From IMG/VR virus record IMGVR_UViG_3300048999_000056, positions 48,819 to 112,818 of that record: a stretch of 64,000 bases of DNA. One strand, written 5' to 3'. The stretch is from a virus. Below, in pieces: positions 1 to 64,000 of the stretch; within the stretch, counting starts at the first letter, position 1; every line of letters starts with the position of its first letter. A program made the position numbers and the translations under genes. Below the pieces are notes generated by a model that was not told the DNA's origin, made no database searches, and saw only the letters and a program-made list of their open reading frames with translations.

Positions 1-792
1 CTGTCGTCACTGCCGCAGGTATTCGACCTCGATACGGCGATTGGCGTGCAGCTCGATCAGGTCGGCTTGTGGATTGGCCGTGACCGCACCATTGAGACGC
101 CGATCAGCGGTGTTTACTTTTCGTGGGATACGCCTGGACTTGGCTGGGAGCAAGGCACGTGGCAGGGCACCTTCGATCCGAGCGAGGGTCTGACGGTGCT
201 GGACGATGAAACCTATCGGCAGTTGCTTTACGCGAAGATCGGTTCCAACAACTGGGACAGCTCGCCGCAGAGTATTGTTGATATTCTGTCAACGCTGCTT
301 GAGGGTCAAGGCGCCGTTGCGATAACCGTCACCGACAACAACGATATGACGATATCGGTCAACGTAAGCGGTGCGATCAACAGCGTTGTGTTTCGCTCGT
401 TGATCCTAAACGGTGAGGTTCCGATCAAGCCTGCGGGCGTCGGTATCACCTACAACCTGCCAGCGCCCGGCGCGACAGTCTCCTATCCCGGCACGGCCTT
501 CATTGGCGGCTCTGGCGGACTTGTTGCCAACGCTACGGTGCAGCGGCCCGGAACGCAGTTTGCGTCGGCCAATGTAGTCGTGAGCGGTGTTGTTGTTGCC
601 CGCGCTACCATTCGAGATACGCAGGCGCGCGCAACATTTTCCGGTGTCGGCAACGTCGTGGTGGCGCCGACTGCCAGATTGCAGGCGCGGACAACGCTTG
701 CCGGTGCCGGCGGACTGCTCGGCGTGGCGACCCTGCGAGCGCGAGCGCAAGTCACAATTCAAGGGGCTGGTGGGCGGACATTCAACGTATAA
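1..792 (+). CDS. Tail protein, DUF2612 family (5' partial)
   Basis: The frame is open from base 1, so the start lies left of the window; about 263 residues remain. The stretch LDQVGLWIGR, then GVYFSWDT and a GLGWEQGTW segment, is the pattern I know from DUF2612 phage tail proteins, which sit in baseplate/tail clusters; their exact role is unknown. The last ~100 residues become a run of short Ala/Gly/Val units (GxG followed by strands rich in V, A and T) like those in the proteins at 4879-9225 and 11982-12437. That suggests an appended surface-exposed beta region. The next gene is a fibre, consistent with a tail-tip location. Confidence 0.8.
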   Translation: MSSLPQVFDLDTAIGVQLDQVGLWIGRDRTIETPISGVYFSWDTPGLGWEQGTWQGTFDPSEGLTVLDDETYRQLLYAKIGSNNWDSSPQSIVDILSTLLEGQGAVAITVTDNNDMTISVNVSGAINSVVFRSLILNGEVPIKPAGVGITYNLPAPGATVSYPGTAFIGGSGGLVANATVQRPGTQFASANVVVSGVVVARATIRDTQARATFSGVGNVVVAPTARLQARTTLAGAGGLLGVATLRARAQVTIQGAGGRTFNV

Positions 793-810
793 CTGCGGAC
801 GTATGATCTT

Positions 811-1998
811 ATGGCACAGAACGACTTTCTTCTCTGGGCAACTGGCGCGAACGCCAACGTCTTATCGCAGGCGGAGTATGCCGGCCTTGGCAATCGGTCG
901 TCAGGCGTCGTCGCTGGTGTAGCGTCCGGCAAGCTCTACAATAAACAAAACCGTCAGGCGTCGATAATCTCGTCGATGATCGCGCAGTTCATCAGCGATC
1001 GGCTCAACGCCGACGTGATAGATGACGGCACCATCGCGACGATCGAAGCCAACTTTACCGCTGCCGTCCGCAGCGTCTTCAGCATTCCGAACACAGGCGT
1101 TGTGCCGGGCACCTACGGTCCGACCATGACACTGTCAGTGCAGGCAGACGGTCGGATCACGGCATTGTCGAGCACGGGATTGACATCTTCGGGCGTGCCG
1201 CCCGGAACCTACGTCGGCACGACGATAACGGTTGCGGCGGACGGCCGCATAACGGCGATCTCTGGCGTGCCGTACGGTCAGATCGGTGGCGACAACAACT
1301 GGCAAGGTGGCAACACCTTTAATCATCTGGACAACGGTGGCAACGGCGGTCAATTCCGAGCTGTGCAGGGTTCCTACGGTTCGATGTGGCGTAACGATGG
1401 TAGCTCGACGTATCTGCTATCGACCGCTGCCGGGCAGCAGACCGGCATATGGAGTGCCTACCGTCCGTTCTACTGGAATATGGCGACAGGCGCCGTCACG
1501 ATCGACGGAACTGCGTCAGGTGTCAACTTCGGTGGCGCGATAAGCACTGGCCAGGGGATCACGGCTGGATCAGGGAACATCACAGCCAATTCGGGGCGCC
1601 TACGCGCCGGCTTGGGTGCGTTCGGGTCCGGTGATGCCTTTGCTGGCGTCATTCTCTCGGACGTGTTTCTCGGCGGCAATCTGGGCAACGATGATTGGTC
1701 CTACATGCGGCTGCCGAGCGGCTACATCATCCAGACTTATCGCGGCGCGACTACCAACGGTGGCGAGTTCATCACGTTCCCGGTGGCGTTCCCCAATGCC
1801 TGCCTGCAAGTGTTGGTGCATGAGGGAAATCCGCAAGGATGGATTCCGCCGGCAATTTCCTTCGTCAGCCCAACGATCTTCGGCACGCAGCAGTTGAGCG
1901 CAAATGCCTTTGCTCTCTACTGCGTGCGATACAACTCGAATGCTACTTGGTTCCTTGCTGGTGGCATAGCATTTCGGTACATCGCCATCGGCTACTAA
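811..1998 (+). CDS. Tail fibre protein with gp53-like C-terminal domain
   Basis: 395 residues. The N-terminus MAQNDFLLWATGANANV is typical of phage fibres that attach to the tail. Two copies of a GTYxxTxTLxVxADGRIT unit (residues ~95-150) follow, then a Gly/Asn-rich shaft. The last ~90 residues (LPSGYIIQTYRG ... FPVAFPNACLQVLV ... GGIAFRYIAIGY) match the gp53-like C-terminal receptor-binding fold. It probably contacts the host surface at the start of infection. The ribosome binding site before ATG 811 is weak. It is followed after 11 bases by a small gene with a very strong site. Confidence 0.87.
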   Translation: MAQNDFLLWATGANANVLSQAEYAGLGNRSSGVVAGVASGKLYNKQNRQASIISSMIAQFISDRLNADVIDDGTIATIEANFTAAVRSVFSIPNTGVVPGTYGPTMTLSVQADGRITALSSTGLTSSGVPPGTYVGTTITVAADGRITAISGVPYGQIGGDNNWQGGNTFNHLDNGGNGGQFRAVQGSYGSMWRNDGSSTYLLSTAAGQQTGIWSAYRPFYWNMATGAVTIDGTASGVNFGGAISTGQGITAGSGNITANSGRLRAGLGAFGSGDAFAGVILSDVFLGGNLGNDDWSYMRLPSGYIIQTYRGATTNGGEFITFPVAFPNACLQVLVHEGNPQGWIPPAISFVSPTIFGTQQLSANAFALYCVRYNSNATWFLAGGIAFRYIAIGY

Positions 1999-2009
1999 GG
2001 AGGGAGAAC

Positions 2010-2234
2010 ATGCCGCAATATGCCTACTTCGATCATACTCAACCAGAGCCGCAGCATGTGCTCGGCTGGTATGACACGGATATCGTTGACTACAAGGACA
2101 AGCTGCCGAAGCCCGATGATCTGTTGGAGTTGAACGCCAACCAATGGGCAAGGCGATTGATCGGGCACTGGGCCGTCAAAGGTGGCGGTTTGATCCCTTA
2201 CGATCCGCGTCCAGCGCCAGGAGTCGGCGGATGA
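2010..2234 (+). CDS. Small protein downstream of tail fibre, unknown
   Basis: 74 residues. Start chosen at ATG 2010, directly after a perfect AAGGAGGGAG site. The protein is acidic and polar (PQYAYFDHTQPEPQHVLGWYDTD), with no signal or membrane segment. Small proteins in this position are often fibre assembly or fibre-cap factors, but I do not recognise the family. Its stop overlaps the next start as ATGA, so the two are translationally coupled. Confidence 0.75.
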   Translation: MPQYAYFDHTQPEPQHVLGWYDTDIVDYKDKLPKPDDLLELNANQWARRLIGHWAVKGGGLIPYDPRPAPGVGG

Positions 2235-2728
2235 AGCCAATCCTCCTCTCATTATTGTTGCTGACTGCATGCGCCAGTCAGCAGCACGTAGCTCCGCCAC
2301 TGCCTGCGCCTGCGCCTGTTGCAGACGGCGCAACGACGGTGCCGCCGCCTGATGTCACGGCGACAACGGTCAAGGATGTTTCCGGTCCAACCGTCGTCAT
2401 CATGCCGTCGCATACGTTGATCTTGTATCTCTCCGAGGATGCATACAATGGTGACGTGCAGGTCCAGGTGACGATCGGCGGGGCGAACGTGTTTGCCAAG
2501 CCGGTGAACGTGACGGCGAAGCACGCGCTCAACCAGCGCCAAGTCTTCACGATCCTCGGTGCATGGCCGAACAAGCCCCAGGTGACGGTTACATTCAGCA
2601 ATGATGCCTACGGCGGCAGCGCGTCGAAGGACCGCAACCTCTACGTGGTGGGCTCGATCTACGACAACGTCACGTCCAAGGTTTCGCGCACGCTATGCTG
2701 CAATGGTAGCTGGACATTCACGCCATGA
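2231..2728 (+). CDS. Predicted lipoprotein in the tail module
   Basis: 165 residues starting at the ATGA overlap with the previous gene. MKPILLSLLLLTACAS is a type II signal peptide with lipobox LTAC, so the mature protein should be lipid-anchored at Cys14. A Pro/Ala-rich linker follows (residues ~20-45), then a beta-rich domain (VQVTIGGANVFAKPVNVT ... VTVTFSNDAYGG) that resembles a small carbohydrate-binding-like sandwich. Two adjacent Cys lie near the C-terminus (TLCCNG). Role unknown. Superinfection exclusion or surface binding would fit a phage lipoprotein, but this is inference. Confidence 0.75.
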   Translation: MKPILLSLLLLTACASQQHVAPPLPAPAPVADGATTVPPPDVTATTVKDVSGPTVVIMPSHTLILYLSEDAYNGDVQVQVTIGGANVFAKPVNVTAKHALNQRQVFTILGAWPNKPQVTVTFSNDAYGGSASKDRNLYVVGSIYDNVTSKVSRTLCCNGSWTFTP

Positions 2729-2916
2729 CAGACACGATAATTGAAGATGTCGGCGGTGTTGCACAGGCTATGAAGTCCATGCATATCGCCGATGCCGAAG
2801 CGCTTACAGGCGAGTGGCTGGACCGACTGGCAGCGCAATACCGGCTCGACCGTGGGCATCTGGAAAGCGATTACAGCCTACGCAACCGACTGGTCAACCG
2901 TATTCGAGGCGCGTGA
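2725..2916 (+). CDS. Small helical protein, unknown
   Basis: 63 residues, starting at an ATGA overlap with the lipoprotein gene and ending TGATG into the next. It is charged and helical (TGEWLDRLAAQYRLDRGHLE ... LRNRLVNRIRGA). I do not recognise the family. Coupled translation on both sides supports a real gene in the tail-fibre operon. Confidence 0.7.
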   Translation: MTDTIIEDVGGVAQAMKSMHIADAEALTGEWLDRLAAQYRLDRGHLESDYSLRNRLVNRIRGA

Positions 2917-3335
2917 TGCCGATCGAACTGAAATGGCCGGAAAAGCAGACGCTCGACGCGCTTGACTATGCCTGCGACATGACGGGTGATCTGGTATCGG
3001 GTGAGACGATTACTGACATTGCCGTATCCGTCAAACCTTCCGGCACGGATGAACTCAACGTGCAGAGCGTGGCGCTGCAGGGCAATGTGATCGTGGTCTG
3101 GTTGACGGGCGGCGTCGGCGGACGCGGCTACCTCGTCCGTATTGATGTCACGACCTCGGCAGAACGGGTATTCGACGTGCTGGCGGTCCTGCCCATGAGC
3201 CGTATCCTGATGCCCTTCCCGGTGCCCGAGCCGACTTCCCAGGATTTCTCGGAACCTATCACCTACCACGAGCCCGTAGCCGTCCAGGCGGCTGCCACAA
3301 TCGCCGGGCAGGCACGTCTGGCGTCGGCCCTATGA
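2916..3335 (+). CDS. Phage fibre-tail adaptor-like protein
   Basis: 139 residues. Start placed at ATG 2916 (TGATG with the previous stop). The segment ETITDIAVSVKPSGTDELNV followed by VIVVWLTGGVGGRGYLVRID is the pattern of the family annotated as phage fibre-tail adaptor proteins: an immunoglobulin-like sandwich in which time-of-binding and valence are set by the fibre it carries. The C-terminal ~35 residues (TYHEPVAVQAAATIAGQ) are Ala-rich and probably contact a partner. The gene ends with ATGA into the glycosyltransferase gene. Confidence 0.65.
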   Translation: MPIELKWPEKQTLDALDYACDMTGDLVSGETITDIAVSVKPSGTDELNVQSVALQGNVIVVWLTGGVGGRGYLVRIDVTTSAERVFDVLAVLPMSRILMPFPVPEPTSQDFSEPITYHEPVAVQAAATIAGQARLASAL

Positions 3336-4483
3336 GCGAGAAACCATGGGCGATCATCTGCCGGTTTGGCGGCGTCGGCGACAACCTGATTGTATCCTCC
3401 GTGCTGCCGCTGCTGGCGCGGAAATACAATGTCGAAGTTATCGCGCAGGCGCCGTTTCACGTCGTCTTCGAGAACAACCCGCACGTGGCGCGGTTGACAG
3501 TGCGCCAGCGCTCCGACCTGCCGAGCGATGCCATGCCCTGGCAACGCTGGTTTGACGACAGAGCGATCGGCGCCGACATGCTGGTCAACCTCTCGCATTC
3601 CTGCGAGTCCATGCTGTGCCTGTTTGAAAGCCAGACGCAGTATCGTTGGCCGGATGCATGGCGACGCCAGCACTGCGGGCGCAACTACTTGGAGCACACG
3701 CACGACATCGTCGGCGTGCCGCACGAGTTCGATCCGCGCTTCTATCCGACACGCGAAGAATGGCAACGTGCGGAGGAGGTTCGCCGGACAGTCGGCGGAC
3801 GCTATGTTGCGTGGTGCCTGTCCGGCACGCGCTACGACAAAATCTTCCCGTCAGCCCCGATCGCGATAGCGCGCATTATCAACGAACTGCAAATGCCTGT
3901 CGTGATGCTGGGTGCTCCTGGCAAGGATTCCGATCTCGGCAAGAGCATTCAGGAGCACGTCAAGAAGCACAACGGCACCGATCGCGGGCTGCATCTTGCG
4001 GTGTCTGCCGACGCGACGAAGACGGCGCCCGAGCTGCGCGATGCCTTGGGCCTGCGCGAGAACGTCGAGGCTTGGCCGATCAGGCGCGTGCTGACACAGA
4101 CCATGCTGGCTGATCTGGTGATATCGCCTGATACCGGTCCGGCGTGGGCAGTGGCCATGTCAGCAATGCCGAAGATCATACTGTTGAGCCACGCCTCGCC
4201 GGAGAACATCACGAAGCACTGGCGCAACACGGTGACGCTGCATGCTGATCAGCAGCGTGTGTCGTGCTGGCCGTGCCACAAGTTGCACGAAGGACCGCAC
4301 ACGTGCCGGCCGAACGCCGACAACAACGGCGCCTCGTGCATCAGTGACATCAGCGTGGAGACGATCGTGTCAACCGCTGATGCGTTGTTAACCCAAGAAA
4401 GGAAACCCGACCAATGGCAGGTATCTCAGCTTATCACGAAAAGCAGCTGCTGGACTTCGGACTGGGTGGTGCAGGCGCCGTAA
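3332..4483 (+). CDS. Glycosyltransferase family 9 (heptosyltransferase-like)
   Basis: 383 residues, start at an ATGA overlap. The N-terminal CRFGGVGDNLIVSSVLPLLA is the GT9 signature (GxxGDxxxxxPxL), and the C-terminal half has the nucleotide-sugar site (LADLVISPDTGPAWAVAMS). Cellular GT9 enzymes add heptose to lipopolysaccharide core. A phage copy among fibre genes could glycosylate a virion protein or alter the host surface; the substrate cannot be read from sequence. The 3' end overlaps the next gene by 70 bases, unusually long for this region, so the last ~23 residues may not be conserved. Confidence 0.82.
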   Translation: MSEKPWAIICRFGGVGDNLIVSSVLPLLARKYNVEVIAQAPFHVVFENNPHVARLTVRQRSDLPSDAMPWQRWFDDRAIGADMLVNLSHSCESMLCLFESQTQYRWPDAWRRQHCGRNYLEHTHDIVGVPHEFDPRFYPTREEWQRAEEVRRTVGGRYVAWCLSGTRYDKIFPSAPIAIARIINELQMPVVMLGAPGKDSDLGKSIQEHVKKHNGTDRGLHLAVSADATKTAPELRDALGLRENVEAWPIRRVLTQTMLADLVISPDTGPAWAVAMSAMPKIILLSHASPENITKHWRNTVTLHADQQRVSCWPCHKLHEGPHTCRPNADNNGASCISDISVETIVSTADALLTQERKPDQWQVSQLITKSSCWTSDWVVQAP

Positions 4484-4818
4484 GCCAGCCCGCATCAGGC
4501 TCGCACGGTGTCGGACTGTCGCTTGGTGCGCCGACCTCGATTTCTGCATCCGAGATCGCAACCGGTTCCGGTTGGACACGTCAGCCGATCGGCTTCGCGG
4601 CGGCGGCGTCACCGGCCGGTTCGGCGTCGAACAACACCGCAGCGACATTCGGACCAGGGCTGACCGGTGCGACGTTCTCCGGTCTGCAAATCTTCGATGA
4701 TACGCGGTCCGGCACCGGCAACATGCTCTGGTATGGCAACCTCGCCACGCCGCGCACGCTGGGCGTCGGCGACAGCTTGGTGATCGCAACCGGTGCGTTG
4801 ACTATTACCCTCGCCTGA
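4414..4818 (+). CDS. Phage tail fibre / decoration-like protein
   Basis: 134 residues, start at ATG 4414 after an AAAGGAAA site, inside the end of the glycosyltransferase gene. MAGISAYHEKQLLDFGLGG, then GSGWTRQPIGFAAAASPAGS and FSGLQIFDDTRSGTGNMLWY, is the layout of the small single-domain proteins annotated as phage tail fibre or tail-associated proteins (N-terminal helix, then beta sandwich ending LVIATGALTITLA). Probably structural. Family assignment is from memory of the pattern. Confidence 0.7.
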   Translation: MAGISAYHEKQLLDFGLGGAGAVSQPASGSHGVGLSLGAPTSISASEIATGSGWTRQPIGFAAAASPAGSASNNTAATFGPGLTGATFSGLQIFDDTRSGTGNMLWYGNLATPRTLGVGDSLVIATGALTITLA

Positions 4819-4878
4819 TCTGTCGGGTGCAGTCCAACGGTCTGCACCCCACGGACTTCCTAAAGAGCGGCTTCGACA

Positions 4879-7800
4879 ATGGCGTGGTCCTTCGTCGGTG
4901 CCGGCGCTTTAGCGTCCGTCACCACCACAGCGATATCGGTAGCAGAGCCCGCTGGTGTACAAGCCGGCGATCTTCTTGTTGCGCTCATATCGCATCGTGC
5001 CGCGTCGGGTGCCGCTTCGGTGGTGCTGCCGACTGGTTGGACTCTCGTTACTGAGCAGAAGGTCGGCAACACCACCGCCGCCAGCACGTTAGGCATCGGC
5101 AACGGCGTCATGGCCTACCGGGTCGCGACCGGAGCCGGTGGGCCGTGGAGCTTCACGGTTCCGACCGCGAACGTTGCGCTCGGTCGCATTCTTGTCTACC
5201 GCGGTCAGGACAAGCTCGCGTCGCCACTGTGTATGACACGCAGCACGACGACGGCAACCGCCACGACGAGCATCAGCGTTACTGGCCTAACAACGCCGAA
5301 CGCCAACTGTCTGATCATTCACGGTCTATGCGGCGCACAGAATGGCGCGATGTCGGCATTCGACGCCGCGACCGATCCAACGACTGCTAGCGGCACGGGC
5401 GGTCAAACAGGCGCTCCAACTGCCGGGACATGGCTGGAGCGAACCGATGACGCTACCGCGAATGGTTCCGATTGTAGTCTGGCAATTGCAGACGCGGTTC
5501 GGGCCACGTCGGGCGCCACAGGCAATTTCACCGCGACGGCGGCGCTGGGTTGTGGCTACGCCTCGCTCGTCGGCGTGTTCAAACTCGACGTTGCAATCCC
5601 AGCCGGCCAACGGCTGGTCACGCATTACATCATCGGAACGGGAACCGGCAGCTTCACGCCGCCGTCCACCGTCAACGCGATCGTCGAAGTATGGGGCGCG
5701 GGCGCCACTGGAAACACCGCGAGCGGCGTGGGCGGTAACGGTGCTGGTTGGTCACGGGATAGTAGCTACGCGCTAACAGCGGCAACGCCGGTCAACTTTT
5801 CGCTCGGTGCTCCCGGCGCGACCTCTGCGGCGGCCGGTGGCGATACTTGGTGGGCAACATCCGGCACGCTGATAGCGAACGGCGGCGGGTCCGCTACCGC
5901 GCGGATCGGCGACGTGACGTTTGTCGGTGGCGTGGCGAGCACCAACTCTGCCACCGGTAACACCGGGGGCGGTGGCGCAGCCGGTCCGTATGGACCTGGG
6001 CGAGCCTCTGGCAGTGCTGGCAGTGGTGGCGGAACGGGTGGCGGTGGTAACGGCGGCGGCACCGACTCAACAGCTTCCGCAACGGCAGCTGGCACCGCTG
6101 GCGGCAATGGTTTCGCTGGAACGGGCGGCGCTGCTGGCGTTGCAAATGGTAATGGTTCGCCGGGCGGTCCGGGCGCGGGCGGTGGCGGTGGCGGTAACAC
6201 GACAGGTCAAGGCGCTCGCGGTGGTGATGATTGGAGCAACGGCGGCGGCGGTGCGGGTGGCACAGGCAGCCTCGCCAATCATCCTACAACGGCGGTCGGC
6301 GGCACGCCGGGTGCTGGCGGTGCGGCGGCAAATGCGGCACTTGGGCGCGGCGGTTACAGCCTCGTCAAACTCAGCTATGTTGGGACCGACGATGACAGCC
6401 TGACAGTTGTCGGCTCGCTGTCGAACATCGTCTTCGCGCGACCGGGTGCAGCTCATATTGCCGGCACCGGCTCGATATCGGCCAATGCAACAGTCGTCAG
6501 TGGCGGTCCGACTACTTGGCAAGGGACTGCAACATTTGCTGGCGTAGCGTCGGTTAGTGCTGTCACTGCCTACGTCAAACCGCAACAATGGGACATCGGC
6601 AACTACTATCATCCCAACGTCACGCTGTCGGGCACGGGCGGAAACTTTACCGCGCTGCAGACGGGGAGCAGCGGCAACCGTGCATCGGTGGTTGCGACTG
6701 AGTTTTTCAATACCGGCAAATACTACTGGGAACTGCAGATCGATTCCACTGGCGGCGGTCAGTATGTCGGACTGGCGCGTGCAGCGTTCGATCCCAACGG
6801 CTTCGATTCCGCCTTGTATGCGACTGAGGTTACGTGGTGGACCTTTACCGCTGACTCATCCGGTCATATAGTTGCTGCTAACGTCGAGATCAGCGCCGGG
6901 GCACCGTTCTACACGACTGGCGATCGTGTCCAGTTTGCCTGGGATGCTACCAATCATCTGATATGGCTTAGAGTCAACAATGGCTCTTGGGCGAACGGCG
7001 GTGATCCGGCAGCCGGGACCAACGGTTACGATATCTCGTCCGTGACGGGACCTCTCGCTCCGGCGATCTCGCTGGGCGGCACGAATGATCAGATATCAAC
7101 CAAGTTCGATCGTGCCTCGTGGTCCGGCACGGCGCCAGCCGGTTTCGCTCAATTCGACCCTGTCATTCTACAGGGAACTGCAACGCTAGCCGGCACGGGC
7201 TCGCGGACCTTTAACGCCACGCACACACCGGCAGGCACAGCAACAATTGGCGGTGCCGGTTTGCTTAGCGTCTCTGCGCGGATCATTGACCGGATCGACC
7301 CTGTCACGCTGGCAGGTATCGGCTCAATTACTGCAAACGCTACGCATACGCCGGCAGGCACAGCCGTTTTCGCCGGTCTAGGTTCGTTAACTGTTGACGC
7401 AACTGTTGTTCTCGGCACTGTCACGTGGCAGGGCTCGGCAACGTTTGCAGGCGTCGGCACGCTCAGTGTCAATGCGACGCACACGCCAGCCGGACAGGCG
7501 ACGATCAACGGCGCCGGTTCGCTTGCTGTCACTGCGACGCTGATCGATGCTATAGACGCTCTTACGCTGCCAGGTGCCGGCTCTCTCAGCGTCAACGCCA
7601 CGCATACGCCGGCTGCGGCTGCGACGTTTGCCGGTATCGGCTCGGTCACGCTCAATGCGACTTTGACTGCTCCGGTCACGGCGAATATCAACGGCACCGG
7701 ATCGGTCACTGCCAATGCTACGCACACGCCGGCTGCGACGGCATCGCTCAACGGTGTCGGATCGATAGCAGCAACCGCGACGGTCATCGCTCGTGCCTCA

Positions 7801-9225
7801 ACAACCTTGGCCGGAACAGGCGGGATATCGGCGACGGCGACGGCGATAGAGCAAGCCTCGTCAACGATCGGCGGCACAGGCACCGTCACGATCTTCGTCG
7901 TCGAAGGCGAGCTAGGTATGGCGTCGCTCGCGGGTGTCGGCTCGCTTACGATAGACGCCACGCACACCCCGATCGGCACGGCGACCTTCAACGGCATAGG
8001 CACGCTGGCGACGGCTTCCGCGGTGCTGGCAGGCGGTTCGGCGATGCTGGGCGGCATCGGTGCGGTTTCGGTCGCGGGGGCTGCCCAGGCCGCTGCCAGC
8101 GCTGCCCTGAGTGGCATTGGCACGCTAACCGTCAGCGGCATTTCGGCGTCTCAGGGAACGGCGGCGTTTGGCGGTGCCGGCTCGATCTCGGCGAGCGCCA
8201 CGCATACGCCGGCCGGACAGGCGACGATAGGCGGCACGGGATCGGTGACGCTCAGCGCCCGCGTGGCGGCGATCAGCTCCGCGACGCTGGCCGGTGTTGG
8301 TTCCGTCACAGTCACAGCGACGGCGATCGAGCAGGCTGCCGCGACAATCAACGGCGTAGGCTCGGTTGCGGCTGACGGGCTGATCCGTGGTCGGATCGAC
8401 GCAGCGGCAACGCTAGGCGGCACGGGTGCTGTCACGGCAACCGCGACGATTATCGAGCGCGCTACCTCTGCGATCAGCGGTAGCGGCTTGCTCGCGGTCA
8501 ACGCAACGCATACCGGTCAAGCTGCCGCGGCGATCGGCGGAACGGGTGCCCTGGTAGTCAACGCGGTCCATACGCCGCAAGGCGCTGCGGCACTGCACGG
8601 CATTGGTTCGATTACTGTTGCGGCAACGCATACGCCGAATGGCAGCGCCTCGATCTCAGGCGCCGGTGTGTTGACAGTGAGCGCCAGTCTGCGCCTGCCG
8701 GCGATTGCGTCAATCGGCGGCGTCGCTTCGTTTACAGCGATGGCGGATCATACTGCACAAGGCGCTGCGACGTTCGACGGCATCGGCACTCTGACGGTTG
8801 ACGAAAGTCTCGCGCTGGCGACGGGCGCCGATCTTGCGGGCGCAGGCGATGTCACTGTCGAGGCATCGCTGATCGTTCAAGCTGCCGTCGATCTGGTCGG
8901 AACCGGCGCTCTGTCGGTTGACGGTAGCGTATTCAGTCCTGAGCCGGGCTCGGTCACACTTTCCGGTATCGGGTCTGTCACGATCAACACGCGGCTTGTT
9001 GCGGCGATACACGCGACGATCGGCGGTCAAGGCATCCTGGCTGCCGACGCGGTTGTTGTGACGAGTATCCTGCCGCCGCCGGAGCGGGAAATCCACGTTG
9101 TCGGGCAGTCTCGTGTCGTGACAGACAGCCGCGATCGATCGCTTACGGTTGCGCCTAGTCAACGTGCTGCGTCGGGCGAATACAGCCGACTGATCTCCGA
9201 TCGGCGCGGCGGAAGGAGGATATGA
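4879..9225 (+). CDS. Giant tail adhesin: Gly-rich, SPRY-like and ~30 repeat units
   Basis: 1448 residues. N-terminal beta domain (MAWSFVGAGALASVTTTAIS, residues 1-240) of the kind seen in phage tail proteins; a glycine-rich module (~245-498) starting with IIGTGTGSFTPPSTVNAIVE; a B30.2/SPRY-like domain (~571-754; YYWELQIDSTGGGQYVGLA, GDRVQFAWDATNHLIWLRV); then from ~760 to ~1395 about 30 units of ~20 residues following ATHTPxGxAxxxGxGSLxVx. These are probably successive beta layers of a long fibre exposed at the virion surface for host binding. The stop overlaps the RBS region of the endolysin gene. The repeats make this gene a hot spot for recombination. Confidence 0.85.
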   Translation: MAWSFVGAGALASVTTTAISVAEPAGVQAGDLLVALISHRAASGAASVVLPTGWTLVTEQKVGNTTAASTLGIGNGVMAYRVATGAGGPWSFTVPTANVALGRILVYRGQDKLASPLCMTRSTTTATATTSISVTGLTTPNANCLIIHGLCGAQNGAMSAFDAATDPTTASGTGGQTGAPTAGTWLERTDDATANGSDCSLAIADAVRATSGATGNFTATAALGCGYASLVGVFKLDVAIPAGQRLVTHYIIGTGTGSFTPPSTVNAIVEVWGAGATGNTASGVGGNGAGWSRDSSYALTAATPVNFSLGAPGATSAAAGGDTWWATSGTLIANGGGSATARIGDVTFVGGVASTNSATGNTGGGGAAGPYGPGRASGSAGSGGGTGGGGNGGGTDSTASATAAGTAGGNGFAGTGGAAGVANGNGSPGGPGAGGGGGGNTTGQGARGGDDWSNGGGGAGGTGSLANHPTTAVGGTPGAGGAAANAALGRGGYSLVKLSYVGTDDDSLTVVGSLSNIVFARPGAAHIAGTGSISANATVVSGGPTTWQGTATFAGVASVSAVTAYVKPQQWDIGNYYHPNVTLSGTGGNFTALQTGSSGNRASVVATEFFNTGKYYWELQIDSTGGGQYVGLARAAFDPNGFDSALYATEVTWWTFTADSSGHIVAANVEISAGAPFYTTGDRVQFAWDATNHLIWLRVNNGSWANGGDPAAGTNGYDISSVTGPLAPAISLGGTNDQISTKFDRASWSGTAPAGFAQFDPVILQGTATLAGTGSRTFNATHTPAGTATIGGAGLLSVSARIIDRIDPVTLAGIGSITANATHTPAGTAVFAGLGSLTVDATVVLGTVTWQGSATFAGVGTLSVNATHTPAGQATINGAGSLAVTATLIDAIDALTLPGAGSLSVNATHTPAAAATFAGIGSVTLNATLTAPVTANINGTGSVTANATHTPAATASLNGVGSIAATATVIARASTTLAGTGGISATATAIEQASSTIGGTGTVTIFVVEGELGMASLAGVGSLTIDATHTPIGTATFNGIGTLATASAVLAGGSAMLGGIGAVSVAGAAQAAASAALSGIGTLTVSGISASQGTAAFGGAGSISASATHTPAGQATIGGTGSVTLSARVAAISSATLAGVGSVTVTATAIEQAAATINGVGSVAADGLIRGRIDAAATLGGTGAVTATATIIERATSAISGSGLLAVNATHTGQAAAAIGGTGALVVNAVHTPQGAAALHGIGSITVAATHTPNGSASISGAGVLTVSASLRLPAIASIGGVASFTAMADHTAQGAATFDGIGTLTVDESLALATGADLAGAGDVTVEASLIVQAAVDLVGTGALSVDGSVFSPEPGSVTLSGIGSVTINTRLVAAIHATIGGQGILAADAVVVTSILPPPEREIHVVGQSRVVTDSRDRSLTVAPSQRAASGEYSRLISDRRGGRRI

Positions 9226-9226
9226 C

Positions 9227-9715
9227 ATGGGCACCTTTTACAGCGACCATATTCAACAGTCCTACTACTATAACTCGCCATCGCGCGTTTACGATCTTGG
9301 CATGCTGGAGCCGGGTACGCGCGCAGCTGTCGAGGCGATCTTGAAAGAAGCGGCGAGCATAGGCCAGCCGCTGCTTGTGTTTGAGACGTATCGTAGTCAA
9401 CAACGTCAGGAATTGCTGTACCAGCAAGGCGCCACGCAGCTGCGCGTTGTCGGTTGTCACCACTTCGGTCTGGCCGCCGATCTCGTGAAGAATGTCGGCA
9501 ATGAGCCGAGCTGGAAAGGCTCGTTTGACTTCCTCGGTCAGCTCGCGCGCAAGCATGGCATGTTGTGGGGCGGTGACTGGGGTCAGCCGAACATGCGGCA
9601 TAGCTTCATCGATGCTGATCATGTGCAGCGTGTCACGCTCGCGGACGAGAACCGCGTATTTGCTGGCGAATTTTTCCCAGGTGTGGACTACAACCCTTAT
9701 GTTGCGGTTGCCTAG
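9227..9715 (+). CDS. M15/VanY-type peptidoglycan peptidase (endolysin)
   Basis: 162 residues, start at ATG 9227 after GGAAGGAGG. The zinc-site pattern of LAS peptidases is present: FETYRSQQRQELLYQQG, then CHHFGLAAD (SxHxxGxAxD-like, giving His and Asp ligands) and RHSFIDADHVQ (final His ligand). This class cleaves peptide cross-links of the cell wall. No signal peptide, so release should depend on the holin-like protein encoded at 10264. Length is normal for single-domain phage endolysins. The 3' end overlaps the antisense HNH gene by four bases. Confidence 0.87.
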   Translation: MGTFYSDHIQQSYYYNSPSRVYDLGMLEPGTRAAVEAILKEAASIGQPLLVFETYRSQQRQELLYQQGATQLRVVGCHHFGLAADLVKNVGNEPSWKGSFDFLGQLARKHGMLWGGDWGQPNMRHSFIDADHVQRVTLADENRVFAGEFFPGVDYNPYVAVA

Positions 9716-10227
9716 AGCCATTGCCATGTTTTGCGGTGTTTGATTGCATGAACGGTTGCGACGCAGATATTGTATGAGCCGGCAATCTTGGCAAAAGATA
9801 ACTGTCCTGCCTGTAGAAGTGCGCGGATTTCTAGGACATCAGCTTCGCTCAACTTGGATTGGCGTATCTCGGTTCCGTATGCCTGTTTACCGTGCCGTTG
9901 CTTGTCTAGGTTATTTTGGCGTCTAGTTGCCCATCTGACGTTCGACGCTCTATTGTTCATTCTGTCGGAATCCCAGTGTGCCACTTCATGTTTGGTCGAT
10001 GGTCGCGGACCATGGAATGCTGTGCATACGAGCACATGGATGCCAACGTGCTGTTTTCTGCCGTTTACGTCGATGATGTTCGTGAAGAGGTAGCCGTTAT
10101 TCTGCGGAATAACTGGCGCCAAGGGTGCTGAGTGATAAGGACTCCTGATCCGACCATAGCTGCTTGCTTCGTAACCGGGAAATCCCGGAATTGATCGCCA
10201 CTGCTCCGGCAATGCGCGTCGTATCAT
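9712..10227 (-). CDS. NUMOD4-HNH homing endonuclease, antisense in late operon
   Basis: 171 residues. NUMOD4 DNA-binding motif at residues ~8-35 (WRSIPGFPGYEASSYGRIRS), HNH nuclease (EVAHWDSDRMNNRASNVRW) at ~80-100, and a C-terminal helix-turn-helix (LSFAKIAGSYNICVATVHAI). Start at 10227 with GGAGGGA upstream. It points against every neighbour and sits exactly between the endolysin and holin-like genes, as expected for a selfish insertion. It probably cleaves the equivalent intergenic site in phages lacking it. The insertion does not disrupt a gene here. Confidence 0.9.
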   Translation of the reverse strand: MIRRALPEQWRSIPGFPGYEASSYGRIRSPYHSAPLAPVIPQNNGYLFTNIIDVNGRKQHVGIHVLVCTAFHGPRPSTKHEVAHWDSDRMNNRASNVRWATRRQNNLDKQRHGKQAYGTEIRQSKLSEADVLEIRALLQAGQLSFAKIAGSYNICVATVHAIKHRKTWQWL

Positions 10228-10263
10228 GGCTTCCCTCCGTTCTCTGAATAGGGTATACCACGC

Positions 10264-10719
10264 GTGAATCCTAATACCATCGATCTCACGCCGATCATCA
10301 ATGCGCTGATCGCTGTCGCAGCGGCGATGATCGCGCCGTCAGCCGCGCTGCTCCTGGCATGGCTGCGCTCGCGCAAGCATTGGAAAATTCTTGAAGACGC
10401 GCAGATGAATCAAGTGATCACCGAGTCAGCGCAACGCCTCGGGGCAGCGTTTCTGACCAAAGTACAGAAAGCAGGAGAATCCGTCCATGATGTTGACGTT
10501 GGCAACCCGGAGCTGGCGCTGTTCGCCAACAGGATCATCAGCGGCTATCCTGGCTTCGTGGCAAGGCTCGGCTACACGCCGGATAAAGTGGCTGCAGTCA
10601 TCCTCGATGAAGCGCAACGCCTTGGGCATCTGTCGCCGACCGTGCCTGCGCCCGCGCCAAGCGCGCAAGGCGCCATGCGTCTAGCTGCCGCCGCCCCCAA
10701 CATTCAGGCGTATCCATGA
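10264..10719 (+). CDS. Holin-like membrane protein
   Basis: 151 residues with a GTG start at 10264; an AGGG sequence lies 10 bases upstream. One strong membrane segment at residues ~10-34 (IINALIAVAAAMIAPSAALLLAWL) is followed by a soluble helical domain and a Pro/Ala-rich tail. Position between the endolysin and a lipoprotein gene suggests a role in lysis timing or endolysin export; single-TM phage holins of this layout exist. I do not recognise the family, so holin is an inference from topology and context. Confidence 0.6.
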   Translation: MNPNTIDLTPIINALIAVAAAMIAPSAALLLAWLRSRKHWKILEDAQMNQVITESAQRLGAAFLTKVQKAGESVHDVDVGNPELALFANRIISGYPGFVARLGYTPDKVAAVILDEAQRLGHLSPTVPAPAPSAQGAMRLAAAAPNIQAYP

Positions 10720-11231
10720 AACGCCGCAACATCCTTTCATTGCCGGTCAGTATCGCGCTGACAACATGCGCGGGCAACCTGACGATCAGTCAGGCCGTCG
10801 AGGACGTGGCGCTGATCGCGGACGGCTTTCTCGGGGTGCTGCCGAACATTGTCGGCATAGCCGGTCTGAGCACAGACGATCTAACACGCGCTGCAGGCTG
10901 GATTGCCGACCTCCACACGCTCGCGGTGCGGCTCAGGGAAGCCACCACAGCTGCCGAGGCGGCGCCGATCGTCCGACAGGTCCAAGGGACGCTGGGACGG
11001 CTCGCGGGCATCCTGGCGTTCTTCCCCGTGCCTGCTCCGGTGGTGCTGGCGCTGCAGATGGCGCAGGCGCTGGTGCCGCTGGTGTACGCCGCATTCAACG
11101 TGCCGCAGCCGCAGGCGCCGAACCGGGCGCTTGCCCGCTTCACCTCGCCATCGGTGACGCCTGATCAGGCGCGGGCGACTCTGAAACAACTAGCCACGAG
11201 GTCACACAATGCCAGCGATGAAGTTAGGTAA
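10716..11231 (+). CDS. Predicted lipoprotein in lysis cluster (possible spanin component)
   Basis: 171 residues, ATGA overlap with the previous gene. The N-terminus MKRRNILSLPVSIALTTCAGN ends in a plausible lipobox (LTTC, Cys18). The rest is helical with a hydrophobic stretch at ~95-130 (LAFFPVPAPVVLALQMAQAL). An outer-membrane lipoprotein encoded after endolysin and holin-like genes could be an outer spanin, but there is no separate inner-spanin gene with the usual coiled coil nearby, so this remains a guess. Confidence 0.6.
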   Translation: MKRRNILSLPVSIALTTCAGNLTISQAVEDVALIADGFLGVLPNIVGIAGLSTDDLTRAAGWIADLHTLAVRLREATTAAEAAPIVRQVQGTLGRLAGILAFFPVPAPVVLALQMAQALVPLVYAAFNVPQPQAPNRALARFTSPSVTPDQARATLKQLATRSHNASDEVR

Positions 11232-11979
11232 ACGCGCCGCTGTTGACGATCCGCGCATTCCGCGTATGTCAGTAGCGACGCAAGGCAAGCTGCCGTTTCC
11301 GCCCGCCAACGTGAACTGGTATGCGGCTGTCGGCGAGTGGGGCATGCTCGGCAATGACACGGTCGGCGATTGTGTCGAGGCCGCTGGCCTGCACGCGATG
11401 CTGCAGATGTCCACTTACGCTGGTGATCGGTCGATACCGACTACTGCGGACGCGTTGAAGTGGTACGAGGCGACCGGGTGGCGACCGGACGATCCATCAA
11501 CCGATCAGGGGAGCTACGTTCTAGGACCAGAAGGTATGCTGCCCTGGTGGCATCTCAACGACGTTCCTTGCGGCGGACGGACGACGCGGCTCGACGCATT
11601 CATGCAGATCAAGCAGAAGAACGTGACGGAATGGCGCCAAGGCATCTGGATATTCGGCGGTCTGCTGCTCGGCATACAGCTGCCGGAAGCGATTGTGTCC
11701 GGTATTCAAATCCCTTATGTCTGGTCGGAGTTCGGCGGCCCGATTGCTGGCGGTCACGAAATCTGGGTGCCTGGCTACCAGCAAAACGGATCGAGCCGGC
11801 TCTACGACCTGATCTCGTGGGGGCAGCGGTTCCGTGCTACCGAGGAGTTCCTGCTCAATTGCGTTGACGAATGCGTGGTGATCGTGGACAACCGCGAGAT
11901 GAACAAGCGCGGCGTCAATGCAGCTGGTCTGAGCTACACGCAACTGACGAATGACCTCAAGCTGATCAACAGAGGCTGA
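11209..11979 (+). CDS. Papain-like cysteine peptidase-fold protein
   Basis: 256 residues. It overlaps the previous gene by 23 bases; ATG 11209 follows an ACGAGG-type site. Key pattern: LGNDTVGDCVEAAGLHAML (candidate nucleophile Cys at the start of a helix), GGHEIWVPGY (candidate His) and LISWGQRF (Trp-Gly after a strand), the order found in papain-fold proteins. Related phage proteins of unknown function carry the same GND..GDC motif. It could be a cell-wall amidase/peptidase or a structural relic of the fold. Catalysis is not established. Confidence 0.55.
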   Translation: MPAMKLGKRAAVDDPRIPRMSVATQGKLPFPPANVNWYAAVGEWGMLGNDTVGDCVEAAGLHAMLQMSTYAGDRSIPTTADALKWYEATGWRPDDPSTDQGSYVLGPEGMLPWWHLNDVPCGGRTTRLDAFMQIKQKNVTEWRQGIWIFGGLLLGIQLPEAIVSGIQIPYVWSEFGGPIAGGHEIWVPGYQQNGSSRLYDLISWGQRFRATEEFLLNCVDECVVIVDNREMNKRGVNAAGLSYTQLTNDLKLINRG

Positions 11980-11981
11980 CC

Positions 11982-12437
11982 ATGGCAATTCTCAACGCAA
12001 CAGCCGGCATATCAGGTGTCGGCAGGCTGACGGCAATCGCTGCGGCAAAGGAAACAGCGACGGCGGTCCTGTCGGGCAATGCCAGCGTATTTGTCAACGC
12101 TGTCAATGCGCTGCATCTGGCGAGCCCGCCAAACTATCCGATTCCGCCGCAGGCGGATGACGCTGCGCCTGTCTTTCTTGTCGATCCGGCAACCGGTGCC
12201 GCAGTCGGCGCAACAGGACCGTACGCAAACGCACTGCCGGTGACGCCGGCCGATGTCGGCTCACTGCCGGCAACCACGCGTGCGTTGTGGATCGGCGGTG
12301 CCGGTAACGTGACGGTTGACACTCTTGGCGGACAGACAGTCACGCTGACCGCAGTGGCAGCAGGAACATTGCTGCCACTGCAAGTCTCGCGTGTCCGTGC
12401 GGCGACAACGGCGACGTTGGTCGTCGCGTTGTGGTGA
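11982..12437 (+). CDS. Small late protein with adhesin-type N-terminal repeat
   Basis: 151 residues, two bases after the previous stop. Residues 1-45 (ILNATAGISGVGRLTAIAA ... TAVLSGNASVFVNA) are one to two copies of the ~20-residue unit that makes up the adhesin at 4879-9225. The rest is a compact beta domain (LPATTRALWIGGAGNVTVDT) similar to small phage proteins of unknown function. Last rightward gene before the repeat tract. Probably virion associated; function unknown. Confidence 0.7.
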   Translation: MAILNATAGISGVGRLTAIAAAKETATAVLSGNASVFVNAVNALHLASPPNYPIPPQADDAAPVFLVDPATGAAVGATGPYANALPVTPADVGSLPATTRALWIGGAGNVTVDTLGGQTVTLTAVAAGTLLPLQVSRVRAATTATLVVALW

Positions 12438-13446
12438 TGCCTGCGCTGACGGGTCGCACCCTGCCGCGCCTAACCGTGTCGGGCGATGCCTGCCAAGCCC
12501 TGACAATCCACGTCTTGCGTTGCCGTGCCGTGCCGGGCCTGCCGGGTCAAGCCGGGACCTTCCGAGCGTTGCGATGCCGCGTCTGCCCCGCCATGACATG
12601 CCTTGCCGTTGCGAGCGTAGCCTTGCCTGCGCTGTCTTGCCGTGACGGACCTAGCCGCGCTCTGCCCTGTCGAGCCTGCCATGCCATGCCCTGACGATCT
12701 ATGCCATCCCGAGCCGAGCCTAGCCAGCCACGTCAAGCCGTGCCTTGACACGTCTTTCCAAGCCTAGCCGAGCCGAGTCTGCGTTGACCTGCCAATCGAT
12801 ACCTCGCCGTGCCAAGCCGCGTCTGCCCTGCCTCGGCCTGCCGAACGATACCATGCCCTGCAGACCCATGCCTGCGATGCCGGAACGTGCCCTGCGCTCT
12901 CGTGCCACGTCACCACGTACCCTGCCTGCGCCGCCTCAACGCGTCCTACCGAGCCAAGCCGAGACAAGCCTGCGATGCGGCGCCTAGCCTCGCCTCGACG
13001 GATGTCGCCTCGCCTAGCCTGCGTTGCCACAACCAGCCCCCCGAGATCAGGCGAACCCAGCGTGTCCAAGCCTGCCACGCGCCGCCCGGACTGCCCTTGC
13101 CTATCGGTGTCGCCCCGAGCCGGCCGCGCCCTGCCTCGCCCAGTCTCGTCCTGCCAGGACGTGCCTTGCCTGCCCCGTCGTGACGTGCCCAGCGCGGCGT
13201 AGCCGAGCCTGCCATGCCATGACCGGTCTAGTCCCGCCTAACCATAGCGGGCCGCGCCTGCCCCGCCATCCGGGCGTCGCCTTGCCGAGCCTTGTCGAAC
13301 CATGCCTGCGACGCCTTGCCACGGCGTTACGCGTCTAGCCGCACCTTGCCGAGCCTGCGACGCGATGCCTTGCCAAGCCACGTCGCAACCCGCCAAGCCT
13401 GCGTTGCCATCCCTCGAATTGCCCAGCCAACGCTAACCCTGCCCTG
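12438..13446. repeat. Degenerate pentanucleotide tract 1 (NNGCC period 5)
   Basis: About 1 kb without credible genes. GCC recurs every five bases on the + strand: from 12676 to 12725, 7 of 10 consecutive in-phase pentamers end in GCC (ctgcc, atgcc, atgcc, atgcc, gagcc, gagcc, tagcc). The phase slips by one base every 50-100 bases. The strand is C-rich, so a leftward transcript would be G-rich (GGCNN). Longer words recur: cgagcctgccatgccatg at 12671 and 13204, and cctgcgttgcca near 13018 and 13398. Open frames inside it are low-complexity by-products of the period. It lies where rightward late and leftward early genes converge. Confidence 0.85.
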
Positions 13447-13456
13447 TACACAAGGC

Positions 13457-13476
13457 GAGGCGGCCGAAGCCGCCCC
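13457..13476. terminator. GC hairpin with UUCG-type loop between convergent units
   Basis: GGCGGC-cgaa-GCCGCC at 13459-13474 reads as a stem with a UUCG loop on the leftward transcript. There is no clear T-run on either side, so it may pause or protect RNA ends more than terminate. It sits 25 bases after the last leftward gene and at the edge of the pentanucleotide tract. Confidence 0.4.
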
Positions 13477-13499
13477 GTTAGTGTTAGATATTATGACTG

Positions 13500-14021
13500 C
13501 TACTGTCTGCGGCGCTTTCGCCCTGCCTTGCGGTCGGGGCCTTTGCGTGCTGGCGACTTCACCGTGCCACCTTCCAGCTGATCCTGCCGGCGCCGCTCCA
13601 GTTCGGCAATCCGCTGGCCTTCATCGAACAGGCGCGACATTTCGGTCAACCGCTGATACTTGATATGGAAGCGGTTGAAGTCATCTAGCGCGTCCTTCAA
13701 CATGACGCGCCGCAAGTCACGATCGGGCAGAATGCGATCAAGCGGACGATAACCGCCGCCCGCGTGACGATCGATACTCAACGAGATCATGGTGCGCTGC
13801 CCGGTATCGTCAACAACATGAATGGCAATCAGGCGGCGTATCTGGTCGAGCCGATAGCGGTATCCTGCCTTGGCGTCTTCCCATTCGAGTTCTTCATGCA
13901 GTGCCGAGCTGGGATGCGTAGCAGCCCAGTCGTGCACCACCTTGACGTAGAGATTGCCATCGGGATCGAGCCGGCGCAGCGCCTCCAGTTCCTGCTGGAT
14001 GCGCGCCGTGGATTCAAGCAT
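13500..14021 (-). CDS. Conserved phage protein, unknown
   Basis: 173 residues; start at ATG 14021 with AGGAGG eight bases upstream. The pattern NLYVKVVHDWAATHPSSALH, EELEWEDAKAGYRYRLDQIR and later LKDALDDFNRFHIKYQRL recurs in many phages (a ~140-residue protein with an HD..LEWDD core). Function is unknown to me. The C-terminus is very basic (KSPARKGPDRKAGRKRRRQ), suggesting nucleic-acid contact. Last gene of the leftward block. Confidence 0.75.
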   Translation of the reverse strand: MLESTARIQQELEALRRLDPDGNLYVKVVHDWAATHPSSALHEELEWEDAKAGYRYRLDQIRRLIAIHVVDDTGQRTMISLSIDRHAGGGYRPLDRILPDRDLRRVMLKDALDDFNRFHIKYQRLTEMSRLFDEGQRIAELERRRQDQLEGGTVKSPARKGPDRKAGRKRRRQ

Positions 14022-14262
14022 TGTTCGGCCTCCTGGTTGAACGCGCGGCCCAGCCGATAGCGTTCGCCAGATCGCCTTTTTCCATTGCCAGCTCATACTT
14101 GTTGAGTGCGAGCATGTGTTGCGTGAACTTGCGCTCGCGCCGTGCCCATGTGCCAATACGCCGCTTCCTCCGAGGCGGCGTTTCCTGCAATGCTTTCTCC
14201 TTCAGCGCCTCTTGTGCGAGGCGCTGCCCTTCACGGGTTATGTTTTTCAACCGGCTAAGCAT
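14014..14262 (-). CDS. Small basic helical protein, unknown
   Basis: 82 residues, overlapping both neighbours (its ATG lies in the last codons of the upstream gene, its 3' end overlaps the next start). Rich in Arg/Lys with two helices (LKNITREGQRLAQEALKEKA, LNKYELAMEKGDLANAIGWA). No ribosome site of its own is evident, so it probably depends on translational coupling. No family recognised. Confidence 0.65.
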   Translation of the reverse strand: MLSRLKNITREGQRLAQEALKEKALQETPPRRKRRIGTWARRERKFTQHMLALNKYELAMEKGDLANAIGWAARSTRRPNNA

Positions 14263-15265
14263 TGCTGTTGACTACGTCCCACAAGCCCCAGTCCAGACCG
14301 TTGGAGTTCGGCGAGGAGGGCCGCCCCTCGCCGACGCCGACCTGCATACCGGCAATCGCCATCAGGTTGACCACGTCGGTTGCCGAGAACTGCCGCGCGT
14401 CCCAGCGGACGGTCACGGCGGCGTTCCACTTTTCCCACATAGGCCGGTGGCGGATATCGGCAACGCCTGATGCGTTGCGGGCTGGCGCCTCGTGCAGCCG
14501 TGGCGTGCCGTTGATCTTGACGAGCGGCTGCCCATCCTGATCGAGTCCGTCCGGCACGATGAACAACGACAGCTTGGCGCGTGTCATCGTGAAGCCGGCA
14601 AGGCGGCACGCGTCAATCATCGCGTTGCGGAAAGCCGGCGCCGGAATGCCGTGCCATCCGTCACGCGCGATATGCTGCGCCAGACGGTAGATTTCTTCGA
14701 AGTCCTTCGGCTCGCGACGGCGGCGTGACTTTTCGCCCTGCGAACCCGCCTTCTGCCGCTCCACCATCATGTTGACGGCTTTCTGGCTGAATTTGTGTTG
14801 CACGTAAGGCGTAGAGCCTCTGATGTAGACGATGCCGCGATCGAACTGCGGCGGTTGAATGACGACGCGCGTCACCTTGCCGCTCAACACGCCAACCGTG
14901 CCTTGCTCCATGGTGCTGTCGAGCGTTTCGATCGGGATCGGCGAGGCGGGTATCCTGCCGAAATTGTCGGTGTTGCGCATTGACGGCCCGGCTACTGCAC
15001 CCTTGCCGTTCTTGCCCTTGCCGTTCCGACCGATCGTCGCCTCACGTTCCGCCAGCAGGTCCGCAACCGGATTGCCGCCAGCGTGCGCCGCCTCGAATGC
15101 GGCTTTCTGCTGTCTCTCGTCGCGTGACATAGGTCCGCGCTTGCCGGGCTCGCGTGCCCAAACGGCCGGCTCAACGTCTTCGACTGCGGGAGCTGTCCCC
15201 CTCTGCGCCAGCTTCTTGGCCTTCAATGCCTTCTTGGCGCTTTTCTTGTCCTTCAACGTCGTCAT
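14255..15265 (-). CDS. Conserved phage protein with RAMP-like C-terminal pattern
   Basis: 336 residues; start at ATG 15265 after GAGGG. The first ~125 residues are basic and disordered (KDKKSAKKALKAKKLAQRG). From ~130 on: YIRGSTPYVQHKF, DGWHGIPAPAFRNAMIDACR, DIRHRPMWEKWNAAVTV and a glycine-rich end QVGVGEGRP...GLDWGLWDV. This set is widespread in phages as a hypothetical protein. The order (substrate strand, IPAxAFRxAxxxA helix, G-rich loop near the end) resembles RAMP/Cas7-type RNA-binding folds, which is my inference. A promoter-like element lies directly upstream. Confidence 0.72.
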   Translation of the reverse strand: MTTLKDKKSAKKALKAKKLAQRGTAPAVEDVEPAVWAREPGKRGPMSRDERQQKAAFEAAHAGGNPVADLLAEREATIGRNGKGKNGKGAVAGPSMRNTDNFGRIPASPIPIETLDSTMEQGTVGVLSGKVTRVVIQPPQFDRGIVYIRGSTPYVQHKFSQKAVNMMVERQKAGSQGEKSRRRREPKDFEEIYRLAQHIARDGWHGIPAPAFRNAMIDACRLAGFTMTRAKLSLFIVPDGLDQDGQPLVKINGTPRLHEAPARNASGVADIRHRPMWEKWNAAVTVRWDARQFSATDVVNLMAIAGMQVGVGEGRPSSPNSNGLDWGLWDVVNSNA

Positions 15266-15314
15266 GTCGTTTTCCCTCATGTATGCGATGGGCGCGGCTT
15301 TTATTGCCCGCCAT

Positions 15315-15348
15315 CCTATATATACAAAACGCCTATTCGTGTTGAACT
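15315..15348 (-). promoter_or_regulatory. Phage promoter candidate (TCAACACG ... GTATATATA)
   Basis: On the minus strand TTCAACACG (15347-15339) is followed after 12 bases by GTATATATAGG (15325-15315). The same pair recurs at 18066-18101 and 22921-22957, each time just after a stop and 50-110 bases before the next leftward gene. Here it overlaps the last codons of the cysteine-cluster gene. Confidence 0.6.
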
Positions 15349-15914
15349 CGCGCAATGGCGGCGTCCATTTCTTCTTGGCTGACCATGTTGCTTTGCTCCT
15401 CGATCCATTCCTCGCCGGGCTTCGTCGGCGGTATCAGCAACATGGCGCTTTCACCCTCGCGGTTCGTCGTGCGGACCGACGCCGGAATCCCGTGGCGCTG
15501 CCATATCTTCAACAGATAAGCGCGCAATGTCGGGTCGCGGTGTGCGTCAGGACGCGCGGGATCGAGCCATATCTGCAGACTGAGCATTGGCTGCTCGTTG
15601 ATCGTGAATGCCTGCAGATCGGGGCTGATGATGTAACCGCCCTGGTCGGGGCGCTGCAGGCCCGAGGTATCGGGATCGAACAGCCAGCGACAGGACCACG
15701 CCATACAGACGCGTGGCCGGCTGGCGTAGATGCCGCAGCGTCGGTGATCGGACAGATGCGGGCAGGGCACTCCGGCCGGTTTCTCGCCTACCGGCGGGGG
15801 CAATGAAACCGGGACATGGGTGCAGCACATGGTACACGGACCGCAGCGCCGCTGCATGCCCTTGACCTTGATACGATCGCCGAACATCGGCATGTCGGGG
15901 TGCGCGCCAATCAT
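15333..15914 (-). CDS. YkgJ-type cysteine-cluster protein
   Basis: 193 residues; ATG 15914 follows GGAGAGG. Cys motif RRCGPCTMCC, then VPCPHLS, then RCGIYASRPRVCMAW matches the YkgJ/PF03692 family (CxxCxxCC...C...CxIYxxRPxxC), thought to bind zinc or an Fe-S cluster. Function in phages is unknown. C-terminal part (residues ~95-193) is a mixed domain that reads SMLLIPPTKPGEEWI-like. Adjacent to the next upstream gene with no gap. Confidence 0.8.
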   Translation of the reverse strand: MIGAHPDMPMFGDRIKVKGMQRRCGPCTMCCTHVPVSLPPPVGEKPAGVPCPHLSDHRRCGIYASRPRVCMAWSCRWLFDPDTSGLQRPDQGGYIISPDLQAFTINEQPMLSLQIWLDPARPDAHRDPTLRAYLLKIWQRHGIPASVRTTNREGESAMLLIPPTKPGEEWIEEQSNMVSQEEMDAAIARVQHE

Positions 15915-16193
15915 TCAATCCTCTCCTTCGCGGATATGGTCAACGTAGTCGATCAGCTCGTGCGCCGACAACCGAGTTTCCGGTATGTCATGCTTCGTCC
16001 AGAACTCAACGAGGATATACCGTGCGCCCGCTACAGGGCGGCTGTGAGGCTGCGGGATCGTGGTGAGGACACGAATGCGGGCGCACGACATGAGCGCCCT
16101 CCAGCGACTCGCGTCGCGTTGCTCGTCAGTCTCTGCAAGCGGCAACCGCCGCAGTCGTTGTCCTGACTGCGGCGGCATAGGTTTTCTAGCCAT
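15915..16193 (-). CDS. Small protein, unknown
   Basis: 92 residues, ending directly before the cysteine-cluster start (TGA then ATG). Basic N-terminal half and acidic C-terminal half (HELIDYVDHIREGED). The ribosome site is weak (GGGATGG). No family recognised. Confidence 0.6.
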   Translation of the reverse strand: MARKPMPPQSGQRLRRLPLAETDEQRDASRWRALMSCARIRVLTTIPQPHSRPVAGARYILVEFWTKHDIPETRLSAHELIDYVDHIREGED

Positions 16194-16223
16194 CTGCGAC
16201 CATCCCCTATCATGCGGTATCGG

Positions 16224-16691
16224 CTAGTCTCTCGTTCCGTCCCAGACCGCGTTAACCGGATCGGTGCTTTCGACAGCGCAAGCGTCACGCACGTTCGACC
16301 AACGGGCAGCGAGGTTCCGCACGTAGTTTTCTGCCTCCTCCTTGGTGGCATAGCGCTGCGCGTTATTGTAGGGCAGGCCGTTGATAGTAACCTGCGCCAT
16401 CCACGACCGGTTTGCGAGCATGGCTTTCGAGTGGAAGACGTAGCCTTTCGGGTCATCGTCGTGGGTGAGGAAACCCCTGATACGCCGGTCACGAATGTTG
16501 ATAGCGGCGGGCATGGTGAAGTAGGTGTCCGCCTCGCCTGTCACGTAGACCGTCCGACACCTGCCATCGGGACAGGGGCAGTTACGGACGCCGGCAAGCG
16601 ACGGTCCGCTGTCCCAGTCAGTGAACATCGGTATCGAGCCGTTAGGCTCTGCCTCGCCGGCTCGGTCGAAGCGATATTTCTTCATGCCCAT
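16224..16691 (-). CDS. Conserved small phage protein, unknown
   Basis: 155 residues; start at ATG 16691, which overlaps the stop of the small membrane-protein gene as TGATG, so coupling decides this start over the in-frame ATG at 16733. Contains a Cys trio (NCPCPDGRC) and an aromatic beta region (YVFHSKAMLANRSWMAQVTI). C-terminal helix ATKEEAENYVRNLAARW. Function unknown. Confidence 0.65.
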   Translation of the reverse strand: MGMKKYRFDRAGEAEPNGSIPMFTDWDSGPSLAGVRNCPCPDGRCRTVYVTGEADTYFTMPAAINIRDRRIRGFLTHDDDPKGYVFHSKAMLANRSWMAQVTINGLPYNNAQRYATKEEAENYVRNLAARWSNVRDACAVESTDPVNAVWDGTRD

Positions 16692-16807
16692 CAGCTGTTC
16701 CAATCGATCTGAATTTCGCCGAATACCCACCATACGAGAACCGCGCCGCCGAATACCAGACCGGCCATCAGTCCGTTCCGCCGGAATGCCTTGACGTTGG
16801 CGCTCAC
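16691..16807 (-). CDS. 38-residue single-TM protein
   Basis: GTG start at 16807 overlaps the upstream stop as GTGA. Basic N-terminus (VSANVKAFRRNG), then one membrane span (LMAGLVFGGAVLVWWVFG) and a short acidic end. Too short to assign. Coupling at both ends argues that it is translated. Several other tiny membrane proteins of this kind occur in the leftward block. Confidence 0.6.
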   Translation of the reverse strand: MSANVKAFRRNGLMAGLVFGGAVLVWWVFGEIQIDWNS

Positions 16808-17094
16808 GTCTTCCTCCCCGCCCCCTGCAGAAAGCGATCGGTGCGGATCAACGACGCTATGATCTTGTAGCGCTCGCCAGTGTCATAGCCGCGTCGCACC
16901 ATCTTGTGCTCGCCATCTGTCAGGCGTGGCTCCTCGTTGTGCTTCGCCAGGAAGTCGCGCACGTTCTGGGTGTAGCGCCGTAGTGCCTCCGTAGCAGTGA
17001 CAGAGCGCTCAGGCTCCGGCTCGTCTTCGAAGATTACGCGTGGCGGTGTCGTAAAGCGCTCGGGGATAGTCACGTGTTTGATCCTTTCGACCAT
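16804..17094 (-). CDS. Small acidic/helical protein, unknown
   Basis: 96 residues from ATG 17094, which lacks a clear ribosome site. A GTG at 17073 (VTIPERFTT) lies ten bases after AAGGA and may be the true start. Helical C-terminal two thirds with DGEHKMVRRGYDTGERYKII. It is the first gene after a strong terminator, so it needs read-through or a promoter I cannot see. Confidence 0.6.
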   Translation of the reverse strand: MVERIKHVTIPERFTTPPRVIFEDEPEPERSVTATEALRRYTQNVRDFLAKHNEEPRLTDGEHKMVRRGYDTGERYKIIASLIRTDRFLQGAGRKT

Positions 17095-17110
17095 TTGCAG
17101 CTGAGTTGTA

Positions 17111-17146
17111 GCAAAAGAAATGGTCCGCCCCTTGCGAGGCGGACCG
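17111..17146 (-). terminator. Rho-independent terminator after 17169-17954 gene
   Basis: Minus-strand stem GGTCCGCC / GGCGGACC (17145-17138 and 17129-17122) with an 8-base loop, then ATTTCTTTTG. It ends the single-gene unit that starts at the 18066-18101 promoter. Confidence 0.8.
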
Positions 17147-17168
17147 AGTTGTTAGGCTGGGCTTATGC

Positions 17169-17954
17169 TCAGACGGACGACGCCGCGATCAACACATGCA
17201 CGTCAGTTGACGACAGCATGTGCCCGGTGCCGCCCTGGAATACGGCCTCCTTGAAGTCCCACTGCGTTCCGGCAGCGGTCATCCCCGGCAAGGTGCCAAA
17301 GCCATCAGTCGCATTGGCGCCCTGCAGGAAGGCGACGTTTTCCGAGTTTTCGGTGACGTGTGACTGCACGCCAGTCGGTGCGAGATTGCCCGGCGCGAAG
17401 TCGTCACCACCGAAAGCCAGCTTATTGACGCCACCTGCGTTGAGCGTGTTCTCCGCGGTCCACACGTGATTTGCCGAGTTGAAGTCGAAAACGTCACTGT
17501 GGATGAAGCCAGGACGCGACTCGGTGATCAGCATCTTGAGATCGTACTGACCCAAGTCCGGCAACGCCGCGAGCCCGGCGCTGTCGCTGGCAGGCGTGCC
17601 GGCGGCAACGTTGTCAACGTAATTCCAGTTCCACTCGGCACGTGCCGGATTGCCGATCTGAGTGCCGGCATTGACGGTGTAATCGGCGCGCCCGTTGTCA
17701 GGGTTGATTGTCGGTGTGTAGTCACCATCCGTGCGGTGGTTGATCTTTTCCGCCGTCTGGATATTGCCGTCGGTCGAGCTGACATAGCCAGTGTTGGTCT
17801 GACCGGTTCCGGTCCACATGAAGCCGGTAGTCGGATTGAAAGCCGGCGTGGCGACGGCGCCGGGTCCACCGAATACGTCGCCTTCCAAGTGTCCGTTGTT
17901 GTCCTGTCCAATGATGTTGTTCTGTGCGTTGTTGACGCCTTTGTTTGTAGCCAT
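17169..17954 (-). CDS. Unknown beta-rich protein in its own transcription unit
   Basis: 261 residues, no signal peptide (MATNKGVNNAQNNIIGQDNN). Asn/Gly/Thr-rich. The segment AEWNWNYVDN ... LGQYDLKMLI ... VTENSENVAFL is laid out like the extracellular beta-sandwich domains of PEP-CTERM-associated proteins (W-x-W strand, Asp-rich turn, QNSENxAFL), but without the C-terminal anchor. That likeness is from memory. It stands alone between a promoter-like element and a strong terminator with a ~110-base leader, suggesting high or separately timed expression. A minor virion protein or a secreted/cytosolic effector are both possible. Confidence 0.65.
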   Translation of the reverse strand: MATNKGVNNAQNNIIGQDNNGHLEGDVFGGPGAVATPAFNPTTGFMWTGTGQTNTGYVSSTDGNIQTAEKINHRTDGDYTPTINPDNGRADYTVNAGTQIGNPARAEWNWNYVDNVAAGTPASDSAGLAALPDLGQYDLKMLITESRPGFIHSDVFDFNSANHVWTAENTLNAGGVNKLAFGGDDFAPGNLAPTGVQSHVTENSENVAFLQGANATDGFGTLPGMTAAGTQWDFKEAVFQGGTGHMLSSTDVHVLIAASSV

Positions 17955-18065
17955 AGGTTAATACGCCCTTTCGTGACGTTGCCCCAGCCCACCATAGGCT
18001 AGGCGACTGCAGCCGATGCTGCACTCGTCTAGGCTTGGTTTCGGCGACGGGATTTTTGCCCCGTC

Positions 18066-18101
18066 GCATATAATATACGAAACCGCGTTTTCGTGTTGAT
18101 C
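18066..18101 (-). promoter_or_regulatory. Phage promoter candidate (TCAACACG ... GTATATTATA)
   Basis: Minus strand: GATCAACACG at 18101-18092, 13 bases, then GTATATTATATG. Second member of the three-copy promoter family. A short stem ACGAAA/TTTCGT lies between the boxes. It drives the solitary gene at 17169-17954. Confidence 0.6.
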
Positions 18102-18297
18102 AAACGACATCCTTCAATTGAACAACGCGAACATCCTTGATCCAGACCGCGAACCGATCCCGTGGCGGTCTGGGCAACGGCATGAATGATCCAGCCGTCA
18201 TGGCTGCTTCCGACGGCAGCATCAGTCCTGACACTTGTTGAATATCGCCGAACGGTGCGGCGATCGTCAGCAAGACGTAGCAGTTGCGCTCATTCAT
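18100..18297 (-). CDS. Small protein, unknown
   Basis: 65 residues; ATG 18297 follows AAGGAGA and overlaps the upstream stop (ATGA). Sequence MNERNCYVLLTIAAPFGDIQ ... DRFAVWIKDVRVVQLKDVV is compact and beta-rich. No family recognised. Its stop overlaps the downstream promoter element. Confidence 0.65.
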   Translation of the reverse strand: MNERNCYVLLTIAAPFGDIQQVSGLMLPSEAAMTAGSFMPLPRPPRDRFAVWIKDVRVVQLKDVV

Positions 18298-18467
18298 GTT
18301 GATTTTTTCTCCTTTGCCTTGCGTACTGCTGCCCAGTGTGCGGCTTCCTCGTCTCGGTCGGCCCGTTCCCATTCCGCGCCGCGCGTGTGATTGAGTGCCC
18401 ATGCCCAGCCGGCAACGAAGACTGCGCACAGAGCTGCCCATCCGAGGCCCCACCACAACCAGCTCAT
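18294..18467 (-). CDS. 57-residue single-TM protein
   Basis: ATG 18467 follows AGGAGGGTCA. One membrane segment at residues 2-25 (WLWWGLGWAALCAVFVAGWA), then a charged helix ending VRKAKEKKST. Topology is like the anchored helices of small phage membrane proteins. Function unknown. Confidence 0.65.
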   Translation of the reverse strand: MSWLWWGLGWAALCAVFVAGWAWALNHTRGAEWERADRDEEAAHWAAVRKAKEKKST

Positions 18468-18479
18468 TGACCCTCCTGT

Positions 18480-18983
18480 TTACTGATCGACGGTATACAC
18501 TTCGATAAGCGTGTTCATGTCAGAAAACTCGCGCTTGCTGCACTTGGCGAGTACGTCCTGCCAGGTCGGCTGGCGCCCTTCCTCCGCCATGAACTCGTGC
18601 GCGAGCCGCACCATTTCCTGCATGCCCTGATAGTAGACGATCGGCCTGCTGTCGGAGAACAGCACGGCGTTGTAGAAGCGATCGGTTCTTTCTCCGCCGC
18701 GCAAGGCCATCGGTAGCAGCGGCCAGTATTGCCACTCGAACGGCGTATCGACAATCTTGCGATCGTGTTGCTTCACGGCGTCACATAGGAACGGATAGGC
18801 TGCCAGCAGGTCCGGCGCCTCGTGACGATAGGCGTGGCAATAGCGCATATACAGCGCCTTGAAGCGTTCATCGGACAACGTGCGCCAATCGTCGCCGATC
18901 GCTGAGCCTACGCGCTGCCGCAACTGCGCCACCATCTGCTGCGGCAGGATGTCCAACAATGCATGGACCGAACGGACCGCCAT
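18480..18983 (-). CDS. Unknown soluble protein
   Basis: 167 residues; AGGGG upstream of ATG 18983. All-alpha character with aromatic-rich middle (ALYMRYCHAYRHEAPDLLA, PFEWQYWPLLPMALRG). No motif I can name. Lies between a predicted secreted protein and a tiny membrane protein. Confidence 0.6.
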   Translation of the reverse strand: MAVRSVHALLDILPQQMVAQLRQRVGSAIGDDWRTLSDERFKALYMRYCHAYRHEAPDLLAAYPFLCDAVKQHDRKIVDTPFEWQYWPLLPMALRGGERTDRFYNAVLFSDSRPIVYYQGMQEMVRLAHEFMAEEGRQPTWQDVLAKCSKREFSDMNTLIEVYTVDQ

Positions 18984-18996
18984 GTTATCTGCCCCT

Positions 18997-19353
18997 TTAT
19001 CTCAACTCGTTCGGATCAGTAAGAGTGCCGTTTTGCAGCGAGGCGCTGCGGACGATGTTGCACTCGTCCTTCCCCGGAAAATACACGACACCAGTTGTCC
19101 GCAGTTCGACGTAGACCATGACGATTTTGCCATCGCTGTCACGCTTGACCATGGTATCTTTGAACGTTCCCGTTTCGCGGTTTGAGTGCTCAAGCGTTGC
19201 CGGTGATGCGAATGAGTCCAGGCCGGGTCGGGCAGCAAGCACCTTTGCTGCTACGCACTGCTTGGTATCACCGCGGAGAATGTACCAGTCCGTCGCCGAA
19301 GCGGTCCCGGTGAATGCCGCAACAAGTGCTGTGGTCAACAATAACGTCTTCAT
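18997..19353 (-). CDS. Small predicted periplasmic protein
   Basis: 118 residues; ATG 19353 follows AGGAGAG. MKTLLLTTALVAAFTGTASA is a clear type I signal peptide, cleavage after ~residue 20. The mature domain is a small beta protein with two Cys (QCVAAKV, ECNIV) that could form a disulfide. Secreted phage early proteins sometimes act in exclusion; the role here is unknown. Confidence 0.7.
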   Translation of the reverse strand: MKTLLLTTALVAAFTGTASATDWYILRGDTKQCVAAKVLAARPGLDSFASPATLEHSNRETGTFKDTMVKRDSDGKIVMVYVELRTTGVVYFPGKDECNIVRSASLQNGTLTDPNELR

Positions 19354-19410
19354 CTTACTCTCCTGTTGATTTGGCAGACTGGCAAATGCCAGCCTGCCGT
19401 TGAAATGGTA

Positions 19411-20493
19411 TCAGGCGTGAAGCAGCTCGCCAGCCTTGCGCTCCAGATCGACGCGAGCGTCCTGATGCGGAATGCCGCGCGCTACCGCTGTTGCAGCCAC
19501 CACGACATCCCAGCGGTTCTCGATCGGACGCCCCTCCTCCAGCTTGTGCACGTTCTGCATGTTCCACGCGATGGACTTCGAGAACCGCTGCGTCAGGAAC
19601 TCGTTGAGTTTGTCGCCCATGCGGTCCTTCCGCGCATCCTCGATCGCCTGCACGATACCGCGCGTGCTGGACTTGGCGTAGGTCTGCAATGCCGGTGTGA
19701 CCTCCTCCAGCCAGCGATCAGGTGCCGATACCGTGTGGCGGATGCGGATTTCGTTGTATTCCTCCGCGCCCCAGACGATCCTGTTGCTGCATGCGTAGTC
19801 GAACAGGAATGTTGCAATGCCGAGCGTCTGCGCCCCGACCTCCGAGTTCCACACGAAGAAGCCACGCGCCAGCGAGCCGGGCTTGCCGTTGCGGCGGTTC
19901 TTCAGCTCGATACGGTGATCCTCGTCGGCCAGGAACACGAAGAAGTCACGGTCCGACGCGAACAGCGTCGTGTTCGCCTTGCTGATCTCCACGCGCTTGC
20001 CGAACTCGCCGGGCACACGCCATTGACCATTGGCACCGTCGCCGAACCGGTCAACAAGTCCATTCAGAATGTCACCATTCCAGACGCGTCCATATCGCGG
20101 TCCTGTCGCGGCACGCAGCATCGGCGAATCGCCTTTCTGCAGCAGCACGCCGAACTCGCCAATGTCGCGCTTGAACGCCAGACCGAAGTTGAGGCAGTCC
20201 GCCGCCATTGGCGCTGGTAGTGTCCGGAGATACCCGCCAGGGGCTTCAGCGAGCGCCGCAAGCTGCCCGAAAGCCCAGTGCGTGGGCACATACCCGCCGC
20301 CGTTCGGCCCCCGGATTTCCAGCCCGCGATGGTTATCGAGCGGCACGGCCTGCACCTGTCGCGTCGAAACAACCAGCTCGCGCGACATTTCGCGGACGCT
20401 GTTGAAGTGGTCGCGCATGTCGAGCAGATTGGTGTAGCGCTCGTCATCAGGCCGCGTTGCCCACTGGTTGGACGCCTGCATGAGTTCGGTCAT
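19411..20493 (-). CDS. DUF932-family phage/plasmid protein
   Basis: 360 residues; ATG 20493 follows AGGAGAC. Residues ~150-260 hold the DUF932 core: WNSEVGAQTLGIATFLFDYA, CSNRIVWGAEEYNEIRIRHT. The family occurs in phages and plasmids; its biochemical role is unknown to me, and some members are annotated LGT_TIGR03299. Soluble, no transport signal. The next upstream gene is a small conserved phage protein. Confidence 0.8.
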   Translation of the reverse strand: MTELMQASNQWATRPDDERYTNLLDMRDHFNSVREMSRELVVSTRQVQAVPLDNHRGLEIRGPNGGGYVPTHWAFGQLAALAEAPGGYLRTLPAPMAADCLNFGLAFKRDIGEFGVLLQKGDSPMLRAATGPRYGRVWNGDILNGLVDRFGDGANGQWRVPGEFGKRVEISKANTTLFASDRDFFVFLADEDHRIELKNRRNGKPGSLARGFFVWNSEVGAQTLGIATFLFDYACSNRIVWGAEEYNEIRIRHTVSAPDRWLEEVTPALQTYAKSSTRGIVQAIEDARKDRMGDKLNEFLTQRFSKSIAWNMQNVHKLEEGRPIENRWDVVVAATAVARGIPHQDARVDLERKAGELLHA

Positions 20494-20600
20494 TTTTGAA
20501 GTCTCCTGGTTATGGTGGACTGGCGTAGGTGGAAGCAGCGGAAACGGTTGCTTCCGCTGCAACCATATGCGTCAGTCAATGACGCCTCCCCCGCTTTTCG

Positions 20601-20840
20601 TTAGCTTGCGGGGGCGGTTTGTGCGCGGGCTGCAGGCCGACGTGGAGCTGAACGAGGCTCGGTCCCTTCCGTGTCGAGCGTGACGCTGATGCGCGGCGGT
20701 GAACCGGTAAACGCCTTCTTGCGGACGTAGAGCGTGCCGATCTTGGCGAGTCCGAAGTCGATCACGTTGCCGCCGTTGTCGATCTCCTCGTAAACCAACG
20801 CGCCTTTGGTTTCCTTCTTGAACTGCATGCTAATTTTCAT
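20601..20840 (-). CDS. Small conserved phage protein
   Basis: 79 residues; ATG 20840 follows GGAGAC. The core MKISMQFKKETKGALVYEEI, then KIGTLYVRKKAF and PPRISVTLD, matches a small beta protein common in phages near recombination genes (function unknown). The C-terminal 20 residues are Pro/Ala/Arg-rich and probably disordered. Confidence 0.72.
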   Translation of the reverse strand: MKISMQFKKETKGALVYEEIDNGGNVIDFGLAKIGTLYVRKKAFTGSPPRISVTLDTEGTEPRSAPRRPAARAQTAPAS

Positions 20841-20940
20841 CGTAAAGTCTCCGGTATGTGTGTTGCGTGTTGTCTGGTTGGTTCCCTGGCTCTGGTCCAG
20901 GTAGTTGCAGCGGTTTGTCGGACGCTGCAACTATCTCGGA

Positions 20941-21261
20941 TCAGAAATTTCCGTTGATTACGTCGCTGGATTGTAAGCGCCGCCATCCAACCGTATCACA
21001 ATAATATATACGATCCTGATCGAGCGCCACAATGTCTGCCATCGACATTGAGTAACTATTGAAGTTTCTCGGGTGCGCCGTGTTGAAGATCAGATACAGC
21101 CATTTCAACGCGTCGTCATCGGTGCTGCTATGCTCCTCTGCGATAATACCGTTGAACGTGTCGCGGTAGTCGCACCGATCGATCTTGCGGCGTGGATTGA
21201 ACGGGCGGAACGCGACCTCGCATATGCGCCCGATGCGAACCTGATATAGCGTGAACTTCAT
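20941..21261 (-). CDS. YodL-like domain protein
   Basis: 106 residues; ATGA overlap with the upstream gene and GAGGAAAG in front. The C-terminal pattern FNSYSMSMADIVALDQDRIYY followed by CDTVGWRRL resembles the YodL domain (LSVSDIVxLxxxxxYYVDxxGF) seen in mobile-element proteins. Function unknown. Confidence 0.6.
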   Translation of the reverse strand: MKFTLYQVRIGRICEVAFRPFNPRRKIDRCDYRDTFNGIIAEEHSSTDDDALKWLYLIFNTAHPRNFNSYSMSMADIVALDQDRIYYCDTVGWRRLQSSDVINGNF

Positions 21262-21458
21262 TTTGTTGCTTTCCTCATTGCGCGATAAAGCGCCTGGATT
21301 TCTTCATGGGATATGCTCAGGCGGAACGTCACTAGTTCCCCTCCGGACAATCCTGCCGCTTCGATTGTTATGCAGAACGCGTCGCCACCGATGACGTGCA
21401 TCGACGCTGCCTGCGCGAGCCGGACAATGCTGTCTTCTGTGACCTGATCGATAATCAC
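21258..21458 (-). CDS. Small protein, unknown
   Basis: 66 residues with a GTG start at 21458 (GGAAGG lies 11 bases upstream). The end is helical (HEEIQALYRAMRKATK). Overlaps the downstream start as ATGA. No family recognised. Confidence 0.6.
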   Translation of the reverse strand: MIIDQVTEDSIVRLAQAASMHVIGGDAFCITIEAAGLSGGELVTFRLSISHEEIQALYRAMRKATK

Positions 21459-21473
21459 TTAGTTGATCCTTCC

Positions 21474-21854
21474 CTACAATGGCATACGTTGATCGCTGGT
21501 AGACAGCACGTCGCATTTCTGCAATGTGACGATGATTGCGTTGCCGCCATGGTGCGCGTTGATCCGACAGACCTCCCAGCCGTGCCGCTCGCACAGCTCG
21601 CCGAAGTGCCTGCGCACCGCTCGGACCGCAGCGTCTTCGACGAAACACGCAAACTCAAGCGCCACATAATCGAAATAGGCGGTTGAGTGCCGGTGGCTTG
21701 CCGGCGCGAGATGCAGCGCCTCCAGCACGGACAGGACCGTTGTCCGCAACGCGCGCTGTGTCAGCTGCGGCACGGCGCCGTTGGTGGCGTGCTTGGCTTC
21801 CAGCGCAAGACGCCGCTCGCGAGCGGCCATGAGTAGCCTGTTGGATGTCGTCAC
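21474..21854 (-). CDS. Unknown protein
   Basis: 126 residues, GTG start at 21854 after GGGG. Basic N-terminal helix (NRLLMAARERRLALEAKHA), then a mixed domain with FDYVALEFACFVEDAAVRAV and GGNAIIVTLQKC. Function unknown; lies in a run of small early genes. Confidence 0.6.
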   Translation of the reverse strand: MTTSNRLLMAARERRLALEAKHATNGAVPQLTQRALRTTVLSVLEALHLAPASHRHSTAYFDYVALEFACFVEDAAVRAVRRHFGELCERHGWEVCRINAHHGGNAIIVTLQKCDVLSTSDQRMPL

Positions 21855-21902
21855 GTGTCGTTTTCCCCGGAAGTGACAGCGGCACGATTGCCGCTGCTAT
21901 CG

Positions 21903-22103
21903 TCACAATGCGATGGTTTTTGCTTTTGCCAACGCGGCGTCCAGATCACTGGCAGCGGCTTGTCGATCCCTCTCCGCTGCCTCCAGCAAGCGGTCGAACT
22001 CGAACGGAGCCGGTGACAGTGGAACCGTGAAACGCTGCGGCTTGCGATAAGCGTCAACCGCCATGATCAATCGAGACACGATCAGCTTTTCGGTATCAGT
22101 CAT
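21903..22103 (-). CDS. Small helical protein, unknown
   Basis: 66 residues; ATG 22103 follows GGAAGAG. Amphipathic coiled-coil-like C-terminus (FDRLLEAAERDRQAAASDLD). No family recognised. Confidence 0.62.
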   Translation of the reverse strand: MTDTEKLIVSRLIMAVDAYRKPQRFTVPLSPAPFEFDRLLEAAERDRQAAASDLDAALAKAKTIAL

Positions 22104-22113
22104 TGTTCTCTTC

Positions 22114-22887
22114 CTATTGCAAACGGTAGTGCCCATTGGGCAGCGTCAGCAGGTTCTTCTTCAACTTGGTGGCTTGCCGCTGCAGGAAGTTCCGTCCAGC
22201 GGTCCAGCCGGTGATCGTGTTGACTTCCTCCAGCGTGCAACCGCCTTTCCGCTGCAGCAGCGCCACCACCTGATCGGACTTGTTCGGTGTGCCGGGTGCA
22301 GGCTTGCTGGCAGCCTTGCGCGGCGGCGTGGCGCCGTTCGTCGTAGCGGGCTTGGCGGCAGCCTCCGGTGCCTTGTTGTCCGTTTTCCAGCCTTCCCAGC
22401 GGGTATCCCAGTTCGGCGCCCATGCGAAGCCGAACGGACGATACTCGGCATGTTCGGCATTCAGCTTGTCGAAGCGGATTTTCGTGCCGTTCTTGAAGTG
22501 CAGCACGACCGGTGTCGCCATGCGCGGCGCGTAGTAGCGCGCCCATTCCTCCGCCTGTTGGCGCGGTACCCACTTTGCCATCATCACCATGCACAGATCA
22601 TCACCGGCAACCGCCCGCTCGGATGCCTCAGACGCGGCTGGGGCGGTTTCCGGCTCGGACCCGGACGGCAATGGCATCCGACGCCGAACCGGCGCTGACG
22701 GCGCTGCCTGAGGCTCGGTCTGTGTGGCCTCGCGCACCTTGTCCGGCTCGGGCTTGAATCCGACGCCTCTCGCGATCAACACGGCACCTTCCGGAATGCC
22801 CGGATTGAGCCGGCGCATGGTTGTAGCGAGCGTCCGGCTTGCCTTGCCCTGGCTGAGCGGCGGACGTGACGGCATTGGCTTGCGCAT
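22114..22887 (-). CDS. DUF3489-type winged-helix protein
   Basis: 257 residues; ATG 22887 follows AAAGGAAAC. Middle domain (~95-165: FKNGTKIRFDKLNAEHAEY, RPFGFAWAPNWDTRWEGW) of unknown type, then a Pro/Ala linker and a C-terminal ~55-residue winged helix SDQVVALLQRKGGCTLEEVN...TGWTAGRNFLQRQATKL as in DUF3489. The short gene at 22975 encodes the same kind of helix-turn-helix, suggesting duplication. Probably a phage DNA-binding regulator. A terminator-plus-promoter element lies upstream. Confidence 0.72.
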   Translation of the reverse strand: MRKPMPSRPPLSQGKASRTLATTMRRLNPGIPEGAVLIARGVGFKPEPDKVREATQTEPQAAPSAPVRRRMPLPSGSEPETAPAASEASERAVAGDDLCMVMMAKWVPRQQAEEWARYYAPRMATPVVLHFKNGTKIRFDKLNAEHAEYRPFGFAWAPNWDTRWEGWKTDNKAPEAAAKPATTNGATPPRKAASKPAPGTPNKSDQVVALLQRKGGCTLEEVNTITGWTAGRNFLQRQATKLKKNLLTLPNGHYRLQ

Positions 22888-22920
22888 GGTCTGTTTCCTT
22901 TCCGTGATTCATTCGGCTAT

Positions 22921-22957
22921 CAGATATATACAAAAGCCGCTAGTCCGTGTTGAACTA
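22921..22957 (-). promoter_or_regulatory. Hairpin terminator fused to GTATATA promoter candidate
   Basis: Minus strand: AGCCGCTAGT-tcaacacgg-ACTAGCGGCT followed by TTTTGTATATATC. The 10-base stem plus T-run is a terminator for the upstream unit. The loop carries the TCAACACG box and the T-run runs into GTATATA, so the same bases form the third copy of the promoter family. Confidence 0.65.
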
Positions 22958-22974
22958 GCGGCTCATGTACCCGT

Positions 22975-23205
22975 TCATGCAGCCTTCATCAGCCGGAAGC
23001 CGATCGAGCCGTTGCGCCGTGTGATGGGCTTGGACACGTGCAGCCCCAGCTGCTCCGCCAGCCGTGTCACGCGCCACTGTGCCGAACCGCCCGGCCAGCC
23101 TGTCGCTGCCATGATCTCCTGGCTCGATACGCCGTTGATCCGCTTGGCGAGCCGCACGACCTCGGCAGTCTTGGCGCCGTGTGCCATCTTCACTTTCTTC
23201 GCCAT
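22975..23205 (-). CDS. Small winged-helix DNA-binding protein
   Basis: 76 residues; ATG 23205 follows AGGAGA. The body AEVVRLAKRINGVSSQEIMA, then GWPGGSAQWRVTRLAEQLGL, aligns with the DUF3489-like end of the 22114-22887 protein. Probably binds DNA. Last gene before the 22921-22957 terminator/promoter. Confidence 0.7.
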   Translation of the reverse strand: MAKKVKMAHGAKTAEVVRLAKRINGVSSQEIMAATGWPGGSAQWRVTRLAEQLGLHVSKPITRRNGSIGFRLMKAA

Positions 23206-23279
23206 GTCCAGTCTCCTGTTGGTTTGTTGTCCTGTCTGATACAGGCGACGCCAGCGCCGTAGCGCTGGTATCGTACGCA

Positions 23280-23474
23280 TCAGCGGTCTAGATCGTTTGC
23301 CAGCCCGCGCAGCTTGGCACAGATGAAGCCGAGTTCATACTGCGTCGTGTAGGCATCGCGTGACCACGACGTTGGCGGTGCTTGGTTGTTCCCTTCCGAC
23401 TCTAGCGCTTTCATCAGATCACTTGCAGCCATTCCCAACGCGCGCAATTTGCGGATAGCTTCAATACGCTTCAT
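23280..23474 (-). CDS. Small helical protein, unknown
   Basis: 64 residues; ATG 23474 follows TTGGAG and lies inside the end of the upstream HTH gene. Helical throughout (IEAIRKLRALGMAASDLMKA ... GFICAKLRGLANDL). No family recognised. Confidence 0.6.
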   Translation of the reverse strand: MKRIEAIRKLRALGMAASDLMKALESEGNNQAPPTSWSRDAYTTQYELGFICAKLRGLANDLDR

Positions 23475-23631
23475 CTGATTTGCTCCAACGGGTTAGGGTT
23501 TGTTCGTTGACGCCGAAGTCCTGCGCGATTTCCGACGTGCAGACTGGATTGTCATCGGGCTCGATATTATCCAGTAGCAGCTGCGTCAACGGAAAGCGCA
23601 CTGGGCGCCGTGTATAACCAATTGTCGTCAT
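23461..23631 (-). CDS. 56-residue helix-turn-helix protein
   Basis: ATG 23631 follows AGGAGACAG and overlaps the upstream stop (ATGA). CTSEIAQDFGVNEQTLTRWS is a good helix-turn-helix, so it is probably a small DNA-binding regulator. Its last 14 bases overlap the start of the next gene. Confidence 0.68.
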   Translation of the reverse strand: MTTIGYTRRPVRFPLTQLLLDNIEPDDNPVCTSEIAQDFGVNEQTLTRWSKSDEAY

Positions 23632-23852
23632 CGACTGTCTCCTGACCGGCGCTTAGGCTTTGTTGCGTGCACAATGATGGTCCTGTTCCGCTTGGGCAGC
23701 GGTGGCGCCCGAGTGCCGAGACTGTCGAGCGCTTCGGCGATCAGGTAGGCGTCGGGAATGTCGTTGAGCGGGATCATCGCTTGCAGGTATGCCCTCACGT
23801 CCGGGTCCAGCTTGGCGAGTTCGCGTCGCAGATTGTATTCGGTGATCTCCAT
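23628..23852 (-). CDS. Small acidic helical protein, unknown
   Basis: 74 residues; ATG 23852 follows AAGGAGC. Acidic helical first half (YNLRRELAKLDPDVRAYLQA), Arg/Lys-rich end (KPKRRSGDSR). ATGA coupling to the HTH gene downstream. No family recognised. Confidence 0.62.
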   Translation of the reverse strand: MEITEYNLRRELAKLDPDVRAYLQAMIPLNDIPDAYLIAEALDSLGTRAPPLPKRNRTIIVHATKPKRRSGDSR

Positions 23853-23863
23853 CGTCCTGCTCC

Positions 23864-24016
23864 TTATATATCGACGAAGTAGCCTAGCATGTTCAACACG
23901 CCATAGGCAATCGTCAGTGCCGTGATACCCATGGCGCCGGCCGCGAGAATGACCAGCGCCAGAGCGAGGATGCGTTCTGCTATCCAGCCGACCTGACCGC
24001 GTTTGAACATGAACAT
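23864..24016 (-). CDS. 50-residue membrane protein
   Basis: ATG 24016 overlaps the upstream stop (TGATG). Residues 13-45 are hydrophobic (ILALALVILAAGAMGITALT), giving one long or two short membrane spans. Function unknown. Confidence 0.62.
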   Translation of the reverse strand: MFMFKRGQVGWIAERILALALVILAAGAMGITALTIAYGVLNMLGYFVDI

Positions 24017-24231
24017 CAGAGGCTGATGCTTGCCAGCTTGTGGCGGTTGTAGGCATTGTTGCGGCTGATGTCGCTGTTGGTCTGCTCGCCCGTGCCTTTG
24101 CACGAATGGCAGGGACCTTCCTTGCCGGTGAACTTGCCGTTGACCACGGCGCCGCCCCAGCGGTAGGTGCCCGAGCCGTTGCACTTGGCGCACCTGCCCG
24201 GTGCGGCGTTCGGAATTGCGAAATCATACAT
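24016..24231 (-). CDS. DnaJ-type zinc-finger small protein
   Basis: 71 residues; ATG 24231 follows AGGGGAAAC. Two CxxCxGxG-type motifs (CAKCNGSGTYRWGG and CHSCKGTGEQT) match half of the DnaJ central zinc domain. Such free-standing zinc ribbons are common in phages; role unknown. A ~320-base structured leader precedes it. Confidence 0.75.
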   Translation of the reverse strand: MYDFAIPNAAPGRCAKCNGSGTYRWGGAVVNGKFTGKEGPCHSCKGTGEQTNSDISRNNAYNRHKLASISL

Positions 24232-24554
24232 GATTGAGTTTCCCCTGATTAGGTGATCGCAGCGTCGGTTGAACGCTGCGCTCATATAGTCAGGTTGAAT
24301 TGTTGTTTGGGGATGGTCGCAGGGCCTCTGAGCTATACCGAGGCGCATCACACAACCGGCTTATGGGTTGTAAGCGCCTGCCTCTCAGCGGGTGCATGTT
24401 CGCTGGCGTTTATGTTGCCAGCCTGGGGCTCGTTGGAGCCGGGTGATCCCCCTGAGGCAGCGCCCCAGGAACGAGCTATGTATAGGGGTATCCGACACGC
24501 GGATGCAAGAACTTTCTTCAACGCTAAGTCATTGAAATCGTTATGGGCGGGCAG
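24232..24554 (-). other. Structured non-coding leader, possible cis-RNA
   Basis: No gene in 323 bases, but dense inverted repeats: GCAGCGT/ACGCTGC (~24262-24282), GCCTC/GAGGC (~24327-24347), GCTTA/TAAGC (~24360-24375), GCTGGC/GCCAGC (~24402-24423), and an interleaved pair CTGGGG...CTCGTT / CCCCAG...AACGAG (~24424-24475) that would make a pseudoknot. A TTGCAT-18-TATACA pair near 24485-24515 on the minus strand could start a leader for the zinc-finger gene. I checked both strands for tRNA cloverleaf layout and found none. Confidence 0.45.
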
Positions 24555-26102
24555 TTACGCCAACAATTTTCTCGCTTTGGCGCTGCTCAGTGCCGCCAGC
24601 AGGTCCTGCCCCTCGGCCAGATAGTGAAGAATCCGGCGCTCCACCCCGCTACAGACCAGATCGTCTACTGTGACGGAGCGGGCGCCCCGAGCCATGGGGC
24701 GGTCCTGCGCCTGTTGCCGCTGGATCGGCGATACGGGCGATTCGTAGAATATGAGGTAGTCCGCCGTGCTCATGTCGATCGACATGCCGCCTTTCGTCGC
24801 ATTGGCAACGAGAATATGCGTCCTGCGGTCCTGGAAGTCGCTGATGATCTGCCGGCTGTCCTTGCTGCCGCCGTATAGCCAGCCGAACGCGATGCCCCGG
24901 CGTCGCAGCATATCGGTGATCAGCTTGCCGGTATGGATGTAGTGGTGGAAGATCACAACCTGTACGTCGGCCGGTGCGTGCTGGGCGAACTCCTCCAGCC
25001 ATTCGAGTTTCGGGTTGCTGCGGAAATGGACGATCCGCTCAACGCCCGTGCGATCCTTGAACGGCAGGTATCCGCTCGCGACCTGTCGCAGCCGGTGAAA
25101 CGTGTTCTGGATTTCAACGCTATGTCGGTCCAGCTTGACCAGCTTGTCAACCACGTCGCGGTAGGCGTCCAGCTGATCTCCCCACATATGCAGCTCGACC
25201 ACGGTGGACAGCACGGTCTGCTGCTCGACCTCGCTGCGTTTGTAGATCATCGCCAGCGATGACATTTTCCGCTCAAGCTGCGGCATCTTCTTTTTGTCGA
25301 ACTTGTATTCCTGCTTGCCGCTAAACCAGTTCTTGCGGCCGGTGCCGAACGCCTGCTCGAAGAAGTAATAGTTGTAACCAAGCGTCTCGCCGCGATCGAC
25401 AAGAAATGCCTGCGACCACAACGCAAACGGATTACGCCCGAACGGCGTGCCGGTCAACCCGAGCCGGAACTTGCACTCAGCCGTCATGGCTGCAGCAATG
25501 TTGAAACGCAGCGATAGATGGTTCATGCACAGATGGATTTCGTCTATGATGCAGAGCCCGAGAAAACTGCCGGCATCGGCAACTACGTCACGCTGCGCGT
25601 AGACCTTCGCGTTGCCATAGCGATTGATACCACGCTTGCCGAACATTTCCTGCAGCCCCGACCAGGGCACAACGATCAGATCCGTTTCGTTGTCCTCCAG
25701 CCCGTCAATGAACTCGTCGAGGTCCAAATGGCATATCTTGACGCGAAGATCGGAACGCAACGCTGCCTCGCGTTCCCAGACCGGTAGACCGTCCGGTGAA
25801 TGCGCGATGACCAGACCCTTGTTGAGCCATAGCTTCGACTTGCGTAGATGCTCAGCCCAGTTCAACGCGATCGAGGTTTTCCGCATACGTGGCTCGAAAT
25901 AGAGCAACGCGCGGCGCTGGTAGAGCGCGAACGCAATTCCTTCAAGCTGGTGCTGCTGCAACTCGGTCTTCGGCTTGAAGGGTTGCCCGGTGCTGTTATA
26001 GATCGACAACTCAAGCCGCTGCCGATCCATGCCTTTGAAGGCTGGGATGCGGACCGGCAGCCGGCTCAGAAAGCGATCGATAGCTTGCGCGGCAACAACC
26101 AT
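24555..26102 (-). CDS. SNF2-type superfamily 2 helicase/ATPase
   Basis: 515 residues. Motifs in order: Q-like LQQHQLEGIAFAL, Walker A variant LLYFEPRMRKTSIAL, Walker B LCIIDEIH, motif III LGLTGTPFG, motif V HILVANATKGGMSIDMS and motif VI QRQQAQDRPMARG. These define a DEAD/SNF2 translocase, probably acting on phage DNA in replication or repair. The Walker A is PRMRKT, with Lys-Thr kept but the glycines lost, as in some SNF2-like phage enzymes. ATG 26102 has little ribosome site; coupling to the tiny gene ending two bases earlier is likely. Confidence 0.88.
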   Translation of the reverse strand: MVVAAQAIDRFLSRLPVRIPAFKGMDRQRLELSIYNSTGQPFKPKTELQQHQLEGIAFALYQRRALLYFEPRMRKTSIALNWAEHLRKSKLWLNKGLVIAHSPDGLPVWEREAALRSDLRVKICHLDLDEFIDGLEDNETDLIVVPWSGLQEMFGKRGINRYGNAKVYAQRDVVADAGSFLGLCIIDEIHLCMNHLSLRFNIAAAMTAECKFRLGLTGTPFGRNPFALWSQAFLVDRGETLGYNYYFFEQAFGTGRKNWFSGKQEYKFDKKKMPQLERKMSSLAMIYKRSEVEQQTVLSTVVELHMWGDQLDAYRDVVDKLVKLDRHSVEIQNTFHRLRQVASGYLPFKDRTGVERIVHFRSNPKLEWLEEFAQHAPADVQVVIFHHYIHTGKLITDMLRRRGIAFGWLYGGSKDSRQIISDFQDRRTHILVANATKGGMSIDMSTADYLIFYESPVSPIQRQQAQDRPMARGARSVTVDDLVCSGVERRILHYLAEGQDLLAALSSAKARKLLA

Positions 26103-26103
26103 G

Positions 26104-26187
26104 TTAGTGCATCAACGTGCAGACCATGAATCCGGCGAAAAAGCCGACTGCGCCAACGAATGAACAGGTGATCAATGGTACTATCAT
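26104..26187 (-). CDS. 27-residue membrane peptide
   Basis: ATG 26187 follows GGAGGGGG. MIVPLITCSFVGAVGFFAGF plus six residues is almost entirely hydrophobic, a single membrane span. The stop lies one base before the helicase start. An upstream Cys-rich frame (26184 to about 26327) ends ATGA at this start but has no convincing start codon, so I do not call it. Confidence 0.55.
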   Translation of the reverse strand: MIVPLITCSFVGAVGFFAGFMVCTLMH

Positions 26188-26325
26188 TTGCTTGCCCCCT
26201 CCGGCATCTTCATCCGTCGCGGCAGATCGTGCAGGCACTTGTCGGACGGCAAGAGGTATTGGCAATCGCCAGGGCACAGCCTGTCAGGGTGACGGTGACA
26301 GGCTGGCAGCTCCTGGCATTGCGGT

Positions 26326-27762
26326 TCACTTGCCGTGCTCGGCTTCGTCTGTCTCCTCGGTCTGCTCTTCTGCGGGTTGTTTTCCGGTGACACGGTCCAG
26401 CTCACTTTCTGTTGCCTGATCCATATATACGCTCGATAGGTGGAATTGCCCAGTGACGTAGGATTGCGAGATAAGCACGCGGAACTTATCCTCCTCGTCA
26501 CGTGCGGCATCAACGAGGATACGCGCGAGGCCCATCTTGCGTTCCTCGTCGGTGCGGTTGAACGTCAGTACGGTATCAGCTGTGCCGACCTTGCTCCAAT
26601 CCTCCGACACGCCTTTCGAGCCGAATAGCTTGGCGCCCTCGGTCGCTCGATTGCCCTGCGTCGGCGCGCACAACGCCATGTCACGCCGTACGCACAGACC
26701 GCGCAATTGCTGATACAGCCGCCCGGTGTCGATCCGCAGATTGTCGGCATTGATCGACATGAGATCGGGATAATCGATGATCAGCAGGTCGGGCACGAAG
26801 TTCTCTTCGCGCGCAAGCATGTCGAGATAGGCATCGAGCTGCGGAACTGTCAACGCTCCTGTCGGCCATCCTTTGATCAACAGGCGCGGACGCAAGCCGA
26901 ATGACTGCAGCCGGCGGACGATCTCCTGCTTGCTGGCGGTCATCAGGCCCATCGCCTGATACTCGTGCAATGTGATCATGCCGGACAGCCTGCCGGTCTG
27001 CGGATCACGCGACAGCTTGGGCAACTGCACGGTCTGTGCCTCGCGCTTGGTCCAGGCATTGAACGCTTGTACATACCGGCGCTTCGTCAGTTTCTCCGAG
27101 TTCTCCAATGTCATGTGCAACGTCGTATGCCCATCGCGGAAATTGGCCTTGCCGAGATTGACGCACCACCAACTTTTGCCTGCCTTCTTGGGAGCAATGA
27201 ACAACGTAAACGTGCCGCGCTCCGGGCGGATGCCGCGTATGTCCAGTTCTTCCACACCGGACGAGAACCGCTCGCCGCTGGTCTGTTCAACGAAACTGAG
27301 ATCGGTATCGTGCAGCCACGTGCCGCGCGTCATGCGCGAACGGAACGCCGGTTGCCCCCAAATCAGCTCGTCAGCCTTTGTCTCGTCACCGGCCTGCAAT
27401 ACCTCCAACGCGTTCTCCAGCGCATTCATCTTGGATTGCCGCCGCATCCAGTCGTCGAGGCCGCCAATGACGAAATTTGGATCGAGATCGGCCTGCACGC
27501 GTTGCGTCTCGTCAATTATGGACGCCATGAACTTGCCTTCGCTGCGCTTCAGCTCGTTCTCCATCACGTCGCGGATATGCCCCTGCGGTGCGTGCCTGTA
27601 ATCAACGATGAACTTGATTGCGGCTTCCGCTATGCGTTGAAAGGCTCTGGTGCTGAATATCTCCGGCTCCAAGATCGATGCGAGCATGCTTGCGTGCTCG
27701 TTGTTCCAGATCAACAGGGTGATAACGTTTTCCTCGGCAGTGCCTTGCAGTTGATTAGCCAT
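26326..27762 (-). CDS. DnaB-like replicative helicase
   Basis: 478 residues from ATG 27762, inside the end of the upstream homing-endonuclease gene. N-terminal helical domain (~1-140), then a RecA-type core: Walker A FIAPKKAGKSWW (~188-199), Walker B DLLIIDYPDLM (~325-335), and a DnaB-type motif MALCAPTQGNRA followed by SEDWSKVGTADTVLTF. Ring helicases of this type unwind DNA at the fork and work with the primase at 50940. An acidic tail (EEQTEETDEAEHGK) may bind a partner. A longer frame to 27837 exists but the extra residues are just the other frame of the AP2 domain. Confidence 0.88.
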   Translation of the reverse strand: MANQLQGTAEENVITLLIWNNEHASMLASILEPEIFSTRAFQRIAEAAIKFIVDYRHAPQGHIRDVMENELKRSEGKFMASIIDETQRVQADLDPNFVIGGLDDWMRRQSKMNALENALEVLQAGDETKADELIWGQPAFRSRMTRGTWLHDTDLSFVEQTSGERFSSGVEELDIRGIRPERGTFTLFIAPKKAGKSWWCVNLGKANFRDGHTTLHMTLENSEKLTKRRYVQAFNAWTKREAQTVQLPKLSRDPQTGRLSGMITLHEYQAMGLMTASKQEIVRRLQSFGLRPRLLIKGWPTGALTVPQLDAYLDMLAREENFVPDLLIIDYPDLMSINADNLRIDTGRLYQQLRGLCVRRDMALCAPTQGNRATEGAKLFGSKGVSEDWSKVGTADTVLTFNRTDEERKMGLARILVDAARDEEDKFRVLISQSYVTGQFHLSSVYMDQATESELDRVTGKQPAEEQTEETDEAEHGK

Positions 27763-28318
27763 TGCTGCGCTCGTCGTTGCTGTTGTGAAATTCGCCAAAT
27801 AGCTGCCGTGCTGCTTGTTCGTAAGCTGCTGCGGCATCCTCGGGTGTCTTGAAGTATCCCAACGACTTGCGTTTGCCGTTGATATTTATGTACGCGATCC
27901 ATCTAGGTGGTAGCTTCGGGCGATGCTTACCATTGTAGCGAGCCACTCCTCGGTATCCAGAAGTGTTATTAGCATGGCGACGGCGGTTCTGCATGTTCTG
28001 CGAGTGGGTAGCCTCTCGCAGATTGTCGTGTTTGTCGTTGATTGCGTTTCGATTCCGGTGATCGATCTCCTGTCTCGGAAACCGCCCGGTTGTGAGCGCC
28101 CATATGATATGTGAAGCTAGGTAGTTCTTGCCTGCAATCTTCACTAAGCGATAGCCATTGCGATTTATACATCCGGCGAGCATGCCTCCTCGTACGCGAC
28201 CGTGAAGTCCTTTTCGCCATCGTAGAATGCCTGTAGATGGGTCGTACATAAACAGCGACCGTAAGATTTCAACGGCATCCGATTCTAGATTAGCAACGCC
28301 AGTAAGCTGTTGCGGCAT
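27755..28318 (-). CDS. HNH-AP2 homing endonuclease
   Basis: 187 residues; ATG 28318 follows GGAGAAG. HNH_3-type core RQEIDHRNRNAINDKHDNLR (~90-110), NMQNRRRHANNTSGYRGVAR, then an AP2 DNA-binding end WIAYININGKRKSLGYF...DAAAAYEQAARQLFGEF. Inserted between the SbcC-like and DnaB-like genes; its last eight bases overlap the helicase start. A free-standing mobile gene that would spread by cutting the uninterrupted junction in related phages. Confidence 0.92.
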   Translation of the reverse strand: MPQQLTGVANLESDAVEILRSLFMYDPSTGILRWRKGLHGRVRGGMLAGCINRNGYRLVKIAGKNYLASHIIWALTTGRFPRQEIDHRNRNAINDKHDNLREATHSQNMQNRRRHANNTSGYRGVARYNGKHRPKLPPRWIAYININGKRKSLGYFKTPEDAAAAYEQAARQLFGEFHNSNDERSNG

Positions 28319-28350
28319 ATAGACTTCTCCGTTTGCTCTTGGTCCTAATG

Positions 28351-30144
28351 CTACCGAAGACGGTTGATCGACGTTCCCTCTTGCTCCCGTGTGCACACCC
28401 AAACTTCATCGAATGGGAATGTCATTGAGCGGTGGTCCAGCAACCAGACGGCACGTGCACTCTGTTCCGTGCGGTCCTGCAGGCACGTCAACAAATCATC
28501 GATGCCCTCCGGTGACAGCCAAGCCGTCGGTTCATCGAATACCTCTACCGAGTGATATACGCCGGCCATGTTCTGTATCAGGGAAGCCAGTCCGAAACTC
28601 ACTGCCAGCTTGACGCGTTGCGCCTCGCCGAACGAGTAGGACTTGTATGTGCCCTGCCCGAGCGCGTTGACGGCGTGCACGTGGATACCGGGTGAACGCG
28701 TGCCGGACTCGATCTCATAGCGGATGCGCCATGCCCCGATGCCGAGCTGTGCGGCTGCCGATGCCGTCTCGATCTCCAGCAATGCCAGGATGCGGCGGAT
28801 CAGGAACAGCCGGACCAACCGAAAACCGCGCTTCCAGTAGTCAACCTTGATCTGATCCTCGGCCAGCGTCTCGATCGCAAATTGCAGGCTCTGGACGGTT
28901 TCGGCGAGCTGGTCAGCCTGCTGGCGGACCGACGCGATACGGTCTGCCAGGGGCGCTGCCTGGCTGCCACGCTGGGCTTCCTCCAGCCGCTGGCGGGCTT
29001 GTGCCAGACCGCGCTGGCAGGCTGCCACGTCGGCCCGTGCGGCGGTCTGTTCGTGCTCGCATCGCACGCGCGCTTCACGGGCTTTCTTGGCTTCGACTTC
29101 TACCTCCACCATGACCCTACCGGCATCGCGCCAGTCGCGCTCCAGGTGGTCGAGTTTTACGCCCGTATCGTCAGCCTGTAATTCGAGTTCTCGCATCCGA
29201 CGTTGCGCGAACACCTGATCGATCCGTTGCTTGCACGTTGGGCATGACTTGTGGTCGCGCAGGAAGTCGCTGTCTCCGAGGATGTCCTTATGCCGGAATG
29301 CCGCCTGCGTGTGATCGGTGCGGATGACTTCGATAATGTCCTGCAGCTCGCGTAACTGCAGATCGATGTCCTGTTCCGCCTGCTGCCTCGCCGTCAATGC
29401 CTGAGCAATGCCACGGGCACGCTGTTCGGCAGCACGCAATGCGTTGTCGGCCTGCACATAGTCATTCTTCAAGCCTTCCTCTGCGCGCGCATGATAGTCC
29501 TGCCATTCGGCTTGTGTCGCCGTGAGTTCCTGCAACAGTTTGTCGAGCCCGCTCGCGCGGCCTGCCTCGTGGGACTTGGTATTGTTGAGTTCGCTCAGGC
29601 TCTTCGTCATTTTCGCCGACTGCTCGCCGGCAAAGTCTGACAATTTCAGCCAGACGCCCAGTCCCATGATCTCGTCCATCAACGCGCTACGTTCTGGTAT
29701 CGACAGGTCCATGAACAGCGGCGCCGACTGGCCGAAGATCACCGAATGCACGAAGCGCAACCGCGTCATGCCCATCAGCGCATCGACGGCAGCCTGCGGC
29801 ACCGGCTCATTGTTCAACAGTAGCGTATCAGGCGAACCGGTGCGATCGATGATTTGCGTTTCACCGTCAACATTATACTGCGCGATGACATGCGGACGTT
29901 GCTTGAGTTCCCACGTGGCGAGGTCCGACGCGCGCTCGCCTCGGATCGAGGTCCCATAAAGGCACCACGTCAACGCATCCCACAACGATGACTTGCCGCT
30001 GCCGTTCGATCCGAGCGCGGGCTCGACCTTGTTGATTCCAGTGATGAAGCGGAACCCGCCCTCGGTCGGAAATTCGATCCGTGTCTCCTGGCTGAAGCAA
30101 CGAAACGCGGTGATCGTCATTGCCTCCAGCACGATCAGCCGCAT
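28351..30144 (-). CDS. SbcC/Rad50-like recombination nuclease subunit (T4 gp46 type)
   Basis: 597 residues from ATG 30144; an internal ATG at 30120 (MTITAFRCF) has the better site (GGAGG) and may be the true start. Walker A ALGSNGSGKSS, long coiled coils with a zinc hook SCPTCKQR in the middle, ABC signature SFGEAQRVKLAVSF, Walker B VEVFDEPTAWL, and a final D-loop/His region WLLDHRSMTF. With the SbcD-like protein encoded at 30562 it should form an Mre11-Rad50 type complex that resects ends for recombination-dependent replication. Shorter than cellular Rad50 but normal for phages. Confidence 0.92.
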   Translation of the reverse strand: MRLIVLEAMTITAFRCFSQETRIEFPTEGGFRFITGINKVEPALGSNGSGKSSLWDALTWCLYGTSIRGERASDLATWELKQRPHVIAQYNVDGETQIIDRTGSPDTLLLNNEPVPQAAVDALMGMTRLRFVHSVIFGQSAPLFMDLSIPERSALMDEIMGLGVWLKLSDFAGEQSAKMTKSLSELNNTKSHEAGRASGLDKLLQELTATQAEWQDYHARAEEGLKNDYVQADNALRAAEQRARGIAQALTARQQAEQDIDLQLRELQDIIEVIRTDHTQAAFRHKDILGDSDFLRDHKSCPTCKQRIDQVFAQRRMRELELQADDTGVKLDHLERDWRDAGRVMVEVEVEAKKAREARVRCEHEQTAARADVAACQRGLAQARQRLEEAQRGSQAAPLADRIASVRQQADQLAETVQSLQFAIETLAEDQIKVDYWKRGFRLVRLFLIRRILALLEIETASAAAQLGIGAWRIRYEIESGTRSPGIHVHAVNALGQGTYKSYSFGEAQRVKLAVSFGLASLIQNMAGVYHSVEVFDEPTAWLSPEGIDDLLTCLQDRTEQSARAVWLLDHRSMTFPFDEVWVCTREQEGTSINRLR

Positions 30145-30353
30145 GTTGAATCTTCTTCATCTGATAATTCGATAGAAGCCTTCCGTGCTTTTTGGGCTAC
30201 CATCCGGCAGAATCGTTTTATTTGCTCCTGTGTACAATCGCAGTGTTTCATCGTCATCAACGCGAAAAAAAGCGATAGTTCGGCGGGCATTCCGTTTAGA
30301 ATCCGCTCTACAACTCTGTCGGCAAGCCCGTGTAAATTATACTGCTCGGCCAT
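30135..30353 (-). CDS. Small helical protein between SbcC- and SbcD-like genes
   Basis: 72 residues; ATG 30353 lies nine bases after AAAGG. Helical, with Cys near the middle (KHCDCTQEQIKRFCRMVAQK). The end overlaps the SbcC-like start by ten bases. It ends TCG like the next upstream small protein because both share the 12 bases acatgcggctga at their stops. Function unknown. Confidence 0.62.
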   Translation of the reverse strand: MAEQYNLHGLADRVVERILNGMPAELSLFFALMTMKHCDCTQEQIKRFCRMVAQKARKASIELSDEEDSTCG

Positions 30354-30366
30354 AACATTCAACCTT

Positions 30367-30546
30367 TCAGCCGCATGTGGCGCCATCCGGCATGCTGTCA
30401 ACGACCTTGCCGAGTTCTTCTATTATGTCGCTCATGGCATGCGGGTAGCGTGTCTTGTCGAGTTGCTGGATGCCGAGCCGCCGTGTGTTGCTGTAGACTT
30501 GGAATAGGATCGTCTTTTCGGTTTCCTGTATCTCGATACGCAACAT
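30367..30546 (-). CDS. 59-residue protein, unknown
   Basis: ATG 30546 follows GAAGGAGGAAAG, one of the strongest sites in the window. MLRIEIQETEKTILFQVYSN then a helix (MSDIIEELGKVVDSM). Lies between the nuclease subunit genes, so a role with them is possible. No family recognised. Confidence 0.65.
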   Translation of the reverse strand: MLRIEIQETEKTILFQVYSNTRRLGIQQLDKTRYPHAMSDIIEELGKVVDSMPDGATCG

Positions 30547-30561
30547 GCTTTCCTCCTTCGT

Positions 30562-31575
30562 TTATAGCACGATGCCTTTTGCTTCTTCCAACAAATCAAA
30601 TCCGGCTTCAAGCAATGGGATGTCGATACCCTCTGCTTCGGCGAACGCCATCATGGCTTCCTCGGGATCAGTCAGCTCTGCTGCTTCGCCGCTTGGCTGT
30701 GGCGAGGTCTCAACGATCGGCTCGATACCGGCCAGAGACACGCCATGCTGTTGCGCCCATTGCGTGATAGCCGCCTGTTCCGCCGGCCATTGCTCGACAC
30801 GATCAAGCGGCATGACAAGACGCACCCTGGCGGAATCACCGTGGCGCACATAACCGCGCTGCAGATCGGCGGCGCTTGTGATCTCCAGCACGTGTTTGCG
30901 GATCGGCATCAACGGAACTTCGCGGATGATCTCGCAGCTCTCATTGTCAATGACCAGGAACCGGCAACGATGATCGTCGCCGAACCTGACAGGATGCGGT
31001 GCGCCGACGTAGGTCCAGATGCCCGAGCCGACCGGTATCGTCTGCGGCGTATGGATGTCGCCCGAGTAGAACTTGAAGCCACGCGGCGCCTCGATTGCCA
31101 AAGGCTTGTTGCGCGATCGGTAGCGCTTGCCGTGCCCGATGTCGGCGCCGTCCAGCGACTGATGCAGGAAGGCAGCGCGGTAGAGCCGAAACTCGATACC
31201 CTGCCAATCCTCCATCGCGCGAGCGGTTGAGGGTAGCATGAGTTGCCTGCCGCGTGCGGTAGGCTCGCGGATGAAGGTGATGCCGGGCATGGCGTTGAGA
31301 AACGACCAGAACGGCTTTTCTTCGTAAAGCGGCCGATCGTGGTTGCCGGCCAGTATGGTGACTTCCACGCCTTGCTTGGCGAACTCGTTGGTTAGCGTGT
31401 CAACGAGACGGTTGACCAGCGCTGCCGGATGCCGGTCGCGCCGGTCGCCCAGATCACCGAGAATGTAAAGTTGTTGATCATCCTTGAGCAGAGGGTAAAG
31501 CCATTCGACGACCTGCCACCGGTATTCTTCGTCCGGGTTTGACGTTAGATGCCAGTCGGCGGTTAAGATTGTCAT
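30562..31575 (-). CDS. SbcD/Mre11-like exonuclease subunit (T4 gp47 type)
   Basis: 337 residues. Metallophosphoesterase motifs: LTADWHL (DxH), ILGDLGDRRD (GDxxD), LAGNHDRPLY (GNHD), FYSGDIHTPQ (GDxHxxQ). The C-terminal ~100 residues form the capping region and an acidic tail. Partner of the SbcC-like subunit at 28351. The first 98 bases overlap the end of the RuvC-like gene in another frame, unusual here; the Mre11 start looks secure because TILTADWHL must be near the N-terminus. Confidence 0.92.
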   Translation of the reverse strand: MTILTADWHLTSNPDEEYRWQVVEWLYPLLKDDQQLYILGDLGDRRDRHPAALVNRLVDTLTNEFAKQGVEVTILAGNHDRPLYEEKPFWSFLNAMPGITFIREPTARGRQLMLPSTARAMEDWQGIEFRLYRAAFLHQSLDGADIGHGKRYRSRNKPLAIEAPRGFKFYSGDIHTPQTIPVGSGIWTYVGAPHPVRFGDDHRCRFLVIDNESCEIIREVPLMPIRKHVLEITSAADLQRGYVRHGDSARVRLVMPLDRVEQWPAEQAAITQWAQQHGVSLAGIEPIVETSPQPSGEAAELTDPEEAMMAFAEAEGIDIPLLEAGFDLLEEAKGIVL

Positions 31576-32053
31576 AAATGGCTCCGTAATGAGCGATCAG
31601 CGCTGCTTCTGCTTTGCCATCGTCTTTCACACGGCTCCACATGCGCGCGTTGAGTGGGAACAGCTCACTCGCGCGGCGCCGTGTTGCGCCCTTGTCCTTT
31701 GGGCATCTCAACGCCTTCTTCCACTCCTGCGGCGTGACGAATGTATGCGGCAACTCCAGCGCCGCCACGACACCTTCGACAATACCGCACGCCTTGCCAA
31801 AAGCGTAGGCGCTCGCAACACCTTCTTTCGGCAGTGAGCTGACATTCTCAATGTAGACGTGGCACTTGCGCCCGTTGGCGATTACGGCAACCGCCTTCAG
31901 AAACGTTGCGAGGCGAGGCGCGTTGACACGCATTCGCTTGCTCTTGCCGACCTTTACTTCATCGGCGGGCATGGGCTCGATCTGCTCAAACTCCCCGTCG
32001 ATCGAGACGGCGATTGCGCCGCGTGCCCCCGGATCGATGCCGATGATGATCAT
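31478..32053 (-). CDS. RuvC-like Holliday junction resolvase
   Basis: 191 residues; ATG 32053 follows a perfect AGGAGG. RNase H-fold acidic residues are present: IIIGIDPGARGA (Asp7), VYIENVSSL (Glu), and KDDGKAEAALIAHYG (final Asp/Glu pair). Similar phage enzymes resolve branched DNA before packaging. The last ~30 residues are read over the start of the SbcD-like gene and are Arg/Pro-rich, so the original C-terminus may have been shorter. Confidence 0.85.
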   Translation of the reverse strand: MIIIGIDPGARGAIAVSIDGEFEQIEPMPADEVKVGKSKRMRVNAPRLATFLKAVAVIANGRKCHVYIENVSSLPKEGVASAYAFGKACGIVEGVVAALELPHTFVTPQEWKKALRCPKDKGATRRRASELFPLNARMWSRVKDDGKAEAALIAHYGAIYDNLNRRLASNVKPGRRIPVAGRRMALPSAQG

Positions 32054-32145
32054 CGCTTCCTCCTGGTCAGCCATAACCAGACCCAGGCCGGCACCGTCAG
32101 TCCGATGCCGACGAGCGGGACGATCAACCAGTAATCTAGCTTCAT
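32050..32145 (-). CDS. 31-residue single-TM protein
   Basis: ATG 32145 follows GAGGAAAT and overlaps the RecA-like stop (ATGA); its own stop overlaps the RuvC start (ATGA). MKLDYWLIVPLVGIGLTVPA plus WVWLWL then TRRKR is a membrane span with a positive cytoplasmic end. Function unknown; the double coupling supports translation. Confidence 0.6.
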   Translation of the reverse strand: MKLDYWLIVPLVGIGLTVPAWVWLWLTRRKR

Positions 32146-33131
32146 GCATATTTCCTCATAGGTGGGGCGGTTGCGCGCTCTACCGCCTGCCAGTGATCAT
32201 CAACGAGTTCGCACAGTAGCGCGTTGATCTCTTTCAGCCAGTTTCGATCCTGATGCCGTCGCGCCTCGCCGACCTGCTTGCGGATGTCGTTAAGATCAAC
32301 GCCGTTTGCCGCCTTGTGCTTTTCGAGGTAGTCGAGACAGGACCCTTCATCGTCAATGCCGTATTCAAACCAGAGCGTCACGTCGGCTTCACGGAACGGC
32401 TTGCCGACCTTGTTTTTCTTGTTACGAACTCTGACATTGGTGCCGACGATACGATCAACACCTTTGATCCGCCGCTCGATCTTGCGTAGCTCAGACAACC
32501 AGACAACCTGCGATGCGTAGAAGTCCAGTGCCCGCCCGCCGCTGCGCTTCTGCCGTTCGCCGAACATGACGCCGATCGTGTCCCGCAACTGAGATACGAT
32601 CAGCAACGCGCAGTTGGAGTTGTGAATGTCGGCAGCGGTGCGGCGGAACAGCTCCGACATCAACTTTGCCTTGCCGGCGCCGTAGGTGCCCTTTTCGATC
32701 GGCCGCTCCATTTCGTCGGCATCGGACAATGCGTCGAGTGAGTCAACGACATAGAGCGCTGGCGTGCTCCGCTTGCGCCGGACAAACTGCTCAAGGTCGG
32801 CGAACAGCTGCTCGACGGTATGGATGTTGTCAACCGGGTGCACGCCGGGCGGCATGCCGATCTGTTGTCCGTATGCTTCGTCATAGGCGGATTCCGCTTC
32901 TATGTAACGGATATCCTCCAGGCTGCGGCAGACACGCGCAAAGTTCGCACATGCCTCAACAGCAATCAGGGTTTTGCCGGCCGCCTTGTCTCCTACGATG
33001 TTGCTGACACGACCGACAGCCCAGCCGCCACCAAGCACCTGATCAAGCAGATGGCAACCGGAACTGACGAAGCGAACGCCCTCCCGTGCCGGCGCTGGAC
33101 CGGCACGGGTTGCGAGAGGTCGCCGTGGCAT
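32142..33131 (-). CDS. RecA/UvsX-like recombinase
   Basis: 329 residues. Walker A VGDKAAGKTL (~46-55), Walker B ALYVVDSLDAL, catalytic and L2 region LIVSQLRDTIGVMFGERQ then SGGRALDFYASQVVWLSEL, as in RecA proteins. The N-terminal oligomerisation helix is replaced by a short basic stretch, and the C-terminal ~90 residues are helical. Drives strand exchange with the adjacent SSB-like protein. Start overlaps the SSB stop (TGATG). Confidence 0.9.
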   Translation of the reverse strand: MPRRPLATRAGPAPAREGVRFVSSGCHLLDQVLGGGWAVGRVSNIVGDKAAGKTLIAVEACANFARVCRSLEDIRYIEAESAYDEAYGQQIGMPPGVHPVDNIHTVEQLFADLEQFVRRKRSTPALYVVDSLDALSDADEMERPIEKGTYGAGKAKLMSELFRRTAADIHNSNCALLIVSQLRDTIGVMFGERQKRSGGRALDFYASQVVWLSELRKIERRIKGVDRIVGTNVRVRNKKNKVGKPFREADVTLWFEYGIDDEGSCLDYLEKHKAANGVDLNDIRKQVGEARRHQDRNWLKEINALLCELVDDHWQAVERATAPPMRKYA

Positions 33132-34321
33132 CAGTGGCGCCCGTAGCGGTCACGCAGCGACTGAGCACGTTGCGCGCCCGATGGCGGTGGTCCGCTGTTA
33201 CCGGCCGGCGGTGCCTGCCGCTGTGGTGGTGGTGCCTGCCGCTGTGGTGGCGGCGCCTGACGGTTTGGCATTGCCTGCCGCTGCGGGGGCGGTGGTTGGC
33301 GGCGCTCATAGTTCTGTTGCACGGGCGGGCGGCGATCGTTCTGTGGCCGCGCGGAGTATGAATCCTGCTCGGGCGGCGGTCTGTCGTCGTAATTCGGATC
33401 GTAGCCGGGGTCGCCGGCATCGTAGCTCTGATCGTAGCCGGGATCGTAGCCAGGATCATAGTTCGGGTCGTAACCCTGATCGCCCTGGTCCGGCTCTTGG
33501 GAAGGCGGTGGAGCGCTGCGCCGTGCTGGCGGCGTCCATCCGCCGCTGGTCCGCTGCGGCGGCTGCCTGTCGCGCTCCTGTGCCTGCCGCGGGGGCGGTG
33601 CGCGGCGGTCATCGTCACGGCTCGGGCGCTGATCTTGCTCGCCATCCGCCCCGCCGCTGTAGATCGTCTGTATCTCGTTGTAGTCGCGCCAGAGCAAGGT
33701 GGACGGCACCGGACACTCATTGATGTATTGCAGGATGTCGCGGTCGACGGAAGTCGGCCGGCGGGCCAGCGCGACACCGGCATATTTGACCTGCACGCCC
33801 TCGCCCTCGCGATCGAACGAAATATCGTAGCCTTCATCCGGTTCATCGATGATGAAGAACTCGCCGGTCTGCCGGTCCTGCGACTGCTTGGCGATCTCGC
33901 GATCAAGCGTCCAGGGCATTGCCCAGAGCTGCGGTCCCTCGCGCTCGTTGCGCCGATCGATCATCCAGACCAGGGCGCGGCGGCGTGTTGCAAGCTGTTT
34001 CGCCTCCTCGTCGTCACCGCTCCTGGTCAACCCCATCGCCGCTTCGCATATCGGGCAACGCTGGCCGCGCATCTGGTTGATGCAGAGTAGCGCTGTCCCG
34101 TTGCCCGGTCCGATGCGGTAGTGCGCCCAGACATCGTACGCGTAATGTGTAGCGCCTTCCCACGTCGGCGGCAGGATGCGGACGTAGTTTTCGCCTTTCT
34201 TCGGTTGATACACTTTGAACTCGTCCAGAATGAATCCGGAGAACTCGCTGCCGGTCTGGGTTGCGCGACGATGCAGATGCTCGGGATCGCGACGACGGTA
34301 GACGTATGGCTGTTGTGCCAT
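33131..34321 (-). CDS. Single-stranded DNA-binding protein (gp32-like) with Q/P-rich tail
   Basis: 396 residues; ATG 34321 chosen because GGAG lies eight bases upstream. Residues ~35-220 resemble T4-type SSB: NYVRILPPTWEGATHYAYDV, a cysteine pair in QRCPICEAAM with an earlier Cys (zinc), and EGYDISFDREG. After ~230 the chain is disordered: DxGYDPNYDPGYDPG repeats, then RQAPPPQ repeats, ending QRAQSLRDRYGRH. The tail replaces the acidic tip usual in SSBs as partner-binding region. Directly upstream of RecA, as expected. Confidence 0.8.
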   Translation of the reverse strand: MAQQPYVYRRRDPEHLHRRATQTGSEFSGFILDEFKVYQPKKGENYVRILPPTWEGATHYAYDVWAHYRIGPGNGTALLCINQMRGQRCPICEAAMGLTRSGDDEEAKQLATRRRALVWMIDRRNEREGPQLWAMPWTLDREIAKQSQDRQTGEFFIIDEPDEGYDISFDREGEGVQVKYAGVALARRPTSVDRDILQYINECPVPSTLLWRDYNEIQTIYSGGADGEQDQRPSRDDDRRAPPPRQAQERDRQPPQRTSGGWTPPARRSAPPPSQEPDQGDQGYDPNYDPGYDPGYDQSYDAGDPGYDPNYDDRPPPEQDSYSARPQNDRRPPVQQNYERRQPPPPQRQAMPNRQAPPPQRQAPPPQRQAPPAGNSGPPPSGAQRAQSLRDRYGRH

Positions 34322-34346
34322 GGGCATGCTCCGTTTGGTGGTTGCT

Positions 34347-34841
34347 TTAGTCCAGGCCCAGCGGTCCGCGACTATTCGGGCCGCCAACACGCGCTTGGCG
34401 CTTTTCGTTGATCTGAGCGCGTCGTTGTTGGTAGATGGCAGTCGGTGAAGTGTAGCCGGCTTCGATCAAACGAGAGATCGTGGTGATAGCAGTAGACTTT
34501 GCGCGCATCCCATCCGCCAGCGATTTCCAGAGCGCCAGTTCGTACTCGGTTTCGCGTAGCGTTGCGAGCGCGTCACGCACATTGTCGTCGAGCAATATCT
34601 CCGATGTTATCTGTGCCTCTGACGGCTGTTTCTTCAAGTCAGGGTCATTGCGGATGCTGTCGGCGGTCTGCGCCTTGGTCTGATCAAGAATGTCCTTTGC
34701 CTCGTCACGCAATCGCTGCGCGTCGGCGGCGCCCTCGGATGCCTCCTGCTGATGTTGTGGCAGTTCGATCAGGTCCTCGGTCAACCGCATCGGATCGATG
34801 GTCAGCCGTGCCCGGATGAAATTGTAGCGCTCCTCGTCCAT
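34347..34841 (-). CDS. Helical protein next to SSB, conserved in phages
   Basis: 164 residues from ATG 34841 (weak site). Almost wholly helical: RLTEDLIELPQHQQEASEGA, NVRDALATLRETEYELALWK, KSTAITTISRLIEAGY. Proteins of this size and layout accompany SSB/recombination genes in many phages; function unknown, possibly a recombination mediator or structural helper. Confidence 0.68.
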   Translation of the reverse strand: MDEERYNFIRARLTIDPMRLTEDLIELPQHQQEASEGAADAQRLRDEAKDILDQTKAQTADSIRNDPDLKKQPSEAQITSEILLDDNVRDALATLRETEYELALWKSLADGMRAKSTAITTISRLIEAGYTSPTAIYQQRRAQINEKRQARVGGPNSRGPLGLD

Positions 34842-34875
34842 CTTGGTTCTGCCTTTGAATTGGTAGCTTCCCTAC

Positions 34876-34892
34876 CCCCTATATACGATCAG
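34876..34892 (-). promoter_or_regulatory. GTATATA promoter candidate after clamp-loader stop
   Basis: Minus strand TGATCGTATATAGGGGG begins in the last codons of the clamp-loader gene (stop at 34889-34891). It shares TGATCGTATAT with the + strand site at 54044-54053. No TCAACACG box upstream. Could start a transcript for the SSB-RecA block. Confidence 0.4.
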
Positions 34893-35836
34893 CCGAAATG
34901 CAGCCTGGAGAGGGCAGCGAACAACACAACTTTCGGGTCGTAGCTCTGATGAGGAAACGTCAAAGCCTCAAGGATCGTCCAAGCGCGGCGCGCGTCCGCC
35001 TCGGCTTTTGCGTGTATGATGACCTTGACCGTGTAGTTTGCAGCGCGGATCAACGTTTCTCCGTAATCGGTTTCTTCATCGTCCATCTCGGCAAGCATTT
35101 CCTGCACGCGGTTCCAGGCTTTGCCGCCCTGGAGGATAAATCGCAATAACTTGATAACAGGTTCTTCCTCGTCTTCCAGCTGGAGGGCAGCGATACGGTG
35201 GACCTCGTCTTTATCCTGGCAGTCGTGTACGCCCTGCAGGACCGTCAGCCCGACGCGCATCGAGCCGCGCGCTGCAGTGACGACGGCAGCCATGATTTCC
35301 GGCCTGACCGTCCAGCCCTCCATATTGGCGACTTGCCACAGGTAGTCTTCTACAGGCTCACGCCGTATGGGCCGCAACTGGATTGAATAGCAACGCGAGC
35401 CGATCGTTGCTGGCACACGGCTTCGGTTGGTTGTGCAGAGCGCGATGTAAAGATGCTCAGGCGGTTCCTCGATTAGCTTCAACAAAGAATCCCACGCGTT
35501 GGCGCTCAACCGATGGCATTCATCGATCAGGAACATACGATGCCCGGTGCCGGCCAATGACATATGCTGCGCGTCGTGCACGATGACGCGCATATCTTCA
35601 ACCTTGCTGTAACTGGCTGCATCGATCTCTTCGATCCGACAGTTGAAATACTTGCCGATCAGCCGTGCAATTGTCGTCTTGCCGACACCCTTTTGCCCAA
35701 ACAGCAGATACGAGTGTGGATGGCTGTCATTCGCCATTGCGCGCTGCAGTGCATCAACAACTTCATCGTGTCCGTATACGTGCCCGAACGTTTCGGGTCT
35801 ATATCTCGTAATAAGCGGCTTTGCGGAATCAGACAT
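34889..35836 (-). CDS. AAA+ sliding-clamp loader
   Basis: 315 residues; ATG 35836 follows GAGGAG. RYRPETFGHVYGHDEVVDAL at the N-terminus, Walker A LLFGQKGVGKTTIARLIG, Walker B RMFLIDECHRL, sensor 1 LCTTNRSRV and the clamp-loader SRC motif IGSRCYSIQL. Length fits an RFC-small/DnaX-like subunit. It lies beside the polymerase gene and pairs logically with the clamp-like protein encoded at 47857. Confidence 0.88.
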   Translation of the reverse strand: MSDSAKPLITRYRPETFGHVYGHDEVVDALQRAMANDSHPHSYLLFGQKGVGKTTIARLIGKYFNCRIEEIDAASYSKVEDMRVIVHDAQHMSLAGTGHRMFLIDECHRLSANAWDSLLKLIEEPPEHLYIALCTTNRSRVPATIGSRCYSIQLRPIRREPVEDYLWQVANMEGWTVRPEIMAAVVTAARGSMRVGLTVLQGVHDCQDKDEVHRIAALQLEDEEEPVIKLLRFILQGGKAWNRVQEMLAEMDDEETDYGETLIRAANYTVKVIIHAKAEADARRAWTILEALTFPHQSYDPKVVLFAALSRLHFG

Positions 35837-35847
35837 TGCAGCTCCTC

Positions 35848-38397
35848 TCAGTGTCTGTAATTGCCCTCGAATGTAGCGACCTCGTCCAGATCGCACCAGT
35901 TCTCGCCGACCTTCAATTCGACATTGAGCGGCACGATCTGAAATGGGAACCGGACTTTTGTCAACACCGGATAGATCGCATCGATGTACTGCTCGGGGTT
36001 GTCCTCCGGTATGAAGAAAGTCAGGTCATCGTGGATTTGCAGGCGCGGATGCAGGAACATATCGCGCTCGCGTCTGGCAGCCGCTGCGATGTCATTCATG
36101 GCCTCGATAACGATGTCGGCGGCGGTGCCCTGGATAGGCGTGTTGATAGGCTCATTGCCGGACAGGATGCCGCGCCGCACGCGCTTGGTCAACGTCGTGA
36201 TCGCGCCAGTGTCGCGGTATTCGTTGCGCCGATCCTTGTGCCAGCGCTTCACGCCTTTGTAGGTTTCCCAGAAGAAGCCGAGTATCTCCTGCACGATGCG
36301 CAACGGGATGCCGGTGCGCTCTGCGATGCTGTCGGCGGCGCCACCGTATAGTGCGTTGAACACAAGATCGGACTTGATGCAGTCACGACCGTATTTGCGA
36401 ATGCGCTTTTCGTCTTTCTCGCCGGTCAGGCTGGCGAGGCGGTCAATGTAGTCAGCATGAATGTCGAGCACCTGATCAAGCCAGTAGGAATGAATGTCGA
36501 AGCGGCTGATGATCGACGAGCAAAGGTTGCGGTCCTTCGATGCCATTGCCAGGACGCGCGCCTCCAGCTGTCCGTAGTCGAACTTGGCCATGATCAGCGG
36601 GCGCCCGTAGCGGCGGATCATCTCCTCGCGGATCAACGCGATCATACGGCGTATCTCGCGGTGCTTGCGTATCGGATAGTTCTGAATGTTCGGCTCGCGG
36701 CTGGACAGCCGCTGTGTCGATACAAACATGGTCGTATACGTCGGATGCAGCAACCCGTCAGGGTAGCGCTCCTCGGCTTCCAGCGTCGGATCGATGTAGC
36801 TCAGGACCTTGCTGATCTCGCGATCGTCCAGCACGGCCTGCGCCAGCGGGTTCTGCTTGGCAAACTTCGACAGTGTTTCAACATCCGTGCTGTATTGCGT
36901 CTTGGCAGATTTCGCGCTGCCTTTCGTGTAGGGCAGGTCCAGCTTGCCGTAGGCAACCAGAGCGATGCCGACCTGCTCCGGTGATGTCAACTTGAACTCT
37001 GTTGCGCGTTCGTCCTCGAAGCGCCGGACCTCGTACAGCTTGCGTGCCTTGGCGCGGATTTCCTGTTGCTGCTCTCGCAGATTCTGTTGCAGCCGCAAGG
37101 CTTCCGCCTTGTCGGTCGGCAATCCCTCCAGCTCCATGTATGTCGTGGCGTAGATCGATCCAATGATGCGGTCATAGTTGTCATCGTTGACCTTGCCGTC
37201 CAGCCGTTGGTAGATCAGCGCCGATGCCAGCGCGTCCAGCCCATTGTACGGCAGCACTTCATTGAGCGGATACTCCATGATCCGCTTGGTATCGATGTTG
37301 CAGATGCGTTTGACATTGGTGCCAAGGTGGATATGCGAAGCGTCACCGAGATCGAGCGCGCTTTCCCGTTCGTGGTAGAGTCGGACCAATGCCATCGTGT
37401 CGTCGAACGGCGCCAGCGGTCTGTCGGTTTTGTTGTAGTAGGTGAACCACGCCAGTTCGTGCGCGGCGTTGTGCGCTATCCATCGTCGCTCGCGGACAAC
37501 CTGCATGCTAAGATCAACGCCCCAGTCGGTGGCGCCGCCCGGATGATTGCAGGGGAACGCAATCGTCGTCTTGCCGTCGCTGAAGGCAGTCGTCAACCAT
37601 TCGGCGCCACGCTCGTATGGGCGTAGTTTGGAAGATTCCGTATCAACCGCAAGCGGATCACGCATGCTCGACAAGAGATTGACGGCCTCCTGGCGGTTCT
37701 GCGGAATGATGACGTTCTTCCTGCTGATCGGCACCACGCGTGGCGGCGGATAGTGATCAACGTTCTTGAAGAAATTGCGGACATCGTTGCGGAATACCGG
37801 CATGGCCGGATTCTCGTAGCGGTCCTCCCGCTGCGTGTGCAGGATGAACGCAGGATGCATGACAGGAAAATACCAGTAGGATTTTCCGTTGATCTGCACT
37901 GGGAACTTCAAGCCGTGCACGCGCATGATCGATGCGCCGGGGAAGAACCGCCTGAGCGGCACCGCGCCAACACCGAGAATTGCTTTCAGCCCGCGCATAG
38001 AAGCGATGTCGGCGTCAAGATGTCCTGAGCACGCATGCGCTTCCTGCAATGTCGGCGTGCGATTGCTGGCCGGTCGGCAGCGCACCATGTTCTGATAAGC
38101 AACACGGTCGAGGTGCAGTCGGGGTATCTGCTCGCGCAAGAGGCTGCCAGACGGTCCGATCAGCGCCGCGCCCCTACGGTCCTCCTCCTCGCCCGGACCC
38201 TCTGCCAGCGCCAGGATATCGCCTGCCAAATTGCCCGTCAGCGGCATCTCGGGTGTGGTGATCGTGCCCCACGTCTTGCTGAGCGGGCACGCCTGACAGC
38301 CGATCGCCTGCGGATCGAGGATCGGCTGCGGCTTGGCGGCCCGTGCGGCAGCTGGACGTACGCCCTCGTGCACGTCCAGCGTCTTCCAGAAGCCCAT
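35848..38397 (-). CDS. DNA polymerase family A with N-terminal UDG-family 4 domain
   Basis: 849 residues; ATG 38397 follows AGGAGGGTG (the frame runs on into the repeat tract, but those residues are an artefact). N-terminal ~240 residues match Fe-S uracil-DNA glycosylases: CQACPLSKT, ILALAEGPGEEEDRRGAAL, NMVRCRPASNRTPTLQEAHAC and VMHPAFIL. Then a 3'-5' exonuclease (LAVDTESSKL; HNAAHELAWF; PYNGLDALAS) and polymerase motifs A KFDYGQLEARVLA, B SDLVFNALYGGAADSIAERT, C LQIHDDLTFF (HDD, not HDE). SPO1-type phage polymerases have a comparable UDG-like domain. Replicates the phage genome. Confidence 0.92.
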   Translation of the reverse strand: MGFWKTLDVHEGVRPAAARAAKPQPILDPQAIGCQACPLSKTWGTITTPEMPLTGNLAGDILALAEGPGEEEDRRGAALIGPSGSLLREQIPRLHLDRVAYQNMVRCRPASNRTPTLQEAHACSGHLDADIASMRGLKAILGVGAVPLRRFFPGASIMRVHGLKFPVQINGKSYWYFPVMHPAFILHTQREDRYENPAMPVFRNDVRNFFKNVDHYPPPRVVPISRKNVIIPQNRQEAVNLLSSMRDPLAVDTESSKLRPYERGAEWLTTAFSDGKTTIAFPCNHPGGATDWGVDLSMQVVRERRWIAHNAAHELAWFTYYNKTDRPLAPFDDTMALVRLYHERESALDLGDASHIHLGTNVKRICNIDTKRIMEYPLNEVLPYNGLDALASALIYQRLDGKVNDDNYDRIIGSIYATTYMELEGLPTDKAEALRLQQNLREQQQEIRAKARKLYEVRRFEDERATEFKLTSPEQVGIALVAYGKLDLPYTKGSAKSAKTQYSTDVETLSKFAKQNPLAQAVLDDREISKVLSYIDPTLEAEERYPDGLLHPTYTTMFVSTQRLSSREPNIQNYPIRKHREIRRMIALIREEMIRRYGRPLIMAKFDYGQLEARVLAMASKDRNLCSSIISRFDIHSYWLDQVLDIHADYIDRLASLTGEKDEKRIRKYGRDCIKSDLVFNALYGGAADSIAERTGIPLRIVQEILGFFWETYKGVKRWHKDRRNEYRDTGAITTLTKRVRRGILSGNEPINTPIQGTAADIVIEAMNDIAAAARRERDMFLHPRLQIHDDLTFFIPEDNPEQYIDAIYPVLTKVRFPFQIVPLNVELKVGENWCDLDEVATFEGNYRH

Positions 38398-38429
38398 AGA
38401 CACCCTCCTGATTTGGTAGCCTCTCAGAA

Positions 38430-38456
38430 GGGATATACGAAACGCCGAAAAAGCCT
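38430..38456 (-). promoter_or_regulatory. GTATAT promoter candidate for polymerase gene
   Basis: Minus strand GGCGTTTCGTATATCCC, 40 bases before the polymerase start and at the inner edge of repeat tract 2. It matches the GCG-TTTT-GTATATA half of the element at 15315-15348, without the TCAACACG box. Confidence 0.5.
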
Positions 38457-39080
38457 GCGCTGCCGCTGCCCGCCCTGCCTTGCCGAACCGGGTCATGCCA
38501 AGCCAGCCCTGCCGGTCCGAGTGCTGCCCTGGCTAGCGTAGACCTGCCACGCCGGCCATGCCCTGCCTTGCCTTCCCGGACGTGCCGAGCGTGGCCTGCC
38601 ATGCCGAGCGTTGACCTATCTTGCCGCCCTGGCCGTTCCGAGCCAAGCCTGCCGATCCGCGTCGATCCGCGCCAAACCTAGCCGCGCCTGCCACGTCTCG
38701 CCACGGCGGGCGGGTCGATGCCATCCCGCGCCATGCCCGCCATGTCAAGCCTTTACGTGCCCTGCCTAGCCGATACGAGCGGTGCCTGCGTTGCCGAACG
38801 TTTGCATGCCCCGTCTAGCCAATACAGGTCGCGCCTGCGTTGCCAAATCGCACCCCGTCTAGCCGACACAAGCCCCGCCTGCGATACCGAGCCATACGCA
38901 GACTGGCCTAGCCGTGCCCTGACGAGCCTGCCCCGATCAGACCTCGTCGGTCCATGCCTAGCCGAGCGCAGCCTGCGTTGACGATCCGCGTCTTGCCCGG
39001 TCAACCCGTGCCATGCCTAGACCACCACGCCTGCCAAGCGTTGCCGATACGAGCGCTTCCTTGCCGGGCCGAGCCGCGCC
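38457..39080. repeat. Degenerate pentanucleotide tract 2 with ~49-base units
   Basis: About 620 bases with the same NNGCC 5-base period and the same strand as tract 1. Within it CTAG recurs at 38766, 38815, 38859, 38908, 38958 and 39017 (steps 49, 44, 49, 50, 59). In the first four units GCCTGC follows at exactly +18 (38784, 38833, 38877, 38926). So there is a higher-order repeat of about 44-50 bases built from the pentamers. No credible gene. It lies between an unrelated small gene and the DNA polymerase gene, with a promoter-like motif at each edge on the minus strand. Confidence 0.85.
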
Positions 39081-39083
39081 TGA

Positions 39084-39112
39084 TTCCTATATACCTATCG
39101 CCTTTTGTTCAA
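39084..39112 (-). promoter_or_regulatory. GTATATA promoter candidate leading into repeat tract 2
   Basis: Minus strand TTGAACAAAAGGCGATAGGTATATAGG overlaps the last codons of the upstream gene (stop 39095-39097). Transcription from it would run straight through repeat tract 2 as a G-rich RNA and on to the polymerase gene. Confidence 0.45.
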
Positions 39113-39553
39113 CTGTTCCATGACACGGTTGAACTTCTGCTCGGCTGTCTCCGGCTTGCCGCGTTCGCGCAGAAACTTGATTACGTCCGGTGCAGATTCT
39201 TGCGGCACTCTGAAACGGAAATCGGCATATGTGGGATCGTGGCTGCAATCGTTGTCGCCAAGATAACCTGGCAGGGCGCGGAGGTCGGCATTCCAGGGAC
39301 CGCGCGGCGGGTCGGCGTCAGGTGCGAAGTACTCGGGATAGCTCCTCCTGCAACGTTCCTCGCTTTCATAGTAGTCGCGATTGCCGCCACCAGTTCTCGT
39401 ATGCACGACGATGACAGGCACCGTCTCTGTGTCATCACTCCAGGTGAAGTATGCGTCGCGGAACCGTGGAACGTTGTCGGTCGTGATACACAACATGGAC
39501 AATGCCAACGGTGCCACGGGTTCCGTGCCGAACAGATGGTGATAGAGACTCAT
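39095..39553 (-). CDS. Conserved phage protein (MSLYHHLFG family), unknown
   Basis: 152 residues; ATG 39553 follows AAGGAGG. The start MSLYHHLFGTEPVAPLALSM, then VPRFRDAYF, VVHTRTGGGNRDYY and PTYADFRFRVP recur in many phages as a conserved protein of unknown function. The C-terminus is a charged helix. ATGA coupling with the upstream zinc protein. Confidence 0.75.
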   Translation of the reverse strand: MSLYHHLFGTEPVAPLALSMLCITTDNVPRFRDAYFTWSDDTETVPVIVVHTRTGGGNRDYYESEERCRRSYPEYFAPDADPPRGPWNADLRALPGYLGDNDCSHDPTYADFRFRVPQESAPDVIKFLRERGKPETAEQKFNRVMEQLNKRR

Positions 39554-39876
39554 TGTGGTTCCTCCTTCGTTGGTCGAATATCGGGCCATGTCTTGCCGCC
39601 ACCTTTCCCCACGGCGGACGCGCCGCCAGTGATGGATACGGTGATCAACATTTGCGTCACGCCTTCAGGCACAACAAACCACCCGGCCGGCGTCCTGAAC
39701 TTCGATCCGGGAATCAGATCGGTCATTTGATAGGTCGTGTTATCATAGAGATGCGCTGGCATCTGGCGCTGCCCTCCGCATTCGTTGCATACGTCTCCAT
39801 AGCCTGTGCCATGGCCAGAGAACCCGCTGCCTCCGCACCGTGGACAATCAACCATCGACGCTGCGGTTGGTCCCAT
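39550..39876 (-). CDS. DnaJ-type zinc-finger protein
   Basis: 108 residues; ATG 39876 follows AGGAGG. CPRCGGSGFSG...CNECGGQ is a DnaJ-like zinc motif at residues ~11-36; the rest is a beta domain (RTPAGWFVVPEGVTQMLIT). Second protein of this type in the window (other at 24016). Function unknown. Confidence 0.72.
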   Translation of the reverse strand: MGPTAASMVDCPRCGGSGFSGHGTGYGDVCNECGGQRQMPAHLYDNTTYQMTDLIPGSKFRTPAGWFVVPEGVTQMLITVSITGGASAVGKGGGKTWPDIRPTKEEPQ

Positions 39877-39889
39877 TGGTAAATCCTCC

Positions 39890-42685
39890 TCAACATTTTG
39901 AGTAGTCGCAGGACAGACAACGGATACAGCCCTGTTCGTGCACGAGAGGCGTTGCGCCGCATCGCGGGCAGCAATCAGCCATGCCCGGTTGACCGCGTGT
40001 GATAGTCACCGGCACAACACGAGATTCCGCGATCGGTTCCGGTGTGGTCTGCGTCGTGTCGAGCAAACCGAGTGTGCGGAACTCTTCTTCGATGATACCA
40101 CCGATCGCTGCAACGACGCTGTTGCGGTAGCTGTGTTGCTCGGCAATGAATGCACCACCGGTCGGTGCGTGTACAGCCTGCAGCTCCTGCACCAGAAACC
40201 GCACGTCGCCACCACGACGCAGCACGGCGGTCAGCAACCGCGAGAGTGCCTGGACAAACTCGGCATGCTGCACGTCCTTCGTCGTGATGAACACTTCAAA
40301 AGGCGTGTTGTCAACACGGGTTATCGTAACGTAGTAGTTGTCGCCGGTCTGCGGCCACTTCAACTTGTAACGCCGACCGTCCACCACGCGCTTCGGCGGC
40401 ATGACCTCGACGTTTGACTTTGCTGGCTTCTCCATGATCTCGGCAAGGTTCTGCGCGATCTCGATCGTGATCAGATGGCCAAGTTTCTCCAGTCCATGCG
40501 TGGCAAGATCAACCCAGCGCTCCATGGCGATCTTGTCGAACTTCAAATGCTCAAGTGCACCCTGCGTCGTTATATGGTTATAGCAGGCATACAGCTCAAC
40601 CGCCATTGTGTTGACAGTATCTTCCGAGAATAGCGGCGCAGGCTTGACCTGTCCAAAGTCGAGCTGCGGTTTCGGATCGTCCACCGTGAATGCCTGCTCG
40701 CCGGCTTTCTCAGGTTCGCTCTCCGCCAACACCGAACCGCGCCCGGCGGCCGGATCGAACCGGTAGGTGGTGCAGCCCTTGCAGCCGAGTTCATATGCCA
40801 TGTCGTAGACGCATTTGAAGTCGTAATATGACATGGCAGTTGGACAGTTGATCGTCTTGGATATCGATGCGTCGATGTATTCCTGCCAAGCAGCATGAAT
40901 GCGGACGTGATCCTCAACGCTTATGTCCATGGCGCCGACGAAGTAATCAGGCAGCTCTACGCCAGGGTACATGTAGCGGTAGAGGTTCGCCGAATACGGT
41001 ATCGATGTATACTCATGCGCCGATCCGTCCGGCTGCCGCACCTTGCGTTGCGTCGGCTGGAAGGAGAACACCGGTTCGTGGCCGGATGCGAGGTTGCCGG
41101 TGTAGATCGAGATCGTGCCATTCGGTGCGATCGTGTTGAGCACGCCGTTGCGGATGCCGGTGCTGCGTATCTGCTCGACCAGCATCGCCGGCAGGTCACG
41201 GGTGACGTTGTAGCTGCGGCAGAACTCGGCTGAATCGAACAACGGGAATGGACCGCGCTGCTTGGCGAGTTCCGCCGATGCCCAGTATGACGACACCTTC
41301 AACGTTTTGGCCATCTGCCGTGCCAGCTTCACCGATTCATCCGAACCGTAGCGGATACCAAGCTGTATCAACGCGTCGGCGAAACCGGTCACGCCAAGCC
41401 CGATACGGCGCTTCTGCATGGACTCGTCGCTTTGTGATAGAAGCGGATAGTTGCTTTCGTCCAGCACATTATCGAGGAACCGCACGCCGATCCGCGTTAT
41501 CTTGTCCAGCAGGTCAAAGTCGAACCGCGCCAACGGTGTGAATGGTTTGTCAACCATGAACGCGAGATTGACCGAGCCGAGACAGCAGCAGCCCTCCGGC
41601 GGCAACGGCTGCTCTCCGCACGGATTGGTGCAGCGGATATCCTCGCAGTAATTGAGGTTGTTCCGGTCGTTGACGCGGTCAATGTAGATCACGCCGGGCT
41701 CGGCATATTTGTAGGTTGACTGCATAATGTCTTCCCAGATACGCCGTGCGCTCACACGCCGGTAGACATACCACGGATGTATCTCGCCTTGACGCCGGTA
41801 GGGGCGCCCGTTTGCAGCGCAAAAATCATCCTCCGAGATCGGCTTGAGATCGTTGTCGTATTCCTGTTCGTTGTAAGGGAATCGTCGCATTTGCACGTCA
41901 ACATGATTGCCATCTGCGCGCGGCTTATGAAAGCCGAGTTCCCACATTTCATCATTCGCGACGGCAGCCAGGAATGCGTCGGATACCAGCACGGACACGT
42001 TGAAGCCCATCAGCCGGCCTTTCTGGCGCTTCGCCGATATGAAACTCGGGTGTGTCAGGATCGGATCACCGGTAGCCGGGTGCGGCGCGACCTCGAATTG
42101 GCGTTCGTTCCACAGGTCCGGGTGATCGTCGCGCAACGTGCCCATCATGGCGCCGCGCCGCGTGCCAGCCGACATGATGGCGCTGCACATACCGTCCTGT
42201 TGATCCATGAACTGGATCACGCCAGATGCGACCGAACCAGTGCGCGCGACCAGAGCGCCGGCCGGTCTGATCGTGCTGAAGTCCGTGCCGATGCCGCCGC
42301 CTTGCTGCAATGTCAGAGCGCCCCGCGAGATCGCCCACTGGATACCGGGCATGCTGTCCTGCACGGTGCCCATCACGTAGCAGTTTATCAGCGTCACTGC
42401 ACGCCCGGTGCCTGCTCCGGCGTTCTCCCGTCCAGCCGGGATGAACAAGCCTTTCTGGACCGCTTCCAGGGCTGCCTCGCGGGCATCTGACGACGGGTCG
42501 GCGATATAGACCGCCTGCACCACGCGCTCACGTGTATCGGCAACCGTCTCTTCGTCGGATGAACCGTCGGGATGCTTCCAGCGGTACTTGTCATTCCAGA
42601 TGTCGCGCACCAGCGGATCAGTAGTCAACAAGTTCCGGCGAAATGTCTCCAGGTCGAATTCGGCGGTGGCGACGGTTTCGTTCAT
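39890..42685 (-). CDS. nrdJ: Adenosylcobalamin-dependent (class II) ribonucleotide reductase
   Basis: 931 residues; ATG 42685 follows GAAGGTG. Catalytic-core motifs: LINCYVMGT, GIGTDFSTIRPAGALV, TNPCGEQPLPPEGCCCLGSV (active-site Cys near the NPCGE loop) and a C-terminal redox tail CPRCGATPLVHEQGC...CLSCDYSKC. No small-subunit gene lies nearby, as expected for the B12-dependent enzyme. Makes dNTPs for phage replication under aerobic or anaerobic conditions if the host supplies cobalamin. The upstream gene overlaps its start by 68 bases. Confidence 0.92.
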   Translation of the reverse strand: MNETVATAEFDLETFRRNLLTTDPLVRDIWNDKYRWKHPDGSSDEETVADTRERVVQAVYIADPSSDAREAALEAVQKGLFIPAGRENAGAGTGRAVTLINCYVMGTVQDSMPGIQWAISRGALTLQQGGGIGTDFSTIRPAGALVARTGSVASGVIQFMDQQDGMCSAIMSAGTRRGAMMGTLRDDHPDLWNERQFEVAPHPATGDPILTHPSFISAKRQKGRLMGFNVSVLVSDAFLAAVANDEMWELGFHKPRADGNHVDVQMRRFPYNEQEYDNDLKPISEDDFCAANGRPYRRQGEIHPWYVYRRVSARRIWEDIMQSTYKYAEPGVIYIDRVNDRNNLNYCEDIRCTNPCGEQPLPPEGCCCLGSVNLAFMVDKPFTPLARFDFDLLDKITRIGVRFLDNVLDESNYPLLSQSDESMQKRRIGLGVTGFADALIQLGIRYGSDESVKLARQMAKTLKVSSYWASAELAKQRGPFPLFDSAEFCRSYNVTRDLPAMLVEQIRSTGIRNGVLNTIAPNGTISIYTGNLASGHEPVFSFQPTQRKVRQPDGSAHEYTSIPYSANLYRYMYPGVELPDYFVGAMDISVEDHVRIHAAWQEYIDASISKTINCPTAMSYYDFKCVYDMAYELGCKGCTTYRFDPAAGRGSVLAESEPEKAGEQAFTVDDPKPQLDFGQVKPAPLFSEDTVNTMAVELYACYNHITTQGALEHLKFDKIAMERWVDLATHGLEKLGHLITIEIAQNLAEIMEKPAKSNVEVMPPKRVVDGRRYKLKWPQTGDNYYVTITRVDNTPFEVFITTKDVQHAEFVQALSRLLTAVLRRGGDVRFLVQELQAVHAPTGGAFIAEQHSYRNSVVAAIGGIIEEEFRTLGLLDTTQTTPEPIAESRVVPVTITRGQPGMADCCPRCGATPLVHEQGCIRCLSCDYSKC

Positions 42686-43043
42686 TGTACACCTTCGGTC
42701 GGTTGCGTGGTTGATGGACGAGGGGGCCGTAGCGCATGATCGTCGCATGCGCTGCTACGTGCGGATACTGGTAGCCGGTTTCGGCGCGGTGCTGCTGGGC
42801 GAAGTAATACAGCTCACGCGCTTCAGCTTGAAGTACGGCGTTAATGAGAGCGTTGATCGGCATGCGCTGCTCGTGCAGCGCGAACAGCGTCTCGACGGCC
42901 GAGAACTTGCCGGTCGTCTGCATCAGTATCCATCTGAGCTGCGGCGGCAACGCGTCATAGCAGGCGAAGTCCTGCCCGACTGTATGGTTCCGTTGAGCAT
43001 GCCTGCGGGCGAGTGACGAATTGCCGTCGTCTTCCTGTGTCAT
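42618..43043 (-). CDS. Unknown protein overlapping nrdJ start
   Basis: 141 residues from ATG 43043 (ATGA with the upstream gene). Helical middle (FALHEQRMPINALINAVLQA, EARELYYFAQQHRAETGY); the last ~22 residues are translated over the reductase start in another frame and are Arg/Pro-rich. Function unknown. Confidence 0.62.
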   Translation of the reverse strand: MTQEDDGNSSLARRHAQRNHTVGQDFACYDALPPQLRWILMQTTGKFSAVETLFALHEQRMPINALINAVLQAEARELYYFAQQHRAETGYQYPHVAAHATIMRYGPLVHQPRNRPKVYNERNRRHRRIRPGDISPELVDY

Positions 43044-43459
43044 CGGCGCTCCTCGGGCAGTTCGGGTGCCGGTTCAAACAACTTGCCGTCCGGTCCGCAC
43101 GGGTGCCCTTCCGCGCGCATGATATGGCACAGTTCGGGCGATGACTTGCCGTCTACCGGAGAGAGCGTAACCGGATGTCGGCATGTAAGATTGTAGCGCT
43201 GCGTGTGGCGGTTCTCGATATGCTGACAGTCGATGCAGAGATTTGGCATGTGTTGATCCTCTCGAACTATGATGCCGAAGACAGCGACGATCTTTCGCAC
43301 TGCCTCGAACTCCAACCGCTTGATCTGAATCGAACTTGCCGGCAAGTTCTGATTACCGGCCTGATCGATCGCGGCGCAGGCGAAGGAGAAGATACGCCGT
43401 GCTTTATTCAACGGCGAACTACCCTCTTGCACCAGCCGCATGACTTCTTCATCGGTCAT
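43040..43459 (-). CDS. Cys-rich protein, possibly two fused parts
   Basis: 139 residues; ATG 43459 follows AAAGGATG. The first ~68 residues are helical (EVMRLVQEGSSPLNKARRIF); the second half starts at an internal Met with its own GAGAGG site and holds NLCIDCQHIENRHTQRYN, LTCRHP, ELCHIM and HPCGPDG, a likely zinc site. The internal start (about 43250) may give a separate short protein. Family not recognised. Confidence 0.65.
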   Translation of the reverse strand: MTDEEVMRLVQEGSSPLNKARRIFSFACAAIDQAGNQNLPASSIQIKRLEFEAVRKIVAVFGIIVREDQHMPNLCIDCQHIENRHTQRYNLTCRHPVTLSPVDGKSSPELCHIMRAEGHPCGPDGKLFEPAPELPEERR

Positions 43460-43751
43460 TTGTCATCCTTTCATATTCAACAACACGGCGATAACCCAAG
43501 GCGAAGTAGATTTTCGGCGTCGGGCGGATTCGATAGCGCAGGATATCCCAGATCAACGAGGCGCCGATTTCGTGCTCAAGCGCCCATTGCCGCACGGACA
43601 CTTTGCGGCACTCACTACGCAACAGCTCGACCAGCTCGGTTTCGTTGAGACGGTGCTTTGTCTTCATAGCCGAGAGGTCAGGCGCGGTGTCGCGATAGCG
43701 TTTCCACAAACAGCGCGCATCGTTCCGTGCAGTCGCAACGTTACCGACCAC
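43449..43751 (-). CDS. Small helix-turn-helix protein
   Basis: 100 residues with a GTG start at 43751, chosen because AGGAGAGG lies eight bases upstream; an ATG at 43667 (MKTKHRLNETEL) is the alternative. ELVELLRSECRKVSVRQWAL then HEIGASLIWDILRYRIRPTP is a Cro/XRE-like helix-turn-helix of the phage type that ends PKIYFALGYRRVVEY. Probably a regulator. Confidence 0.65.
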   Translation of the reverse strand: MVGNVATARNDARCLWKRYRDTAPDLSAMKTKHRLNETELVELLRSECRKVSVRQWALEHEIGASLIWDILRYRIRPTPKIYFALGYRRVVEYERMTNDR

Positions 43752-43914
43752 GGATAACCTCTCCTGTTCTTCCGCACACCGTCTCGCCTTTGATCGTGTG
43801 CAGCGGCCCCGGACAGTCTTCAGCTTGGCATTGCGTAAGTCTGGGGGGCGCGCCCATGCGATCGTCGTCAAATTCGAGAACGTCACGCTCAACACGGCAG
43901 ATTTTATGGTTCAT
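43741..43914 (-). CDS. 57-residue zinc-binding-like protein
   Basis: ATG 43914 overlaps the upstream stop (ATGA). CQAEDCPGPLHTIKGETVCG has three closely spaced Cys with an earlier Cys at residue 5, suggesting a metal site. Function unknown. Confidence 0.6.
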   Translation of the reverse strand: MNHKICRVERDVLEFDDDRMGAPPRLTQCQAEDCPGPLHTIKGETVCGRTGEVIRGR

Positions 43915-44156
43915 GTGGGTTTTCCCCCGAAGTAGCAAAGATGGTTATCGTTGAAGCCATAGTCCATCAAACCTACAGGCAACATGAACGGCCAGATGAA
44001 TATCAACAAATACGGTGTTAGCATATCCTTGAGCAGCACGGTCCTAGGATAAGCTGCCGCCTGACACCATCGTTGATCCTTGATATCCACTCCTGCTGCT
44101 ATGATGCCAACAGTCAGATACAACGCCGCCGCGATGGCGCAAGTCCGGCGATTCAT
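43911..44156 (-). CDS. Small membrane protein (two spans)
   Basis: 81 residues. Hydrophobic segments at ~5-23 (TCAIAAALYLTVGIIAAGV) and ~47-65 (PYLLIFIWPFMLPVGLMDYG). Starts one base after the lipoprotein gene stop. Function unknown. Confidence 0.65.
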   Translation of the reverse strand: MNRRTCAIAAALYLTVGIIAAGVDIKDQRWCQAAAYPRTVLLKDMLTPYLLIFIWPFMLPVGLMDYGFNDNHLCYFGGKPT

Positions 44157-44157
44157 C

Positions 44158-44730
44158 TCAACGCCTGTTCGGATCGATTTGCAGGGACGCCGCAGAACCG
44201 GCGCGCGGTGTCAGCTTGCCGTTGATCTCCTCCATCGGTCGCAGGAATACAGACACCTTGCGTTCTTCGTAAACCGGCGTGATCTTGCCTTTCTCGTCAA
44301 CACACGGAACCCATGTCCCTTCGGCGCTGGATGGACTAAATAGTCCGTTCGGCTCCTGTTGTTCGATCACCGCTGAAGCATAATCGCCTCCTGAGCGCCA
44401 GCGCCATTCGGCTGCAAGCGGATTTGTCAACTGCGTGCCGTACGGCAACGGGAAGCCGATCGAATCACACTGCCAGAGCACCTTACCGGTGTACTCGCTC
44501 TGCACGACCGAGAACGTGTTGGTAGCTTTCTGCCGGGCGATGTAGATTTGGATCAGCATATGCCGCTCCAGCGACCAGTCGAAGCTGGGCACTGGTTGAT
44601 TGCGTAGGAACTGCTGCATCTGGGTGTCTTGTGCCGCGCGCTCGTTCTCAGCCGCGCTCTTGCTGTCGTCACAACCTCCTTGTGCACCGGTCAGCAAGAC
44701 GATCAGCGCCAATCCTGTCAGGGCTCGCAT
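44158..44730 (-). CDS. Conserved phage/plasmid lipoprotein
   Basis: 190 residues; ATG 44730 follows GGGAGG. Signal MRALTGLALIVLLTGAQGGC with lipobox ending at Cys20. The mature part (SFDWSLERHMLIQIYIARQK, VLWQCDSIGFPLPYGTQLTN, VIEQQEPNGLFSPSSAEGTW) is a pattern I recall from lipoproteins spread among phages and plasmids. Location periplasmic side of a membrane. An exclusion role is possible but not shown. Confidence 0.75.
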   Translation of the reverse strand: MRALTGLALIVLLTGAQGGCDDSKSAAENERAAQDTQMQQFLRNQPVPSFDWSLERHMLIQIYIARQKATNTFSVVQSEYTGKVLWQCDSIGFPLPYGTQLTNPLAAEWRWRSGGDYASAVIEQQEPNGLFSPSSAEGTWVPCVDEKGKITPVYEERKVSVFLRPMEEINGKLTPRAGSAASLQIDPNRR

Positions 44731-44745
44731 GTCAACCTCCCGTTT

Positions 44746-44913
44746 TTATGGTGTTTCGACCCATGCATCATGCCAATATGATTCCAGTCTCGTGCCTCGC
44801 CACGGGTTTGAGCTGACCGGCCAGCCGCTGCGCTTTGCGTCCTGCGCGTGAGCGCGAACGTGGTTCACAACGTCTTGTCGCAACTCGCCCTTATCATCGA
44901 GGGCTGTATCCAT
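44746..44913 (-). CDS. RMF/CrpP-like small protein
   Basis: 55 residues; ATG 44913 with GGGGAG upstream. RSGWPVSSNPWRGTRLESYW then HDAWVE fits the small-protein pattern G.P...NPY.....W..GW shared by ribosome modulation factor and CrpP-type proteins. Cellular members bind ribosomes or small molecules. Function in phage unknown. Confidence 0.55.
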   Translation of the reverse strand: MDTALDDKGELRQDVVNHVRAHAQDAKRSGWPVSSNPWRGTRLESYWHDAWVETP

Positions 44914-44915
44914 TA

Positions 44916-45254
44916 TCAGTGGCTCCCCAGGAACGCGCGGATGTCGGGTTGCGTATCGTTGGGGATCAGATCGGCGATCTGATGCATCTGTCGGACGATG
45001 GCAGCGCGTTGACCGTCGCTCTGCGCATCTTCGTAATCCGAGCGCATCTGGCGCAGTGCGCTTTGCTGCGTCGTGATGTAGCTGTTGGAGTTGCGTATCA
45101 TGCCGGTCTGCATCTTGACCTGCCAGGGGAACCACGCCAGATCGAATGCGCGGCTGACAACGGTAGCAGCGCCGGTCAACAACATCAGACTGATGATCAA
45201 TCCGAAAAACCAAACTAGCAGGATACGCATAGCTGAACGTTCTTCCTTGTCCAT
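44916..45254 (-). CDS. Single-TM protein with soluble helical domain
   Basis: 112 residues; ATG 45254 follows AAAGGAGTGA. Membrane span ~10-35 (ILLVWFFGLIISLMLLTGAA), then helices (NSYITTQQSALRQMRSDYED). The layout of a cytoplasmic N-terminus, one span and a long helix would suit an inner-membrane spanin-like or signalling protein, but it is far from the lysis genes. Conserved near the lipoprotein above in some phages. Confidence 0.65.
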   Translation of the reverse strand: MDKEERSAMRILLVWFFGLIISLMLLTGAATVVSRAFDLAWFPWQVKMQTGMIRNSNSYITTQQSALRQMRSDYEDAQSDGQRAAIVRQMHQIADLIPNDTQPDIRAFLGSH

Positions 45255-45259
45255 TCTTG

Positions 45260-45442
45260 TCACTCCTTTACGTTGAGAACTTTCACGGCGGCGTAGGCGA
45301 TTACTCCAAGCGTCCCGAGGCACAACCCGCATACGGCATAGACGAGGTTGTGCTCGACGGTCACTGCAAGGTAGGTCAACGAGCCAAACATCATCAACAT
45401 AACAACGATGATGATGACGGCGCACATGGTTTCGAAGTTCAT
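45260..45442 (-). CDS. 60-residue two-span membrane protein
   Basis: ATG 45442 follows GGAGGTC and overlaps the methyltransferase stop. Spans at ~8-28 (AVIIIVVMLMMFGSLTYLAV) and ~35-55 (LVYAVCGLCLGTLGVIAYAA). Function unknown. Confidence 0.65.
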   Translation of the reverse strand: MNFETMCAVIIIVVMLMMFGSLTYLAVTVEHNLVYAVCGLCLGTLGVIAYAAVKVLNVKE

Positions 45443-46620
45443 GGCAATGACCTCCGTCGGCGGTGCAGCATGATCTCCGCGGAGGGCTTGTCGCATTTCT
45501 CGGTGATCCGCTTGTACGCCATCTGCACATACTTCGGCGATAGGTCGATCAATGTAGAGTTCCGCGATAGTTGGCTGGCAGCGAGGCCCGTGGTGCCCGA
45601 GCCGGCGAACGGGTCCAGCACACGGCATGGTACGCATTCGGCATCTCGGCAGCTGCAGGAGGGCTGCCAGCCGACCTGTTTCGACACGTTCTTGTGCACA
45701 CGTGCGACATCGAGGTCAGGGCGGTCTGGAATGCGCGTATGCCCTTCCCCGAGTGCGTGTCCTGATTGCTTCTTGCCGAGCATGACCATGTCGCGCGTGT
45801 AGGGCGCACCGCATCGCTCGCAACAACCTTTCTCCGATGTTCCGGCCTTGATGCAGCGGATCGGCAGGTCGATCGGGAACGTGGCAAAATGTGCTTCGGG
45901 ATACGGTTCGGCGTTGAGCGGCCAGACATCGCGTAAGTTGTGATTGCCGGTTTCCTCGTGCGAGACGGCAGCTTTATCGTAGAAGTAATGCGGTTTCTTG
46001 CTGAGCATGAAAATCTGCTCGTGTGCATTGCCCGGTCGATCGTTCGCGCTCTCCGGCATCGGGTTGGCTTTCGTCCAGATCACTTCGCTGCGCAGATACC
46101 AGCCATCGTCACGCAACGCGAATGCGACCATCCATGGAATGCCAACGAGGTCCTTCGGCTTGCCGGGGATCACACGGCGCGGGTGCGCCTTGTCGTTGAG
46201 CATTTCACGCGAAAACCGAAATTTGCCGGCGCGCGTGATTCCCATGTTGACCAATTCTCCGCGCAACTGAGTTGACGGATACGCGCCCGAGTAACCGGTC
46301 TGGCCTGCATAGCAGTCGCCAAGGTTCAACCAGACCACGCCGCTGTCATGCAGCACGCGGCGGACCTCACGGAATAGCTCGACAAGAGAGGCAACATATT
46401 CCTCTGGTGAGCCTTCCAGACCGATTTGTCGCTCGACGCCGTAATCACGTAATCCGTAATACGGTGGCGAAGTCACAACGCAATGGTGGCTGGCAGTCGG
46501 CAGCGCTCTGAGGATGTCGAGCGCGTTGCCCTGGTATATCGTCGCCTTGCCCATCAGCAGATGGAAACCGTCGCTGTGCAACAACGGCTGTTCTTCGATA
46601 TCTTCTTGGTAGAATCCCAT
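45439..46620 (-). CDS. DNA methyltransferase (N4-cytosine/N6-adenine, beta type)
   Basis: 393 residues; ATG 46620 follows GAGGAAGCG. Motif IV VVTSPPYYGLRDYG is near the N-terminus and SAM motif LDPFAGSGTTGLAA near the C-terminus, the beta-class order. A four-Cys insert (CCERCGAPY; CSCRDAECVPC) probably binds zinc. No partner endonuclease gene is adjacent, so it is an orphan enzyme, likely protecting phage DNA from host restriction. Specificity cannot be read from sequence. Confidence 0.9.
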   Translation of the reverse strand: MGFYQEDIEEQPLLHSDGFHLLMGKATIYQGNALDILRALPTASHHCVVTSPPYYGLRDYGVERQIGLEGSPEEYVASLVELFREVRRVLHDSGVVWLNLGDCYAGQTGYSGAYPSTQLRGELVNMGITRAGKFRFSREMLNDKAHPRRVIPGKPKDLVGIPWMVAFALRDDGWYLRSEVIWTKANPMPESANDRPGNAHEQIFMLSKKPHYFYDKAAVSHEETGNHNLRDVWPLNAEPYPEAHFATFPIDLPIRCIKAGTSEKGCCERCGAPYTRDMVMLGKKQSGHALGEGHTRIPDRPDLDVARVHKNVSKQVGWQPSCSCRDAECVPCRVLDPFAGSGTTGLAASQLSRNSTLIDLSPKYVQMAYKRITEKCDKPSAEIMLHRRRRSLP

Positions 46621-46633
46621 TCGCGCTTCCTCT

Positions 46634-47356
46634 CTAAGAACCGGGCAATGCCATGCGCCGTCGCTTCGTCGGTTGCCCCCCGCCGTTCGACTGAGGGGGC
46701 GCCGCGTGTGGATACTGCTTGCCGTCCGAGACATAATGCAGGTTCTCCCGCGCGAGCGCTTCTATGATTTCAGCGGCCTCCGACAGCATGATCGACCAGA
46801 ACTGATTCTTGTGCAGGTCGGCTTGTGCTCGATAGTAGCGCACCATGTCGAACGGATTGCGTGGTGACATTTCGCGGTTCTCCGAGAACATGATCTCATA
46901 CATGACGATTTCGCGCTTGGCGTTGCGCCCGATGATACTGTCACCGATCCACTGCGCTGCAGCGCGGGCGGCGCCGAAGTCGGTAAACGGACCGTGCTGC
47001 AGCTTGCCATTGCGGCGGACTGTCCAGTTGATCACGAGGTTATCTCCGTTCTCCAGATCGTCTTGCATGCTCCAGCGTAGATTGATCGGCCAGTTGTTCC
47101 ATGGCAGACCGTCGAGATGTAGCGGACGCTTGCCGTCGATCGCTTCCATAGGATCGTCGTTGAAGGTCGCGCATATCAACGTGTCCAGATAGTATTCCGC
47201 CTTGCGCTTGCCGCTGGTCAGAATGACGGTGCCGAAGCCCTCGCGGTCCCACCATGGATTGATCAACTTCTTGCTGCGCTTACGGCGGATATGCCCTAGC
47301 GTTGAAACCTCGTAAGGCCAACCGGCGACCGGGCGCCATATCTCCCGCGCTGTCAT
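46634..47356 (-). CDS. NUMOD4/HNH-type protein with C-terminal extension
   Basis: 240 residues; ATGA start at 47356. IWRPVAGWPYEVSTLGHIRR is a NUMOD4 motif, and YLDTLICATFNDDP followed by RPLHLDGLPWNNWPINLRW is an HNH-like region in the right order. Unlike the homing endonuclease at 9712 it carries ~120 extra residues (GPFTDFGAARAAAQWIGDSI and a helical end), so it may have been taken into phage function. It sits between a zinc protein and the methyltransferase, in the same direction as its neighbours. Confidence 0.7.
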   Translation of the reverse strand: MTAREIWRPVAGWPYEVSTLGHIRRKRSKKLINPWWDREGFGTVILTSGKRKAEYYLDTLICATFNDDPMEAIDGKRPLHLDGLPWNNWPINLRWSMQDDLENGDNLVINWTVRRNGKLQHGPFTDFGAARAAAQWIGDSIIGRNAKREIVMYEIMFSENREMSPRNPFDMVRYYRAQADLHKNQFWSIMLSEAAEIIEALARENLHYVSDGKQYPHAAPPQSNGGGQPTKRRRMALPGS

Positions 47357-47790
47357 GCATGCCCTGTCTCCGGATGGACGTGCACCTGCGTTGCAGTGCT
47401 GCCGAATATGTTGGCCATGATCTCGGTCAGCCGCGCGCCCCAGTTGCCCTTGTGCGTCGTGACGCATGTATTGCAGACGTAGGCCGCCAGCATGTTGTCA
47501 TCGCTCAGCGCGTTCTCCATCGTCTCGACGGCACCGAACAGGATCACGCCGCCGAATGTCTTGCGCGTCACTTCTGCATGGCACAGTTCGCAAGCATGCG
47601 GCGACTTACCGGCAGCCATCTGGCTGTAGGCCCACTCACAGGCAATGAACATGCGGCGGTCCTGCAGATTATTCAACAGGTGCCCCGACAGGCCCATCCT
47701 GACGATCTCGCGTTTGTCGAACAGACTGACAGACATCAGTTTGTCTTGCAGCTTGTCGAGTTCCACGGCTATGCGTTCCGAATGGCTCAT
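47353..47790 (-). CDS. Zinc-binding-like protein, unknown
   Basis: 145 residues; ATG 47790 lies nine bases after AGGAG (a TTG nine bases earl­ier is a less likely start). Two Cys pairs (CELCHAEV and CNTC) probably hold a metal; the C-terminus has HVHPETGHA. Function unknown. Confidence 0.65.
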   Translation of the reverse strand: MSHSERIAVELDKLQDKLMSVSLFDKREIVRMGLSGHLLNNLQDRRMFIACEWAYSQMAAGKSPHACELCHAEVTRKTFGGVILFGAVETMENALSDDNMLAAYVCNTCVTTHKGNWGARLTEIMANIFGSTATQVHVHPETGHA

Positions 47791-47856
47791 TGACTTCAAC
47801 TCCTCGAAAACAGATTGCTGGCGCGGATCATCGCCCTACCTGATTATACCAGAGCG

Positions 47857-48912
47857 TCAGAATCGCCCCGATACCAAATAGCAGAACGGTCCGCCGCGCA
47901 ACGCGATAACGCCCCGGTCAAGGTGGTTCAACGCGATCTCGTTGCAGTCGTTGAGTGCGCGCGCCATCTTGACGGCCGGCACGCTGATCGGCGGCATGTC
48001 AGGAAAGCCTTGCAGCTCGTCGCTCAGCTCGAAATACTCGTCGCTGGCAATCGAGCCTTCGCTGAAGTCCAGGGTCACTTTGCCATCGGTCACGCCGACT
48101 GCAACGCGGGCATCGTGACGGCTTTCGGTCAACGCTGTCACACGCCGGATAAACGTGTTGATCTGATCGCGTGGTATGGCCGTGATGGCGTCAAGGTCGG
48201 CGTATTGCTGACGCAGCGAACCGATATCAACGCTCAGCGGCTTGATCTGGCGGACCGCGCAACTTGTGTGCTCGTCGTGGTAGATGACGGTATTGCTGTT
48301 GATCTCAATCAGCCCGCCATCTTCGATCACGCCCGCCAGGAGCGCGGCACCGTGCGGCGGCAACGGCACCAGCGGCGGCACGTCGTAGAACATATCGCCC
48401 AGGTCATAGGCGGATAGCGTCGTGTTGTCGGTTGAGTATGCGGTGGTGCCGTTGCGGTTATCGAGCACCACGCCATACGTGTTGGCGATAGCCTGCATCG
48501 CTTCGTCGCACGAGACGGAACCAAGATCGAGCGCCCGCGCCAGCTCGCCCGTGGTAGGCGTCGGCTCGATACCGGGGCTGAAGTCCGGCACGCTTGGCAT
48601 ATCGGGCTTAGGCAGCAAGGCAAGCCTGCCGCGGGCCTGTCCGCAGGTCCAGCTCAGCACGCCGCCCTCGCTGGACAGGACAACCGGTTTGTCGTGTGGC
48701 AATGACCGGATCGTTGCCAGGAACACGGACGCATCGGCATAGACCGTATCGGTGATGCCGATCTCGATTGCCGCGCTGATCAGCCCGAAGCTGGCGCAGG
48801 CCGTCACGTGATCGGGCGCCAGCTCGATTGCCCGGAACTCAGGCGAGTGTGCGGTTCGGCTGGCGACCAGCCGGAACGGTGCCAGTTGCTTGGCCAGATC
48901 GTCGCTGCGCAT
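47857..48912 (-). CDS. Sliding-clamp-like protein (candidate processivity factor)
   Basis: 351 residues; ATG 48912 with GGAG upstream. Clamp-like pattern: VYADASVFLATIRSLPHDKP, VVLSSEGGVLSWTCGQARGR then LALLPKPDMPSVP, as in beta clamps (VDAxxFLxxxRxLP ... L ... PxxP), and a similar pattern again later (QINTFIRRVTALTESRHDAR, KVTLDFSEGSIASDEYFEL). The length is close to a bacterial beta clamp. The presence of a clamp loader gene (34889) makes a clamp expected. Identity is an inference from weak similarity. Confidence 0.6.
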   Translation of the reverse strand: MRSDDLAKQLAPFRLVASRTAHSPEFRAIELAPDHVTACASFGLISAAIEIGITDTVYADASVFLATIRSLPHDKPVVLSSEGGVLSWTCGQARGRLALLPKPDMPSVPDFSPGIEPTPTTGELARALDLGSVSCDEAMQAIANTYGVVLDNRNGTTAYSTDNTTLSAYDLGDMFYDVPPLVPLPPHGAALLAGVIEDGGLIEINSNTVIYHDEHTSCAVRQIKPLSVDIGSLRQQYADLDAITAIPRDQINTFIRRVTALTESRHDARVAVGVTDGKVTLDFSEGSIASDEYFELSDELQGFPDMPPISVPAVKMARALNDCNEIALNHLDRGVIALRGGPFCYLVSGRF

Positions 48913-48937
48913 CCTGTTTCTCCATGTGCCTCTCATA

Positions 48938-48962
48938 CATGGATATACGGTAGCGCCTGCAG
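48938..48962 (-). promoter_or_regulatory. GTATAT promoter candidate before clamp-like gene
   Basis: Minus strand GGCGCTACCGTATATCC, directly after the terminator at 48963-48994 and ~30 bases before ATG 48912. Same GGCG-N5-GTATAT core as at 38430-38456. Confidence 0.5.
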
Positions 48963-48994
48963 AGAAAAGCCGGGGCGTAACGACCCCGGCTTTC
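48963..48994 (-). terminator. Strong rho-independent terminator
   Basis: Minus strand AAGCCGGGG-tcgttacg-CCCCGGCTTTTC: 9-base GC-rich stem, 8-base loop and a T-run. Ends the unit that includes 49010-50172; the next promoter follows at once. Confidence 0.85.
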
Positions 48995-49009
48995 CTGGTA
49001 GCTCAACGG

Positions 49010-49162
49010 TCACTTAAACTCGCGACCGCAGGAACAGTATATGCGCTCCAGTCGGTAGAAGAGAGAACCGGCCGGTTTACGCGTTACACGCCAGATGCGA
49101 TGGCTGCCGAACATGCCGAACAGCTGATGCCAGAACGCCAGCCACCGCGCCCGCAACATCAT
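49010..49162 (-). CDS. 50-residue Cys-ended small protein
   Basis: ATG 49162 overlaps the TAA of the upstream gene; GGAAGGA precedes it. MMLRARWLAFWHQLFGMFGS then basic, ending RIYCSCGREFK (CxC). The first part could lie on a membrane. Function unknown. Confidence 0.58.
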   Translation of the reverse strand: MMLRARWLAFWHQLFGMFGSHRIWRVTRKPAGSLFYRLERIYCSCGREFK

Positions 49163-50172
49163 TAGTCCTTCCAATGCCCGGCGTTCTGCACCTCCATGAT
49201 CGTGTTCTTGGTGAACGTGACGACGCCGGACACCGTTGAGTTGGTCGGATTGAAGCCTTGATCGCGGACCGCCTGCGCGACCTCTGCAACATTGGCGTCT
49301 GGATAGGCGATCACGTATTGCCTGATCGCCGACGATACCGACTGTTCCGCCTGCTGGCGAGGCTGGCGCGGCGCCCGCTCCTGGCGCTGTGCCGGCTGGC
49401 GGGTCTGGCGCTGTGCTGGGGGCGCCTGACGTGTCTCCTGACGCTGTGGCGCAGCTTGCCGCTGGGGTGGTGCCTGACGTGCCGGGGGCGCCTGACGGGC
49501 GGGTGGGGCCTGCCGCTGGTTGTTCTGCGGTGCCTGACGGGGCGGGGGCTGGCGTGTCTGCGTCGGGGGCGCTGCCTGGCGGGCGGGCGGTGCCTGACGG
49601 GTCTGTGTCCGCGCCGGGGGCGCCTGACGGTTCTGGGGCGCTGCCTGGCGAGCTGGGGCAGCCTGATTGCCGCCCTGTCCCTCGGCAGCCTTGGCGGCCC
49701 GGCGCTGTTCGTTGTATTGCCGCATGCGTTCGGACGCGGCACTGCGCGCGTTCGACTGTGCCTGCGACGGCTGGCGCACCTGTTGCTCCTCCTGCGCCTC
49801 GCCACCGTCTTCGGCGCCCTGATCCTCTGCGCCCTGTCCGTCGTCTGGATCAGCCCCGTTGGCTGCCTGCTGATCGTCGCCATAGAAACCGGGGGGCGCC
49901 TCAAGCCCGCCCTTGGGGCGCTTGCCTTCCGCCTCCTGGTGCGCGCGTGTTGCGGCACGTTCGTACCACTGTTCGGCTGCCGGCGAGAGGTTTTCCTCCA
50001 GCTCGGAAACAGCCTTCAATAGACGCTCGATAAACGCCTGATCGTCTTCATTTTCATTCGGTGGCGCGAACTCGGGATCGACGTTCGTAACGGCGTTCCA
50101 CACTTCCTCGTAGATGGTGCTGGGTGCCTGAGCCTGTTCCTGCTCGGGGTGCTGTGCGGCGGCACGAGCCAT
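49162..50172 (-). CDS. Q/P-rich repeat protein with winged-helix-like end
   Basis: 336 residues; ATG 50172 follows AGGAAGGAACC. N-terminal helical domain (~15-85), an acidic stretch (~105-130, GQGAEDQGAEDGGEAQEEQQ), then ~120 residues of RQAPPx repeats, and a C-terminal ~60-residue folded part (SSAIRQYVIAYPDANVAEVA ... VSGVVTFTKNTIMEVQNAG). The RQAPP repeats are shared with the tail of the SSB-like protein at 33131-34321. It may bind single-stranded DNA or SSB; unproven. Confidence 0.65.
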   Translation of the reverse strand: MARAAAQHPEQEQAQAPSTIYEEVWNAVTNVDPEFAPPNENEDDQAFIERLLKAVSELEENLSPAAEQWYERAATRAHQEAEGKRPKGGLEAPPGFYGDDQQAANGADPDDGQGAEDQGAEDGGEAQEEQQVRQPSQAQSNARSAASERMRQYNEQRRAAKAAEGQGGNQAAPARQAAPQNRQAPPARTQTRQAPPARQAAPPTQTRQPPPRQAPQNNQRQAPPARQAPPARQAPPQRQAAPQRQETRQAPPAQRQTRQPAQRQERAPRQPRQQAEQSVSSAIRQYVIAYPDANVAEVAQAVRDQGFNPTNSTVSGVVTFTKNTIMEVQNAGHWKD

Positions 50173-50280
50173 GGGGTGGTTCCTTCCTCATCGCGGAAAA
50201 ACGCCGACGACGGAATGTCGTCAGCCGTGATAAGGTTGGCATATCGTAAATCGCTTCGCAAGTCGCTACACGAAATCTGC

Positions 50281-50922
50281 TTAACCGGGTTGCATCAGTT
50301 CGTTAATTTGCCCAAGGATATCAGCGTGTTGATCAACGTAATCCCCTGACAATTCGCACAGCTCGCGCAACCGGTTATTGACCTGTTCACGGCGTCGCGC
50401 GCTCGGCTTGCGCATATCGAGGTTGGGCGGAAACACGAAGTCAAGGATGTCATTCGGAACGTGCATGATCGTGTCCAGCACGTTCGCGAGCGCTGGCGGT
50501 GCCTCCGCCAGCTTGATCAGGAACGGACCGTAGTTCCAATCGTTGTCGCTGCGCTCAACAAACGGCACGAACTCCAGCAATTCCCGTTGTTTCCTGTCGT
50601 AGACCGCCAGCGTGTGCCATGTGTTGACGACAGACTTGGAAAACAGCGACATGAACCATGCCGGATTGGTGACTGTCTTGCCGTAGCGGTCGAGGCACTT
50701 GGCGAAGACAACGCCGCATTCCTGCAACGCGTCTTCTTCGGTGGGGATGTAGTTCTGCACGCGCCAGTAGTTGAACTGCACAAACCGCTTGCACCAGTTT
50801 TCAAACGGACCCTGCCAGGCCGGCGTAAACCCCGGCATTCTCATGCGTAGCGGCGCCTGTTGATCTGGCATGGCGAGACGAATGCGATTGCTAACGCGGG
50901 TGCATACGCGGCGGCGCGGCAT
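50281..50922 (-). CDS. Sigma-region-2-like protein (candidate phage transcription factor)
   Basis: 213 residues; ATG 50922 follows GGGAGGAG. WCKRFVQFNYWRVQNYIPTE, then EEDALQECGVVFAKCLDRYG and NPAWFMSLFSKSVVNTWHTL followed by VYDRKQR, matches the layout of sigma region 2 (helix, D.eDl.QE, NF..WL....N...d..R.). Region 4 is not evident; the C-terminal ~80 residues are helical. It could direct host RNA polymerase to the GTATAT promoters, but direct evidence is lacking. Confidence 0.55.
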   Translation of the reverse strand: MPRRRVCTRVSNRIRLAMPDQQAPLRMRMPGFTPAWQGPFENWCKRFVQFNYWRVQNYIPTEEDALQECGVVFAKCLDRYGKTVTNPAWFMSLFSKSVVNTWHTLAVYDRKQRELLEFVPFVERSDNDWNYGPFLIKLAEAPPALANVLDTIMHVPNDILDFVFPPNLDMRKPSARRREQVNNRLRELCELSGDYVDQHADILGQINELMQPG

Positions 50923-50939
50923 GGCAGGCTCCTCCCTTA

Positions 50940-51872
50940 TTACGACAGCGTTCCCGCAATCCATTCTGTGATCCGGGGAATCGGCATTTCCCCAGGATCA
51001 TCAAAGCCTTGAGGGACGCGGAGCCGACCTTTATATAGCGTCTTCCCCCAGAACGCAAGGCTGGCGGACAGGTGCCGATATTCGGATTGAAGCACGCCGT
51101 TGTCGAAGCACAGATAGTAGCTCGTGCATCGTTGCAGCAATTGTTTCAACTGATACAGCTTGGACTCATTGATATCGAGCCCGAGCAAGCCAACCGGCGT
51201 CACCGGCATATGCTCTGTTGCGGCCGCAACTTTCAGCACGTCAAGCGGGCCTTCAAAGACAAGCATTGTTGCGCGCATCTGGCGCGGTACATAGAGCGTA
51301 TTGTTGTCGGCCGCCTGCGTCCAGTATCGCGGTGAGAGTTCATCGATCAACGCGCGTCCGGTCCATGTCGCGATCTCGCCATCCGGCCCGATGATCGGGA
51401 TCAAGAGGCGGCCCGACCATGTGCCCGCTGGCGAGAACCGCAAATCGTATCGGCGGCAGATTGCGGCAGGGTCTGGGAAGCCGCGCCGGGCAAGATAGGC
51501 AAGGCATCGCTTGCTGTCGGCGGCAGGCTGGAAACGCTGCCAATTGACTGCCACGTCGCTCTGGCTGGCGCGCGGACGCTCGTATGCAATCGGCGCGTCA
51601 ACCGCGTAGTCATTCAACAGCCGACTGATTTCGCGGCGCGGTGTGCCGGGCAAGACGTGCTGCAGCAGGAAATCGAGGCTGCGTCCGCGATGTCGTTGAT
51701 TGCGGTGGCACAGATAGCCTGAGTTGTCTTCCCAGATCATCATGTGCTCCGATGGATCACTGTCGCCACAGAACGGACAGGCGATGTTGACCCGCCCGCG
51801 CCGGGCATTCGGACCGCGATCGGTCCAGCGGATGTTGAGCGCGTCGAACAATCCGCGCCAATCAGTCGGCAT
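50940..51872 (-). CDS. DnaG-type DNA primase
   Basis: 310 residues. N-terminal zinc ribbon (IACPFCGDSDPSEHMMIWED then YLCHRNQRHRG), a middle catalytic domain with SGRLLIPIIGPDGEIATWTG, and a TOPRIM motif MLVFEGPLDVLKVA. Makes RNA primers for lagging-strand synthesis with the DnaB-like helicase (26326). Shorter than bacterial DnaG and without a C-terminal helicase domain. Starts two bases after the upstream stop. Confidence 0.88.
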   Translation of the reverse strand: MPTDWRGLFDALNIRWTDRGPNARRGRVNIACPFCGDSDPSEHMMIWEDNSGYLCHRNQRHRGRSLDFLLQHVLPGTPRREISRLLNDYAVDAPIAYERPRASQSDVAVNWQRFQPAADSKRCLAYLARRGFPDPAAICRRYDLRFSPAGTWSGRLLIPIIGPDGEIATWTGRALIDELSPRYWTQAADNNTLYVPRQMRATMLVFEGPLDVLKVAAATEHMPVTPVGLLGLDINESKLYQLKQLLQRCTSYYLCFDNGVLQSEYRHLSASLAFWGKTLYKGRLRVPQGFDDPGEMPIPRITEWIAGTLS

Positions 51873-51873
51873 G

Positions 51874-52281
51874 TCACGGCTCCACGTCTGGATAGCGGCG
51901 CTTGAATTCTTCGTGCATGTCGATCAACTCGCTCTCGGTCGGTATGCAAAGCGTTGCCCATGGATAGCGCTTAACGCGCATGACGGCATGCGGCCAAGGT
52001 TCCTCGCGCAGCATGAACTTGTAACCCGGCTCGCCTGTTTCGCTGTTGACCACAAGCGCGGTCAATGGCGGCAGTCCGTTCAAGAAGCACCACGCCATCA
52101 CGTAGCCGAGCGGCTTGTCCAGAATGCCCTGACCATACCGCATGCGGTTGTTGCCGAGTTCGTTGTATGTGATGACGCCATGCGGCGCCTGTCCGACCAG
52201 CGCGACGAAAATCTGAATGGCGCGTGTCACACGGCGCGAGTCTTCGCCGTAGGTCCTGATCATGGTGCTACGCGTGCTCAT
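51874..52281 (-). CDS. Conserved protein upstream of primase, unknown
   Basis: 135 residues; ATG 52281 overlaps the upstream gene by 14 bases. The middle GVITYNELGNNRMRYGQGIL then FLNGLPPLTALVVNSETGEP is a pattern I have seen in uncharacterised phage and restriction-linked proteins, with a loose likeness to alkyltransferase-type DNA-binding folds. Function unknown. Confidence 0.65.
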   Translation of the reverse strand: MSTRSTMIRTYGEDSRRVTRAIQIFVALVGQAPHGVITYNELGNNRMRYGQGILDKPLGYVMAWCFLNGLPPLTALVVNSETGEPGYKFMLREEPWPHAVMRVKRYPWATLCIPTESELIDMHEEFKRRYPDVEP

Positions 52282-52462
52282 GTGCTTCAGCCTCAAGTTG
52301 GGCGATGCGGGTGCGGTGTTCTTCGGCCCGTGCAAGGCGCCGATGATGCAGATCGTGGTTAGGCGGAAACTTTGCCGCCTGTCGCAACCAGTAGGCCATT
52401 TCTGACTTGTTCCAGGCGATAGCTCTTGGAAAGTCGGTTACTTGTTTGGCTGTATTGGCCAT
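52268..52462 (-). CDS. Small helical protein, unknown
   Basis: 64 residues; ATG 52462 follows GAGGAATC. Basic, His-rich helices (PPNHDLHHRRLARAEEHRTR). No family recognised. Confidence 0.6.
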   Translation of the reverse strand: MANTAKQVTDFPRAIAWNKSEMAYWLRQAAKFPPNHDLHHRRLARAEEHRTRIAQLEAEAHEHA

Positions 52463-52473
52463 GGGTTGATTCC

Positions 52474-52971
52474 TCATACCGTCCAGTGTTGAAAAGGTGC
52501 ACGGATAAGCCGCCCCTCGGAATCGGTCACGCGGTATGCGTTGCCGGGGAACTCACGCTGGTACTTGCGGCAGTGCGTTACGGCTTTTTCGGATGTCTGC
52601 TCTGATCTGATGACATTCCACTTGCCTGCATCATTCATGCACTCGACGCGGTATTCCGCGATCTGGTCCCAGCCGTTGAGTATGGCGATGATCGCGTCGT
52701 ACTCTGCATCGGAAATGGGCAACTCGTTGAAATCATCCTCGTATGTGACCTGAAACATCCCCTTGAGCGCGAAAGCCTCGATTGCATCAACATCGATCTC
52801 CAGCGCTCCGTCGCTGCTACGCAGCTTGTCAGCTAGCGTGTTGACCGTATCGCGCGTAAACCCGAGTTCGCCGCTTGCCAGCGTCTCGTCATCCGGCGTG
52901 CTGACGAAGAAGCCGTTGCGCACCATTTCGGCCTGTTCGGCGGTGAAGCTAAGATGTCTGGTAGTGGTCAT
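52474..52971 (-). CDS. Unknown acidic protein
   Basis: 165 residues; ATG 52971 follows AGAGGAAACC. First gene after a clear promoter. Acidic N-terminal two thirds (ELPISDAEYDAIIAILNGWD), then a small basic domain (HCRKYQREFPGNAYRVTDSE). Function unknown. Confidence 0.65.
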   Translation of the reverse strand: MTTTRHLSFTAEQAEMVRNGFFVSTPDDETLASGELGFTRDTVNTLADKLRSSDGALEIDVDAIEAFALKGMFQVTYEDDFNELPISDAEYDAIIAILNGWDQIAEYRVECMNDAGKWNVIRSEQTSEKAVTHCRKYQREFPGNAYRVTDSEGRLIRAPFQHWTV

Positions 52972-53000
52972 TGTCTGGTTTCCTCTGGCTGACAGCCCAC

Positions 53001-53030
53001 TATGTATAGGACTTGCCCAACCCTGTCAAG
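53001..53030 (-). promoter_or_regulatory. Host-type sigma-70 promoter
   Basis: Minus strand TTGACA (53029-53024), 15-base spacer, TATACA (53008-53003), ~32 bases before ATG 52971. This is the closest match to the bacterial consensus in the window and differs from the GTATAT elements, so the primase-region operon may be transcribed early by host polymerase. Confidence 0.7.
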
Positions 53031-53044
53031 CGGTTTTGGTCAAC

Positions 53045-53073
53045 AAAAAAGGCCCGTGTTTACGAGCCTTTTC
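53045..53073 (-). terminator. Rho-independent terminator
   Basis: Minus strand AAAAGGCTCGT-aaac-ACGGGCCTTTTTT, a stem with one mismatch and a T-run, right after the 53097-53657 gene. It separates the control operon from the primase operon. Confidence 0.85.
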
Positions 53074-53096
53074 TGCCCCAGACGTGCGCCGCTCGG

Positions 53097-53657
53097 TTAT
53101 GCGGCGCGGGCCGTCAGGACGATGCCGAGCAAGCCTGCCGAGGCATAGCCGGGATAGTCGTCATCCACGGCATCTGCCAGACGGTGGACGTTGTGCAGCA
53201 TCTTCGACGTTGCGCCCTTTTCGAGATAGGGAACCATGCCGTTCCCGTCAGGCACACGGCGCTTTTTCAAGTAGCGGAACAGACAGCCGAGTGCCACGCG
53301 CGCCAGCGCCATCCGCTGCGACATGCCCAGCGGATCACGGCTGCAACCGATCACGTACTCATGCACCTGTTCCAGCGCCGCGTCGAACTGCCCGGCGCCG
53401 AACCGCCCGCGCTCGATCCCCATGCCGCGATCGTTCGTTGCCCACTGCTCGCGCGTCAGACCGTCGATCCGCCGCTCGGGGCCGAGCACGTCACAGAGCG
53501 CCGACCAGACGTAGGCGTGCGGCGTCGGCGGGCTGCTGCGGGGCGTACCACGCCTTGGCGTCTCGCTCTTGTGCGCCAGGATACCGGCGAGGTTCTGCCG
53601 GTCCTGCTCGTCCAGGCCGTCTACGATGTCGTGCAGGTAGTCCAAAGTCGCATCCAT
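53097..53657 (-). CDS. Unknown protein in control operon
   Basis: 186 residues; GAGAG upstream of ATG 53657. Helical start (LDYLHDIVDGLDEQDRQNLA), then a mixed domain (VWSALCDVLGPERRIDGLTR, VALGCLFRYLKKRRVPDGNG). Follows an excisionase-like gene. Function unknown. Confidence 0.62.
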   Translation of the reverse strand: MDATLDYLHDIVDGLDEQDRQNLAGILAHKSETPRRGTPRSSPPTPHAYVWSALCDVLGPERRIDGLTREQWATNDRGMGIERGRFGAGQFDAALEQVHEYVIGCSRDPLGMSQRMALARVALGCLFRYLKKRRVPDGNGMVPYLEKGATSKMLHNVHRLADAVDDDYPGYASAGLLGIVLTARAA

Positions 53658-53670
53658 GACACTCTCTCGC

Positions 53671-53916
53671 TTACCGGCTGTCCCATATCGCCAGGAGGTC
53701 CGGGCGGTAGGTGAACAGATAGGAACGCAAATCGTCTTCTGTGATCCGTACGCGGCGGGCCTTGCCCAGTTTGCGGTAGATCACCGGCAACGGTGCCCTG
53801 TCGCGCGAACCGCGCCGCCAACCAAGTATCGCCAGCGGTGTCACGTCGAGCGTGCGAGCAATTTCCCGTGATGTAATCGTCGGCACGTTCGATCGCTGGT
53901 GGAGCTGCATTCGCAT
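53671..53916 (-). CDS. Excisionase/MerR-like DNA-binding protein
   Basis: 81 residues; ATG 53916 chosen over 53946 because GGAGGG lies seven bases upstream. ITSREIARTLDVTPLAILGW then RRGSRDRAPLPVIYRKLGKA and RVRITEDDLRSYL is the helix-turn-helix/wing layout of excisionase-type (HTH_17) proteins. Probably a transcription regulator of the adjacent control region. Confidence 0.72.
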   Translation of the reverse strand: MRMQLHQRSNVPTITSREIARTLDVTPLAILGWRRGSRDRAPLPVIYRKLGKARRVRITEDDLRSYLFTYRPDLLAIWDSR

Positions 53917-53995
53917 GGCAAAACCCTCCGGTTTTCGGCGAGGCATATAGCGGTCAGCGGACCAAAGCGCAAGTATCGTTACGTTCTCCCCTATC

Positions 53996-54027
53996 CCTTA
54001 TATACCTTATCGAGCCTCCAACTACCG
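53996..54027 (-). promoter_or_regulatory. GTATATA promoter candidate for 53097-53916 operon
   Basis: Minus strand TTGGAGGCTCGATAAGGTATATAAGGG, about 80 bases before ATG 53916. It points away from the + strand element at 54040-54058, so the two form a divergent pair. Confidence 0.5.
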
Positions 54028-54039
54028 AAACTGCCGAAC

Positions 54040-54066
54040 CGCTGATCGTATATCAGGATCAGAGGC
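54040..54066 (+). promoter_or_regulatory. GTATAT promoter candidate for the 54060-54467 RNA
   Basis: The 21 bases at 54046-54066 match 54126-like element 56126-56146, which precedes the rightward gene at 56174, at 18 positions (tcgtatat, then ggatcagag). Shared sequence with a site that clearly faces a rightward gene suggests rightward transcription here too. Confidence 0.5.
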
Positions 54067-54467
54067 AGGCTGCTTGCATACCGGGATGCAGACCGGTAGA
54101 GCCCTCGAACGGGATGTGGAAAAGCGCCGTGGGAACGGCGGCACATTGCAGGCAAATTCGGCAATCGGTTGGCCTCGCAAGCGAAGCGCTTGAGTTGCGT
54201 TGCTCTCGTGGCAATGCGCTGTTGCGCCGAGCACGGTGGAAAAAGAGGCAAAACCTGACCGGTCGGTTGCGATGGCCGGCAGGGACCGTCATGGCATCTC
54301 AACGGATGCGTCCAACGCTGTAGGTTCGGGCAACCGATCACGGAGCCCTCACAGAATGACCGCCCGTGAACTTCAACCTACAATCGCAGCTGTCGAAGCG
54401 ACGCTGGCTCCATACGTCAGTAATTGCAGTTGACACAATTGGACCGTTTACTCGGTCCAATTGTGTC
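54060..54467 (+). ncRNA. Candidate structured non-coding RNA (~400 nt)
   Basis: No credible gene on either strand. Local stems on the + strand: TGCAT/ATGCA (~54074-54089) competing with ACCGG/CCGGT; CGCCGT-ggga-ACGGCG (~54125-54140, GNRA loop); CAAGCG-aag-CGCTTG (~54178-54192); GCGTTGC/GCAATGC (~54197-54217); GCGC-tgtt-GCGC; TGTAGGTT/AACCTACA (54319-54382) enclosing CGGGC/GCCCG; and the perfect 15-base terminator-like stem 54432-54467. A promoter-like element lies at its left edge. It is antisense to the operon on both sides. No tRNA or group I intron layout was recognised. Confidence 0.5.
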
Positions 54468-54480
54468 TTCTCTCTGCTTC
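54432..54480 (+). terminator. Perfect 15-bp hairpin, terminator of the candidate RNA
   Basis: GACACAATTGGACCG / CGGTCCAATTGTGTC with loop TTTACT, followed by TTCTCTCTGCTTCC. The T-rich side is on the + strand. It could also be an operator, since it is a long perfect dyad beside three DNA-binding-protein genes. Confidence 0.6.
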
Positions 54481-54603
54481 CACCACCGTCAGATCAACTA
54501 AATGGCAATTGAAATTGAAGTTGAAGAGACGAAGATGAAAACTTCGTAGCAGCTGAAATTGACGGATACTGAAAATTGCAGTTGAACACGGTTGGGTTCC
54601 TGA
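54475..54603. other. AT-rich segment with TGAA repeats
   Basis: Markedly AT-richer than its surroundings. ATTGAA-ATTGAA-GTTGAA (54508-54525) is followed by scattered TGAA words and a small stem ACGAAG/CTTCGT (~54528-54548). A 12-base word aattgcagttga occurs at 54422-54433 and again at 54574-54585. No gene. The composition and repeats would suit an operator array or origin-type region near the ParB-like gene; this is speculative. Confidence 0.4.
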
Positions 54604-55113
54604 TTACACTGCTTGGTCTAATTCCTCCTGCAGATATCGAGCTTTTTGTTGAATGTAACTGAGTTCGTAGATGAACATTTCCAACATTGCACGTACTTTT
54701 GGCGTCAGATCATCCATGTAGGGCATGCCTTGTTGTAGCGCGTAGTTTGCGTTGATGGCTTCCGCGCTGAATTTCGACACTCGTGCTCTGACACCTGAGA
54801 GCATTCGGTTGCGCATAGGGCGCAGGATGATCGGCTTCGGTAGGTTGCTGGTTGGTAGCGGCACAATGATGTAGCGCTCGGTGCCAGGAACGAAGTCACG
54901 ACCATGAGGCACGTGCGGAATGGTGAACTCCCAACCGTTGCGCGGGTTACGGATGTAGGTAAGCGCCCAGCTGATCATGCCGGCCGTTATGATCCGTCCT
55001 TTGATGGGCGCTATGCGATTGGCGATCTCCTGGCGTGTCGTTGCGCCTCGTTCGGTGAGGCAGAAATATATCTCGACGCAGAGCTGATAAAGCAGCGTCT
55101 CGCGTTCGGTCAT
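54604..55113 (-). CDS. Winged-helix-like regulator
   Basis: 169 residues; ATGA overlap with the ParB-like gene and GGAGGGA upstream. Residues ~20-90 (TRQEIANRIAPIKGRIITAG, MISWALTYIRNPRNGWEFTI, GTERYIIVPL) look like a winged helix of the type that re-represses early genes; the C-terminus is helical. Probably DNA binding. Confidence 0.62.
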   Translation of the reverse strand: MTERETLLYQLCVEIYFCLTERGATTRQEIANRIAPIKGRIITAGMISWALTYIRNPRNGWEFTIPHVPHGRDFVPGTERYIIVPLPTSNLPKPIILRPMRNRMLSGVRARVSKFSAEAINANYALQQGMPYMDDLTPKVRAMLEMFIYELSYIQQKARYLQEELDQAV

Positions 55114-56048
55114 GGCGTGTTCCCTCCGACAATCTCCAGATGCGGACGCTTGTTTGTTGCGTTGGCTTTGTCGCGCAGCGCCTGGACGATTCGAGAGCAG
55201 GTGTTCTGTAGCTCGATTGCCTGCTCCAGCAATCCTCCGATGTAATTCTGATGCATGCTGTTGACGCTTTCGAGCACGACGTTTTCCAGATGCTCGACGA
55301 TGTTCTGTGCTTCGCCTACGAGATCGCCGGCGGTCAACGCAGCTTCCATACCGGACGGTTGCCGCTGCTCAGGTTCACTGGGCGGTTTGCGCTCGGGTGC
55401 GGGCTGATCTCTGCGAACTGGGGGCGGCGGTTCTGTCCGTGCTCGGGCGATGGTCTGCTTGTGTGCTTTGTTGATACTGATCTTGCCGCTGTGCACTTGC
55501 TCGAAAAGGTCGGATGCCTGGACCTGCACGACTACCAGCTGTTCGTAGGCTTTACGACCTACGCCGAGTTCCTTGGCGATTTCATCACTGGCGCGAGGAT
55601 TTCGTTTCGAAGAAACTTGGGTCCCATTCGCCCCAAGTTTCTTCGGGCGCCCGCCTTTCTTCCGTTGTTTTGCAGCATCCTTTGCCTTCTTGGTGATGGA
55701 GTCTAAGTACTCGGTCATCTTCATGCGTGCGGTTGCGCGTTGCGCCTTGGTGTAGTCCTGACGTTCCTTCTTGGCGTTGATATGGTCTGCGATCTCGACA
55801 TCAGACATTGTCGGCAACGCGACGTAGCGGTGTTCCTGTCCGGCATCGCTGCAGGCTTGATAGCGGTGCCAGCCGTCAACAATACGTCCGTCTGCGGTCA
55901 GCTCGATCGCATCCAGCAGACCCTGCGAGCGTATGCTCTCCACCAGGGCGGTGTAAGCGGCCTTCTGCATGTTGGGCCAGCACAGGGCGGCAGGGTGACG
56001 CTGTTTCGTGTCTCCAGCCGTCCGGGCCGGCTGCTTGGTCCGTGGCAT
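55110..56048 (-). CDS. ParB-like partition/regulatory protein
   Basis: 312 residues; ATG 56048 follows AGGGAGAAT. ParB N-terminal fold: YTALVESIRSQGLLDAIELT, DGRIVDGWHRYQACSDAG, then a helix-turn-helix (ASDEIAKELGVGRKAYEQLV) and a Pro-rich linker with a helical C-terminal dimer region. Phage ParB-like proteins act as nucleases or as regulators; CTP-site residues GWHRYxA are present in part. First gene of the leftward block and divergent from 56174, so it is well placed to control both directions. Confidence 0.82.
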   Translation of the reverse strand: MPRTKQPARTAGDTKQRHPAALCWPNMQKAAYTALVESIRSQGLLDAIELTADGRIVDGWHRYQACSDAGQEHRYVALPTMSDVEIADHINAKKERQDYTKAQRATARMKMTEYLDSITKKAKDAAKQRKKGGRPKKLGANGTQVSSKRNPRASDEIAKELGVGRKAYEQLVVVQVQASDLFEQVHSGKISINKAHKQTIARARTEPPPPVRRDQPAPERKPPSEPEQRQPSGMEAALTAGDLVGEAQNIVEHLENVVLESVNSMHQNYIGGLLEQAIELQNTCSRIVQALRDKANATNKRPHLEIVGGNTP

Positions 56049-56107
56049 TTTCTTATTCTCCCTCGTATTTTCGGCACGAACTTGCCAGCTTGATATAGCA
56101 CTGCGCT

Positions 56108-56146
56108 TTTGTCAATTCGGGTGAATCGTATATATGGATCAGAGCC
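56108..56146 (+). promoter_or_regulatory. Promoter region of rightward operon
   Basis: TTGTCA (56109-56114), then GTATATATGG with GTATAT at 56128-56133; the 56126-56146 bases match 54046-54066 at 18 of 21 positions. ATG 56174 follows with an AGGGGG site. The divergent ParB-like gene must be served by the same 125-base interval. Confidence 0.6.
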
Positions 56147-56173
56147 ACGAAAAACACGAAGGGGGCGATTGCC

Positions 56174-56488
56174 ATGAATGTGCTTGTTGACGCAGCGATT
56201 GACGAACTGACCTCTGTTGCGCTGTTCGGTTTGGAACGCCAGCCGTTGCCTTACACGTTGACTGATACGGGGCTGGTTGCCATTGCCATAGTAGACCGCT
56301 ACGGCAATCCCGATTTGGTGCTGGTGACGCTGAAGGAATTTATCGACGAGTTTCTCAATTCTGAATATATTGAAGATGACGTGTGGAACTCTGCTTGGTT
56401 CTACGATCCATTGCTCGATGACTTCTTGGCAGCAACCATGTGGTGGTGGAACGCGGACGAGGACGAAGAGCATGCCGAAATCGCATAA
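56174..56488 (+). CDS. Small acidic protein, unknown
   Basis: 104 residues; AGGGGG upstream. Beta-alpha mix (LVAIAIVDRYGNPDLVLVTL) with a strongly acidic end (WWWNADEDEEHAEIA). First gene of the right block, so probably expressed early. Overlaps the next start by 17 bases. A DNA mimic is possible from the acidity, but unproven. Confidence 0.65.
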   Translation: MNVLVDAAIDELTSVALFGLERQPLPYTLTDTGLVAIAIVDRYGNPDLVLVTLKEFIDEFLNSEYIEDDVWNSAWFYDPLLDDFLAATMWWWNADEDEEHAEIA

Positions 56489-57617
56489 TCATCTGTGCCG
56501 CGAGGTCGGTCTGACGTTGTGGCATAGCATGACCGGCGAGCAGGCATGGGCGATGGACGCCATCTGTGACAGCCAGGACGTGCCTGCCAATCCGATCACG
56601 TGGCTGCAGGAATGGGCGATCGAGCTGGGCGGCTATGGTCTGGCTGGGGTGGCTGTCGTGCCGTTCTGGCAGCGCCTGCCAGCCAATCCGCCCAGGTATC
56701 TGATTATCGTGACGAAGATCATAGACCAACTGCGTGCGAAGGTTGCCGAGTTGTCGAAGAAACCTCGGACCGGCCAGCGCTCGCGGCGTAGCGGTCCGAT
56801 CCCGCCCGAGTGGAAATACCATTATGCCGAAGCCGCTGAGATCGTTGGCAAGACGTGCTGGATATGCGAAGTTGATGTTGATGACGGCTGGGAGCTGATC
56901 CATATCGGACATAAGCCGTGCTACTTTTGCCTTGGGCATTTTGCCGAAATTGTCGAGCGGCAGGAGAGAACTGGCGAGACTCGTCAAGGCGCAGCAGGCG
57001 GTGTGCGTGCGGTGTTCCGATGGGCTGCCCGGCAGGCGAAGCAACGAAAGGAGGAAGGGGTGGCCGACGAGAGCAAACCACCGGAGCAATCCGGTCACTG
57101 GTTGAACGACATGCTACGTGATGTTGGCAACGAGATATACGGCAAAGGATATGCGGCGGGCCTCGTCGCTGGTAAGGCGCAGAGCGCGGATGGTACATAT
57201 CAGCAAGGCTACGACAAGGCAAAACTCGATCTGCAGCACGAGATCGATACTCAAGTAGCTGACGCGTTTGCCCGTGGTGAGGCGGCAGGCGAGGAACTAG
57301 GCTTCAAGCGTGGCTGCGAACAAGCTAAGCGCGTGCACGAAGCAACGCGTAAACGCCGCACGCGCAAACCAAAAGGCAAGCAAGACGGAGAGGAGCAGGT
57401 TTCGGAAGACGCCAGAGCCAAGGATGATCGTATTGCTGAGTTCTTGCGCGAGAAACAAGTGTGGCTGCAAGTCGGCTCGGTTGGCGCTGGCGTCGGCTTA
57501 GATAAATCAACTGCGTACAGTTCCTTGCAGCGTTTGGCGGAAAGCAAGCGGGTCTCAGTTAAACGAAGTGGCGGTGAAGTGTTTTACCACTACTACGATG
57601 GTGTATCGCCAACGTGA
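56472..57617 (+). CDS. Zinc and winged-helix protein, unknown
   Basis: 381 residues; ATG 56472. A Cys set in the middle (CWICEVDVDDG ... KPCYFCLGHF) suggests a zinc site. Then a helical stretch with AAGLVAGKAQSADGTYQQGY (long, charged), a basic region (KRRTRKPKGKQDGEEQ), and a C-terminal winged helix (VGLDKSTAYSSLQRLAESKR). Probably a DNA-binding protein of the early right operon. May be a fusion of two parts. Confidence 0.65.
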   Translation: MPKSHNHLCREVGLTLWHSMTGEQAWAMDAICDSQDVPANPITWLQEWAIELGGYGLAGVAVVPFWQRLPANPPRYLIIVTKIIDQLRAKVAELSKKPRTGQRSRRSGPIPPEWKYHYAEAAEIVGKTCWICEVDVDDGWELIHIGHKPCYFCLGHFAEIVERQERTGETRQGAAGGVRAVFRWAARQAKQRKEEGVADESKPPEQSGHWLNDMLRDVGNEIYGKGYAAGLVAGKAQSADGTYQQGYDKAKLDLQHEIDTQVADAFARGEAAGEELGFKRGCEQAKRVHEATRKRRTRKPKGKQDGEEQVSEDARAKDDRIAEFLREKQVWLQVGSVGAGVGLDKSTAYSSLQRLAESKRVSVKRSGGEVFYHYYDGVSPT

Positions 57618-57645
57618 AAAACCATTTCGGTATATATAAGATGGC
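57605..57645 (+). promoter_or_regulatory. GTATATATAA promoter candidate with hairpin leader
   Basis: CCAACGTG (57609-57616), 13 bases, then GTATATATAAG (57630-57640), resembling the leftward TCAACACG-GTATATA pairs but with AACGTG. A stem GGCA-GCGAA/TTCGC-TGCC at ~57644-57662 follows in the leader before ATG 57711. Confidence 0.5.
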
Positions 57646-57710
57646 AAGCGAAAATTCGCTGCCTGTCTTTTCGACAAAAGGCATCATGCGTATCGTAAGG
57701 AGACTTGACT

Positions 57711-58478
57711 ATGGACGGAGCTGAAGGCGCCGGTGGAACCGGCAACGACAACGATAACGGCAATGGTAACAGCGGCATCGGCGGGGGCGGTTTCGATAGC
57801 GGTGGCTTCGATACTGGCAACGCGTCGAACGGCCCGATGGGTGCAACCGGTGACGACTTCGGGTCCAACAGCGGTAGTTTCGGCACAACTGGCAATGCGG
57901 TTGATGCCTTGGGTGCTGGATTGGCTGCGACCGTAGCCGGTGATCCTCTATCAACCGCCGCAGACTTGGGTAAAGACTTGGGCGTGGCAGCGTCCGTTGC
58001 GGGAGTTGCCGTCGGGATTGCTACTGGTAGTCCGGCGACAGCGGGCATCAGTGCAATGTCGCTTGGCAGTCAGATCAGCGGCTCCACGGAAGCGCTCGGT
58101 CATGCTGCCCATGATGTCGGTCAATCGATCGGCGGGTTTGGCTTCGATGCGGAAACCTCCACTTCGACATCAGGTCCGGCGTCAACCAGCAACGACAGTG
58201 ACGCTGCCTGGAATCAGGTGTTCTCTGCTCCGGCGGCGCAGGGATCGTCTGCCGAGCTGGCACCGGTCACGTCGGCTGCGGCAAGCGCGTCGAGCGCTGG
58301 CGGCGGCGCGGCGCAGTTCCAAGACTTCCTGACCAGTCAGGGGATTGCGTTCACGGTGGACAACCCGACGCCCGCGCCTGCTGCAGCTGCACCACCGATT
58401 GCAGCGTCAACGGCGTCGCCTGGACCGGCGGCGTTCCAAGCCTTTCTGACCAGTCAGCATATCGCGTTTACAACCTGA
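57711..58478 (+). CDS. Gly/Ala-rich protein with duplicated FLTSQxIAFT motif
   Basis: 255 residues; ATG 57711 follows AAGGAGAC (a TTG six bases earlier is unlikely). N-terminal Gly/Asn/Asp low complexity, a hydrophobic/amphipathic middle (~60-140, ADLGKDLGVAASVAGVAVGI), then two copies of AxFQxFLTSQxIAFT near 205-220 and 240-255, each after a Pro/Ala linker. Could be a virion-associated or membrane-interacting protein; unknown. Confidence 0.62.
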   Translation: MDGAEGAGGTGNDNDNGNGNSGIGGGGFDSGGFDTGNASNGPMGATGDDFGSNSGSFGTTGNAVDALGAGLAATVAGDPLSTAADLGKDLGVAASVAGVAVGIATGSPATAGISAMSLGSQISGSTEALGHAAHDVGQSIGGFGFDAETSTSTSGPASTSNDSDAAWNQVFSAPAAQGSSAELAPVTSAAASASSAGGGAAQFQDFLTSQGIAFTVDNPTPAPAAAAPPIAASTASPGPAAFQAFLTSQHIAFTT

Positions 58479-58492
58479 GGAGATCACTGGCC

Positions 58493-58699
58493 ATGCTAAC
58501 GCGCTTTGTGCTGTCACCTAGCCGCTTGCGCTGGAAGAGTGTCGGGTGGCCGCTGCTCATGGGCGCGCTGCTTGCGTTCAACGTGTGGGCGAACTGGGGA
58601 ACGATCAACGAAACGCATCCGAACGTCCTGCTCGGCGCGCTCGGGCTTGCCGTCGCCTTCGGGATGTCGGTCATGCTGCTGTTCAACCAGCGCCCGTGA
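58493..58699 (+). CDS. Two-span membrane protein, paralogue of 58759 product
   Basis: 68 residues; ATG 58493 follows GAGGAG. Spans ~18-36 (GWPLLMGALLAFNVWANWGT) and ~45-63 (VLLGALGLAVAFGMSVMLLF). R.KSVG....M...AFNVWA.W is shared with the next gene product. Its own terminator follows. Confidence 0.7.
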   Translation: MLTRFVLSPSRLRWKSVGWPLLMGALLAFNVWANWGTINETHPNVLLGALGLAVAFGMSVMLLFNQRP

Positions 58700-58703
58700 A
58701 ACC

Positions 58704-58742
58704 TTCGCCGGTGGCGTGTCAGACCGCGTCACCGGTTTTCTT
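58704..58742 (+). terminator. Terminator after first two-span gene
   Basis: Stem CCGGTGGCG/CGCgtCACCGG (58708-58716 and 58725-58735, two-base bulge) followed by TTTTCTTTTGG. Confidence 0.75.
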
Positions 58743-58758
58743 TTGGGGATCAACGTCA

Positions 58759-58953
58759 ATGCAAATGCGAAAGCCTGACGAGACGCAGCGTTACAAGACG
58801 GTCGGTCTGTTGTTTGCAATGTCTATCATGTTCGCGTTCGACGTATGGGCGGAGTGGGACCTCGTCGCGGCGCACAAAGGGCAGTTGTTCGGTTTCGCGG
58901 TCATGGCGGGCACGATCGGCGGATTGCTCGCGCTGGCGTTGCGCGGGGAGTAA
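58759..58953 (+). CDS. Two-span membrane protein, paralogue of 58493 product
   Basis: 64 residues; ATG 58759 follows GGGGATC. QRYKTVGLLFAMSIMFAFDV then WAEW aligns with the preceding gene; second span ~43-60 (GFAVMAGTIGGLLALALRGE). Tandem duplication with each copy followed by a terminator. Membrane role, possibly exclusion or lysis regulation; unknown. Confidence 0.7.
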   Translation: MQMRKPDETQRYKTVGLLFAMSIMFAFDVWAEWDLVAAHKGQLFGFAVMAGTIGGLLALALRGE

Positions 58954-58978
58954 ACCCGAGCCTCAGAACTGAGCTGAC

Positions 58979-59009
58979 CGAAGCCGCCATTGCGCGGCTT
59001 TTTGTTTTC
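58979..59009 (+). terminator. Terminator after second two-span gene
   Basis: AGCCGC-cattgc-GCGGCT (58982-58999) followed by TTTTGTTTT. No promoter for the next gene (59078) is obvious. Confidence 0.78.
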
Positions 59010-59077
59010 TGGATTGCTATGGCTGCATGGAGGAACCGAATGAGATCGCGGATTGCTGATGCTGAAAGGTGGCGAGC

Positions 59078-59560
59078 ATGACCAAGAAGGATCGCGTGGC
59101 AGCCCCTGAAGCGCCCTGGTGGGCATCCGAGCTGGCAAGCTACTGGGCGACGGGGGCGGCGGGCAAGGATACCCAGAGGGCTGCCGCAGCGGCGCTCAGG
59201 ACGATCGGCGACCTGCACCATCTGGCGCAGGGTGTTGCCGATAGTGATGACGACGATTGCTCGCAGAGCCTGCGTCAGCTTGCGACGGTCACGTTGCAGG
59301 CATGCGGGCTCGACCTCTCGCATATCGATAGCGGCCTCTATGGCAAGGTTCCAATCCAGATGCTGGCGGACCTGATGGCGGGCCTGCGCCACCACTTCAA
59401 GCCCGGCGCCGAGGTAGACGTTGTGCGCGTGATCACTGGAATGTTGATCGCATCGCTTAATCAGGTGCCTTTGCGCGTGCGTGAGGCGGCGTTGACGGAA
59501 ATGCTTGGTCTGCTGGCGACAACGGTAGACTGCGACAAGGAGCATCCTGACGATGGGTAA
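59078..59560 (+). CDS. Unknown helical protein
   Basis: 160 residues; ATG 59078 follows AAAGGTGG. Helical throughout (TQRAAAAALRTIGDLHHLAQ, QMLADLMAGLRHHFKPGAEV). Acidic C-terminus. Overlaps the next start by eight bases. Family not recognised. Confidence 0.65.
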   Translation: MTKKDRVAAPEAPWWASELASYWATGAAGKDTQRAAAAALRTIGDLHHLAQGVADSDDDDCSQSLRQLATVTLQACGLDLSHIDSGLYGKVPIQMLADLMAGLRHHFKPGAEVDVVRVITGMLIASLNQVPLRVREAALTEMLGLLATTVDCDKEHPDDG

Positions 59561-59714
59561 GCGACGCAGACCGCGAAGCAGATCGTGCCGGTGGTGGTGG
59601 CGGTGGTTCTGCAATGCGCCGCACGATCCCGTATACCATTCATGGCAATGCAGGGTGTGTCGGCGGATCACCTACGATTGGCGAGGCAAGTTGACAGGAG
59701 AACAGGAATTATGA
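59553..59714 (+). CDS. 53-residue Cys/Trp-rich zinc-ribbon-like protein
   Basis: ATG 59553 follows AAGGAG inside the previous gene. Very basic N-terminus (MGKRRRPRSRSCRWWWRW), then CNAPHDPVYHSWQCRVCRRI with four Cys spaced like a zinc ribbon. Stop overlaps the next ATG (ATGA). Function unknown. Confidence 0.62.
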   Translation: MGKRRRPRSRSCRWWWRWFCNAPHDPVYHSWQCRVCRRITYDWRGKLTGEQEL

Positions 59715-60496
59715 CAGACCAGCGTTCGCGCGTCCCATTCGTGCTGGCTTCAACCGAGCACGGCACGATGATTCTTAACCGCCTCGACCAGTGCACTTCG
59801 GCCAACGCAACATTCGGCGTCGGCTATGACCTGCTGGAAACCGGCGCCTATGAACCGTCCGAATGTTCGCTGATGCTGCGCCTGCTGCAGCATCGCCGGC
59901 AGCACTACGGCGACGGCGTGATCATGCTGGACGGTGGCGCCAATATCGGCACGCATACGGTCCTCATGGCGCGCGCCATGTCCGACTGGGGGCAGGTTGT
60001 CGCTGTCGAACCGCAGGAGCGTATCTACTATGCGCTATGCGGCAACATTGCGTTGAACAATTGCTTCAATGCATGGGCGGTGCACGCTGCGCTCGGCAAC
60101 GAAAACGTCAGTCTCGTTATGCCCGGTGTCGATTACCAACGTCCGGCCAGCTACGGCAGCCTTGAACTCAGGCCGCGTACGCAGAACATCGGACAGGACC
60201 TCGACCTGAGCACGAATGCGTTGGACGAGGTTGTGTCCCGCACAGTGGACTCATTCGACTTCGACCGTCTGGACCTGATGAAGCTGGACATCGAGGGCAT
60301 GGAGCTGCAAGCGCTGGAGGGTGCTCGTCATACGATCGGCGACTGCCTGCCGATCATCTTCGCCGAATGCCTGAAGGTGCCGGCTGACGAGATCGGCAAG
60401 TTCCTGCTGCCGTTTGGTTATCGGTATCGCCTGTTCACGCGCAACCTTGTCGCAGTGCATGAAACCGATCCGACGTTGAAGGAGCTGGAGGTCTGA
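59711..60496 (+). CDS. FkbM-family SAM methyltransferase
   Basis: 261 residues; AGGAGAACAGG upstream. SAM motif IMLDGGANIGTHTVLMARA, acidic GQVVAVEPQERIYY, and the FkbM end LMKLDIEGMELQALEGARHT then IIFAECLK. FkbM-type enzymes methylate sugars or small molecules. A phage copy may modify glycans or DNA-linked groups; target unknown. Only enzyme recognised in the right block. Confidence 0.85.
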   Translation: MTDQRSRVPFVLASTEHGTMILNRLDQCTSANATFGVGYDLLETGAYEPSECSLMLRLLQHRRQHYGDGVIMLDGGANIGTHTVLMARAMSDWGQVVAVEPQERIYYALCGNIALNNCFNAWAVHAALGNENVSLVMPGVDYQRPASYGSLELRPRTQNIGQDLDLSTNALDEVVSRTVDSFDFDRLDLMKLDIEGMELQALEGARHTIGDCLPIIFAECLKVPADEIGKFLLPFGYRYRLFTRNLVAVHETDPTLKELEV

Positions 60497-60633
60497 TGTC
60501 GATAGGTGCTGGGATTGCTATCGCCGGGATATGGTTGGCGGTGGGATTGTGCGCGTGGCATGTTGAAGACGGATATGTTGTGCCCATTGCATTCTTTGCG
60601 ATGATCGCAACATTCGCAATTGCGATACACTAG
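60496..60633 (+). CDS. 45-residue membrane protein
   Basis: ATG 60496 overlaps the methyltransferase stop (TGATG). Two hydrophobic stretches (IGAGIAIAGIWLAVGLCAW; VVPIAFFAMIATFAIAI). Function unknown. Confidence 0.62.
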   Translation: MSIGAGIAIAGIWLAVGLCAWHVEDGYVVPIAFFAMIATFAIAIH

Positions 60634-60642
60634 GAGACAACG

Positions 60643-60840
60643 ATGAAGCTGAGCAGAGACGAAAAGATCGGCATCGTTGTTTCATCCGGCGGACTTGGCG
60701 GTGTGGTGCTGTTCGCAGCATGGTTGACGCATGTCATCGTATGCTTCAAAGCAGGACTGTGGGGTTTCTTGATTGCCGGTGCCATCTTCTTTCCCGTCGC
60801 CATCGTGCACGGGATCGGGATATGGCTACGCGCATGGTGA
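60643..60840 (+). CDS. Two-span membrane protein
   Basis: 65 residues; TAGGAGACAACG upstream. Spans ~9-29 (IGIVVSSGGLGGVVLFAAWL) and ~40-58 (GFLIAGAIFFPVAIVHGIGI). Function unknown. Confidence 0.65.
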   Translation: MKLSRDEKIGIVVSSGGLGGVVLFAAWLTHVIVCFKAGLWGFLIAGAIFFPVAIVHGIGIWLRAW

Positions 60841-60848
60841 GGGATGTT

Positions 60849-61229
60849 ATGACGGTTTCCGAGTTGCGGAGATTACTGGCCCGTGCTCCGAGTGAGATGC
60901 CGGTTGGTGCGACAGATGGTGACGGTGTCTCGGCTGAAATCCAGTTTGCCGGCGTTGTCAGCGATGACAGGACAGGCAAGCAGTTCTTCCTGATCCATCC
61001 GAACGGTGGCGTTCCTGTTTACGAGAGGTTGGAGGCAAACGCGATGAACAAAGCCGAATTGTGCAAGAGGCTACGCGGACTGGTTGACGCGCTTGAACTG
61101 ATGCCGGACGAGTTTGTCAACATGGGGTTGCCGTTGATCCGTGTAACAGTGCCGGGCCGCGACGCGGACGGCAATCGTATTGTATTGATGGTTGGAGGGG
61201 AATATGCCGCAGACACCGACGAAGGATGA
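60849..61229 (+). CDS. Small mixed protein with possible internal start
   Basis: 126 residues; ATG 60849 follows GAGGG (an ATG at 60834 is the alternative). First half MTVSELRRLLARAPSEMPVG then beta strands; the second half begins at an internal Met with its own GGAGG (KAELCKRLRGLVDALELMPD) and could be made separately. Function unknown. Confidence 0.62.
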   Translation: MTVSELRRLLARAPSEMPVGATDGDGVSAEIQFAGVVSDDRTGKQFFLIHPNGGVPVYERLEANAMNKAELCKRLRGLVDALELMPDEFVNMGLPLIRVTVPGRDADGNRIVLMVGGEYAADTDEG

Positions 61230-61416
61230 TACGGCGGACAGCGCAAAGCTGTTGATTGACAGCGTGACCAAAGCGTTGAAGCGCGGGGTTGAACACTACG
61301 ACAAGCGCGGTAGGCGGTTGTGGACCGTCCGCGATGTCCTGAGCGCCCTGCAACGGGATGGCGAGATCGAGCTATGCGAGAAAGGCGGTGGGGCCGGTGA
61401 TCAGAATGACACCTGA
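61204..61416 (+). CDS. Small helical protein, unknown
   Basis: 70 residues; ATG 61204 follows GGAGGGGAAT and overlaps the previous gene by 26 bases. Helical, charged (LLIDSVTKALKRGVEHYDKR). No family recognised. Confidence 0.62.
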   Translation: MPQTPTKDDTADSAKLLIDSVTKALKRGVEHYDKRGRRLWTVRDVLSALQRDGEIELCEKGGGAGDQNDT

Positions 61417-62164
61417 TCCGTTCGCTCAGTTGCTCGACGCGCTGCAACAGGTCGTCAATGACGCGAAGATCGGCGCGCTCAAGGCAACGGCGAACGCCAC
61501 ACGCGTAGAGGGCGAACCGCCACGCGTAGACATGCAAGCCGTTCAACGATTCATGGCGGAGCGAGGAATGTCAGAAACAGGTAGAGGCCATTACTACTGG
61601 GTGCGTGTGCGAGGCAACCCGGCTCCTATGATCGGTATGCGTAGCCAGATTTCAGGCGCTTGGTATATATCAGGTGTGGCGGGCGGATATGCCGATGCTG
61701 ATATCGAAGTCATCCGCTCGGTCGAACCATTCGAGCAACCGATGGCTGACTACTGTGCCGCGACAGGTATAGTTGATAAGCCGCCGAAAACACCGCATGA
61801 TCCGCTGAAAGGGCACACGCTGTTGCTGGTCAAGACTTCTAGCGGTTACTCATATTCGGTGCAACCCGAGCGCGCAATGGAAACGGCGATGAAGCTGGCG
61901 CAGACAGAGCCGGTTTACATACTTGACGGTCATACCCGGGAGATTCTCGTGTCGCTGGGAAAAGGGCAAACGATGATCAACAATCCGATCCCCGATGACG
62001 TGCTGGAAGCGATGGCGGACGCGATGCTCGATCCGCCGCTGCGGATTCCGGGCAAGGTGCCGAACGCGGAGGGCAACAAGGTCCGCACGCGCGCCCTGTC
62101 TCGTGCGCTCGCAGCGGCGGAAGAACTCGGCTGGGTGATGGTCAAGGCGGAAACGCGGGAATGA
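61406..62164 (+). CDS. Unknown protein, 252 residues
   Basis: ATG 61406 overlaps the previous gene; site weak. Mixed alpha/beta with an aromatic run GHYYWVRVRGNPAPMIGMRS and Thr/Ser-rich central part (LLLVKTSSGYSYSVQPERAM). The C-terminal ~70 residues are helical (LSRALAAAEELGWVMVKAET). Function unknown. Confidence 0.62.
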   Translation: MTPDPFAQLLDALQQVVNDAKIGALKATANATRVEGEPPRVDMQAVQRFMAERGMSETGRGHYYWVRVRGNPAPMIGMRSQISGAWYISGVAGGYADADIEVIRSVEPFEQPMADYCAATGIVDKPPKTPHDPLKGHTLLLVKTSSGYSYSVQPERAMETAMKLAQTEPVYILDGHTREILVSLGKGQTMINNPIPDDVLEAMADAMLDPPLRIPGKVPNAEGNKVRTRALSRALAAAEELGWVMVKAETRE

Positions 62165-62197
62165 GCCTGCAGATAATCAACGGTAAGGAACTGCATC

Positions 62198-62437
62198 ATG
62201 GCCGTCACTCCGGAACAGACAGCGTTTGTCCATACATTGTCTGACTGCATCGACAACAACAGAGGCGCGCTGAACGAGCAACAGATTGCTGCTGCCTTGT
62301 TTACCGGCGCGCTGTCGCATCTGTCGCACGCCGATGTTACAGACAAGGAGCGGTGGGCTACTCTCGTCGCATGGACGAGTTTTATCAACATGCTGAAGCA
62401 TGACGCCATTGCGAACCTTCTTGTGGGGAAAATGTAG
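62198..62437 (+). CDS. Small helical protein, unknown
   Basis: 79 residues; TAAGGAACT upstream. Helical (LNEQQIAAALFTGALSHLSH, TLVAWTSFINMLKHDAIANL). Ends with TAG overlapping the next GTG. No family recognised. Confidence 0.62.
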   Translation: MAVTPEQTAFVHTLSDCIDNNRGALNEQQIAAALFTGALSHLSHADVTDKERWATLVAWTSFINMLKHDAIANLLVGKM

Positions 62438-62625
62438 TGCCAGTCGTCAACACAGTCGGCGAGCTGCAGGATATCCTGTCGCTCATACCGCAATCAACGC
62501 CGCTCGGGATCAAGATGGGCAGGCTCGTGTTCTACAAACTTGAAGTCAGCATGCTGAAGCGTGAAGACGGTTCCCCGGTCTATTGCATCATAGGAGACAA
62601 GTTATGGCCGCAGCCAGCCGAATGA
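62437..62625 (+). CDS. Small beta protein, unknown
   Basis: 62 residues; GTG start at 62437. Beta-rich (LGIKMGRLVFYKLEVSMLKR, YCIIGDKLW). The helical ELQDILSLIP start suggests a small adaptor. Function unknown. Confidence 0.58.
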   Translation: MPVVNTVGELQDILSLIPQSTPLGIKMGRLVFYKLEVSMLKREDGSPVYCIIGDKLWPQPAE

Positions 62626-62885
62626 ATGACGCCGAGATAGCGGCGGCAATACGCGCCGCCATGGCAGGCAATACGGGCGCCCTGGAAGGGGCCTACATCG
62701 AGAGTTTCGCCCGGCGCGGTATGGAACCCAAGACGTTCCTTGAGGCTGCCGACCTGTGCTCTTCCGTGGCGTTGAGCGCGCCGCATTACACCGGCTTCCA
62801 CGCTGGCTGCAACAGGTGCGCTGCTACGCTGAGGGAAATTGGCGAGGCGTTGGCGAAGCACCTTGATATGTATGGGCGACCGTGA
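62604..62885 (+). CDS. Small Cys-containing helical protein
   Basis: 93 residues; ATG 62604 follows GGAGACAAG and overlaps the previous gene by 22 bases. DAEIAAAIRAAMAGNTGALE then CSSVALSAPHYTGFHAGCNR. Function unknown. Confidence 0.62.
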   Translation: MAAASRMNDAEIAAAIRAAMAGNTGALEGAYIESFARRGMEPKTFLEAADLCSSVALSAPHYTGFHAGCNRCAATLREIGEALAKHLDMYGRP

Positions 62886-63118
62886 TGCGCGTTTATCTCG
62901 GTTATACGATTGTCAACGCCAAGGATGAACTGGATATACAGTGCACCGATGACATGAGCATCGACGATCACTGCATGAGCGGACGCGTGTGGCTCGATCG
63001 CGAACTTGCTCAGGCGGCGTTGGATCACCAGAACAACAGTTTCGGTTATGCTCATGCCGAGCGTCCGTTCAAACTGGCCGATGTCGCGATCGTGGTGAGG
63101 GAGAAAGGCGAGACATGA
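62885..63118 (+). CDS. Small protein, unknown
   Basis: 77 residues; ATG 62885 (TGATG). A GTG three bases earlier is an alternative. Beta-rich start MRVYLGYTIVNAKDELDIQC, then helix and VAIVVREKGET. Function unknown. Confidence 0.6.
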   Translation: MRVYLGYTIVNAKDELDIQCTDDMSIDDHCMSGRVWLDRELAQAALDHQNNSFGYAHAERPFKLADVAIVVREKGET

Positions 63119-63519
63119 CAGCGATCGGTTATGGTCTGTTTCATCAACTCAAGTCAGTAGTAATGGATTACGCAATGGCCGACGAGATAAAGAAGATCGA
63201 ACGCAATGAGCTGCATGAACTGTTCGGCGATACGATACCGGTCGAAGTCATAGACATGCTCTGGGACGAGAAGAACAGTCATCTGACCATCGGCGAAATG
63301 CGCGTCAGGATACGCAAGTTCGCGCATCGCCTGCCATTGCAGAAAACACTTGAACATTGCCAGGCAGCGCACGGTCATGTTGTCGAGGCGCTTGCCATCA
63401 TGCAGTCGCGTCCGGTTGACGAACGATCATCAGCCGTCCAGACACGTATATCGATCAGCGTCAACGAACTCGCGTCGGCCATTGCAAGATTGAAGACCAT
63501 GATCAAAGAAGTGCCCTGA
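63115..63519 (+). CDS. Helical protein, last gene of the right operon
   Basis: 134 residues; AAAGGCGAG upstream, ATGA overlap. Helical coiled-coil character (KIERNELHELFGDTIPVEVI, QKTLEHCQAAHGHVVEALAI, INELASAIARLKTMIK-type end). No motif. The frame continues after the TGA for another ~31 sense codons (see findings). Confidence 0.65.
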   Translation: MTAIGYGLFHQLKSVVMDYAMADEIKKIERNELHELFGDTIPVEVIDMLWDEKNSHLTIGEMRVRIRKFAHRLPLQKTLEHCQAAHGHVVEALAIMQSRPVDERSSAVQTRISISVNELASAIARLKTMIKEVP

Positions 63520-63831
63520 TGGACCTCTACTGCGCCGGAGGGCGGCAAGCGCCTGTCGTATGGCGAGCTGCCGCACATTCTGCATCCCGGCGATACCTTG
63601 AACCTGCATCTTTGACCGCCTCGCCTGAGCGCTGAGCACGACAAGAAAGCCAGGGTTATCAAGCTGCCCAACGGTGCTTGACTGGCTTCCCCTGTTACCC
63701 GTAGTCTCTCCCCCGACTTAGCCGAGCCTGTGGCCCTCCAGGGTGGTATCGTCTGGCACCACCTGGAGTGCGGTAGCTACCGCCTTGTGCACATGCTTCG
63801 TCGAAGTCTCCTGGTACGCAAACAGCCTTTC
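63520..63831 (+). other. Non-coding stretch with coding-like remnants
   Basis: No credible gene start. In the frame of the previous gene, GGKRLSYGELPHILHPGDTL is read after its TGA, then another TGA at 63613-63615 and a short KKARVIKLPNGA segment. An inverted repeat CTCCAGG-TGGT/ACCA-CCTGGAG lies near 63735-63766. May be a decayed gene. Followed by a strong terminator. Confidence 0.35.
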
Positions 63832-63870
63832 AACCTGCATCATCAACACGAATGGTGATGCAGGTTTTTT
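63832..63870 (+). terminator. Strong rho-independent terminator of right operon
   Basis: AACCTGCATCA (63832-63842) pairs with TGATGCAGGTT (63856-63866), then TTTTTT. 11-base perfect stem, 13-base loop. The remaining 130 bases to the window end hold no gene I can support. Confidence 0.88.
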
Positions 63871-64000
63871 GTTGATATAAGTAGTAGCGTCGAACCAAAT
63901 GGCGAGTTGAAATGTCCGGTTGCTGGTATTGCGTACAGTCACGCCCACGTCGCGAGTTCATGGCGCGGTCACACCTCAACAGACAAGGCTTCAACACGTT

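Follow-up and report, generated by a model that had tools for sequence, protein, structure and literature searches.

Dispersed arrays of GGY-NN pentamers in a phage genome are very probably guide-RNA genes of a VIPR system

We analyzed a stretch of viral DNA of 64,000 nucleotides (the window), which corresponds to bases 48819-112818 of a virus record of 112,818 bases (IMGVR_UViG_3300048999_000056); the remainder of the record was also scanned for repeat tracts. HMM segmentation detected five tracts of NNGCC pentamers in the 112.8-kb record, which read (GGY-NN)n on the other strand. The names used below refer to VIPR (Viral Interference Programmable Repeat), a phage-borne relative of CRISPR that a 2026 preprint (PMC13142463) describes as a phage RAMP homologue, Vipr, together with an accessory protein and vrRNAs. 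The features are as follows, in window positions unless the record is named.

38451-39080, minus (RNA strand, GGY-NN repeats; record 87269-87898): tract 2, putative vrRNA array E, from HMM segmentation, unit segmentation and spacing statistics
38766-38931, minus: four units with CTAG 18 bases before GCCTGC, boundaries GCCTGC at 38784, 38833, 38877 and 38926
39088-39094, minus: GTATATA promoter-like box of array E, 14 nt 5' of the first unit
12437-13446, minus (record 61255-62264): tract 1, array D, approximately 20 units, from HMM and unit segmentation
13500-14021, minus: candidate vipr-accessory (vap) gene, 173 aa, phrog_15946
14255-15265, minus: predicted vipr gene, 336 aa, phrog_4652 (E=3.3e-14), adjoining tract 1
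14258-14878, minus: RAMP-like core of vipr
15319-15325, minus: GTATATA promoter-like box of vipr, approximately 60 nt upstream of the gene
Record 3524-5449, strand opposite to that of the other four arrays: array A, from HMM segmentation
Record 27828-28324: array B, from HMM segmentation
Record 29887-30113: array C, from HMM segmentation

Array E contains approximately 10 units of 39-58 nt along with irregular stretches. Its identity at lag 5 is 0.43, compared to 0.20-0.31 at lags 3, 4, 6, 7 and 8, and a period-10 model barely improves on the period-5 model. The fitted five-state repeat model reads N-[A/T]-G-C-C and gives four-base steps a probability of 12%. An earlier, sequence-only reading of this tract had placed CTAG at 38766, 38815, 38859, 38908, 38958 and 39017, with GCCTGC at exactly +18 from the first four sites; when the letters were re-read, all these positions and the offset were reproduced, and two extra CTAG sites were found (38533 and 38678). 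The offset is beyond chance, as none of 2000 NNGCC tracts simulated under the fitted model had at least four such pairs at one offset. The pair noted in tract 1 (13335/13353) is present as well, and the proposed grouping of pentamers into units of approximately 49 bases was borne out by GCCTGC spacings quantised as 5n+4 (44/49/54/59). However, as a higher-order signal the CTAG-GCCTGC distance, although exact, proved to be a secondary effect, the GCCTGC-to-GCCTGC spacing being stronger: the distance is fixed because the fourth NN from the unit boundary is TA in four successive units. The CTAG signal reflects similar neighbouring guides.

The same unit structure was found when all five tracts were considered together. 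There are 61 copies of GCCTGC (GCAGGC on the other strand), compared to 12 +/- 3 in simulations, and 26 spacings of exactly 44, 49, 54 or 59 bases, compared to 0.2 in simulations. On the RNA strand, units break at GCAGGC and have lengths of 44, 49, 54 and 59 bases; at each break only one base, an A, stands in place of an NN, which accounts for the 5n+4 length and the phase break GGC-A-GGC. Clean 5n+4 segments between 34 and 64 bases make up 36 of 74, the remaining stretches being irregular. The units are mostly 44-59 nt long with approximately 8-11 repeats each, total approximately 60-70 over the five arrays, and may overlap, as in the staggered arrays described in PMC13142463. Both this structure and the repeat rule are direct computational results, and the units of approximately 49 bases look like single guides. 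The GGY motif is loose in this phage (approximately 0.82 for the first G and 0.75 for the second G), while all 16 NN values are in use. No CRISPR-type identical direct repeats with unique spacers were found in the tracts; it is the NN of each pentamer that varies. A search of the window against Rfam gave no match, hammerhead ribozyme included. It should be noted that, among six readings of the NN composition, the best fit is to codon positions 1-2 in antisense, which we keep only as a weak hint, since NN may have constraints of its own.

We also studied the gene that adjoins tract 1. Judging by profile searches and a predicted structure, ORF 14255-15265 is a member of the Vipr family with a RAMP fold. 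The family phrog_4652 is common to this ORF, to the Vipr of Escherichia phage SUSP1 and to the gene beside the tract of cluster F mycobacteriophages; the SUSP1 (L253) Vipr and accessory genes were placed from the locus layout given in PMC13142463. An AlphaFold (AF2) model of the window protein, built from an alignment of 62 Vipr cores, reached pLDDT 92 and pTM 0.87, compared to pLDDT 37 only for single-sequence input. When this model was searched against the PDB with Foldseek, the best 50 matches were all CRISPR RAMPs, with type VII complex subunits and Csm leading (E ~1e-4, TM-score ~0.5, ~10% identity). The profile of the 62-sequence alignment matches SUSP1 Vipr (PDB 36pp) at E=8e-42, whereas the match of the window protein alone is weak (phmmer E=0.48); membership in the family therefore rests on profiles and fold. 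The protein has a basic, lysine-rich N-terminal extension of approximately 128 residues (window 14881-15265), and the Brocalys version is shorter. Array D belongs to the vipr operon, where it directly follows vipr and the vap candidate, and its RNA strand is the vipr strand; the gene and the operon are likewise computational observations. The counterpart of the vap candidate in the relative L256 is located directly downstream of vipr and is 38% identical; the L256 contig carries two different vipr genes (3879-4490 and 6169-6783). Another ORF, 39095-39589 (minus strand), which lies beside tract 2, has a TGGGNR motif and was our first guess for vipr, was dropped because it has no PHROG or Pfam match.

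The association between the tract and the gene was studied in loci that were fetched by DNA pattern alone. The pattern (GCCNN)x8 matched at least 120 viral contigs, and a Vipr homologue was present in 84 of the 120 viral loci fetched: 62 of 75 loci with a tract of at least 150 bp, 22 of 39 with a shorter tract, and none of the 6 without a called tract. The RNA (GGY) strand is the vipr strand in all Vipr-bearing viral loci except L047 and L101. No Vipr was detected within the locus for 13 of the 75 long-tract loci; some Vipr-less records carry phrog_4652 elsewhere on the contig. On one contig of 67.6 kb (L038), which has a long NNGCC tract, nothing matched phrog_4652; this contig possibly holds a divergent Vipr type. 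Among bacterial loci, 3 of 120 have Vipr (L149, L158 and L227), and the tracts of L158 and L227 are NN-diverse; bacterial matches to the pattern are mostly low-diversity simple repeats. The control pattern (CCGNN)x8 gave Vipr in 3 of 77 new viral loci, all three of which carry a long NNGCC tract. Conversely, a search with the Vipr protein yielded four loci in which vipr has an adjoining tract of matching orientation, and cluster F mycobacteriophages gave distant blastn matches with tracts of this type. We conclude that an NNGCC tract is predictive of a same-strand RAMP gene; this general link is a computational observation.

These comparisons also bear on claims of the earlier reading about copy number. 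The shared rule, strand and function of tracts 1 and 2 stand, however the tracts in the record number five, not two; further tracts exist in relatives and elsewhere in the same genome. The relatives L256, L257 and L258 have the same kind of units as this phage. In other viral arrays, four-base steps are GGY-A-GGY in 219 of 275 cases, and a boundary word is found at the 3' end in 18 of 86 VIPR tracts and hence is not general; the GCAGGC boundary seems restricted to some clades. Other boundary words, GAACCTTGCC and CGTTCCTCGCC, recur on the GCC strand every ~60-75 bases (L113, 4934-5834; L127, 849-1571). In an isolate-derived 75-kb phage (L031, 6925-7168), GGY arrays are flanked by tRNA-gene-like sequences.

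Two explanations that require no guide RNA can be weighed at this point. Polymerase slippage, leaving a neutral and degenerate microsatellite, could account for the simplicity of the pentamer rule and for the few units that resemble diverged duplicates. However, across kilobases and many unrelated contigs GGY is preserved while NN takes every possible value, so that decay would be confined to two of five positions; bacterial matches with the same pattern are almost never next to vipr, and the tract-Vipr association contradicts this model, which we consider extremely improbable. Alternatively, the tract could be a protein-bound DNA satellite with half-helical-turn (5 bp) sites for a phage DNA-binding protein, e.g., a partition or replication-origin site. 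The strict 5-base period, the non-coding status and the several copies per genome would suit such a site, but the four-base steps at every unit boundary break the phase and would spoil helical phasing, the NN positions are hypervariable, and the tract predicts a same-strand RAMP gene; this explanation is very unlikely. The earlier idea of a phage protein bound to the unit is retained in spirit, but the binder would be expected to be Vipr acting on opposite-strand RNA, rather than a satellite DNA-binding protein. Primase-site, rut-site and TRAP-like readings of the tract were set aside as unneeded once the VIPR preprint was known.

We therefore identify tract 2, with high confidence, as a vrRNA array, in which guide-RNA genes of a VIPR system lie in tandem, and dozens of small guide RNAs are very probably encoded by the five arrays. 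According to PMC13142463, vrRNAs consist of 9-16 YNNGG (GGY/NN) repeats, and in reading DNA they skip one base; type II vrRNAs have a 3' tail of conserved structure, and there are other types with other array architectures. The type II VIPR of SUSP1 shares with this phage a phrog_4652 RAMP-like protein, an accessory-gene candidate, a phage genome, and intergenic GGY/NN repeats on the vipr strand with an array downstream of the protein genes. Compared to the four vrRNAs of SUSP1, this phage has approximately 60-70 units in all, and these are spread over five arrays, four of which are 25-60 kb from vipr, each with its own promoter-like box; its units are arranged head to tail and abut with only AGGC between them, with no structured 3' tail separating them as in type II vrRNAs, its GGY is looser, and its Vipr has the extra N-terminal extension. 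The cluster F mycobacteriophages Quico and Brocalys likewise have the NNGCC tract beside a phrog_4652 gene on the same relative strand, but theirs is a single short tract of ~250 bp in an unrelated phage lineage. The fold is shared with type III/VII CRISPR RAMPs (Csm3, Cmr and type VII Cas7), whose repeated subunits, as also noted in PMC13142463, sit on the guide RNA with periodic disruption; the difference is that the tracts of this phage have no CRISPR repeats and spacers and the protein identity is low.

Among other RNA-guided phage systems, TIGR-Tas might also be considered, as might a CRISPR-like mini-array. TIGR-Tas likewise has phage-encoded tandem guide arrays beside a single small RNA-binding protein (PMC12045711). 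However, its arrays are dual-repeat or stem-loop, with dual-spacer 36-nt guides read by a Nop-domain protein (PMC12045711), whereas the tracts of this phage follow a single pentamer rule with no edge/loop repeat pair and the array-adjacent protein is RAMP-like; we regard this alternative as hardly credible.

For the VIPR reading, expression of the arrays is of interest. The heptamer GTATATA has 14 copies in the record, both strands counted, and is located 11-14 nt 5' of the first unit in arrays A, B, C and E in the correct (GGY-strand) orientation; the distance is 11-12 nt for arrays A, B and C, which lie outside the window. These promoter-like boxes are computed from the letters, and given that array D is in the vipr operon, GGY-strand transcription of all five arrays would be expected. 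Further GTATAT boxes with an upstream AACACGAA-like element are found at record positions 106447(+), 71749(-) and 66897(-), and the two elements together probably represent a phage promoter class. Near apparent structural genes there is a plus-strand stretch in which arrays B and C run antisense.

The mechanism that we propose begins with array E, which would probably be transcribed from the promoter at 39094 on the minus strand into (NN-GGY)n RNA. This RNA would be cut into, or would function as, units of ~8-11 repeats with GC-A-GGC at their borders; Vipr (14255-15265) would form a polymer on each unit in which every GGY is bound and every NN exposed, and the NN pairs would read a double-stranded DNA target with one base skipped per repeat. 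The likely outcome is that competitors in the same host, whether phages, satellites or prophages, are silenced or blocked. Vipr binding, the skip rule and the silencing of competing elements are proposed by analogy with the system in PMC13142463, where natural VIPR targets were mapped to satellites and prophages.

We searched for targets of the predicted guides. Decoded targets of units C1, D10, E5 and A21 (9 NN each, 1-nt skip) had no exact matches in IMG/VR viral contigs, and when all arrays were compared to the fetched DNA (2.2 Mb), only low-complexity words exceeded the level of shuffled guides. Units with at least 8 NN had no match in the phage's own DNA outside the arrays (1-base skip, 0 or 1 mismatch). 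As evidence for or against targeting, these negative results carry little weight. The lack of self-matches bears on the possibility that the arrays act mainly on the phage's own or host genes (expression timing, superinfection exclusion of kin), rather than on competitors: the array promoter-like box is common to vipr and a few other phage genes, and the antisense position of arrays B and C would suit such a role, but there is no near-exact self-target, and the natural targets mapped in the preprint point elsewhere. We consider the possibility unlikely.

VIPR itself has already been described (PMC13142463), and this phage is an unusually large, dispersed VIPR system. The additions are the five dispersed arrays with their many units and looser GGY, the extended Vipr, the promoter-like boxes at array starts, and an unbiased demonstration that a DNA rule predicts the protein; the supplement of the preprint may cover some of these. 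The raw sequence alone thus gives independent support for VIPR, as the pentamer rule predicts a RAMP gene in unselected contigs, and (GGYNN)n is a one-line DNA signature for finding VIPR-type systems. Whether the arrangement is a genome-wide guide library, i.e., one vipr operon and four promoter-driven arrays in trans over 80 kb with ~60-70 guides, some antisense in the plus-strand stretch, is in our view evenly balanced. If it is, the phage would carry an immune repertoire of about the size of a CRISPR array, and successive similar units, such as the CTAG-bearing ones of tract 2, would have diversified as guides to match variants of a single target. These results suggest that the number of guides a phage can carry, and the number of places in which it carries them, go well beyond the examples described first; this is relevant to the question of how viruses assemble and renew guide libraries in the absence of Cas1-like adaptation machinery.

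Follow-up and report, generated by a model that had tools for sequence, protein, structure and literature searches.

The window analysed here, positions 48819-112818 of a 112.8-kb virus record and 64 kb long, carries a set of phage replication genes that includes helicases, SbcCD, DNA polymerase I, a clamp, a primase and ribonucleotide reductase. The polymerase shares about 30% identity with its best annotated relatives, Edwardsiella phage vB_EpM_ZHS and the Vibrio MAR10-like phages, and relatives recovered from IMG/VR show 40-47% identity. No nearer relatives than these were found, searches with the proteins neighbouring the locus opened no path to closer ones, and by these comparisons the phage would belong to a lineage with no close sequenced relative. 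With codon statistics learned from the long genes of the phage, a gap emerges at 53917-54603 (687 nt) that is non-coding on both strands and adjoins a leftward operon, 53946-53097. The features of the gap and its borders are as follows.

53671-53946, minus strand: gene, retained in relatives, for a small protein predicted to have a DNA-binding fold of the MerR/BldC-like type
54000-54005, minus strand: divergent GTATATA box GGTATATAAGGG, 59 nt upstream of the ATG at 53946
54047-54064, plus strand: phage-type promoter-like box CGTATATCAGGATCAGAG, with a -10-like TATATC at 54049-54054
54056-54475, plus strand: candidate non-coding RNA of about 415 nt, with reversed skew, bounded by the promoter-like box and the terminator
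54111-54150, plus strand: GNRA hairpin domain, GCCGU-GGGA-ACGGC inside AUGUG/CACAU
54172-54249, plus strand: predicted four-way junction closed by GCCUC/GAGGC
54318-54382, plus strand: predicted three-way junction with UGUAGGU/ACCUACA as its closing stem and a GCAA tetraloop on one arm
54421-54586, plus strand: cluster of AAATTGNAGTTGAA-like direct repeats (5 of the 16 matches in the window), partly AT-rich, operator- or iteron-like
54432-54475, plus strand: intrinsic-terminator-like hairpin, a perfect 15 bp, with a T-rich tail
54604-55113, minus strand: neighbouring protein gene with a possible winged-helix-like start (low confidence)
55110-56048, minus strand: gene for a ParB-like protein

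A first-pass annotation, made from the sequence alone, had proposed a non-coding RNA at this locus, next to a ParB-like gene and two other genes for DNA-binding proteins. The ParB-like assignment is confirmed by a match to PHROG 12047 (E 6e-14); a DNA-binding role for the other two is more tentative, the predicted MerR/BldC-type fold of the 53671-53946 product having no significant match in the PDB and the 54604-55113 product, for which known relatives were not found, offering its low-confidence winged-helix-like start. At the far end of the 53946-53097 operon, a minus-strand hairpin followed by a T run can be seen by eye at 53046-53075 and is likely the terminator of that operon.

The same annotation had described the region as free of genes and as a unit running opposite to both flanking genes, and had named a coding signal across it as grounds for refutation. 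Its orientation is as described, and codon statistics, with which such a signal was sought, reveal none on either strand: open reading frames of at least about 30 codons on both strands of 53947-54603 have codon scores that are about zero or negative, on a scale on which every training gene of the phage is positive, and no Pfam family was found in the three gap reading frames tested.

At its left edge, the candidate is preceded by a box that recurs before another operon of the phage. The pattern CGTATATNNGGATCAGAG occurs with zero mismatches at 54047 and 56127, both on the plus strand and with the same 16 specified bases, and the 56127 copy lies 46 nt upstream of the rightward operon, as the earlier reading of a promoter-like element shared with that operon had suggested. 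The single other match, with two mismatches, falls within a gene; 0.22 matches are expected in all, and three were reached in none of 100 shuffles. Scored with a matrix built from eleven GTATATA-type boxes other than the 54047 and 56127 sites, 56128 comes tenth and 54048 eleventh among approximately 128,000 positions, and shuffled sequence yields 0-1 matches at the same score. Eleven of the top twelve matrix matches are intergenic, nine of these eleven being training members, such that the independent part of the result is the ranks of 54048 and 56128. Boxes of the GTATATA type precede many operons of the phage and are concentrated between genes in several, not all, related phages (11 intergenic and 0 coding in one of them, G008). 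No clear -35 element accompanies the 54047 box, from which transcription would be expected to start near 54060-54062; the divergent box at 54000-54005, judging by its position, probably drives the leftward operon 53946-53097.

The boxes conform to a promoter-like motif that recurs across the phage and reads roughly TTTYGGTATATANNGGATGGC. The motif has a weak or absent -35 element, is intergenic in several related phages, and may reflect a phage-specific sigma factor or a modification of the polymerase. Its sites in the window are:

15325, 18078, 22931, 34886, 38438, 39094, 48948 and 54005, minus strand: TTTYGGTATATANNGGATGGC-type sites
54048, 56128 and 57630, plus strand: TTTYGGTATATANNGGATGGC-type sites

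A 10-mer, GTTSAACACG, is also enriched in the window (35 matches with at most one mismatch vs 8.3 expected), examples being 15338(-), 22946(-), 23891(+) and 54581(+), and some copies lie shortly upstream of a GTATATA box.

At the right edge of the candidate, the perfect 15-base hairpin and T-rich sequence that had been noted earlier are indeed present, as GACACAATTGGACCG-TTTACT-CGGTCCAATTGTGTC at 54432-54467 followed on the plus strand by TTCTCTCT. No other perfect hairpin in the window is as long as this one, which has a fold energy of -25.8 kcal/mol; its T tail is moderate, with five of eight flanking positions being T on the plus side vs one of eight on the other. Between the box and the terminator, the plus strand has a purine fraction of 0.551 and an AT skew of +0.124, opposite in sign to the leftward genes. 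Among 400 equal-length windows over the leftward operon, a comparison whose strictness is limited by overlap between windows and by coding bias, no window has so high a purine fraction, and a single one has so high a skew. The composition of the strand fits a plus-strand product, independently of the motifs.

Because a promoter-like box, a terminator hairpin and plus-strand purine loading coincide, a transcript of about 415 nt from the plus strand, opposite to both neighbours, is likely. The sequence motifs point to a promoter and a terminator of its own, as an autonomous RNA gene would have. That the phage carries such a gene here, non-coding, stand-alone and about 415 nt long, is the reading we consider probable, albeit with a good deal of room for others. 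From the lack of coding, the promoter motif, the terminator and the strand composition, which the sequence supports, we infer transcription, timing, folding and action in trans as follows. RNA polymerase would start at the box at 54047-54064, proceed rightward and stop at the intrinsic terminator at 54432-54475; since the RNA would end before any gene in the same direction, it would reach none and would not be a leader. The RNA would most likely be produced at the same stage of infection as the rightward operon, given the near-identity of its promoter to the one at 56127. The candidate promoter stands back to back with that of the 53671-53946 gene, and the small DNA-binding protein may control both. 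The RNA would most likely act in trans, by folding and binding a protein or RNA, either the phage's or the host's.

How the body of such an RNA would fold is less distinctive than the initial description, of many local stems, might suggest. The whole region including the terminator folds with a z score of -4.0, vs -1.0 to -0.6 when the terminator hairpin is omitted; the body, 54056-54431, at z -0.6 does not fold better than shuffled sequence, and coding windows of the same phage have a mean of -0.5, with one third at or below -1. A region-wide fold signal was rejected, as the terminator hairpin alone accounts for the excess. The fold ensemble has three well-defined elements in the body, and their z scores are optimistic, the elements having been chosen after the fold was viewed: -3.3 for the GNRA hairpin at 54111-54150, only -1.1 for the four-way junction at 54172-54249, and -3.7 for the three-way junction at 54318-54382 (1 of 1000 shuffles, with the opposite strand also at -2.8). 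Pairing probability is about 0.9 at the central pairs of the GNRA hairpin and is high in the four-way junction. The GNRA loop reported earlier thus holds, as GCCGU-GGGA-ACGGC, and is joined by a second, GCAA. The TGTAGGTT/AACCTACA stem, described as long-range, is exact (54319-54326 / 54375-54382), yet with 48 nt between its arms it is not long-range, and it closes the compact three-way junction. A functional fold of the body is possible on this modelling.

Searches for relatives of the RNA were uniformly negative. Rfam gave zero matches to the region at the gathering threshold and at E up to 10; blastn against phages and plasmids gave short chance matches only, at E thresholds as permissive as 1-10; and blastn, nhmmer and single-sequence covariance models found no homologue among IMG/VR relatives, which were fetched via polymerase and primase profiles. 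An nhmmer match in L170 and a blastn match in L180 were rejected, both lying within genes, as were two matches from loop-based pattern scans of IMG/VR and genomes, both within or at the edge of genes. The R1 covariance match at L194:4396-4463, in the same phage record (E 0.001), was judged to be chance; it is antisense within a gene, 18 nt past the gene start, and most of each inner hairpin is missing from it. In relatives that carry a homologue of the 53671-53946 gene, protein genes rather than the RNA lie upstream of that homologue. ARAGORN found no tRNA or tmRNA, and the record has no tRNA.

Abundant RNAs that lack an ORF are known from phages, a precedent in favour of the RNA-gene reading, and the nearest in kind is the most abundant transcript of ICP1, an ORF-less RNA of about 800 nt that lies between gp139 and gp140 (PMC7567579). 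Like the candidate, it occupies an unusually long gap in a phage without tRNA genes; unlike the candidate, which is known from sequence and was compared with it through the phage collection searches, it was shown by RNA-seq and is twice as long. GOLLD and ROOL are likewise phage-encoded and non-coding, with conserved, covarying structures; tRNA islands are often close by, and GOLLD is often longer than 800 nt (PMC12286853). The candidate differs in having no Rfam match, no tRNA genes in its record and a length about half that of GOLLD, which together exclude both RNAs. The inability of the first reading to match the region to GOLLD or ROOL is therefore shared by the covariance models, at E up to 10; of its proposal, the non-coding unit with a phage-type promoter and terminator has good support from the sequence, and the idea of a large, GOLLD- or ROOL-like structured RNA finds none. 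The antisense regulators of P1, P7, N15 and P4 are also small phage RNAs within regulatory regions, and are complementary to gene leaders (PMC7567579). The candidate, in contrast, has no extended leader complementarity, its complementarity to its own genome not going beyond 12-13 nt. Pairing with phage gene starts showed no excess over controls, and an antisense role at these sites was rejected on that ground. The 6S and oop RNAs of lambda lie beside regulatory genes and have their own promoter and intrinsic terminator, 6S being an antitermination leader and oop antisense to coding sequence. The candidate resembles them in its setting, promoter-like box and terminator; it is longer than both, has no same-direction gene just downstream as a 6S-like leader would, and is not antisense to coding sequence as oop is.

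A different view of the locus is that it works as DNA, as a control or partition site to which the ParB-like or the small DNA-binding proteins would bind. Such a site would comprise a divergent promoter/operator, iteron-like repeats and, in the 15-bp inverted repeat, a palindrome for binding, and any transcript would be incidental or would serve to open the site. This reading, which we regard as unlikely, is kept alive because of the adjoining ParB-like gene and the AAATTGNAGTTGAA repeats at 54421-54586, which lie mostly in AT-rich DNA, around and past the hairpin and up to the gene at 54604. The two divergent promoter boxes and a turn in cumulative GC skew near the region would also suit it. 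The body at 54056-54431 is, however, GC-rich with transcript-like purine loading and has no repeat family of its own, and the hairpin is found once in the record and is followed by T on the plus side only.

Because the body shows neither conservation nor fold excess, two further readings retain some probability. In one, rightward transcription and the terminator would act as a transcriptional insulator that stops read-through from the ParB-like operon into the one encoding the small DNA-binding protein, and the body of the RNA would be inert. The position of the region between two leftward operons and read against them, the chance-level fold of the body and the conservation that was not found agree with such a role, but a short terminator would be enough, and 370 nt of purine-loaded non-coding filler would presumably be costly in a phage genome; we consider it improbable. 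In the other, a decayed gene or neutral spacer lies by chance between a promoter and a terminator, which would account for the missing homologue, the lack of excess folding and the absence from related phages, and which the want of a coding trace in any frame or a Pfam family in the three frames tested, together with an intact promoter-like box and a perfect hairpin, makes very improbable indeed.

The same phage carries four further non-coding islands of 0.5-2 kb, composed of degenerate GGCNN pentanucleotides and with stops in all frames:

12438-13460 of the window, minus strand: GGCNN island
38480-39094 of the window, minus strand: GGCNN island
L193:3500-5470, same record, plus strand: GGCNN island
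L194:7829-8335, same record, minus strand: GGCNN island

The spacing from GGC to GGC is mostly 5, 10 or 15, and also 4, 9 or 14, and three of the four islands start a few bases past a GTATATA promoter-like box. The longest has no phage match, and none occurs in the relatives fetched. Their look is unusual, and they are arguably stranger than the candidate RNA.

By itself, the candidate RNA gene, best described as an orphan among phage non-coding RNAs, overturns nothing. Its promoter motif and terminator, with the codon statistics and the composition of the strand, jointly point to an RNA gene that has no homologue, and the promoter box of this lineage is now described. A more ambitious proposal, doubtful but not far-fetched, is that the candidate represents a new compact class of phage RNA, with four-way and three-way junctions and GNRA loops, that would be made together with the rightward operon and act in trans in take-over of the host. 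RNAs of unclear role are made in abundance by phages, and are overlooked by gene finders.
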